Shown piece after piece: positions 1-33,145 of a DNA stretch of 33,145 nucleotides. The stretch comes from Nodosilinea sp. LEGE 07298. Lineage in GTDB: Bacteria; Cyanobacteriota; Cyanobacteriia; Phormidesmidales; Phormidesmidaceae. The notes beneath the pieces are model-generated. The model saw only the letters and a program-made list of their open reading frames with translations. It ran no database searches and was not told where the DNA came from. The stretch spans positions 1 to 33,145 of the forward strand of contig NZ_JADEXE010000041.1 of the NCBI RefSeq assembly GCF_015207265.1, read 5' to 3'. How positions within the stretch are numbered: position 1 is the stretch's first letter; the number at the start of each line of letters is the position of its first letter. A program made the position numbers and the translations under genes.

Positions 1-63
1 ATTCCTCCCCACCCCCATCTCCATCTGGTAGCCTAAAACAGACCCGCGATCGCACCCTCTACC

Positions 64-369
64 ATGACCCAAGACCTCAAGCACGAACTCTCAGAAATGG
101 TTGCCCCCGCCGACTGGGCCTGGATCAGCCCCCATGCCAACCGAGGAGCCGTAGTGGTGGTCGATCAAAGTTTGGATCTAGCTGAGGTGGGCGTCGCGAT
201 CGCCACCGACAATGTCACGGTAGTCAACCACTGGATTGCTGAAGCCTTGCTCACCAAGCCCTCACCCTTTCAACTCGAAATCTGGGATCAAACGGCTAAA
301 AAACAGTTTCAATCCTTGATCGTGCAACCCTTCGTGCTAGTGCAGGATCCTGCCGCTGATGAAAATTGA
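64..369 (+). CDS. DUF2288 family protein
   Basis: A 101-residue acidic soluble protein with no signal peptide or membrane segment. Its central pattern (DWAWISPHANRGAVVVV around residues 17-33, then a DLAEVGVAIA segment and a C-terminal FQSLIVQPFVLVQ) matches my recollection of the DUF2288 family, small proteins of about 100 residues common in cyanobacteria and proteobacteria, with no established function. The length fits the family. The gene overlaps the next one by 11 bases, so the two are probably co-transcribed and translationally coupled. The family call is by memory of the pattern, not by a search. Confidence 0.85.
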   Translation: MTQDLKHELSEMVAPADWAWISPHANRGAVVVVDQSLDLAEVGVAIATDNVTVVNHWIAEALLTKPSPFQLEIWDQTAKKQFQSLIVQPFVLVQDPAADEN

Positions 370-1444
370 GGAGCAGCAGGGTGAGACTGCCCCAGGGAGA
401 GAACCGCAGGATCGAGATCGTCTTTGGTCCGTTCTGAGCGCCAGCGCCCTGGTCCGTTTTCTGCTGTTATTTGCCAGTGGTTGGGCTGTAGTTCAGCTAC
501 TGGCCTACTTTGAGGTGTTAGTGGTCGTGTTTGTAACGGCCACCATAGTGGCCTTTTTGCTCGACCTGCCCGCCCGCTGGTTGAGTCGCTGGATGCCGCA
601 TGGGGTAGCTGCGATCGCCGTGTTTCTCATCTGCCTGGCAGTGGCCAGTGGCCTTTCCCTCACCCTGGGTATGACGGTCATATCTCAGGGACAGCAGCTA
701 GTCGCCAGCGCTCAAGATTTTTCTGACTCAGTCGTTCCCTGGCTCAACAGTGTTGAACAACTATTAGAAACCTTAAATCTGCCCATCAACTTGGAGGGGT
801 TAGAACCTCAGGTTCAAGATCAAGTTAGCACCCTGCTAGCCTCAGGACTAGGGCTGCTGCAATCCACCCTAGCCAACTTAGGCCTGGCTATCCTAATTGC
901 GGTAGTTACGCTGTTCATGATGCTAGATGGAGCCAAAATTTGGTGGTGGCTGCTCAACCACGTGCCCATTCACCACAAAGAGCGGTTTAACGCCGTGCTG
1001 CAGCGCAATTTACTCGGCTTTTTTTGGGGACGCCTGCTGCTATCGGTGTTTTTTGGGGTTTCTACCTTTGTTGTGTTTTTGATTCTGGGCGTTCCCTTTC
1101 CTTTAGTGCTGGCCCTGATTGCCGGAGTGTTTGACCTCATTCCCGGTATTGGAGCCACGCTAGGGGTGGGCTTAGTGGCGCTGCTGCTGCTTTCCCAAAG
1201 TGTGTGGCTGGCCCTTCAAGCGCTGGTCGTGTGCGTAGGGCTACAGCAGGTTGAAGAAAACCTGCTGCTGCCCTACATCATGAAAGATTCGCTAGACATC
1301 AACCCGGTGGTCATGTTTTTTGCGCTCATTGTCGGTGTCACTGTAGCTGGGGTGCTGGGGCTTTTTCTGGCCGTGCCCGTGGCGGGGGTGATCATTACCT
1401 GGCTCGATATTGAGGCCATGCGGGGCAAGCCCGCCCAAGACTAA
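359..1444 (+). CDS. AI-2E family transporter (PerM/YdiK-like permease)
   Basis: A 361-residue integral membrane protein. After a charged N-terminus (about residues 1-27) come paired hydrophobic segments, a long amphipathic central stretch (about 105-165), and more membrane helices to the C-terminus. The GVPFPLVLALIAGVFDLIPGIGATLG segment and the later EENLLLPYIMKDSLDINPVVMFFALIVG segment are typical of the AI-2E/PerM family (about 350 residues). Family members include autoinducer-2 exporters and Na+/H+ antiporters, so the substrate cannot be named. It overlaps the DUF2288 gene by 11 bases in another frame, suggesting an operon. The start ATG at 359 is the first in frame. Confidence 0.9.
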   Translation: MKIEEQQGETAPGREPQDRDRLWSVLSASALVRFLLLFASGWAVVQLLAYFEVLVVVFVTATIVAFLLDLPARWLSRWMPHGVAAIAVFLICLAVASGLSLTLGMTVISQGQQLVASAQDFSDSVVPWLNSVEQLLETLNLPINLEGLEPQVQDQVSTLLASGLGLLQSTLANLGLAILIAVVTLFMMLDGAKIWWWLLNHVPIHHKERFNAVLQRNLLGFFWGRLLLSVFFGVSTFVVFLILGVPFPLVLALIAGVFDLIPGIGATLGVGLVALLLLSQSVWLALQALVVCVGLQQVEENLLLPYIMKDSLDINPVVMFFALIVGVTVAGVLGLFLAVPVAGVIITWLDIEAMRGKPAQD

Positions 1445-1467
1445 AAAACAGCCAAATCTGGCACAAG

Positions 1468-1497
1468 TCAGCCGATAAATACGCCATCAGCCGATAA
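1468..1497. promoter_or_regulatory. Direct repeat upstream of hpt, possible regulator site
   Basis: The 11-mer TCAGCCGATAA occurs twice, at 1468-1478 and 1487-1497, with a 19-bp period (roughly two helical turns). It lies 39 bp before the hpt start codon, in the short gap after the permease gene. Tandem direct repeats near a promoter are a common layout for dimeric response regulators, but no specific factor can be named. It could also be a chance or remnant repeat. Confidence 0.35.
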
Positions 1498-1536
1498 GCT
1501 AGAACACTGAACCCCCTTGGCAATCTCCTTCGACTT

Positions 1537-2535
1537 ATGCCCAACGCTGCTCCGCCAGACTCCTCTATTCCCCAGGGGAAGCGGCTGCGCTTTACCCAGG
1601 CTCCCCTATCCTGGCTCTACGCTCTCTGGAAGTTCTGGCGACCCCATACCGTTATTGGCACTAGCCTCAGCGTGCTAGGCATTGCCGCCATTGTACTGGC
1701 CTACTTAGGGAGTGATAGCATTCCTTCCGCTGGGTTACTCCTGGAAATATTGGGGGTTACCACAACGGCTTGCCTACTGGGCAACCTCTACATTGTCGGG
1801 CTTAACCAACTCGAAGATATTGCGATCGATCGCGTCAACAAGCCCCACCTACCCTTGGCCGCTGGAGAATTTTCGGTTGCCGATGGCAACTTGATTGTAG
1901 CCATAGCGGGCCTAGGGGCCGTAGTGCTAGCCCTGATCGGCGGCCCTTGGCTGCTGACCACCGTAGGCCTCAGTCTGGCTATTGGCACCGCCTACTCGCT
2001 ACCGCCCCTGCGGCTAAAGCGGTTTCCTTTTTGGGCCTCGGTGTGCATTCTGGCGGTACGGGGTGCGATTGTGAATTTGGGCTTGTTTCTGCACATTAGC
2101 GATCGCCTTAACCTGCCGCTCACGATTCCCAATACAGTGTGGGCGCTGACGGTGTTTATTTTGCTGTTTAGCATCGCCATCGCTCTGTTCAAAGATATTC
2201 CCGACATTGAGGGCGATCGCCGCTACGGCATTAGCACCCTGTCGGTCAAGCTAGGCCAGCGTACTGTGTTCAACCTAGCCAGAGGCATTCTTACCGTCTG
2301 CTACTTAGGTATGGTGCTAGTGGCCCCCTGGCTCACGGGCATCAACCGGCTATTTTTAGCTGGGTCTCACCTGCTGCTGCTGGGCCTGCTGTGGTATGTG
2401 AGCTTACAGATGCCCCATCGTAACCCGATGGCCACAGGCCAAAGCAAGCTGGCTTACCCCCAGTTTTACCAGTTCATTTGGAAACTATTCTTTCTGCAAT
2501 ATCTCCTGTTTCCCCTGGCCTGTTGGCTAGCTTAA
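1537..2535 (+). CDS. hpt: Homogentisate phytyltransferase (tocopherol biosynthesis)
   Basis: UbiA-superfamily membrane prenyltransferase of 332 residues. It condenses homogentisate with phytyl diphosphate to give 2-methyl-6-phytylbenzoquinol, the committed step to tocopherol. The first Asp-rich motif N90-Q-L-E-D94-I-A-I-D98 is followed by RVNKPHLPLAAGEFS, highly characteristic of cyanobacterial and plant HPT. The second motif KDIPDIEGD lies at 219-227, followed by RRYGISTLSVKLG. About eight or nine hydrophobic helices are visible. Length fits the family (about 300-330 for cyanobacteria). The next gene, a GGR-family reductase, starts 32 bp downstream, and GGR enzymes make phytyl chains. Weak ribosome-binding site. 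Confidence 0.93.
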   Translation: MPNAAPPDSSIPQGKRLRFTQAPLSWLYALWKFWRPHTVIGTSLSVLGIAAIVLAYLGSDSIPSAGLLLEILGVTTTACLLGNLYIVGLNQLEDIAIDRVNKPHLPLAAGEFSVADGNLIVAIAGLGAVVLALIGGPWLLTTVGLSLAIGTAYSLPPLRLKRFPFWASVCILAVRGAIVNLGLFLHISDRLNLPLTIPNTVWALTVFILLFSIAIALFKDIPDIEGDRRYGISTLSVKLGQRTVFNLARGILTVCYLGMVLVAPWLTGINRLFLAGSHLLLLGLLWYVSLQMPHRNPMATGQSKLAYPQFYQFIWKLFFLQYLLFPLACWLA

Positions 2536-2552
2536 GCAAAGCGACTGGCACA

Positions 2553-2558
2553 AAGGAG
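2553..2558 (+). promoter_or_regulatory. Ribosome binding site fixing the GGR-family start
   Basis: AAGGAG sits 9 bases before the ATG at 2568. It argues for that start over an in-frame ATG at 2478, which would overlap the end of hpt and add 30 residues before the FAD-binding GAGPAG motif. Confidence 0.75.
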
Positions 2559-2567
2559 TCTAGAGCC

Positions 2568-3692
2568 ATGTATGACTGCATTATCGTCGGGGCCGGACCG
2601 GCCGGAGCCACTGCCGCCTACCATCTCAGCAAAGCAGGCCATCAGGTGCTGCTGCTCGATGCCGCCAAACTGCCCCGCTATAAGCCCTGCGGCGGCGGCG
2701 TGTCGCCCCAGGTGGCTCAGTGGTTTGACTTTGACTTTTCCCCGGTTATCTCGGTCAAGGTACGCAAAGTGCGCTACACCTTTAACCTAGCCGACCCCAT
2801 TGAAGCCGAACTGCCCGCTGAAAAGGCTCTATGGATGGTGCGACGCGACGAGTTTGACTACTTCATTGTCCAGCAAGCCCAAAAGCAGGGAGCCACGCTT
2901 TGGGACGGCACCAAAGCCCAGGGCATTGAAAACCATGGCGACCACTGGCAGGTCAACACCACCCAAGGCCCAGTAGACGGGCGATTTTTAATTGCAGCAG
3001 ACGGGGCACGGGGGGTAATAGCCAAGTGGCTAGGGTTTACGCGGCAGTATAAGCTGGCTGCCGCCCTAGAAGCTGAACCCCGCCTGGAGGTGCCTGAAGA
3101 GCCGGTAATCCATTTCGACCTGGGTCTGCTTCAGCAGGGGTATCTGTGGAACTTCCCGAAGGCCGACGGCTACTCCATTGGGGGTGGCGTCTTTCGCTCT
3201 GGGACGCAGCGTAAACAAGACTTGCGTACACCGGTAGCCGATTATGCCACCGCATTTGATGTCGATGCCAGCACCGTACAGCACTTCGGGCATCCTATTT
3301 TCATTTGGGATGGGCCTCAAGTATTGCATACTCACCGAGCCGTGCTGGCGGGCGAAGCCGCCTGCGTCGTCGATCCATTTACAGCTGAAGGCATTCGGCC
3401 CTCAATCTTTAGCGGCATGAAAGCGGCTGAGGCGATCGCCCAAGCGCTTCAGGGCAGCGATACTGCCCTCACCGCCTATACCCACACCATGAACAAAGAA
3501 TGGGGTGAAGAAATGCGCTGGGCTAGACGCCTTGCCCGTCTGGTTTACCAGGCTCCCGCACTAGCCTACAAAGCTGGTATCAAGCGCCCCTCCAGTACCC
3601 TCACTATGGCCCAGATATTTTGCGGAGAGGTTAGTTATGGAGAGGTAGCCCACCGAGCTATTCGCCGCTTGAGTGCTGGCATGCTGTCTTAG
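2568..3692 (+). CDS. Geranylgeranyl reductase family FAD-dependent oxidoreductase
   Basis: 374 residues from the ATG preceded by AAGGAG. The N-terminus is a dinucleotide-binding beta-alpha-beta fold with GxGxxG at residues 8-13, and the PRYKPCGGGVSP segment near 36-47 is the GGR-family signature. A later GEAACVVDPFTAEGIRPS stretch is the second FAD contact. The family reduces isoprenoid double bonds, for example geranylgeranyl to phytyl chains. It is shorter than ChlP (about 405 residues), and its CGGGV motif resembles the broader GGR family rather than ChlP itself. Position directly after hpt suggests work on tocopherol or phytyl precursors, but this is context only; it could reduce another prenyl lipid. 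Confidence 0.85.
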   Translation: MYDCIIVGAGPAGATAAYHLSKAGHQVLLLDAAKLPRYKPCGGGVSPQVAQWFDFDFSPVISVKVRKVRYTFNLADPIEAELPAEKALWMVRRDEFDYFIVQQAQKQGATLWDGTKAQGIENHGDHWQVNTTQGPVDGRFLIAADGARGVIAKWLGFTRQYKLAAALEAEPRLEVPEEPVIHFDLGLLQQGYLWNFPKADGYSIGGGVFRSGTQRKQDLRTPVADYATAFDVDASTVQHFGHPIFIWDGPQVLHTHRAVLAGEAACVVDPFTAEGIRPSIFSGMKAAEAIAQALQGSDTALTAYTHTMNKEWGEEMRWARRLARLVYQAPALAYKAGIKRPSSTLTMAQIFCGEVSYGEVAHRAIRRLSAGMLS

Positions 3693-3758
3693 TTCTGTAG
3701 TCCTAAAGGGTCGACTGGCTAGATCAAGTGTTTAAATCAAGCGACCCAGACCAACCCT

Positions 3759-3779
3759 GTATGATGAGTATAGTCATAC
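3759..3779. promoter_or_regulatory. Inverted repeat around a -10-like box
   Basis: GTATGA (3759-3764) and TCATAC (3774-3779) form a perfect 6-bp inverted repeat with a 9-bp spacer. TATAGT at 3769-3774 overlaps the right half and would be a reasonable -10 element 24 bp before the hydrolase start. No good -35 was seen. A second pair, GGGTCG (3708-3713) and CGACCC (3742-3747), flanks the upstream half of the same gap. Candidate operator only. Confidence 0.3.
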
Positions 3780-3797
3780 TTTGTTACATCTCTGACT

Positions 3798-4703
3798 ATG
3801 GTTGCTGAACTGTCCCTGTCGCTGGCGTCAATCGAAAAGCAAACCTGGGTTTGGCGGGGCCATGCGATCGCCTATACCGCCACTGGAGAAGGCATCCCCA
3901 TTGTGCTCATTCACGGCTTTGGCGCATCGCTCGGCCACTGGCGCAAAAATATTCCCGCTCTGGCGGCAGCGGGGCACCGGGTCTATGCGATCGACCTGCT
4001 GGGCTTTGGCGACTCTGACCAGCCCGAGCGGCCCTACACCCTTGACCTGTGGCAAGACCTGCTGGCCGACTTTTGGGTCGAGTTCATCAATACTCCCGCT
4101 ATCTACGTTGGCAACTCCATCGGCGGCCTGCTAACGCTGATGATGCTGGCCAACCACTCCGACAAAGCCAGGGCCGGGGCCGTGCTCAACTGCGCCGGGG
4201 GCCTCAACCACCGCCCCGAAGAGCTGCACCCGCCCCTTAACTGGGTGATGGGAGCCTTCACCTGGCTGGTGAGTTCGCCCAGCGTTGGGCCAATTGTGTT
4301 TAACCAGGTACGCCGCAAGGGCCGCATTCGCAGCTCGCTCAAACAGGTCTACAGCGACCCCACCGCCATCACCGACGAGCTGGTAGATATGCTCTACACC
4401 CCCGCATGTCGGCCCACCGCGCAAAAAGTATTCGCCTCCATTGTTACCGCTCCGCCGGGACCAAAGCCCGACGACCTGCTGCCCAACATTACTCAGCCGC
4501 TGCTGGTGCTCTGGGGCGAAAACGATCCCTGGACGCCGATCAAAGGGGCCGAGGTCTACCGAAAACTCGCTGAAGACGTGGCCCGCCCCGGCCTGGTCAC
4601 CTTCCACAGCATCCCCAACACCGGCCACTGCCCCCACGACGAGCGTCCTGAGGTCGTTAACCCCTTGCTGGTAGACTGGTTGGATACACTACCCGAGGGT
4701 TAG
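3798..4703 (+). CDS. Alpha/beta fold hydrolase
   Basis: 301 residues with a complete alpha/beta-hydrolase catalytic set. The oxyanion-hole HGFG is at 39-42, the nucleophile elbow GNSIGG puts the serine at 107, the acid is D243 in WGENDPW, and the histidine is H277 in NTGHCPHDERPE. There is no signal peptide. A cap domain spans roughly 135-215. The pattern resembles the cyanobacterial/plastid group that includes pheophytinase and chlorophyll dephytylase-like enzymes, but substrate cannot be read from sequence. It follows hpt and the GGR-family gene on the same strand after a 105-bp gap with its own promoter-like signal, so a shared role in phytol handling is only a hypothesis. Confidence 0.88.
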   Translation: MVAELSLSLASIEKQTWVWRGHAIAYTATGEGIPIVLIHGFGASLGHWRKNIPALAAAGHRVYAIDLLGFGDSDQPERPYTLDLWQDLLADFWVEFINTPAIYVGNSIGGLLTLMMLANHSDKARAGAVLNCAGGLNHRPEELHPPLNWVMGAFTWLVSSPSVGPIVFNQVRRKGRIRSSLKQVYSDPTAITDELVDMLYTPACRPTAQKVFASIVTAPPGPKPDDLLPNITQPLLVLWGENDPWTPIKGAEVYRKLAEDVARPGLVTFHSIPNTGHCPHDERPEVVNPLLVDWLDTLPEG

Positions 4704-4717
4704 TTATTAAGCAAATC

Positions 4718-4795
4718 GTAGATTGAGTGAAACGGAGTGGAACCCAACGACAGATTCAGTTTTGTTGGGTTCGGCTGGTGCGCCACCCAATCTAC
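4718..4795. repeat. Imperfect long hairpin, dispersed-repeat type
   Basis: A 78-bp inverted repeat. The outer arms are GTAGATTGAGTG and CACCCAATCTAC; the inner arms are AACCCAAC (4741-4748) and GTTGGGTT (4764-4771). It fills nearly all of the gap between two convergent genes, and its right end abuts the DUF29 stop codon. The arm sequences look like the dispersed repeats common in filamentous cyanobacteria. It may also stop transcription from both sides, though no U-tract is present. Confidence 0.7.
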
Positions 4796-4797
4796 AA

Positions 4798-5250
4798 CTA
4801 CGGGTGCCAATCGATGGGTGCTTCAAAGATATCTGTCTCAGAGAACGGGCAGGACTGAGGAAGGCTTTTAGGGTCAAGCGGTGTTTCGCGACCCACCAGG
4901 TTCAGCCCCTTCTGGTAACCTACCGCGATCGCGTCTCTTACGTAGGGCTTTAGGCTAGGGTTTTCTTTGAGCTGACGCTGAATCTCCTGACGCTGTTCTC
5001 TAATGGTGTAGACCCAGCTTTTAGAGCGAACCTCGGGCTGGTAGTACCACTTGAGCAGATGCCCCAGCAGCACCCCCAATCGATTACGCAACTCCTGCCG
5101 CTCCTGCCGACCCAATGATTCGATCTCCTCAATCAAGTTCTCAATGTCGAGTTCCCCGAGCTGACCCGCGCGCAGCAGTTCAGCCTGACGCTGAGTCCAG
5201 GCGAAAAAGTCTTGCTCGTAGAGAGTGGTGGTTTGCATTGGTAACACCAT
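4798..5250 (-). CDS. DUF29 domain-containing protein
   Basis: 150 residues, soluble. The pattern LYEQDFFAWTQRQAELLRAGQLGELDIENLIEEIESLGRQERQELRNRL... with the later LLGHLLKWYYQPE is characteristic of DUF29, a family greatly expanded in cyanobacteria and of unknown function. An in-frame ATG four codons later (5236-5238) would give MQTTTLYEQDF, a frequent N-terminus in this family; neither start has a strong ribosome-binding site. It is convergent with the hydrolase gene and separated from it by the long hairpin at 4718-4795. Confidence 0.9.
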   Translation of the reverse strand: MVLPMQTTTLYEQDFFAWTQRQAELLRAGQLGELDIENLIEEIESLGRQERQELRNRLGVLLGHLLKWYYQPEVRSKSWVYTIREQRQEIQRQLKENPSLKPYVRDAIAVGYQKGLNLVGRETPLDPKSLPQSCPFSETDIFEAPIDWHP

Positions 5251-5322
5251 GCTGGCTTTCTCTCATCTTAAGAGAGCTGTTAGTGGGAAGATACGGTGCT
5301 TTTCTGACTTTGCGCTCAGTTG

Positions 5323-5352
5323 AAGCAGAGGGCGCATTTCACACCTCTGCTT
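5323..5352. repeat. Perfect 9-bp-stem hairpin between divergent genes
   Basis: AAGCAGAGG (5323-5331) and CCTCTGCTT (5344-5352) are perfect complements around a 12-base spacer. It lies between the DUF29 start and the large GH15-like gene. There is no T-run, so it is not an obvious terminator. It could be a regulatory structure or the core of a small repeat. Confidence 0.45.
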
Positions 5353-5423
5353 AGCAATGTCGCCTGGCTCAGTCAGAGTTCTGTAATCTCCGTGACTACT
5401 ATCTGGCCAATTGCCCCTAGAGT

Positions 5424-5444
5424 GAGTTAAAAACCGATTAACTC
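5424..5444. promoter_or_regulatory. Inverted repeat 31 bp upstream of the GH15-like gene
   Basis: GAGTTAA (5424-5430) and TTAACTC (5438-5444) form a perfect inverted repeat with a 7-base spacer, total 21 bp. Size and position suit a dimeric repressor or activator site. No known consensus is matched with confidence. Confidence 0.4.
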
Positions 5445-5475
5445 TCGTTCTTCGTCGTTATCATCGCCATCGCCT

Positions 5476-8400
5476 ATGTCTTCAGCCGCCCTTCAGGAGC
5501 AGCTCGATCGCTACTACCGCCAGGTCAAAACCGTGATTTTGTCGCGGCAGCACCCGGTCAGTGGCCTCTTACCGGCCAGCACGGCGGTCAATGTACACGG
5601 CAACTACACCGACGCCTGGGTACGCGACAATGTCTTCAGCATTTTGGCCGTATGGGGGGTGGCGCTGGCCTACCGCCATCTAGATGACGACCAGGGCCGC
5701 ACGGTAGAGCTGGAGCAAAGCGTTGTCAAGCTCATGCGGGGGCTGCTCCAGGCCATGCTGCGCCAGGCTGAGAAGGTGGAACGGTTTAAAGAACGGCAGG
5801 ACCCCCTACAGGCGCTCCATGCCAAGTACGACACCGGTACTGGGCTGCCGGTGGTGGGCGACGACGAGTGGGGCCACCTGCAAATCGACGCCACCTCAAT
5901 ATATTTGCTCATGCTGGCCCAGATGACGGCCTCGGGGCTGCAAATCATCTTCACCCAGGATGAAGTCAACTTTGTGCAAAACCTGGTCTACTACATTGGT
6001 CGGGCCTACCGCACCCCCGACTACGGCATTTGGGAGCGGGGCAACAAAATGAACCACGGTAAGCCCGAGCTTAACGCCAGCTCCGTAGGCCTAGCAAAGG
6101 CGGCTCTAGAAGCCCTGCGTGGCTTTAACCTGTTTGGTATGCGCGGGGGCCAGTCCTCAACCATTCACGTGCTGACCGATGAAATTGCTCGCGCCCGCAT
6201 TACCCTAGAGTCGCTGCTGCCCCGCGAATCGGGGTCGAAGGAAATCGATGCGGCCCTGCTGAGCGTAGTGGGCTATCCTGCCTTTGCCATTGACGACGCG
6301 CAGATTGCCCAGAAAACTCGGCAAAAAATTATTGACAAGCTGCAAGGCCCCTACGGTTGCAAGCGGTTTTTGCGCGACGGCCACCAGGCGGTAATTGAAG
6401 ACACCACCCGGCTGCACTACGAACCCGAAGAACTGAAGCAGTTTGAGCACATCGAGTGCGAGTGGCCGCTGTTTTTTACCTACCTGTGGCTGGATAGCTT
6501 ATTTGCAGGCGACAAAGACCAGAGCCGCTTCTACCAGGAGCGCCTGGCGGCCCTGACGGTCGAGCGCGATGGCCTGGGCCTCTTACCCGAGCTGTACTAC
6601 GTGCCCGCCGAGAGCCTAGATTCCGAGCGCAAACAGCCCGGCAGCCAGACTCGCCTGCCCAACGATAACCTGCCCCTGGTGTGGGCTCAGAGCCTCTACC
6701 TACTGGGTCAGCTAATGCAAGACGGGCTACTCAAGCCCAGCGATATTGACCCCCTGGGACGGTACCACGCCCTAGGCGACCACCGCTACCCCGTGGTGCA
6801 GGTGGCTCTGCTAGCCGAAGATAAGGCCCTGCAAACTGAGCTGGCTACCTACGGTCTACCTACCCAAACTCTGGCCGAAATTGCCCCTGTGCAGGTGTTT
6901 CCAGCCGCCGAGCTGTCATCGATCTATGCCGAAATTGGCAAAAATGACAAGCTGGGCCTTAGCGGTCGTCCGGTGCGGCGGCTGCGCAGTCTGACTACCT
7001 CGCGCATCTTTCGCGTTAAGGGCGAGTCGGTGGTGTTTTTGCCGTCGTTCTTAGACCAGCAGCGGTTTTACCTCACTCTCGACTACCACTTTTTGGTGGC
7101 CCAAATTCGCAGTGAGCTGGCCTATATCTATGACCACTGGCGCGAACCGGGCCGCCCTACGGTGACACTGCTGCTCACCCACGCCATGTTTCAGCTGGGC
7201 CGCAAACCCATCTATGAATCGCCGCTGATGGCGCTGATGCAGGAACTCCAGGGCGATCGCTGCGATCATGTGCCGGTCAAACTTGGCCCCCTTCAACAGC
7301 TGTCGATGACGACCAACCTGGAGCGGGTCGACAACGTCAACGGCTATCAGCTGGGCAGTACCTCGATAGGCTACTCGCCGCTATGGACGGCCTATCTAGG
7401 CTTTGAGCCAGGCCACGATGGCCCCCTGTCGCTGCTCGAAGAGTACAACCTGGAGAACGAAACCGATCTCGAACGCCTGCTCACCCAGCTGCGCGAGTCG
7501 AACAACGTCTACGAGCAGCTAGAGCTGTTGGCCACCCTCAAGCACCTGCACGGTAGCGACTTTAATACCGGCTTTGGCGGCCCCAGTCACGCCATCACCG
7601 TCGCTGATTTGCTCGATGAGGTCTACGCCAAGGCTAGCCAGCTAGAGCAGTGGGGCATTTTGCGCCGGGCCGCTGGCCTGCTGGGCAAGGCCGACATTAC
7701 CCTCTCAGATGCCGTGACCGAGCTGCTGGTGCGCCAGAAGCAGATTTCGGTGGGTAAGTCCTACAGCGAAGAGTCGCTGATTACCGAGCCGATGGGCCAC
7801 AGCGAAATTATCAACAAAATCCGCACCTTCTGCGGCGACGATGTACGCGACCACGTGCTGACCCAGGAGGTGCTGATTGATCTAAGCATTTTGATCAAGG
7901 CTGAACCTTCGCTATTTAACGGATTGATGACCTTGCGAGTCGGCTACCTGCTGCTGCTGATTACCAGCGAGCTAGCCCGTGAGCACGGCATTACTCAAGA
8001 CGAAGCCTACGGCCAGTTGATTGACCTCAGCCCCTTTGAACTCAAGACTCGCCTGCGCCAGGTGCTAGCCGGGTTCGACGGGTTAAATCAGTCCATCTTT
8101 CGCCGTGAGTCGCTGCATGTTAAGCCCCACAACCCAATCAACTGGCAGGTGGTGCCGCTCGGCATTGAGCCCGTGGCCGAAGCAGCCGAAGTGCTTAATC
8201 CTCAAGACTGGTTGCGCAAGCGGATTATCGACGGCGAAATTGTCCGCATCTCAGACGGGTTCTACACTCAGGTGTGGGAGGTGCTGAAGCACTCCAAGGG
8301 CATCGTGATCGGCAACAAGTTCGATCGCAAGAATCGACTGGATAGCGATCGCATTCTCTCTGAGATGACCCCCGGTGAGCAAAACTTCGAGCGCCGCATT

Positions 8401-8748
8401 ACCCACCTGCTGAACAAGATTCAGGCCCCGGAGTATCGCCACGTCAACCTAGAGGCGCTGCGCGAAATGGGCGAAATTTTTAAGGTCAACCCCGACCTCT
8501 ACTTTGAAGACCACATCTACCTTGATGTGCTGATTGGCCACGCCGTGCGCCTGGGCTGGCTCGACCAGCAGCCCGATCGCCTCGGGGCTTATGAGTCTGA
8601 TAAAGCCTCCGCCTGGAACGCGTTTTACCAGCTACCGCCGACCCAGTGTGCCACCTACATCGCTATGGCGCTCCAGTTTCTCACCGTGCTGGGCGAATCT
8701 GAGATGGGAGGAGAAGCCCTGGGCAAAGCACTGGAGGAGGTGGTATAG
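5476..8748 (+). CDS. Phosphorylase kinase alpha/beta-like, GH15-type protein
   Basis: A 1090-residue soluble protein. The N-terminal half is a GH15-type (alpha/alpha)6 barrel beginning with GNYTDAWVRDN at residues 42-52 and including the DDEWGHLQIDATSIYL segment. The C-terminal part, from DWLRKRIIDGEIVRISDGFYTQVWEVL through SEMTPGEQNFERRITHLLNKIQAPEYR, resembles the C-terminal domain of eukaryotic phosphorylase kinase alpha and beta subunits. Cyanobacterial homologues are usually annotated as glycoside hydrolase family 15 proteins; whether they hydrolyse glucans or act as regulatory subunits is not settled from sequence. The gene stands alone, with an inverted repeat upstream and a MITE-like insertion downstream. 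The start ATG at 5476 matches the usual N-terminus. Confidence 0.87.
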   Translation: MSSAALQEQLDRYYRQVKTVILSRQHPVSGLLPASTAVNVHGNYTDAWVRDNVFSILAVWGVALAYRHLDDDQGRTVELEQSVVKLMRGLLQAMLRQAEKVERFKERQDPLQALHAKYDTGTGLPVVGDDEWGHLQIDATSIYLLMLAQMTASGLQIIFTQDEVNFVQNLVYYIGRAYRTPDYGIWERGNKMNHGKPELNASSVGLAKAALEALRGFNLFGMRGGQSSTIHVLTDEIARARITLESLLPRESGSKEIDAALLSVVGYPAFAIDDAQIAQKTRQKIIDKLQGPYGCKRFLRDGHQAVIEDTTRLHYEPEELKQFEHIECEWPLFFTYLWLDSLFAGDKDQSRFYQERLAALTVERDGLGLLPELYYVPAESLDSERKQPGSQTRLPNDNLPLVWAQSLYLLGQLMQDGLLKPSDIDPLGRYHALGDHRYPVVQVALLAEDKALQTELATYGLPTQTLAEIAPVQVFPAAELSSIYAEIGKNDKLGLSGRPVRRLRSLTTSRIFRVKGESVVFLPSFLDQQRFYLTLDYHFLVAQIRSELAYIYDHWREPGRPTVTLLLTHAMFQLGRKPIYESPLMALMQELQGDRCDHVPVKLGPLQQLSMTTNLERVDNVNGYQLGSTSIGYSPLWTAYLGFEPGHDGPLSLLEEYNLENETDLERLLTQLRESNNVYEQLELLATLKHLHGSDFNTGFGGPSHAITVADLLDEVYAKASQLEQWGILRRAAGLLGKADITLSDAVTELLVRQKQISVGKSYSEESLITEPMGHSEIINKIRTFCGDDVRDHVLTQEVLIDLSILIKAEPSLFNGLMTLRVGYLLLLITSELAREHGITQDEAYGQLIDLSPFELKTRLRQVLAGFDGLNQSIFRRESLHVKPHNPINWQVVPLGIEPVAEAAEVLNPQDWLRKRIIDGEIVRISDGFYTQVWEVLKHSKGIVIGNKFDRKNRLDSDRILSEMTPGEQNFERRITHLLNKIQAPEYRHVNLEALREMGEIFKVNPDLYFEDHIYLDVLIGHAVRLGWLDQQPDRLGAYESDKASAWNAFYQLPPTQCATYIAMALQFLTVLGESEMGGEALGKALEEVV

Positions 8749-8846
8749 CGTTACTGTTTTCTAGCAGGAGTTGCTTGTGGACAGTCACTGGATTGTCCGC
8801 CAAGGGCCACAACTATAAGGATAATGAATGAACACTGGCGCTAATA

Positions 8847-8947
8847 GGCGTTGCTGAATTGAGGCATGAATTTGGGTGGGGGCAAACGGCCGTTTGCCCC
8901 TACGAGAGGCGTTGGATTCTTGGTTCATACCTGTGTTCAGCAACCCC
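8847..8947. mobile_element. MITE-like element with 10-bp target duplication
   Basis: A 101-bp segment is flanked by identical 10-bp direct repeats GGCGCTAATA at 8837-8846 and 8948-8957. Its ends are imperfect inverted repeats: the left begins GGCGTTGCTGAA and the right, read in reverse complement, begins GGGGTTGCTGAA. The match continues as AGG and ATGAA, about 19 of 24 positions. It encodes nothing. This is the layout of a non-autonomous transposon copy. It lies between two convergent genes, so insertion probably had little cost. The parent IS family is not recognised. Confidence 0.8.
8879..8900. repeat. Perfect 22-bp palindrome inside the MITE
   Basis: The half-site GGGGCAAACGG is followed at once by its exact reverse complement with no spacer. 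The same GGGCAAAC/GTTTGCCC arms recur at 20673-20745, so the MITE at 8847-8947 either carries or has acquired a member of a dispersed hairpin family. It lies between convergent genes. Confidence 0.8.
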
Positions 8948-8981
8948 GGCGCTAATAAATTCTAAAGCGACAATTGACTCA

Positions 8982-10196
8982 TCACACCTTGGCGATTCCT
9001 CGCCCGGAAAGGGTCATGGCAAACCAGGCGGTTAGCAGCGTCAGCGCCCCGGCAATCCAAAACGGAAAGCTGTAGCTGACGCTGACCAGCAGCCCCGCCG
9101 TGGCCGGGCCGATCGCATTGGAAATGCTCAGGTACGAGGCGTTTAGCCCCAGCACTTCGCCCTGCTCGCGGGGGCCGCTGTTGAGCGATAGCAGCGCATC
9201 GATCAGCGGCATGGGGAATGAGTTGACGGCGCTGAAGACGACCGCGATCGCCGAAAACGCCACGATGTTGGGGAACGCAGGCATCAGCAAAAACAAAAGC
9301 CCTCGCGCCGCCAGCGCCCCCACCAAGATTTGCACCAGCTGAAATCGCCGTCGCAGCGGTTCCAGGGCAAATACCTGGGTGACAAAGCCGATGATCCCCA
9401 CCGCCGCGAACATGATCGCCAGGTTGCGGGCATCTTGCTCTAGCACTTTGAGAAAGAAGGGCTGAAAGGCAAAGGTGAAAATTGTAAAGGTAAAGCCGCT
9501 AAAGAAGGTCAGCCAAAAAACGCGGCCAAAGCGAGAGTCTGTAGCCGACCTAGCCAGTCGCCCAAAGCCAAAATCGCGCCAGGAGATGCGGAAGGTATCG
9601 CAGCAGTTTTCTAAGGTTTCGGGCAGCAGCACCAGGCAGAGCAGGGTGGCAAACAGGGCGATCGCCGCCGAAAACAAAAACCCCATGCCCAGACTGGTAA
9701 ACCCCGGCAGCGGTGGCACCAGCTGCGCCACGTAGCTCAGCGGTGGCCCCACCACAAACCCCAGCCGAAACACCGCCCCAAAAATGCCGTAGGCCCGCGC
9801 CCGCTGCTCTGGCGTAGTAATGTCGCCGACGATCGCCTGAGCGATCGACGTATTGCCGCCAGTTATCCCGTCAAGCAAGCGGGCCACAAACAGCACCCAA
9901 GCTACCGGAGCTAGCCCTGCCATCAGGTTTGCCCCTACCGTGCCCAGCAAACTGACAATTAGCAGGGGCTTGCGACCCATGCGATCGGACAATCGCCCCA
10001 AGATAGGGGTCGCCACAAACTGCGCTGCCGCATAGGCCGTAGTTAGCAGGCTGGCCTGAAAGTCGCTGAGGCCAAACTCCACCGCGTAGGGGTAAATCAG
10101 CGGAATAATCAGCGTAAACCCCACCGCATTAATAAACGCTACCAGGGCGGCAATCCAAAACCGCAGGGGTAAGCGCGAGGGGTCAGCGGAGGCCAT
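8982..10196 (-). CDS. MFS transporter (TetA-like drug/metabolite exporter)
   Basis: 404 residues with about 12 hydrophobic helices. The loop 2-3 motif GRLSDRMGRKPLL (near residues 67-79) is the classic major facilitator motif A, and a RLLDGITGGNTSIAQAIVGDIT stretch follows, as in TetA-type H+ antiporters. Substrate is unknown. The neighbouring exported phosphoesterase-fold gene diverges with only 11 bp between start codons, so each promoter must lie at least partly inside the other reading frame. The N-terminus MASADPSRLPLRFWIAAL is short and enters the first helix directly, typical of the family. Confidence 0.9.
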   Translation of the reverse strand: MASADPSRLPLRFWIAALVAFINAVGFTLIIPLIYPYAVEFGLSDFQASLLTTAYAAAQFVATPILGRLSDRMGRKPLLIVSLLGTVGANLMAGLAPVAWVLFVARLLDGITGGNTSIAQAIVGDITTPEQRARAYGIFGAVFRLGFVVGPPLSYVAQLVPPLPGFTSLGMGFLFSAAIALFATLLCLVLLPETLENCCDTFRISWRDFGFGRLARSATDSRFGRVFWLTFFSGFTFTIFTFAFQPFFLKVLEQDARNLAIMFAAVGIIGFVTQVFALEPLRRRFQLVQILVGALAARGLLFLLMPAFPNIVAFSAIAVVFSAVNSFPMPLIDALLSLNSGPREQGEVLGLNASYLSISNAIGPATAGLLVSVSYSFPFWIAGALTLLTAWFAMTLSGRGIAKV

Positions 10197-10207
10197 AAAA
10201 TTAGTCC

Positions 10208-11200
10208 ATGAAAAACACTCTTGTGGCAGGGGCGATCGCTCTGGGGATACCGGCAGCAGCGCTGGTAGGCACCTTCATCTACATCAGCTCTCCCAACTGG
10301 GCCGAGGCCGACTATGACAACCTGGTCACCTACGAAGAATATCCGCCTGGAACGACCAACCCTGAGCAGCTTAACGTAGTTAGCTACAACATTGGCTACC
10401 TGTCGGGGCTGACCAACCAGCAGGCGGTCGAGCGCGATCAGGCGCTGTTTGATGCGAATCAGGCTGCAGCGATCGCCGCCCTGGAGGCCCTCGAACCCGA
10501 CATTCTGGCCCTGCAAGAAATCGACTTTGACGCCTACCGATCGTTTGACCGCAACCAGCAGTACGCGGTTTCGGCAGCGCTGGAGATGGCCTTTGGTGCG
10601 ATCGCCGTCAACTGGGACAAGCGCTACGTGCCCTTCCCCTACTGGCCGCCTGCGGTCCACTACCGGCAAGTGATCTCAGGCCAGGCCGTGCTCAGCCGCT
10701 ACCCGATTCGCCGCAACGAACGGCTGGTGCTGGAGAAGGTGCCGACGAACCCGTTCTACTACAATGCGCTGTATTTGGATCGCGTCGCTCAGGTCACCGA
10801 GATCGACGTCTCCGGCCAACCCCTAATCGTCATCAACGTTCACCTCGAAGCGTTTGACGCCCCAACCCGCATTCGCCAAACCCAGGTGGCACGTGATCTA
10901 GCCGAAGGCTACGCCGAGGACTACCCCGTTTTACTGCTGGGCGACTTCAACAGCAGCCTCAACCGCGATGAGGGCGACGATCCGCGATCGATCGGTATCC
11001 TGCTCGACTCCCCGGTGCTGGCTTCGGCACTGCCCACGGCCCCATCGTCATTCACGTTTCCGTCTGACCAGCCCCAGTACACTCTCGACTATATCTTCTA
11101 CACTCCCGCCACTCTAGAGGTGGTAGCCGCTGAAATCGTAGCCGAAGCCGCCCAGGCGTCAGACCACCTGCCTGTGCAGGCTCAGGTGCGGCTGCGTTGA
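10208..11200 (+). CDS. Endonuclease/exonuclease/phosphatase family protein, membrane-anchored or exported
   Basis: 330 residues. An uncleaved anchor or signal segment occupies about residues 4-27, followed by an EEP fold. The metal and catalytic residues are all visible: N61 (VVSYNIG), E104 (LALQEID), H212 (INVHLE), D246 and N248 (LLGDFNSS), D294 (LDYIFY), D319 and H320 (SDHLPV). EEP enzymes cleave phosphodiesters or phosphomonoesters in nucleic acids, inositol phosphates or sphingolipids. Export suggests a periplasmic or extracellular substrate, which cannot be named. The start codon is 11 bp from the divergent MFS start. A purine-rich GGAGG-like stretch near 10187 is rather distant to be the ribosome-binding site. 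Confidence 0.87.
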   Translation: MKNTLVAGAIALGIPAAALVGTFIYISSPNWAEADYDNLVTYEEYPPGTTNPEQLNVVSYNIGYLSGLTNQQAVERDQALFDANQAAAIAALEALEPDILALQEIDFDAYRSFDRNQQYAVSAALEMAFGAIAVNWDKRYVPFPYWPPAVHYRQVISGQAVLSRYPIRRNERLVLEKVPTNPFYYNALYLDRVAQVTEIDVSGQPLIVINVHLEAFDAPTRIRQTQVARDLAEGYAEDYPVLLLGDFNSSLNRDEGDDPRSIGILLDSPVLASALPTAPSSFTFPSDQPQYTLDYIFYTPATLEVVAAEIVAEAAQASDHLPVQAQVRLR

Positions 11201-11250
11201 TTAACAGGAAAACTGACTTGAGTAACCTGATTCAAATCAGCAATTCCGCA

Positions 11251-11272
11251 GGAGCACAGAATGCTGTGTCCC
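11251..11272. repeat. Small hairpin of the dispersed TAGGG/CCCTA type
   Basis: CACAG (11255-11259) and CTGTG (11264-11268) pair around AATG, with a partly paired GG/CC extension and a CCCTAC flank on the right. It fits the same outline as the hairpins at 19574, 20673 and 32726 but is imperfect. It lies in the 258-bp gap before the metallo-hydrolase gene. Confidence 0.45.
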
Positions 11273-11458
11273 TACGACCAAGGATGTTGAGATAGGATTC
11301 GACACCACCTATGTGGGACAAATGCCCATACCGATAGCTTCGCCTGACTACCTAGCCGTTACTTCCAAAGTTCGGTATTCTGGAACAACTGTAGTTTGAC
11401 ATTTTTCACCTTAGAGTTAGTCAAACCGCAAACCATGATCTTTCCAGGACTTGAAACA

Positions 11459-12463
11459 ATGAAACAGCTACGGCAATGGGGATTAGGGTTGTTACTGGTG
11501 GCGTTAACTGCGGTGGGACTCATTGCCCTGCAACCCCGTCTTGCAATCCAGGCTCAGGAGACCGCATCTACGGCCACCCTAGACTCCGCCGGTCTCACCT
11601 TAGAAGAACTGGGTGATGGCATTTACGGTTTGATCGCCAGCGTTGACTTTCCGCCCGTCGACCCCGGTATGGCGATCTGCAATGGCGGCATCGTCATCGG
11701 CAGCGACGGTGTGCTGGTGGTCGACCCTTTCCAGAGCGAAGCTTTGGGCGATCTGCTGTTTGAAACGGTGGCCACCCTTACCGACCTACCGGTGAAATAT
11801 GTGGTCAACACTCACTACCACTTCGACCACACGGGTGGAAATCCGGCTGCGGCCAGTCGTCAGCTGCCGATTCTCGGGCGCGGCCCGATTCGGGAGTTCA
11901 TGCTCACCCGCAATGGCGAGAGCGATTCCAACATCACACCGCCCGAGGTGGTGATCGACGGAGCCTGGGATCTGTGGCTAGGGGAACGTCAGGTGCAAAT
12001 CCGTGAGTTTGAAGGTCACTCTGGCGGTACTGATGCGATCGTCTATGTGCCCGATGCCAAGGTGCTGATAACGGGAGATTTGTTGTTCAATCAGCGGATT
12101 CCCTACGTAGCCGATGGCAACATTCGAACCTGGCAGGCTACCCTGGCTGAGCTGATTGTCGACTACTCTGATGCCCTGGTGTTACCTGGTCACGGCCCGG
12201 TAACTGACGTTGCTGGCCTAGAAAGCTTCAAGACCTACCTGGCTGATCTAGTCGCCCTGGCCGAGGATTGGGAATCGGCGGGTACGTCTGAGGAGGAGGC
12301 TGTCGCGACAGAGTTGCCTGCAAAATACAGCGATTTCCTCTTCCAAGCGTTGTTCCCTAGCAACCTGGAGGCAGCCTACAACCAGATCACCCTGGGCCAA
12401 GACGATGCCGCTTCGATTCAGCATTACCTGGCGACGCAGCCCGAATCGGTGAAGGCGCTGTAG
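11459..12463 (+). CDS. Exported metallo-beta-lactamase-fold hydrolase
   Basis: 334 residues from the ATG at 11459. A Sec signal peptide (charged MKQLRQWG, hydrophobic core, likely cleavage after AIQA near residue 32) precedes an MBL domain. The zinc ligands are visible: HYHFDH at 119-124, H187 in EGHSGG, D207 in TGDLLF and H245 in PGHGPV. The family includes lactamases, lactonases, quinoprotein-relay SoxH-like proteins and others, so substrate is open. I chose 11459 because AGGA lies at 11446-11449 and the signal peptide begins there. A TTG at 11396 and an ATG at 11435 are in frame but add residues ahead of the signal peptide. Confidence 0.88.
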   Translation: MKQLRQWGLGLLLVALTAVGLIALQPRLAIQAQETASTATLDSAGLTLEELGDGIYGLIASVDFPPVDPGMAICNGGIVIGSDGVLVVDPFQSEALGDLLFETVATLTDLPVKYVVNTHYHFDHTGGNPAAASRQLPILGRGPIREFMLTRNGESDSNITPPEVVIDGAWDLWLGERQVQIREFEGHSGGTDAIVYVPDAKVLITGDLLFNQRIPYVADGNIRTWQATLAELIVDYSDALVLPGHGPVTDVAGLESFKTYLADLVALAEDWESAGTSEEEAVATELPAKYSDFLFQALFPSNLEAAYNQITLGQDDAASIQHYLATQPESVKAL

Positions 12464-12473
12464 TTATGGAGCA

Positions 12474-13142
12474 CTAGGGAGTCGCCTCAGCGACTCCCAC
12501 CCGATCGCACATATCGGCCAGAGGGCAGCGCCCGCACTTAGGTCGATTGCCCGTGCAGATGTGCTTGCCAAAGGGCACCAGCAGCCGGTTGATCTCAACC
12601 CAGTAGGAATGCGGCAGTTTAGCTTCTAGGGCCGTCATGGTCTTTTCGGGAGACTTGGTTTGCACATAGCCCCAGCGGTTGGTAACCCGGTGCACATGCA
12701 CATCGACGCTAATGCAGGGGTAGCCTAGCGCCACTCCCAACGCCAAATGGGCACACTTTGGCCCCACCCCTTTGAATTGCATCAACACCTCGGGGTCGGC
12801 GGGCAGGTTGCCGCTATACTCAGTCAAAATTTGCTCAGAAATCTGGCGGATCTGGGGTGCCTTGTTCTCGGCAAAGGTAGTTCCCTGAATCAGGGCCAAG
12901 ATATCCTCTACATCGAGTTGGATCATCTGTTCGGGCGATCGCGCCCCAGCAAACAGCCGCTGCGACACCGGCACACTCACCTCGTCGTAGGTGCGAATCG
13001 AGATGATGCAGGCGATCAGCTGCTCGTAGAGCGTGTCGAAGCCCTCTTCTGCCAGCTGAAACATTGCGGCTTTGGGAAACGGGGCCACGGCCTCACGCAG
13101 TAGCGCGATCGCCCGGTCGATATCAAATTCCTTAGCAGTCAC
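12474..13142 (-). CDS. nth: Endonuclease III-like DNA glycosylase
   Basis: 222 residues of the HhH-GPD superfamily. The helix-hairpin-helix FKGVGPKCAHLAL carries the catalytic lysine K129, and VDVHVHRV carries the catalytic aspartate D147. The C-terminal [4Fe-4S] cluster motif C196-x6-C203-x2-C206-x5-C212 is complete. The enzyme removes oxidised pyrimidines and nicks abasic sites in base-excision repair. It is last in a minus-strand run behind the Rrf2 regulator and cysteine synthase, 35 bp after the latter. Cyanobacteria often carry more than one Nth homologue, so this may be a paralogue of the housekeeping enzyme. Confidence 0.9.
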   Translation of the reverse strand: MTAKEFDIDRAIALLREAVAPFPKAAMFQLAEEGFDTLYEQLIACIISIRTYDEVSVPVSQRLFAGARSPEQMIQLDVEDILALIQGTTFAENKAPQIRQISEQILTEYSGNLPADPEVLMQFKGVGPKCAHLALGVALGYPCISVDVHVHRVTNRWGYVQTKSPEKTMTALEAKLPHSYWVEINRLLVPFGKHICTGNRPKCGRCPLADMCDRVGVAEATP

Positions 13143-13177
13143 TACGCTACAGAACTAAATCTACAGGACTCAGAAAA

Positions 13178-14140
13178 CTAGCTCATCACCAGCGGGGCCA
13201 TCAGTTCGGGGTCTTGAAACAGCGGCGTGCTCAGGTAGCGCTCGCCAAAGCTGGGCTGAATGATCACAATCAGCTTGCCCTCGTTTTCGGGGCGACGGCC
13301 CACGTCGATCGCGGCCTTGACGGCGGCTCCGGTGGAAATGCCCGAGAGCAAGCCCTCCTCGCGGGCCAGACGGCGACCGTAGGCGATCGCATCCTCATCG
13401 GTCACCTGCACCACTTCGTCGATCAGCGCTACATTCAGCACCTCGGGCACAAACCCCGCCCCAATCCCCTGAATTTTGTGGGAGCCGGGCCGACCGCCTG
13501 AGAGCACCGGGCTGTTGACGGGTTCGACGGCGATCGCCTTGAACCCCGGCTTGCGCTGCTTCAGCACGTCGGCTACGCCGGTAATGGTGCCGCCCGTGCC
13601 CACGCCCGCCACCAGCATATCCACCTGGCCATCGGTATCAGCCCAGATCTCCTCGGCGGTGGTGCGGCGATGAATGTCGGGGTTAGCAGGGTTGCGAAAC
13701 TGCTGCAGCATATAGGCATCGGGCAGGGTATCGAGAATGTCCTGCGCTCGCTGAATGCAGCCCGACATACCTGCCACGCCGGGGGTCAGCTCTAGCTCGG
13801 CTCCGTAGGCCCGCAGCATGGCCCGCCGCTCGGAACTCATGGTCTCGGGCATGGTGAGAATCAGGCGGTAGCCCTTCGCCGCCGCCGCCATGGCCAGGGC
13901 AATGCCCGTGTTGCCCGAGGTGGGCTCGACCAGGGTGGTTTTACCGGGGGTAATTAGCCCTTCCGCTTCGGCGGCCTCAATCATGTTGATGCCGATGCGG
14001 TCTTTGACAGAGGCAGAGGGGTTCATGCCCTCCAGCTTGATCACCAGTCGGGCCAGGCAGCCCGCCTCTTGGGGAATGCGGTTTAGCTGCACCAGTGGGG
14101 TGCGGCCAATCAGTTGGGTCACGTTTTCGGCAATTCGCAT
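13178..14140 (-). CDS. cysK: Cysteine synthase A (O-acetylserine sulfhydrylase)
   Basis: 320 residues, a fold-type II PLP enzyme that makes cysteine from O-acetylserine and sulfide. The PLP lysine is K46 in SASVKDRIG, the substrate loop PTSGNTG is at 73-79, the phosphate-binding GTGGT is at 181-185, and GISTGA is at 267-272. The C-terminus keeps SFGERYLST, usual for CysK. The start ATG lies 9 bp after the Rrf2 regulator stop codon, so the two are almost surely one transcript. In Firmicutes, the Rrf2 protein CymR forms a regulatory complex with CysK, which makes this pairing meaningful. Confidence 0.95.
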
Positions 14141-14149
14141 GGGCCTGGC

Positions 14150-14584
14150 CTAGATGTAATACATAATGTCGACTTGCTGCTGGGCGTTGCGCTTTTCGAC
14201 CAGGTCTTGCAGGGTGTACTTTTGTAGCACCCCTTCGGCGGCCTGGCGCACCTCTGTCCACATGCTCTGAATCACCTGCGCCTCTGGGGTATTAGACACC
14301 TGAGCCGGGTCGGCCTGAGGCTCAAACCCCTCAATGCAGCTCACCACATCATAGAGGGTAATCTTCCATGGATCACGGGCCAGCAGATAGCCGCCACGTG
14401 CGCCACGCTGGCTTTTCACCAGCCCGCCCCGGCGCAGGGTGGCTAGCAACTGCTCCAGGTAGCGATCGGGAATGTTTTGCTGGCTGGCAATCTGCCGAAT
14501 TTGCAGCGGTTCGCCGCTGGGGTAGTGGGGGCTAAGCTCTAGTAGGGCCAGCAGGGCGTATTCACTTTTAGACGACAAATCCAC
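14150..14584 (-). CDS. Rrf2 family transcriptional regulator
   Basis: 144 residues from a GTG start. The N-terminus VDLSSKSEYALLALLELS followed by GEPLQIRQIASQQNIPDRYLEQLLATLRRGGLVKSQRGARGGYLLARDP is a textbook Rrf2 winged helix with the recognition helix around YLEQLLATLRR. Only one cysteine is present (in VVSCIEG), so the three Fe-S cysteines of IscR are absent. This argues against an IscR-type cluster sensor and leaves a CymR-like role possible. The upstream ATG at 14695 would add 37 residues with no family resemblance, so I prefer GTG at 14584; TTG at 14578 is a second option. It is first in an operon with cysK and nth. Confidence 0.88.
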   Translation of the reverse strand: MDLSSKSEYALLALLELSPHYPSGEPLQIRQIASQQNIPDRYLEQLLATLRRGGLVKSQRGARGGYLLARDPWKITLYDVVSCIEGFEPQADPAQVSNTPEAQVIQSMWTEVRQAAEGVLQKYTLQDLVEKRNAQQQVDIMYYI

Positions 14585-14615
14585 AGGGCAGGCGAGGTAA
14601 AGAGCGATACCTATC

Positions 14616-14623
14616 AGTATACT
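14616..14623. promoter_or_regulatory. Palindromic AGTATACT, candidate -10/operator
   Basis: A perfect 8-bp palindrome 31 bp upstream of the Rrf2 GTG. It reads TATACT on both strands, a good -10 element on the minus strand for the rrf2-cysK-nth operon. No clear -35 was seen. Its place suits autoregulation by the Rrf2 protein, which is inference. Confidence 0.35.
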
Positions 14624-14718
14624 CCGGTTCTCCACTGGGGTTTGCAGGATTATGCGATCGCAAAAAAGACCGTCCCTTTTTGTATTGGGATTCACTAAAC
14701 CTCCCAGGGCTTCGGGAT

Positions 14719-14750
14719 ACTGTGCTGAGACGCGGTTTCAGCACCACAGT
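14719..14750. promoter_or_regulatory. Hairpin in the leader of the M42 peptidase gene
   Basis: ACTGTG (14719-14724) pairs with CACAGT (14745-14750) and CTGA (14725-14728) pairs with TCAG (14738-14741), with a 3-base bulge. Alternatively GTGCTGA pairs with TCAGCAC as an unbulged 7-bp stem (14722-14744). It lies 25 bp before the ATG at 14776, in the 191-bp divergent gap. Possible translational control or operator. Confidence 0.35.
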
Positions 14751-14775
14751 CACCTTTCTGGCAGGCCCTTGTCCT

Positions 14776-15897
14776 ATGAGTCCACTGAACCTGGTTGTCG
14801 ATCAACTCGTTGGCCCCGCTGCCTCTGCCCAGGTCGCTTTAGCCGCTGATTCCATTCACCTAGACGGTCTGGCCGACTTTCTCGAAATTCTGCAGTTTTT
14901 GATTCGCGAACCCGCAGTGGTGGGCAGCGAAGATTCCTTCTTTCGAGTGCTGCGCCGCGAGCTTGAGGAAGTGGGCGCTGAGGTGAGCTACTACCACGGC
15001 GTGCTGGTTGCCCAGGGCCGTCGTCCCCACGGGCTGATGCTCTCGGCCCACATCGATCGCCACGGGTTGCTGTGCACCGGTCCCAATGAGTTTCAGTACG
15101 CGGCCTTTATCGCTGGTAACCAGAGCGAGCTGACGGGCGACTCGGTCTCCGAGCAAATGCTGCACACGATCGAGAACCGCTTTCAGGGCCAGCGGGTGCA
15201 GGCCCACCTGCCCTACACCGGTACCTACATTGGCCAGGGCGTTATCACCCACTCCTACATCTGCCCCGAGCGCAAGAACCTGATCTTCGAGGTGGAGGGG
15301 TTGGAATATCTGCAGCCGGGCACGCCGGTTTCGTTCCTCGATCGCCTGCAGTTTAACGATGGCTATATCTCGGCCCAGCTCGACAACGTGATTAGTGCCG
15401 CCATCATCATCTTTCTCTTTCGCTGCGGGTTTGAGGGCACGGCTCTGTTCACCGCTCAAGAAGAGTCGGGCCGTAGCTGGCGCTACGCGCTGTCGTGGTT
15501 TCAGCGCCAGCGCCTGAGCACCGATCGCCTGATTGCCCTCGACACCAGCCCCTACCACAGCCGCGAGGCCGCCGACCAGCAGCTCGTCACCCTGCGCCGC
15601 AAAGACGCCAGCGCCAACTTTGCCCCCGCCATTACTCAGGAATTGGGCGATCGCTGCGATCAGCTTGGCATCGCCTACAGCTACAAAGACGACTACATCG
15701 CCACCCAAAATCTGTCCCGCGCCAAGCCCTACTCCCTGGGCCGCACCGAGATGGGTCGCCTGACGGCGGCGACCGACGGGGCGGTGACAGGCACCACGCT
15801 GCAAATTCCCACGACCGAGTACCACACCGCGACAGAAACTGCCTCGCTGGCCTCGGTGGCGGCGGTGATTCGGCTGTTGCACACCTATATTGAGTAG
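14776..15897 (+). CDS. M42-family-like metallopeptidase (glutamyl aminopeptidase type)
   Basis: 373 residues. The dinuclear metal site of the M42 family is visible in order: H92 and D94 (SAHIDRHG), bridging D203 (QLDNVISA), catalytic and metal glutamates E229 and E230 (AQEESG), D256 (ALDTSP) and H350 (EYHTATE). M42 enzymes are cytosolic dodecameric aminopeptidases that trim short peptides. The N-terminal 25 residues vary from classic members. The reading frame is open back to 14680, but the ATG at 14776 avoids 32 residues of no family likeness and clears the hairpin at 14719-14750. It is divergent from the rrf2 operon. Confidence 0.85.
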   Translation: MSPLNLVVDQLVGPAASAQVALAADSIHLDGLADFLEILQFLIREPAVVGSEDSFFRVLRRELEEVGAEVSYYHGVLVAQGRRPHGLMLSAHIDRHGLLCTGPNEFQYAAFIAGNQSELTGDSVSEQMLHTIENRFQGQRVQAHLPYTGTYIGQGVITHSYICPERKNLIFEVEGLEYLQPGTPVSFLDRLQFNDGYISAQLDNVISAAIIIFLFRCGFEGTALFTAQEESGRSWRYALSWFQRQRLSTDRLIALDTSPYHSREAADQQLVTLRRKDASANFAPAITQELGDRCDQLGIAYSYKDDYIATQNLSRAKPYSLGRTEMGRLTAATDGAVTGTTLQIPTTEYHTATETASLASVAAVIRLLHTYIE

Positions 15898-15947
15898 ACC
15901 CAAGCTCCGCTGCGTACAATGAGGTTAAACCCCTATCGACGGCGCTT

Positions 15948-16583
15948 ATGCTGGCTCTGGTTTCTCCCGATAAAATTCAGTTACCGGCGGGAGCTGTGGT
16001 CCGATTGCCTGCCACCTGGCATGAGTACCAGACGCTAAGTCAACAGCGAGGGGCAGGGGCGCTGCCTCGACTCAAGTATCGCGATGGAGAGGTCTTGCTC
16101 ATGGCACCCATGCCCCAGCATGGTCGCGATGCTCACCTAATAGCCAGCATCATTACTACCCTGCTGGACTGGACAGAGCAGGAGTACGATGCATTTACCC
16201 CAGTGACGATGGAGCTGCCTGAGGAGAGCGGTATTGAGCCTGACTATTGTTTTTACATTGAGCACTGGCAAGCGGTATCGGGCAAGCGGCGCATCAACTG
16301 GAGTATTGACCCACCACCCGATCTGGTACTAGAAATTGACGTTACCAGCTACTCAAACGTTAACGACTATCTTCCTTATGGTTTGCCGGAGTGCTGGTTC
16401 TTAAAGCGCAACCAGCTTGTCATTTATCAACTGCAGGCTGAGGACTATGTACCAGGTCACCAAAGTCGATATTTCCCCGATCGCGATCTTCAAGCTATCG
16501 TAGCCCGCTGTTTAGAGATGGCCTACAGCCGCAATACCAGTACAGCTATTCGCGATTTGAAGCAGCGACTAGACGCGGATTAA
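15948..16583 (+). CDS. Uma2 family endonuclease-like protein (DUF820)
   Basis: 211 residues. The LPATWHEYQTLS start, the RLKYRDGEVLLMAPMPQHGRDAH segment, EPDYCFYIEH (D99) and PPPDLVLEIDVTS (E129, D131) are the Uma2/DUF820 pattern, a PD-(D/E)xK-like fold massively expanded in cyanobacteria. The position usually given as the E-x-K lysine reads aspartate here, as in the cyanobacterial EIDVTS subgroup. Function is unproven; association with transposons has been suggested for the family. It ends 4 bp before the next gene, so the two may be co-transcribed. Confidence 0.88.
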   Translation: MLALVSPDKIQLPAGAVVRLPATWHEYQTLSQQRGAGALPRLKYRDGEVLLMAPMPQHGRDAHLIASIITTLLDWTEQEYDAFTPVTMELPEESGIEPDYCFYIEHWQAVSGKRRINWSIDPPPDLVLEIDVTSYSNVNDYLPYGLPECWFLKRNQLVIYQLQAEDYVPGHQSRYFPDRDLQAIVARCLEMAYSRNTSTAIRDLKQRLDAD

Positions 16584-16587
16584 AGCG

Positions 16588-17103
16588 ATGGGTAACGCCA
16601 CGATCCTTATTACCGGGGCCGGGGGCAACGTGGGTCGGGCGCTGGTGCAGCAGCTACAGGAGCGAGGTGTGGCCTATCGTATCGGTGTTCGCACGGTAGG
16701 AGGGCAAGCTAATGCGGTGCCGTTTGATTTTCTCAAAGCCGAGACCTACGAGCCTGCGATCGCGGGCTGCAAAGCCCTATTTTTGCTGCGTCCGCCTGCG
16801 ATCGCCAACACCAAAGCCACCCTCAACCCCTTTATTGATGTGGCCCCCAGCATTCTCACCGCCGAACTGGGCCGCCCCATTTGTTACAAAGCCGCCAGCC
16901 TGCTCGGTTATGCCCTCCACCTGCAACGGCAGGGGTTGCCATGGATGCAAATTTTAGTGCAGACCATTCTGCACCGAGGCCTGCGGGTAGGCGAGGCAGA
17001 GACGGTGACCGATACAGTGCCCGCGCTGCTGGGGCGGCCTGCCCGCACCCTGGCAACGTATGTTCACGATGATCGCGACCTGTGGATGCCGCCTAGGCCG
17101 TAG
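16588..17103 (+). CDS. NmrA-like NAD(P)-binding protein with large internal deletion
   Basis: 171 residues. The N-terminus has the Rossmann motif TGAGGNVG at 9-16 and continues as an NmrA/atypical SDR up to TLNPFIDVA near residue 86. It then jumps to a segment (TAELGRPICYKAASLLGYALHLQRQG...LLGRPARTLATYVHDDRDLWM) that belongs to the C-terminal third of proteins of about 280-300 residues. Roughly 110-130 central residues, holding much of the substrate pocket, appear to be missing with the frame kept; the joint is near nucleotide 16843. The product is probably non-functional, so this may be better called a pseudogene. The reconstruction is from memory of the family. Confidence 0.65.
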   Translation: MGNATILITGAGGNVGRALVQQLQERGVAYRIGVRTVGGQANAVPFDFLKAETYEPAIAGCKALFLLRPPAIANTKATLNPFIDVAPSILTAELGRPICYKAASLLGYALHLQRQGLPWMQILVQTILHRGLRVGEAETVTDTVPALLGRPARTLATYVHDDRDLWMPPRP

Positions 17104-17238
17104 TTAGCCTGACCCCAACCCCATGAACCAACACCGCTATAAATCGAAAACTGATAGAAAATTGTTGGGTTTTGTACTCAGTAGATGAAAGATTTGGAAA
17201 CATGGGGTAAACTTCATCAGACTATCGGGGGAGTGTCT

Positions 17239-17280
17239 GCTAGAAGCCTGTTTTAGCCCTTAGCCAAGGTTTGTTCTAGC
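17239..17280. promoter_or_regulatory. Inverted repeat in the leader of the PilP/GspC-like gene
   Basis: GCTAGAA (17239-17245) and TTCTAGC (17274-17280) are perfect complements, with a small inner CCTT-AGCC-AAGG stem between. It is 64 bp before the ATG at 17345, in a 241-bp gap with no other feature that I can see. It might be a structured leader; the long loop makes this weak. Confidence 0.25.
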
Positions 17281-17344
17281 TGCTTGTATAACCGCTAAGG
17301 CCACCTCAAAATTCTCCCTTTGCCAACGCCAGGATAAATCACCC

Positions 17345-18376
17345 ATGAGCCAGGAAGAAGCCTACAATACTGCCACCCTACCGCCCGAGGAGCCTACCAC
17401 GGTCGATCCAGAAGCTCTGGTTACCACCTACGCCGACAGCCTGATTACCGAGCTGTTTGATGATGTAGACAAAATTTTAGAAGGCGATGAAGACGCCCTG
17501 GCGGCGGTAGAAGCTTCCCCCGAACCGGCCTCCACGGCGCTTGCGCCCATTGTCGATATCTCAGCTAAATCGGCAGACTCGCCTGCCGCCAATCCAGCCG
17601 CTGCCGATACGGCCCTGGCTCCGTTGAGTAGCGACATCGACTTCTTTCGGGCTGACGATGCCACCCCAGCCACTCCCCCGACTCAGACCAAAACTCGCTT
17701 TGGCAAGTTATTCGATCGCCTATTGCTGTCGATCACGGCCCTATCGCTGCTAGGGGTTGGGGGGCTGCTGTGGTTTGGCCAGCAGGGCAACCGGCTTTCC
17801 TTGGGGCGATCGGCAACAGAAACCGCCGCTCAGCAGTCTGACGAAGAGTTTTTGGCCTACCTACAGCGCTCTTTGGAGGTGATCTCTGGCAAGGTCGATC
17901 GCGGTGAATTGGGCAATACTACTGCTGTCGCTCAAACTCCGACCGGGGTCGCTGTGCCCGCTCCGCCCATGCTGCCACCCCTGGGGGCTGGAGGCACCGT
18001 AGGCAGCCTGGGCACTGGCCCCGTCAACGTGATCGAGCGGGTCTATATTCCTTACCAAACGGCCCAGCAACAGCAACCCGCTGCAGGTGCCCCTGCTCTG
18101 GTACCGCAGCCGGGGGCACCTGCACCGTCTCCGGTAGCCCCGACCACCCCGACCCAGAGTACGGCGGCGACCCCCCTGATTCACTCCCTAGTGGGGATTT
18201 TAGAACTGGGCTCTCGCTCAGCCGCCCTGTTCGAGATTAACGGCGTTTCCCAGCGGGTTTATATTGGCGAGCGCGTGGGCAGCAGCGGCTGGAGTCTGGT
18301 ATCGGTGTCAAACGAAGAGGCGGTGATTCGCCGCAACGGCGATGTGCGATCGATCTTCATTGGCCAGCGATTTTAG
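17345..18376 (+). CDS. Single-pass membrane protein with PilP/GspC-like C-terminus
   Basis: 343 residues. An acidic, Ala/Pro-rich cytoplasmic N-terminus (1-120) precedes one membrane helix at about 126-145. A Pro/Gln-rich linker runs from 190 to 275, and a compact C-terminal domain (about 278-343: LVGILELGSRSAALFEINGVSQRVYIGERVGSSGWSLVSV..., ending SIFIGQRF) follows. That domain resembles the beta-rich homology region of GspC and PilP in type II secretion and type IV pilus machines. Topology fits: N-in, domain in the periplasm. I treat the likeness as structural inference; the protein looks like a conserved cyanobacterial protein of unknown role. A lipoprotein gene follows after 8 bp, likely the same operon. 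Confidence 0.7.
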   Translation: MSQEEAYNTATLPPEEPTTVDPEALVTTYADSLITELFDDVDKILEGDEDALAAVEASPEPASTALAPIVDISAKSADSPAANPAAADTALAPLSSDIDFFRADDATPATPPTQTKTRFGKLFDRLLLSITALSLLGVGGLLWFGQQGNRLSLGRSATETAAQQSDEEFLAYLQRSLEVISGKVDRGELGNTTAVAQTPTGVAVPAPPMLPPLGAGGTVGSLGTGPVNVIERVYIPYQTAQQQQPAAGAPALVPQPGAPAPSPVAPTTPTQSTAATPLIHSLVGILELGSRSAALFEINGVSQRVYIGERVGSSGWSLVSVSNEEAVIRRNGDVRSIFIGQRF

Positions 18377-18384
18377 GCGAAGCT

Positions 18385-18957
18385 ATGGCGATGCGACGAC
18401 TACCGCTGGCTGTTCTACTGATTGCTGGTCTAGTGGCCTGTACCCCTACCACCGATCGCATTAATGGCGGTACTGCTAGTCCGCCATCCCCATCCCCTGA
18501 ATCGCCAGCTTCCGAATCAACTGAGACAGGTGACTCTGCCCCCGGCACTGCGCCCCAGGCAGGCAGCTTCGAGGTAAATTCTTTTACGGTGGATGAGCTG
18601 TTTGCCCAGGGCGGCGGCGGTTGCGGCATGACCCTCTGGCAGCAGTCCGAGGGTTCGCCTTCGGAGGGTTTTTTATTTTTTAACGGCCTGGCCCAGCCCT
18701 CAGGCGACGGCTTTACCCTAATGAAAATCAACGGTGAGTTTGTGCGCTTTAGCCGTACAGCGGCAGCGGGCGAGGAGTTTTACGGGCAGCAAACCTCTCA
18801 AACCTTTGTCAGTCAGGACGATGACATTCAGCTCCAGGTAGACACTGCCCTCGGCGAACCCGGAGAAATTGAATCGGTCGCAGTCGAAGGCACGCTACAG
18901 CTTCAGCAGGACGGAGACACCGTCGAGATTCCTGTGCAAGGCGATGCAGGCTGCTAA
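18385..18957 (+). CDS. Predicted lipoprotein, unknown function
   Basis: 190 residues. A short signal peptide ends in a lipobox (GLVAC, cysteine 19), followed by a Ser/Pro/Glu-rich tether to about residue 55. The mature domain (QAGSFEVNSFTVDELFAQGGGGCGMTLWQ... onward) holds further cysteines, one in the GGGGCGMT motif and one as the final residue, which could form a disulfide. I do not recognise the family. It begins 8 bp after the PilP/GspC-like gene and is convergent, with a 9-bp gap, with the next lipoprotein gene. Confidence 0.75.
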   Translation: MAMRRLPLAVLLIAGLVACTPTTDRINGGTASPPSPSPESPASESTETGDSAPGTAPQAGSFEVNSFTVDELFAQGGGGCGMTLWQQSEGSPSEGFLFFNGLAQPSGDGFTLMKINGEFVRFSRTAAAGEEFYGQQTSQTFVSQDDDIQLQVDTALGEPGEIESVAVEGTLQLQQDGDTVEIPVQGDAGC

Positions 18958-18966
18958 TCTCGCTGA

Positions 18967-19494
18967 TTACTCGGCGGCACGCCAGTGAATGTAGGGGCGA
19001 TTGGCTGAAATATCGGCATAGCGGATGTCACGGAAGCCGTCGTCGCCTCGTAAATCTAGCTTGAACTGCACTGTGCCGTCGCCGAATTGGAAGGCATACA
19101 TGCTCAAGTATTGCGAGGTGGCGGTGCCGGTGCAGTCGGCAAAGCCTGCCTTAAGCGGGGCAGCGTAGACAATGCGGCGATCTTCGGACTGAAGGATCTC
19201 GGCGGGGGCCGTTGCCAGGGGGGCAAAATCGGCTACTACGGTATGGTCGGCTCCACCCTCAAAGCCCAGGCCAAATTCCCACAGGCTGACGGTTTCTGGG
19301 CAGGTGCCCGTCTCTGCTGCCACTTCAAACTGAACATTGGGCGACATAAAGGTGCCAAAGGGCTGCGCCAGGGTGTCATCGGGGTTGGGAGTCGTTGGTG
19401 CAGGGCTGGGGGCGCGATCGCTTGCACTGCGGCAGCTGGCTAACAAGACGGTGCCGACAGCCAGCGCCAACATAATTTTCAATGGAAATTCCAT
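18967..19494 (-). CDS. Predicted lipoprotein, unknown function
   Basis: 175 residues. The signal peptide ends in the lipobox LLASC (cysteine 21) and is followed by a Pro/Thr/Ser-rich linker to about residue 45. The rest is a small domain with two further cysteines, one in ETGTCPETVSLW and one in GFADCTGTAT, a plausible disulfide. I do not recognise the family. Its stop lies 9 bp from that of the convergent lipoprotein gene. The start at 19494 gives an intact signal peptide. Confidence 0.75.
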   Translation of the reverse strand: MEFPLKIMLALAVGTVLLASCRSASDRAPSPAPTTPNPDDTLAQPFGTFMSPNVQFEVAAETGTCPETVSLWEFGLGFEGGADHTVVADFAPLATAPAEILQSEDRRIVYAAPLKAGFADCTGTATSQYLSMYAFQFGDGTVQFKLDLRGDDGFRDIRYADISANRPYIHWRAAE

Positions 19495-19573
19495 CAGCGG
19501 TTAGGGGATAAATGAGGGAACTTAACGTCAAGGCCGAATTCAACCATCCTGAGCTAAAGCCCATACCCCGTAG

Positions 19574-19593
19574 GGGCGAACGGTTGTTCGCCC
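19574..19593. repeat. Perfect hairpin of the dispersed TAGGG/CCCTA family
   Basis: GGGCGAAC, loop GGTT, GTTCGCCC: an 8-bp perfect stem with a GTAG flank on the left. It lies between two minus-strand lipoprotein genes (gap 19495-19638). Inner bases differ from the copies at 8879 and 20673 while the outer frame is kept. Confidence 0.7.
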
Positions 19594-19638
19594 TGAATGC
19601 ATAAGGCTGGTCAATCAAGCTATTGCCGCGAGGTTGGC

Positions 19639-20505
19639 CTACTGAGCTTCGGCAACCAGAGTGTCCCAGGCTTGCACTACGGACTGTAGGGCAGTCGGAG
19701 CATCCTCGATCGCCAGGTCGATGTATTCGCTCTGAGTGGATAAGGATGAGAGCTGCACGGTGGGATAGTCGGCGAAGGCGGCATCGGTGATGTAGCGCAT
19801 CCGATTCAGGTTGGGAAAACGCTGATCTTCTAGCACCTGCTGAAAGGCTTCTAGCTGCTCGGGGGTTACCTGACTTTGGGCCACTAGGGTGTCACCTTCG
19901 GTTTGCAGCAGTCGCCCATCGATCATGAGAGTTATGACCTCTTGTCTACCGGCCAGCCCCCCGCTGACGACTGAGCGAAAGACATAGGCTTCGGGGGTTT
20001 CATTGGGCTGTCCCTCCACCCGAGGAATGAAGTCAGGAATCAGGCCGTTTTGGCTGCCGCTGGCGGTGGGGTTTTGCACAGCATTCTGGCCATCCTCGCG
20101 GGTGTGGTAGACCCAGCCTTGCTCGCCATCGGTAACCACTACGCGCAGACCCGAAATGGCGATCATGGTGCACATCTGGTCGGGGACGTAGATGCCCATG
20201 CAGCCATCCCAGGTGGCGGTTTCGGCGGAGGCAATCCGCAGCTCAGAAACGGGGCGATCGACATCGGCCGCAACGGTTTGCAGAATGGTCTCTCGCACCT
20301 CTGGTGTCAGCACATCATCCACCTGCCCCATTTCTCCGCTGTAGGGAGGAGTCTCAGGGTTTGAGGGAGATCCGGCAGTGTCGCTAGGGGTGGCCCCAGG
20401 CTCTGGCAGGGGGGCACAGGCTACTGCGCCGACAGCCGTGGTGCCGAGGGCCAGTAGGCCCACCAGCGCCATCAGGGTTTTCGTTTTGATGGTGAAAGAA
20501 GTCAT
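19639..20505 (-). CDS. Predicted lipoprotein, unknown function
   Basis: 288 residues from the ATG at 20505. The signal peptide MTSFTIKTKTLMALVGLLALGTTAVGAVAC ends at a lipobox (AVAC, cysteine 30) followed by a Pro/Ser/Thr tether. The mature part has a region with CMGIYVPDQMCTMIAISGLRVVVTDGEQGWVYHT and a C-terminal LEAFQQVLEDQRFPNLNRMRYI segment. It looks like an outer-envelope protein of a cyanobacterial family I cannot name. The frame stays open to 20700, but that extension is read from the tandem hairpin repeat and is not credible as coding. Confidence 0.75.
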   Translation of the reverse strand: MTSFTIKTKTLMALVGLLALGTTAVGAVACAPLPEPGATPSDTAGSPSNPETPPYSGEMGQVDDVLTPEVRETILQTVAADVDRPVSELRIASAETATWDGCMGIYVPDQMCTMIAISGLRVVVTDGEQGWVYHTREDGQNAVQNPTASGSQNGLIPDFIPRVEGQPNETPEAYVFRSVVSGGLAGRQEVITLMIDGRLLQTEGDTLVAQSQVTPEQLEAFQQVLEDQRFPNLNRMRYITDAAFADYPTVQLSSLSTQSEYIDLAIEDAPTALQSVVQAWDTLVAEAQ

Positions 20506-20672
20506 AGTCTTAATCCCCACAAGCTCGATATATTGTGTTGTTTCATCACCATAGCCAGCCCCAAAGACTTTGTAGCTCTGGTTACAGATTTGGTTACAGG
20601 GCAGAGCCGACAGGGCAAAAGAAGGGCCGCTGAAGACGGGTAGGAACCGCCAAAAAGCACTGTCCCTCGCGG

Positions 20673-20745
20673 GGGCAAACAACCGTTTGCCCCTACGCAA
20701 ATTCGGGAAATTCGGGCAAACAACCGTTTGCCCCTACGCAAATTC
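20673..20745. repeat. Tandem 32-bp hairpin repeat
   Basis: Two identical 32-bp units (20673-20704 and 20714-20745) are separated by GGGAAATTC. Each holds the hairpin GGGCAAAC-AACC-GTTTGCCC and the tail CCTACGCAAATTC. The pair lies between two minus-strand genes, the GUN4-WD40 gene and a lipoprotein gene. Two copies and a 9-bp spacer do not make a CRISPR. Confidence 0.85.
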
Positions 20746-20766
20746 AGGCCGTTATTCAGCAGGGGA

Positions 20767-22668
20767 TTATTGCACTAGGCGGCTGTAGGGCTGCCAGAGC
20801 TGCGCCTGCTGCCCCTGGGCGAGCAAAAACTCACCATAGGGGCTGAACTGAAACGGGCCGACATTGTGGATCTGCGACAGTGGCTGCCCAGTTGCCACCG
20901 ACCAGAGGGTAATGCCCTGGCGGGGAATCGGTTCGCTCTCGATCAGGGGCAGCAGCAGGGTGCTGGTGGCCAGGGTTTGACCATCAGGGCTAAAGGCGAC
21001 CTCGCCCAGATTGGTGGGCTGAATGGGGTGCCCCGCACTCTGGTTGAGGGTTAGGGTGTGCAGCGTTTCGCGGGTGGGCAGGTGCCACAGGCGGGCGGTG
21101 GTGCCGTCGCTGGTGGCCAGCTGTTCCCCGTTAGGGCTATAGGCTAGGTGGCGAATGGGGGCCGAGTGGCCAGTCAGGGTGAGCTGCCGGGCTCCGGTAG
21201 CAGCGTTCCACAATTTGAGGCTGTTGTCGGCATCCCCAGTGGCCAGGGTGTTGCTATCGGGGCTAAAGGCCATAGGCAGGGGCGGTATGCCGTTACCTGC
21301 CCGATTCACTAGGGTACGGACCAGCCGTCCGGTGGGCACATCCCAGAGCTGGAGGGTGTTTTGGTCGGTAGCGGTGACCAGGCTCTGCCCATTGGGGCTA
21401 AAGCGCAGGCTGTGCACCATGCCGTCGGCGGCCTGGAGGGGGATAGTCTGCAAGAGCTGCCCAGTTTGCCAGTTCCAGAGTTTGATGGTGTGGTCGGCGC
21501 TGGCGCTGGCCAGAGTTTGCCCGGTGGGGCCAATGGCGATCGCCCTAACCGCGTAGCGATGGCCCTCCAACAGTCGCACTTGCTCCCCGGTCGTCGTTGA
21601 CCACAGCCGCACCACCCCGTAAGACATTCCTGCGGCCACGTACTGGCTGTCGGAGGTAAAGGCCACCGCGTTGGCGACATCACCCACAATTCTATCCCCC
21701 TGCCCGGCGGGCTCTTGGGCCGGTGTGCCCTGGGAGAGAGCCTCTAGGGCTGGCCCTCGGTGCAGGGTGACAATGCGATTGCCCCGGCGGGCATTCCACA
21801 GGGCCAGGGCGCTTTCGCCGGGGGTGGGGCAGCCGCGCTCGTAGCTGTAGCTGCCGATCGCAAGCACCGCCCCGTTTGGGCTAATGGCAGAAGCCGTGGT
21901 GCGAATCGGACACTGGGACTCGGGGTAGAGTGATTTGAGGTCAATGGTGCGCGCCAGCTGGGGCTGCTGCCACGAACCAGCCGCAGGCAGCGCCAGATCT
22001 AGCGCAGTTTCTACCCAGTTGTACAGAATAGGTAGGTACTGGTTAAACCGCTCACCCTGCACGTACATAGCGTCGATGGTGCAGCTGCCGCAGCTCTCAA
22101 CCGACATCAGCTTTGAAATTTGCGCCCAGCTCACCCCGGCCCAGGGCAGATGGCCCACCGGCGCATTGAGGGAGTGGTTAATTTCCATCTCCGTCAGCCA
22201 GTCTCCGGCGACGACGGTGGGGTCTTCGACGCCGGGAGGGCGAGTCCAGCCGACGCGATCGCCAAAGACCTTGGCCGCCACCGTCGAATCCGCTGGATTT
22301 TGATCCCTCACCTCCTGCCAGATTTTCTGCTGCACGCTGAAGCCAAACCGCCCGTCGCTGGCCTCTACCCACAGCCGATCGAGGGTTTGCAGCACCTCGG
22401 GCGGAATGTTGGTGGCCAGCGGTGTGCCTAAAATATTGCCACCAGGATGAAGCCAGGGGTCTAAAATGCGCCGGGTTTCGGCATCGGCAGCCTGCCAGTT
22501 TTGGGCGGCTAGGTGCGATCGCAGCGCCCCAAAATCTACCGCCTGCGCCTGTGCCCAGTTAACTCGCTGCCCAGTGGGGTCAACCTGCGCGTGCACCACT
22601 GCGGCCATCGGCCCGGCTACGGTTGCCACCAGCGCCAAACCTAAACCAAAATACTTCAATCCTTTCAT
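20767..22668 (-). CDS. Exported GUN4-WD40 fusion protein
   Basis: 633 residues. A Sec signal peptide (MKGLKYFGLGLALVATVAGPMAAVVHA, cleavage near 27) leads to a GUN4 domain at about 45-180. The GUN4 features include FGALRSHLAAQNWQAADAETRRILD, IPPEVLQTLDRLWVEASDGRFGFSVQQKIWQEV and SLNAPVGHLPWAG. A linker with a CxxC pair (C193, C196) follows, then seven or eight WD40 repeats (about 255-627), such as LASASADHTIKLWNWQTGQLL and LATGDADNSLKLWNAATGARQ. GUN4 normally binds porphyrins and stimulates Mg-chelatase in the cytosol; here it seems to be sent to the periplasm or lumen. AAGGAG 6 bases upstream supports the start. Confidence 0.88.
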   Translation of the reverse strand: MKGLKYFGLGLALVATVAGPMAAVVHAQVDPTGQRVNWAQAQAVDFGALRSHLAAQNWQAADAETRRILDPWLHPGGNILGTPLATNIPPEVLQTLDRLWVEASDGRFGFSVQQKIWQEVRDQNPADSTVAAKVFGDRVGWTRPPGVEDPTVVAGDWLTEMEINHSLNAPVGHLPWAGVSWAQISKLMSVESCGSCTIDAMYVQGERFNQYLPILYNWVETALDLALPAAGSWQQPQLARTIDLKSLYPESQCPIRTTASAISPNGAVLAIGSYSYERGCPTPGESALALWNARRGNRIVTLHRGPALEALSQGTPAQEPAGQGDRIVGDVANAVAFTSDSQYVAAGMSYGVVRLWSTTTGEQVRLLEGHRYAVRAIAIGPTGQTLASASADHTIKLWNWQTGQLLQTIPLQAADGMVHSLRFSPNGQSLVTATDQNTLQLWDVPTGRLVRTLVNRAGNGIPPLPMAFSPDSNTLATGDADNSLKLWNAATGARQLTLTGHSAPIRHLAYSPNGEQLATSDGTTARLWHLPTRETLHTLTLNQSAGHPIQPTNLGEVAFSPDGQTLATSTLLLPLIESEPIPRQGITLWSVATGQPLSQIHNVGPFQFSPYGEFLLAQGQQAQLWQPYSRLVQ

Positions 22669-22673
22669 ACCGG

Positions 22674-22679
22674 CTCCTT
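22674..22679 (-). promoter_or_regulatory. Ribosome binding site of the GUN4-WD40 gene
   Basis: AAGGAG on the minus strand, 5 bases before the ATG at 22668. It confirms that the signal peptide is translated. Confidence 0.75.
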
Positions 22680-22806
22680 TAAGGGGGAATAAGCCCCACT
22701 AGCAAAAGTCTTGTCATCAGGCCGTAGGCGGCCCAGCTTAAGCCCTGTACCAGACCTACTATTGAGACCTGGAGGCGATCGCTCGTTTAGAGGTGCTTAG
22801 ACACGC

Positions 22807-23475
22807 TCATAGCCGCAGGCCCTGAATGATGGTGTTTAGATGAGGCTCAAACGCTTCCACCGCCGCCTGGTCAGAGAAAGACCCGGTGGGGTCGCCGCTA
22901 ATGACTCCGGTGACAAACACATGCACCTGGTTGCCATCGGTGGCCACATAGCCTATCCCCCGGTCAAACAGCGCCCCGTTGGGGTGGGTGACGGTGTAGC
23001 CGTAGCGCAGCCCCGGCAGCGAGCCGACATCGATGGCTTGCGGCGGTTCGCTGGTAAAGGTGAGAGCCGGGTCGGCGGTTTTGCGATCGCGCTCAATCGA
23101 CCCGTAGTGGTCGGCTACCCAGGCCCGCAGAAACTCTCGTTCTGCCCCTGCCGTTAGGGTTTCGCCAGTTGGCAGGGCGACCTCACCCACCGGGTAGCTG
23201 AACCGTTCTACGGTGCCAATCAGCTCGCCATTGGCTTCTACACACAGCAGCACTTCATTGACACAGGGCTCAACCTGCCAGTTATCAGGGGCCGGAACTG
23301 GCCCCAAAATATCGGCCCAGCCGGTCGCAGTGGCGGCCAGTTCGGTGACGACGGCCCCAGTTTCCGACAGTGGAGCGGGCTGGGGTGCCATCGGCAACAC
23401 CCCAGCGCAGGCAATTAAAACATTTGAGACTAAACCTATCCCAGCCAGGGCTGGAAGTCGACGTGAGATGCTCAT
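22807..23475 (-). CDS. Predicted lipoprotein, unknown function
   Basis: 222 residues. A signal sequence ends in the lipobox LIAC (cysteine 23). The mature domain has two more cysteines (VEPCVNEVLLCVEANGE), likely a disulfide, and a C-terminal region with GYTVTHPNGALFDRGIGYVATDGNQVHVFVTGVISGD that looks like a small alpha/beta fold of PsbP/DUF1795-like type; this likeness is loose. It precedes the GUN4-WD40 gene on the same strand by 138 bp. Not recognised beyond being an exported lipoprotein. Confidence 0.75.
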   Translation of the reverse strand: MSISRRLPALAGIGLVSNVLIACAGVLPMAPQPAPLSETGAVVTELAATATGWADILGPVPAPDNWQVEPCVNEVLLCVEANGELIGTVERFSYPVGEVALPTGETLTAGAEREFLRAWVADHYGSIERDRKTADPALTFTSEPPQAIDVGSLPGLRYGYTVTHPNGALFDRGIGYVATDGNQVHVFVTGVISGDPTGSFSDQAAVEAFEPHLNTIIQGLRL

Positions 23476-23880
23476 GGTTTTTAGGGGCGAGAAAAGCTCT
23501 CGAACCTCGCCGTCGCTGCCTGATACGGGCGGGGCAAGGCACAGGAGCCGGGGGAATAAGCGGTAATTGCCTTCTAGCCTGAGACGACGCGTCTGAAATG
23601 GACGAGGGCAATACCATCACGGTACTTCAGCGGGATATAGCGCCATTCCGCACGGTGTGACAGAATTTTGCTGTGCCCTATTTCTATGATCTCTGGTGCC
23701 TGAATGTAGTCAGAGATGGTTACCAGAACTGAAACGTGAGGGCTAAAATTCGGTCCTCGTGGGGCGATCGCCAGACTGGCAAGCCGATAGAGGTGTTGAG
23801 GTCTCTGCCACGGGTTAGATGCTGCACTGGCGACCTAATTCTTAGGATGAACTCCTGATTTTCATACAGGAATATCAACG
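23476..23880. other. Intergenic region, 405 bp
   Basis: No convincing gene was found on either strand; an 82-codon minus-strand frame running into sodC is a shadow. It holds one HIP1 octamer and, near 23490, a small CGAGA/TCTCG hairpin just upstream of the minus-strand lipoprotein gene. It serves as the divergent promoter region for that lipoprotein and sodC. AGGA occurs 9 bases before the sodC ATG. Confidence 0.6.
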
Positions 23881-24465
23881 ATGAATAAGCGTTTAGGAGG
23901 CCTGGGGCTGATCGCAGCCTTGGGTGTTTTTGCTCTACCCGCTGCGGCTCAGACTGGGCCAGACGCAACCGCCGAATTGCTCGACTCGGAGGGCAATCGA
24001 GTCGGTATCGTTGAGTTCACCTCAGTGGAAGACGGCGTGCAAATTCAAACTCTAATAGAAGGCTTTGACACCGCCGTAACCGACGAGGCCAGGGGCGAGC
24101 ATGGCTTGCATATCCACGAGACAGGGGAATGCACGGCACCCGATTTTTCCTCCGCTGGTGGGCACTTCAACCCAACGGATGCAGAGCATGGTCTGCTCCA
24201 ACCCGACGGCCCCCATGCCGGAGACCTTCCCAATATTTGGATTGAGGCCGACGGCAGCGCCGACTATACCGTAACCACCAACTTAATTACATTGGAACCC
24301 GGCGATGGTCAAAGACCGGCCCAGATGGGCGATCGCAGCCTGTTCGACAGCGACGGTAGCGCTGTTGTCCTTCACTCCGGCCCAGATGACTACATCACCG
24401 ACCCAGCAGGCGATAGCGGCGATCGCCTGGCCTGTGGGGTGATTGTGCCAAACCAATCGCGTTAG
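23881..24465 (+). CDS. sodC: Cu/Zn superoxide dismutase, exported
   Basis: 194 residues. A signal peptide (cleavage after about AAA-Q, residue 24) precedes a complete Cu/Zn-SOD fold. Metal ligands by motif: H77 and H79 (HGLHIHE), bridging H95 (GGHFNP), H103, H112 and D115 (PHAGDLPN) for zinc, and H165 (VVLHSGPDD) for copper. C84 and C185 form the conserved disulfide. The enzyme dismutates superoxide in the periplasm or extracytoplasmic space. SodC is less usual in cyanobacteria than Fe- or Mn-SOD. It is convergent with the membrane-protein gene beyond. Confidence 0.96.
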   Translation: MNKRLGGLGLIAALGVFALPAAAQTGPDATAELLDSEGNRVGIVEFTSVEDGVQIQTLIEGFDTAVTDEARGEHGLHIHETGECTAPDFSSAGGHFNPTDAEHGLLQPDGPHAGDLPNIWIEADGSADYTVTTNLITLEPGDGQRPAQMGDRSLFDSDGSAVVLHSGPDDYITDPAGDSGDRLACGVIVPNQSR

Positions 24466-24477
24466 CCTAAGCACACC

Positions 24478-25140
24478 TCACGGATTGCGAAAGCGAAGTG
24501 CCAGTAGCGAAGGACGCAGGCAAAGGTAGGCGAGCGGGCCGAAAAGGGGCACCCCTGCTGCCAGCCAAAATAGTTGGGAATTTGGCGTCAGCCCCCGTCG
24601 CGCCATGTCGTCTTTCAGCAGCGTTGGATAGGGGAACAGCACACAGAACAAACCAAAGGCAATGCTCATGCCGTGGATAAAGCGATTGGTTAGGAACGCC
24701 TGCCTAAAGCCAGCCCAGTCGCCCCACAGCACGGCAAAAAGCACCAGAGCGATCGCGCTAATGGTCAAAATTACACCCGTTAAACGCGAATTTAAGATAG
24801 CAATCCAGAGACCCTGTTCGCCGGTAAATTCCTGATTGGGTTGGCGCAGGGCCAGGTAAGGAATTAGCGCAATCACGCCGGTAGCGAGCGACGCCAGCAT
24901 AAACAGCCAGGCTGGCAGAGACTGCATTCTGCCATCTGGAAAAATGAGACTGCTATAAATCAGCAGCCAAATGCCGACCAGGCTAAACAGCGACAGAATC
25001 ACGGGGTTGATTGACGGAATCTGTCCGGCTAGGAGCGATTGGATGGGCTGAAACGCATCGGCTGGTAATGGAGGGGCAAAAAACAGGACATAAACGATAA
25101 AGCCAAGCCAGATCAACCAGAGCGTCAGCGTTCGGATCAT
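24478..25140 (-). CDS. Conserved integral membrane protein, unknown function
   Basis: 220 residues with about six hydrophobic helices: near 4-23, 45-63, 76-97, 115-140, 152-172 and 188-210. Recognisable conserved pieces are LFFAPPLPADAFQPI, a NPVILSLFSLVGIWLLIYSSLIFPDGR stretch, the LRQPNQEFTGEQG loop, and the end LKDDMARRGL...FGPLAYLCLRPSL. Similar proteins occur in cyanobacteria and plant plastids, from memory; no function is known to me. It is convergent with sodC (gap 12 bp). Confidence 0.75.
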   Translation of the reverse strand: MIRTLTLWLIWLGFIVYVLFFAPPLPADAFQPIQSLLAGQIPSINPVILSLFSLVGIWLLIYSSLIFPDGRMQSLPAWLFMLASLATGVIALIPYLALRQPNQEFTGEQGLWIAILNSRLTGVILTISAIALVLFAVLWGDWAGFRQAFLTNRFIHGMSIAFGLFCVLFPYPTLLKDDMARRGLTPNSQLFWLAAGVPLFGPLAYLCLRPSLLALRFRNP

Positions 25141-25327
25141 AATGTTTGGGCCTCGTTTGATTCTGTTTGATTGTTGAGGCTGAGCTAGGACAAAAATACC
25201 TACCAGAGATAGATTGATGCCGCAGCATGAGCTGGCTGTGCAATAGTCGGTTTGTCGAGCGGCTAGTTTCTAGGTGAGGCTGTAGGGGGCGATCGCGGTG
25301 ATCAGAAAAGCGCCCGATTAACGCCGA

Positions 25328-26119
25328 TTAATGATAGCTAGCTCGATCGATTGTGCAGCGGAAAAACTCACCCTCTGGCTCAAAGCGATCGGTGCCAAAA
25401 AACCACCCAGCCCGCATTTTGGTAGGAATGGTGTAGCCGCCAAAGGTGCCATTGGCCTCAACGATGACCCCAAAGTCGACATAGTGGTGGTCGCCGCCCT
25501 CAGGATTGCCCCAGCGGCTGAGCTTAACCTGCTGCAGCGATCCCTCTGGGGTCAGGGTCAGGGTGAGGTGGGCGGGTTCTCCCAGGGCGTTGAAGCTGGC
25601 CTGTACTTGAGATTCGTTGCGCTGCGTCCAGCCCACATCGGGATGGCACAGCACCGAGGGCAACCACACCAATTCTCCCTGTACCCGCCCCGCCGCCGAG
25701 CGAGTGACATCGTTACCGGCGGCCTGCATTACCGGGAACAGGCCCAGCAGTTTCCACTGCACCTCGCTAACGCCATCCACCAGGCGATCGGCCCCCACAA
25801 CCGGCAAGCCCCGCATCCAGGCTGTGGCACGCCAAACCATACCCCTTGGCCAGCGAATTACTTCTTCGCCTTGGAAGCGGTGCCAGGTTTGGTCGAGTTT
25901 GATGTTGCCGTGCATGTGCAGGCGTACGGCAGCGGCCAGGGGCGTACTGGGGGCGATCGCCTGGGTTAAATAGCGCTGGGCCAGAGAGGGCAGATGAGTG
26001 AAGGCGTCTGGGTTGAAGGGGGTACCAGTAGCCAGCGGTGATGCCTCTGGATCCGTGCTTTGCGATCGCCACAAGTCTTCTAGCGATACCGATGGAGCGT
26101 TAGCCAGGGTTGTAGTCAT
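25328..26119 (-). CDS. Conserved protein, DUF6544/DUF6920-like
   Basis: 263 residues, soluble, no signal peptide. The layout LPSLAQRYLTQAIAPSTPLAAAVRLHMHGNIKL followed by MVWRATAWMRGLPVVGADRLVDG, the GRVQGELVWLPSVL segment and a C-terminal GYTIPTKMRAGWFFGTDRFEPEGEFFRCTI fits a family I recall as DUF6544 or DUF6920, of unknown function. GGAGG at 26125-26129 supports the start. Before an IS landed 25 bp upstream, it was the second gene of a two-gene operon with the small membrane protein now at 27600-28013. Confidence 0.75.
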   Translation of the reverse strand: MTTTLANAPSVSLEDLWRSQSTDPEASPLATGTPFNPDAFTHLPSLAQRYLTQAIAPSTPLAAAVRLHMHGNIKLDQTWHRFQGEEVIRWPRGMVWRATAWMRGLPVVGADRLVDGVSEVQWKLLGLFPVMQAAGNDVTRSAAGRVQGELVWLPSVLCHPDVGWTQRNESQVQASFNALGEPAHLTLTLTPEGSLQQVKLSRWGNPEGGDHHYVDFGVIVEANGTFGGYTIPTKMRAGWFFGTDRFEPEGEFFRCTIDRASYH

Positions 26120-26124
26120 AATGA

Positions 26125-26129
26125 CCTCC
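26125..26129 (-). promoter_or_regulatory. Ribosome binding site preserved beside the IS
   Basis: GGAGG, 5 bases before the ATG at 26119. The IS boundary at 26148 leaves this site intact, but the original upstream promoter is now on the far side of the IS. Confidence 0.75.
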
Positions 26130-26721
26130 AGGTTGCGATCGGGCTTAGGCGATTTCCGAGAATAAAAGTACCGTACAATTTGGCCTTGAGCACAGTATAG
26201 GCAGATGAACCGGTAGAGCGAGTTATGTTGCTATCAACCCTAGAAAGAGAGCAATTAAGCAAGAGTCAAATCGAAGACCTGCGGCTGGCATCGACAAAAC
26301 TCAGTGGGGCGAAGCGGCGGAGTTTTCACGCTGAGATGTGCCTGAAATATTGCGATGGGAGCGCAAGATTAGCTGAAACGGTATTTGGCTGGAATCGAGC
26401 CACCGTCGAGCTAGGGTTGGCAGAGCAGAGCAGCGGCATCACTTGCGTGGGGGCACAAGCGAGCGCAAGCGGTACAAAACGGTGGGAAGAACGGCATCCT
26501 GAAGTGGCGCAAGCCCTAAGAGAACTTGCCGAAGCTCATGCTCAACAAGACCCAACGTTTTCAAGTTCCATCGCCTATACCCGATTAACCGCAGCAGCGG
26601 CGTTGGAGCAGTTAGCGCAACGGGGATTTGCTGTCGAACAGTTGCCCTCAGCCAGTACAATGGCCGTCGTGCTGAATCGGATGGGCTACCGGTTGAGGAA
26701 AGTGGTGAAAGCAAAACCCCA

Positions 26722-26728
26722 AAAAAAC
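26722..26728 (+). promoter_or_regulatory. A_AAA_AAC -1 ribosomal slippery site
   Basis: In the first transposase frame the codons are CAA-AAA-AAC-TCC-TAG, so A_AAA_AAC is in the exact phase for -1 slippage. The zero-frame stop comes one codon after the site. The -1 frame reads KKLLETDTIFDNL, which continues the family sequence. Confidence 0.7.
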
Positions 26729-27059
26729 TCCTAGAAACTGACACAATTTTTGATAACCTGCATCGGCACAGCGAGCGACCCAATGACGGCAGCATCAGAC
26801 GATTGAGCATGGATTGTAAAGCGACCGTCAGACTTGGAGATTACTCGCGGGGTGGCAAAACTCGAGGAAATCATCAAGCGAGTGACCACGATATGGGATG
26901 CACTGAGAAATACATTCCCTGCGGCATTGTCGATGAGGACAGCGGGGCGCTGCACATCCACTTCGGCAGCTCTTACAAAACCAGTGATTTCATGGTCGAT
27001 ACCATTCAACAATGGTGGAAGAGCCTAACGCCTGCTCAGCAGCAGACAACCCAACAGAT

Positions 27060-27183
27060 CAACACTCCGGACAGTTTTTGATAGGAAACGGTGGAATGAG
27101 GGTTTCAGCCCTCTTTTACAGTGGTCTGGGCAACGAGAAATCAAGGGTTTCAGCGCTTGTCCGAAAAAGTGTCCGGACTATTG
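27060..27183. mobile_element. MITE-like element inserted in the transposase
   Basis: A 124-bp non-coding segment flanked by ACAGAT at 27054-27059 and 27184-27189. Its ends are inverted repeats: CAACACTCCGGACAGTTTTT on the left and, reversed, CAATAGTCCGGACACTTTTT on the right, 17 of 20 matching. Inside, GGGTTTCAGC is directly repeated at 27100 and 27145. Removing it with one duplication restores QQIQLKMDNGPE across the joint. The parent IS is not recognised. Confidence 0.88.
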
Positions 27184-27599
27184 ACAGATTCAACTCAAAA
27201 TGGATAATGGTCCTGAAAGTAGTGGGGTGCGAACTCAGTTTTTGAATCGGATGGTGGAGTTTGTCGATACAATTGGCAAACCCATTCACTTGCTGTACTA
27301 TCCTCCGTACCATAGTAAGTACAATCCCATTGAGCGATGCTGGGGAATCCTAGAACAGCATTGGAATGGGACTCAGCTAAAAGATGTTGCTACGATGCTT
27401 GCTTGGGCGCAAAGCATGACCTGGAAAGGTCTTCAACCCATTGTTCAGTTGAATCAAAAGGTTTACCAAAAAGGTATCTCACTTTCCAAAGTAGCGATGA
27501 AAGCAGTGGAGAGCAGGTTAGAACGCAATCCTTTGCTACCCAAGTGGGATATCCTGATTCGCCCTGCTTGATTTGGTACCTTCTTTCCCGGAAATCACC

Positions 27600-28013
27600 T
27601 TAATTGTTCTGCTGTCGATCGCCGAGCCCACGCCAAATTTGGCGGCCAATCAGCGGCGAAAGCGCCATCAGCACCAGCCCAAAGGGCATGAGCCCGCCGT
27701 GAGCGATATCGTAGTCGGCCCCAATTTGAGACCAGGAATAGCCTAAACCCAGCCGCCCCAGCCCAACCTCAAAGGCCAGGGTCAGGCTCGACCACAGCAG
27801 GCCAATGCCCAACCCCTGCCAGCGCGAGAGCTTGAGCCACGGTACAAACAAGGTGGCAAGAGTCACAATCAACAGCGACCCGATAATAAAAGACACAGTG
27901 TGGGCGAGGCTCGGCCCCAGAGCCGGTATCAGCCAAAGAGTTCGCACCGTCCCGTTCACGCTTTCGGCCAGAATGAAAACCAGCCAAACTACAATGCTTT
28001 TGAAAATGATCAT
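27600..28013 (-). CDS. Small integral membrane protein, unknown function
   Basis: 137 residues with about four hydrophobic helices (near 3-23, 33-58, 66-88 and 104-123). The loop AESVNGTVRTLWLIP and the segment LGLGYSWSQIGADYDIAHGGLMPFGL recall a bacterial membrane family I cannot name. Its TAA stop codon is exactly the TTA duplication made by the IS at 26148-27599, so the frame survived insertion unchanged. Before insertion it lay 25 bp upstream of the DUF6544-like gene, almost certainly in one operon. A perfect inverted repeat lies 27 bp before its start. Confidence 0.75.
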   Translation of the reverse strand: MIIFKSIVVWLVFILAESVNGTVRTLWLIPALGPSLAHTVSFIIGSLLIVTLATLFVPWLKLSRWQGLGIGLLWSSLTLAFEVGLGRLGLGYSWSQIGADYDIAHGGLMPFGLVLMALSPLIGRQIWRGLGDRQQNN

Positions 28014-28039
28014 GGTTCACCTCAGGGCAATCTGGCCCT

Positions 28040-28055
28040 TAAGTAGAACTACTTA
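28040..28055. promoter_or_regulatory. Perfect inverted repeat between divergent genes
   Basis: TAAGTAG, AA, CTACTTA: a 16-bp dyad. It is 26 bp from the start of the minus-strand membrane protein and 80 bp from that of the SDR gene. Size and position are right for a dimeric regulator serving one or both genes. No regulator gene lies next to it. Confidence 0.5.
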
Positions 28056-28135
28056 TGATCTTACTGCGATCGCGATCGCCTGAGTTCAACCGAGATGCAG
28101 AACTTAACCTCGCTATGCTCTGAACCATTTACCCC

Positions 28136-28969
28136 ATGACACGCCCCGTCGTCCTGATCACTGGCTGTTCCTCTGGTATTGGCAAAGCGCTGTGTTTGGC
28201 CTTCCATCGTCGCGGTTGTCGCGTTGTCGCCACGGCCAGACGATTAGAGGCGATCGCTGACCTGGCCGCCCAAGGCATGCTCACCCTGCCGCTGGATGTC
28301 ACGGATGCAGTCGGCATTAAGACCGCGATCGAAACCGTGGTCGCCCGCGAAGGGCGCATTGACATCCTGGTCAACAATGCCGGATTTGGGCAGTTTGGCC
28401 CGCTGATGGATATCAGCTCGACGCAGCTCCAGGTGCAGTTTCAGACGAATGTGATCGCTCCCCTGGCGCTGGTGCAGCAGGTTGCCCCGATCATGAAGCA
28501 GCAGCGATCGGGGGCGATCGTCAATATCGGTAGTATTTCGGGGCTGGTGACAACCCCCTTTGCCGGAGCCTACTGTGCGTCGAAGGCCGCGCTGCACAGC
28601 CTGTCAGAGGCGCTGCGCTTGGAGCTAGCCCCGTTTGGCATCCAGGTGGTTACCGTGCAGCCGGGGGCCATTCAGTCAAATTTTGGTCAGGCCGCAGAGC
28701 AGGGTCTAGCGCAGGTGCTCTCGCCAGAGTCGTGGTACGCACCACTGGAAGCTAAGCTGCGAGCCAGGGCAACGCTATCTCAGGTGCAAGCGACACCAGC
28801 CGAGGTGTTTGCCGAACAGCTGACGACGGCAGTGTTGAGGCCCCATCCCTCGACGACAGTCCGATTAGGGAAAAAGAGCCGGTGGTTGCCGTTGCTAAAG
28901 CAGGTGCTGCCGCCCAGACTGATGGATTTTTTGCTCAAACGGCAGTTTGGGCTCACGCAAATTCTGTGA
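28136..28969 (+). CDS. Short-chain dehydrogenase/reductase (classical SDR)
   Basis: 277 residues. The cofactor motif TGCSSGIG is at 9-16, NNAG at 80-83, the catalytic serine at 133-135 region (GSISG), Y146 and K150 (YCASK). The arginines after the first strand (TARRLE) suggest NADPH preference. The C-terminal extension with a basic segment (LGKKSRWLPLLKQVLPPRLMDFLLKRQFGL) resembles retinol or steroid dehydrogenase-like SDRs that touch membranes. Substrate is unknown. It diverges from the small membrane-protein gene, with a dyad between. Confidence 0.9.
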   Translation: MTRPVVLITGCSSGIGKALCLAFHRRGCRVVATARRLEAIADLAAQGMLTLPLDVTDAVGIKTAIETVVAREGRIDILVNNAGFGQFGPLMDISSTQLQVQFQTNVIAPLALVQQVAPIMKQQRSGAIVNIGSISGLVTTPFAGAYCASKAALHSLSEALRLELAPFGIQVVTVQPGAIQSNFGQAAEQGLAQVLSPESWYAPLEAKLRARATLSQVQATPAEVFAEQLTTAVLRPHPSTTVRLGKKSRWLPLLKQVLPPRLMDFLLKRQFGLTQIL

Positions 28970-29077
28970 TGCAGGAATGAAACAAAGGAAACCCACTCAG
29001 ATTAGGCTATCGCCGCCATCAGCTGAGGGTGGTGTCGTCTAACCGTTAGGATGGAATTGGAGATTTAGGTTCTGGCA

Positions 29078-30016
29078 TTGGCACCACACACCTACGAGCC
29101 CCCGGTTGATGCCCTATTGCGCTATGGCGAAGGCGAGGGTATCAACGCCAAAGATTGGCCCAACTACGTGCAGGAGTTGGGCTTGACTACCGACCACGTT
29201 CCCGCCCTGATTCAGATGGCCCAGGACGAGCAACTGTGGGAATTTTTTGATGGGAACTACGATCGCAAAGACGAATCCTTAGAGGCAGACATCGATCCGG
29301 AAGAGGCGCTGTGGGCACCGATACATGCCTGGCGATCGCTGGGTCAGCTGCAAGCTATTGAGGCCATTCAGCCCCTCGCCCAGGTTTTGCAGCAGCACGA
29401 CGTTGACTGGTGCTGGGAAGAGCTGCCCCAGGTCTTTGGGCTGATGGGTGAAGCGGCGATCGCCCCACTAGAGGAACTGCTCTCCACCAAAATTGACTAC
29501 AACAACAAAATTACGCTGGTCGAGGGGATTGGCAAAATTGCCAAGATGTCTCCCGACCTGCGCGATCGCACTGTGGAGGCGCTCACCCGGCAGCTCAGCC
29601 ACTTCAAAAATCACCATCGCTCCGTCAATGGTGCCCTGATCGCACAACTGCTCGATTTCAATGCCCTCGAAGCGGTGCCGGTGATGGAGGCCGCCTACGG
29701 GGCGAAAAAGGTCGACGAGATGTTTGTCGGATCGTGGGCCACGGTGCAAATTGAACTAGGGCTCAAGCAAAAATCTGATTTCACCCCTGAAGAGCTAGAA
29801 ATTCGCTACACCCCTAGGCAGGAGCAGATGATGGCCAACGTTAAAGCCTTTGTGGAGCGGCAAGAGGCTCAGCAGCAGCAGAGATTACCCAGACATCTGG
29901 GCACCAAACCACCAGAGTTCGGTGATATCGCGGCTCAGAAGGGCAGTAAAAAACTAGCGAATAAATCTGGCTTTGGCGGCAATGTATCGAGTTCAAAAAA
30001 GCGTAAGAAAAAGTAG
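29078..30016 (+). CDS. HEAT-like repeat protein, DUF1186-like N-terminus
   Basis: 312 residues, soluble and mostly helical. The N-terminal pattern (VDALLRYGEGEGINAKDWPNYVQELGLTTDHVPALIQMAQDEQLWEF) resembles DUF1186-type or HEAT-like proteins. Two to four helical repeats follow (AIEAIQPLAQVLQQHD, AIAPLEELLSTKID). The tail (after about residue 275) is disordered and very basic, ending KKRKKK, which may contact nucleic acid or membranes. The start is a TTG: an in-frame TAG at 29066 rules out earlier starts, and no ATG precedes the conserved region. Function unknown. Confidence 0.7.
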   Translation: MAPHTYEPPVDALLRYGEGEGINAKDWPNYVQELGLTTDHVPALIQMAQDEQLWEFFDGNYDRKDESLEADIDPEEALWAPIHAWRSLGQLQAIEAIQPLAQVLQQHDVDWCWEELPQVFGLMGEAAIAPLEELLSTKIDYNNKITLVEGIGKIAKMSPDLRDRTVEALTRQLSHFKNHHRSVNGALIAQLLDFNALEAVPVMEAAYGAKKVDEMFVGSWATVQIELGLKQKSDFTPEELEIRYTPRQEQMMANVKAFVERQEAQQQQRLPRHLGTKPPEFGDIAAQKGSKKLANKSGFGGNVSSSKKRKKK

Positions 30017-30037
30017 CGCCAGTGAGGTTAAGGAAGA

Positions 30038-30436
30038 TCATACGGTTTGTAAGTACTCCCTCACTTGGCGCACAAAAATTTCGGCCTGCACATAGCATTC
30101 ATTGGCTGCTTCTATCGAAGATTCGATTAGGTCGCCGTAGTCAGCTTCTAGGCGCTGCTCAAAGGTATGATGCAGCCACATAGACATTTCTTTGTCAAAA
30201 ATTCCTGTCTTGACAAACTCGCGATCAAATAAAGAAATTGCCCCTTTGTGCTTCGATGTGCCAAGCTGTCGCGTAACGAGCAGCGCCAAGACAGCGTAAA
30301 ACATGGCCTAGTAGCAACGATTGATGGAGTCAGAATAAAGGTCTTGCTCAAATAAAAGCTGCCCAGCATCTAGGGCATTTTGGGCCTGCTGAAGTCGCGC
30401 CTTAACCAGAGCCCCAATATTGTCTGATTAGCTCAT
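30038..30436 (-). pseudogene. HEPN-domain gene with two stop codons
   Basis: Translation from the ATG at 30436 gives a complete HEPN domain of 132 codons, but codon 3 is TAA (30428-30430) and codon 43 is TAG (30308-30310). The second stop replaces the usual second tyrosine of the RxYYAMF motif (here NRCY-stop-AMFYAVLALL). The remainder keeps ISLFDREFVKTGIFDKEMSMWLHHTFEQRLEADYGDL and an R-x6-H motif (RQLGTSKH) possibly corresponding to the HEPN RNase site. Its ATG overlaps the stop of the nucleotidyltransferase gene (ATGA), the classic MNT-HEPN pairing. A shorter product from the ATG at 30304 cannot be ruled out. Confidence 0.85.
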
Positions 30437-30753
30437 GCAGCAATACCCTCTGCGCGGATATTGTGAACGAGAGGGCTGGCTGTATAAGGGCTAGCCTCAA
30501 ACTGTTGCCGGGAATATTTGACCGTGGTAATGATCACATCATGGTAGAAGCCAACTTCCCAGGCAATATCGCTAATGGCTTTCCAAGTAGTGCGGTCTAA
30601 GGTGTCAACCACAACACAAATATCAAGGTCTGAGTCTGGCTGAGCATTGCCTCTGGCCCGCGAGCCAAACGCCCAAATGCTGGCGGAGGGAAATTGTCCA
30701 CGAATTTTGCTGGCAAATTCGGCCAAAATTTGTTGATCGCTCGTTGAGAGCAT
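30433..30753 (-). CDS. MNT-type minimal nucleotidyltransferase (antitoxin)
   Basis: 106 residues. The nucleotidyltransferase signature GSRARGNAQPDSDLDI (G30 to I45, metal aspartates D42 and D44) sits at the start of a minimal fold. Such proteins pair with HEPN proteins as toxin-antitoxin systems; in studied pairs the MNT partner modifies and silences the HEPN ribonuclease. Here the downstream HEPN gene starts in a 4-bp ATGA overlap but is broken. The nucleotidyltransferase itself looks full length and intact. Confidence 0.88.
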   Translation of the reverse strand: MLSTSDQQILAEFASKIRGQFPSASIWAFGSRARGNAQPDSDLDICVVVDTLDRTTWKAISDIAWEVGFYHDVIITTVKYSRQQFEASPYTASPLVHNIRAEGIAA

Positions 30754-30811
30754 AGTGCGTTGAGCTGCCTAAATGTCAGCATTCTGATACTGGTTCAATT
30801 GTAACTAGCCC

Positions 30812-31912
30812 ATGGCGCTTGGCAGTACCCACCAACATCCTGCAACTCCACTACCCCTCCTCCCTTCAGTCGCCAAAAACTTTAAGATAAGTAAACACCC
30901 TACCTATCGCTGGGAGCTGAATCCTTTCGTGCAACTTGCCCATCGTCCAACCGATGATTGGACTGAACATTCGTCACCCGGCTCCATCGTGCTAGACACC
31001 CGCGATCTCTCCAAGGTCTACGGGCGGGGCAAACAGCGGTTTGAAGCAGTTAAACAGGTCTCTCTCACCCTGCGTCAGGGAGAGGTACTAGCCTTTTTAG
31101 GCCCCAACGGGGCGGGCAAAACCACCACCATCAAGATGATTGCTGGGCTGGTGCGCCCCACCCAGGGGCAGGTGACCGTGGCCGGAGAAGACCCCCACCG
31201 CCAGCCCCGCGCCCTGCGCCACATTGGGGCCGTGCTAGAGGGCAACCGCAACCTGTACTGGCGGCTAACGCCAGAAGAAAATCTGGAATATTTCGGTGTG
31301 CTGCGGCAGGTACCCCGCAAGGTGGCCCATCGCCGGGGGCTGGAACTGCTGGCCCGGTTTGGGCTAGAGGAGAAGCGCAGTACCCCGGTGCAAAAGCTCT
31401 CGCGCGGCATGCAGCAAAAAGTGGCGATCGCGATCGCCCTAATCCACAATCCTAAGCTGCTGCTGCTGGATGAACCCACCCTGGGGCTAGACGTGGAGGC
31501 GGGCGAAATGGTCAAAGCCCTGGTGCGCCAGATTGCCCAGGAAGGCCGCGCCATTCTGCTGACCACCCACCAGCTCGATGTAGCCGAAGAACTCTCGGAT
31601 CGTGTGGCGATCATTCGCCGGGGGCAGATCATTGCCGAGCAGTCGACCGAGGCCTTGCTGAAAGAATTTTCTAGCTCCACCTATCACCTGGAGGTGGAAG
31701 GCGAGCTTTCCCCGCAACAGATCCACACCGTGACCCAGCTGGGGGCGACGGTGCAGGGGGCACAGATTACCTATGCGGGCACGCCAGAAAATCTCTACGG
31801 GCTGCTGGGGGCACTGAGCCCGGTGCCGCTGGTGGCGGTGCAGCGCGATCGCGCCGACCTCACCCAGGTATTTCTCAAACTGGTCAAAGACCACCCGGAT
31901 GCTAACTCATGA
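30812..31912 (+). CDS. ABC transporter ATP-binding protein (ABC-2 exporter)
   Basis: 366 residues as listed. Walker A GPNGAGKT is at 97-104, signature LSRGM at 196-200, Walker B LLLLDEP at 216-222, and the H-loop histidine at 253. The C-terminal 80 residues form the accessory domain usual in ABC-2 (CcmA/NatA-like) exporters. The start is uncertain: the first 55 residues are Pro/His-rich and not family-like. GTG codons at 30929 and 30989 would give more typical N-termini, but neither has a good ribosome-binding site. It overlaps the permease gene by ATGA. Substrate unknown. Confidence 0.9.
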   Translation: MALGSTHQHPATPLPLLPSVAKNFKISKHPTYRWELNPFVQLAHRPTDDWTEHSSPGSIVLDTRDLSKVYGRGKQRFEAVKQVSLTLRQGEVLAFLGPNGAGKTTTIKMIAGLVRPTQGQVTVAGEDPHRQPRALRHIGAVLEGNRNLYWRLTPEENLEYFGVLRQVPRKVAHRRGLELLARFGLEEKRSTPVQKLSRGMQQKVAIAIALIHNPKLLLLDEPTLGLDVEAGEMVKALVRQIAQEGRAILLTTHQLDVAEELSDRVAIIRRGQIIAEQSTEALLKEFSSSTYHLEVEGELSPQQIHTVTQLGATVQGAQITYAGTPENLYGLLGALSPVPLVAVQRDRADLTQVFLKLVKDHPDANS

Positions 31913-32682
31913 TCGATCTGCTGCAAGCCGAACTCAAGCGCACCTGGATTCAGTTCATTCGCTACCCCACGGAGGTAATCTCTGGGATCGTCATCATCAT
32001 GGCGGTTTTCTACGGGCTGTTTGCCAGTGCTCAGTACATGGCCGGGCCGGGGTTTGCTTTTGGCGATCGCCTCGATGCCGTGGTGCTCGGCTACGCCATG
32101 TGGACGCTGATTATTTCCGTCAACAACGACATTGCTATCAACCTGCAAATCGAAGCCGAAACCGGCACCCTGGAGCAGGTCTTTCTCTCCCCCTATGGGG
32201 CACCGCGTGTGTTTTTGGCCCGAGCCTTTGCCAGCCTGGCCCTGCGGTTGGTGATTCTGATGGTGGTGTTGCTGCTGCTGATGGGGATTTCTGGCAGTCG
32301 GCTGGCCTTTCCGCCCATGCTGCTGCTGCCGCTGGTTTCGCTGCTGCTGGCCGGTTACGGTTTGGCCTTTTTGATGGGGGCGGTGGCGCTGGTGTTTAAG
32401 CGGGTGCAGCAAATTTTGGGAATTTTTCAGTTTTTGCTGCTGTTTCTGCTGGCGGCTCCCCTGGAGGAAGCCACCGGCCTGATGCAGTATCTGCGGTTTC
32501 TCATCCCCATGCTGCCCAGCACCGGCCTGCTGCGCGACCTGATGGCGCGTGGCCTGGGGCTAGACTGGTTTACTTATGGTCTGGCTCTGTTGAATGGGAT
32601 GGTCTATTTTGCCCTGGGGCTGCTGGTTTTTCGCTGGGCCGAAGCCACTGCCAAACAGCGGGGTTCTTTGAGCGGGTATTAA
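31909..32682 (+). CDS. ABC-2 type transporter permease
   Basis: 257 residues with about six membrane helices: near 22-42, 56-76, 100-125, 135-160, 168-185 and 225-245. The N-terminal amphipathic LLQAELKRTWIQFIRYPTEV and the loop NLQIEAETGTLEQVFLSPYGAPRVFLARAFASL are typical of ABC-2 permeases. Its ATG lies in the 4-bp ATGA overlap with the ATPase gene, so translation is coupled and the two form one exporter. Exported molecule unknown; family members move drugs, lipids or polysaccharides. Confidence 0.9.
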   Translation: MIDLLQAELKRTWIQFIRYPTEVISGIVIIMAVFYGLFASAQYMAGPGFAFGDRLDAVVLGYAMWTLIISVNNDIAINLQIEAETGTLEQVFLSPYGAPRVFLARAFASLALRLVILMVVLLLLMGISGSRLAFPPMLLLPLVSLLLAGYGLAFLMGAVALVFKRVQQILGIFQFLLLFLLAAPLEEATGLMQYLRFLIPMLPSTGLLRDLMARGLGLDWFTYGLALLNGMVYFALGLLVFRWAEATAKQRGSLSGY

Positions 32683-32725
32683 GGGACACGCAAGAAAATA
32701 AGGTACCAATTGCCGACTTTCCTAT

Positions 32726-32751
32726 GGGTGCATTGCTGCGCGAATGCACCC
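32726..32751. repeat. Perfect 9-bp hairpin of the dispersed family
   Basis: GGGTGCATT, an 8-base loop GCTGCGCG, then AATGCACCC followed by TAC. It lies 43 bp after the permease stop, between convergent genes, where it may also help end transcription. The inner sequence differs from the other copies in the window. Confidence 0.65.
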
Positions 32752-32831
32752 TACAGCGATCAACACTCTCGGTACTTTATCTTCTCAAGAGGCACGCCCC
32801 TAACCTATCTTATTGATACTCTAAAGGGCTT

Positions 32832-33145
32832 TTAAGGGCTGACCGGGCGAATGGGACCGTTATAGAGGACTTGAAAGGTTCGGTTGGGGTTTACCAGCAC
32901 CTCTGTTTCAAAGGAGTAGATAGGGTCGCCGTTGATATCGCGATCTTCGGGGCGAAAGCCCTTAAAGGTAAACAGCAGGGAACCATCCTCATTGATCACC
33001 ATGGGAGCGTTTGCCGTGGGGCCGTGCATGGCGGGCTCGGCCATGTAGTTCCCCAGCCCACCGTTGGCGGTCTCGGCAGCCGCGCGGGCTATGTTTTTGC
33101 CTCGCAGCAGGAAGAGCGGGTCTACGTCGCCCTGGGGCGAGGAAG
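32832..33145 (-). CDS. Conserved protein of unknown function, N-terminus outside window
   Basis: The frame is open from the TAA at 32832-32834 to the window edge, so the gene is partial; about 104 codons are seen. The readable sequence starts SSPQGDVDPLFLLRGKNIARA, continues as GGLGNYMAEPAMHGPTANAP, and ends FQVLYNGPIRPVSP. It looks like the C-terminal part of a cyanobacterial protein of about 150-200 residues that I cannot name. An internal ATG at 33044 is unlikely to be the true start, because clear coding sequence continues upstream of it. Confidence 0.7.
   Translation of the reverse strand, partial: SSPQGDVDPLFLLRGKNIARAAAETANGGLGNYMAEPAMHGPTANAPMVINEDGSLLFTFKGFRPEDRDINGDPIYSFETEVLVNPNRTFQVLYNGPIRPVSP

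Follow-up and report, generated by a model that had tools for sequence, protein, structure and literature searches.

What is the 124-bp segment that interrupts a transposase gene in the window (the whole stretch of 33,145 nt that was analysed), which transposase brought it there, and what did its arrival do to the gene? A preliminary description had proposed a MITE-like element with 20-bp inverted ends and a 6-bp duplication, and its boundaries, the 17 matches between its ends and the duplicated ACAGAT proved exact on recount (Table 1). The duplication is perfect, and the window's list of open reading frames contains none of at least 80 amino acids within the 124 bp. The terminal inverted repeats, paired at 17 of 20 positions in the window copy, are conserved across 44 copies, the ends of the family being summarized as CAAYANTCCGGACA. 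As single-stranded DNA, the window copy folds better than shuffled sequences (z = -4.1), chiefly through its ends. Over all 44 copies, consensus folding yields a negligible energy (-0.46 kcal/mol) and gives no support for a conserved RNA-like structure in the family, and no Rfam family matched anywhere in the window. On all sequence criteria for a MITE, positions 27060-27183 are one.

Table 1. Coordinates of the MITE, its target and the host IS in the window
Feature	Position	Strand	Basis or remark
MITE, 124 bp, without coding capacity	27060..27183	+	44 full flanked copies compared
Left terminal inverted repeat, CAACACTCCGGACAGTTTTT	27060..27079	+	17/20 complementary to right end
Right terminal inverted repeat, CAATAGTCCGGACACTTTTT (as read on the - strand)	27164..27183	-	
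Target-site duplication ACAGAT, left copy	27054..27059	.	Sister copies also with 6-bp duplications
Target-site duplication ACAGAT, right copy	27184..27189	.	Sister copies also with 6-bp duplications
Host IS, ISAzo13 family, 1452 bp with insert, 1322 bp without	26148..27599	+	PF07592, NF033519; ends compared with other copies
Host transposase, N-terminal ORF, 169 aa	26225..26734	+	
A7 run (A AAA AAC in 0 frame), host frame moves -1	26721..26727	+	Common to intact relatives
Host transposase, middle part, first catalytic D at about 26812-26814, stop inside MITE at 27079-27081	26803..27081	+	
Host transposase, C-terminal part, second D at 27203-27205, E at 27332-27334, severed	27200..27571	+	

Six further full copies occur in the same genome (79-94% identity; seven in total), and matches were found in 32 of the 59 genomes searched, most of the genus included. 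Carriers include Leptolyngbyaceae cyanobacterium CSU_1_3, with 23 matches, Leptolyngbya sp. RL_3_1 and Phormidesmis priestleyi ULC027. We compared 44 distinct full copies together with their flanks, taken from one plasmid and from the genomes of this strain, its relatives and other cyanobacteria. Of these, 20 lie between exact 6-bp direct repeats, compared with a mean of 0.52 expected from 200 shuffled pairings of flanks, and duplication length has a sharp mode at 6 bp, with no copy at 8 bp. Mean pairwise identity among the copies is 77%, so the family is either old or composed of several lineages. The presence of a copy on plasmid pSyn7339_1 of Synechocystis sp. PCC 7339 (L287, 1501-1624; 81% identity) suggests horizontal, plasmid-borne spread; this copy, from a distant cyanobacterial family, overlaps the annotated end of an SDR oxidoreductase gene by a few bases. 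No exact match to the left end was found in viral contigs. The element represents a MITE family that is new but of a known kind; in the open-access literature we noticed no description of a MITE with such ends, which does not prove that none exists.

The parent of the MITE had gone unrecognized in the preliminary description, which suggested an undescribed family and advised looking for a full-length IS with the same ends and a 6-bp duplication. Our pattern search for the MITE ends returned two paired candidates of IS size, on contigs C75 and C617. The first is such an element: a 1365-bp IS in the same genome (G000:C75:15089-16453), with ends CAACACTCCGGACAG / CAATACTCCGGACAGTTTTTG and GAGTGA on both sides as its own 6-bp duplication. 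It carries one 409-codon transposase frame on the opposite strand, with only short ends left over. The transposase matches Pfam DDE_5 and DDE_Tnp_1 and, below the cut-offs, IS701 and IS4 models, the nearest NCBIfam model being IS701_3 (97.5 bits against a cut-off of 170). The window MITE shares its first 22 bp exactly with the transposase-proximal end of an IS of this type in genome G008. In G002, many contig ends carry copies of this type, as do several in G008. A perfect 6-bp duplication accompanies only one copy of the exact C75 type; most of the rest are found at contig ends, and no duplication flanks two additional copies that we checked. Only the outer ~20 bp are common to the MITE and these IS. 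The MITE interior is not visibly derived from the IS that we found, and because of this the window MITE, judged by its interior, is not a plain deletion derivative of the C75 copy.

Taken as a whole, the explanation that we consider highly probable is that an IS4/IS701-superfamily IS, of which C75 is the representative in this genome, supplied the transposase that moved the MITE in trans. Such a transposase would recognize the CAAYANTCCGGACA ends of the gene-free element and join them to a target site whose two strands are cut 6 bp apart, and repair of the staggered cut would leave the 6-bp duplication. A single event of this kind would have placed the MITE in ACAGAT within the ISAzo13-family transposase gene, between the codons for the first and second catalytic residues. 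The earlier idea of an undescribed family thus holds at most at the level of a subgroup, as a parent in the IS4/IS701 superfamily now has good support. Elsewhere in the genome (L160, G000:C141:5268-5461), a MITE copy directly adjoins a 72-bp end remnant of a C75-type IS, and perhaps inserted into its own parent.

The mover could instead be another, unsampled IS with the same terminal bases, which would make the C75-type IS a mere cousin of the true parent. We think this unlikely. The MITE interior, which does not match the C75-type IS, would fit such a history, several MITE-bearing relatives have no recognizable C75-type IS, and the bodies of multi-copy IS get lost in draft assemblies. However, the C75 IS combines the same terminal sequence, duplication length and genome; the same features recur in a 52%-identical relative from another genus; and the single-ended partial MITE matches in relatives show no longer, transposase-bearing element, those examined being truncated MITEs or a 244-bp copy (L190, G016:C279:2317-2560). 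Within this 244-bp version lies an insert that has inverted ends of its own, CAATACTGTTCGG...CCGAACGGTATTG, and may be a third small element, nested in the MITE.

Two other IS of the same genome were considered as parents and rejected. It is very improbable that an IS4-family IS at G000:C152:44475 is the parent, even though CAATAGTCCGGACA stands at its edge: the 14-mer lies immediately before the IS, whereas other copies of this IS mostly match only from query base 14-17 onwards, with rare exceptions of a few bases, which places the shared 14-mer outside the element. Because the other copies mostly start beyond it, the 14-mer (L154, G000:C152:44475-44488) is the remnant of a MITE or IS end that was hit by the IS insertion; the adjoining IS is abundant at contig ends in this genome (22 matches). 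Even less probable is the IS256-family IS at G000:C617:23224-24803, the second candidate from the pattern search, which seemed convincing, with CAACAGTCCGGACA ends around an IS256-family transposase and a 6-bp duplication, GTCTGA, until a second layer of nesting was seen. The outer parts of this locus align to a 174-bp copy at C209 that holds no gene, and a direct repeat, GCCCCCTAG, together with GAGG... ends of its own, delimits the IS. The locus (L153) is a mirror image of the nest in the window: a MITE of a second family (~174 bp), with the duplication GTCTGA, is split by an IS256-family IS. It serves as a warning against taking every transposase flanked by MITE ends for that of the parent.

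Weakest of all is the reading of the segment as belonging to the ISAzo13-like IS from the outset, for instance in a regulatory role; its probability is vanishingly small, as intact relatives lack the segment, copies of it sit at unrelated sites with duplications of their own, and we found nothing in favour of this reading.

The insertion of the MITE can be followed at the empty site, for which the preliminary description had recommended a search among ISAzo13-like relatives. Along 1231 bp, the joined host flanks are 77% identical to the IS of Cyanobacteria bacterium RM1_2_2 (L072), and the single gap in this alignment lies near the 3' end, away from the insertion point; further relatives give long alignments across the site. 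Because intact relatives of the host IS span the site without the segment, the comparison identifies the segment as an insertion into an ISAzo13-family IS and makes the proposed order of events, IS first and MITE second, certain. Scripted removal of the MITE and one ACAGAT gave a frame that stays open across TQQIQLKMDNGPESSG as far as the natural stop. The removed length is 130 = 3x43+1, and excision cancels the frame change, as had been claimed.

All three fragments of the host transposase match PF07592 in consecutive order in a profile search, and NF033519 (NCBIfam) is matched as well, although no single fragment reaches the curated cut-off, as expected because the gene is split; the earlier assignment to an ISAzo13-like IS is thereby upheld. 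Apart from the MITE, the host IS is otherwise complete, with ends GGCGATTTCC at 26148 and GGAAATCACC at 27599, and the window copy likely has a 3-bp duplication, TTA; flanks at other contig ends would allow TAA and TAT, the pairing of those ends being a guess. About 70 bp of the left end are identical on three other contigs, all of which stop there, and 127 bp of the right end are identical on two contigs; the draft assembly lacks the bodies of these other copies. Judged from such identical ends on several contigs, the host IS is multi-copy and recently spread.

Within this IS, the middle reading frame enters the MITE and terminates ahead of both the second D and the E, in agreement with the claim that the insert parts these residues from the first catalytic D. 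The truncated product should be inactive as a transposase because both residues are missing, and the 'dead transposase' of the preliminary description was well founded. With both of its ends intact and sister copies present, the interrupted IS could nevertheless be mobilized in trans.

A second change of frame, near 26721-26727 in the N-terminal part, was not mentioned in the preliminary description and is common to intact relatives; the close relatives L072, L073, L085, L248 and L261 have the same -1 arrangement at the A7C run. As intact relatives share this arrangement, it does not look like an older lesion, and the copy was probably functional before the MITE arrived. In a rough and noisy survey of 61 relatives, based on single best matches, 27 had a -1 shift, 23 a single frame and 11 a +1 shift, often with an A-run at the junction. 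The conserved A-run (A AAA AAC) between two overlapping ISAzo13-like frames suggests programmed -1 frameshifting or slippage, either of which is likely to be the mode of expression of the host gene. A literature search on ISAzo13 and frameshifting yielded one paper, on mycobacterial genomes. The host IS resembles the ISAzo13 family in its PF07592 and NF033519 matches and differs in that its frames are two, overlapping at an A-run, as in its close relatives; the archaeal relative L131 has, by contrast, one open frame.

The relatives of the parent IS bear on its placement. One on a plasmid of Leptolyngbya boryana (L288) shows 52% identity and has CAATAGTCCGGACA ends (in full, CAATAGTCCGGACAG and CAATAGTTCGGACAG) and a 6-bp duplication, GTTAAA. 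Another, on pMP1 of Deinococcus radiodurans (L289), is 34% identical and has ends CAATGGTTCGTGCAG, with a 7-bp duplication, ATTCTTA, at one of the four full copies there. The Y(2)R(3)E(6)K motif is complete in both relatives, whereas K is replaced by R in the C75 copy. Members of the IS701 family have 4-bp duplications and mostly lack the Y of YREK, whereas the IS4 family has YREK and duplications of 7-13 bp across its subgroups, and the published rule associates YREK with duplications of ~10 bp and its absence with ~5 bp (PMC2266710). L288 and L289, with the full motif and duplications of 6-7 bp, run contrary to that correlation.

Like the IS701 family (PMC2266710; a Deinococcus example is given in PMC10017437), the parent IS has a single ORF and a length of ~1.4 kb, and IS701_3 is its nearest model; it differs in that its score falls short of the cut-off, the duplications in its group are of 6 bp (C75 and L. 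boryana) rather than 4 bp, and Y, R and E are present. With the IS4 family proper, the L. boryana and D. radiodurans relatives share the complete YREK, and the group shares a start with CA; the group differs in its 6-bp duplication (7 bp in one D. radiodurans copy), shorter than the 7-13 bp (about one helix turn) of that family, and in the K-to-R change of C75. By these features, the parent IS does not fit either IS701 or IS4 proper as defined in PMC2266710. It is possible, albeit doubtful, that an unlisted subgroup of the IS4 superfamily, with a YREK transposase, a 6-bp duplication and CAAYRNTCCGGACA-like ends, includes the MITE and its parent and extends from cyanobacteria to Deinococcus; if so, the subgroup would depart from the published rule, and the parent group offers a mild test of the link between YREK and duplication length in IS4-like elements.

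A cyanobacterial genus thus gains a MITE family with a probable parent, and the clean, ordered nest together with dozens of sister insertions could be used to study how MITEs spread. Like known bacterial MITEs (reviewed in PMC10969869), the window MITE is short and gene-free, has inverted ends in common with a resident IS, a target duplication and many copies, and shares their stem-loop potential, as seen in its DNA fold. Nezha, cited in that review, is one cyanobacterial example of such MITEs. A MITE from Microcystis is 187 bp long, with GGCTCTTCG ends, 8-bp duplications and a parent of the ISL3 family (PMC11448079); the window MITE differs from it in its CAAYANTCCGGACA ends, its 6-bp duplications and its probable parent in the IS4/IS701 superfamily.
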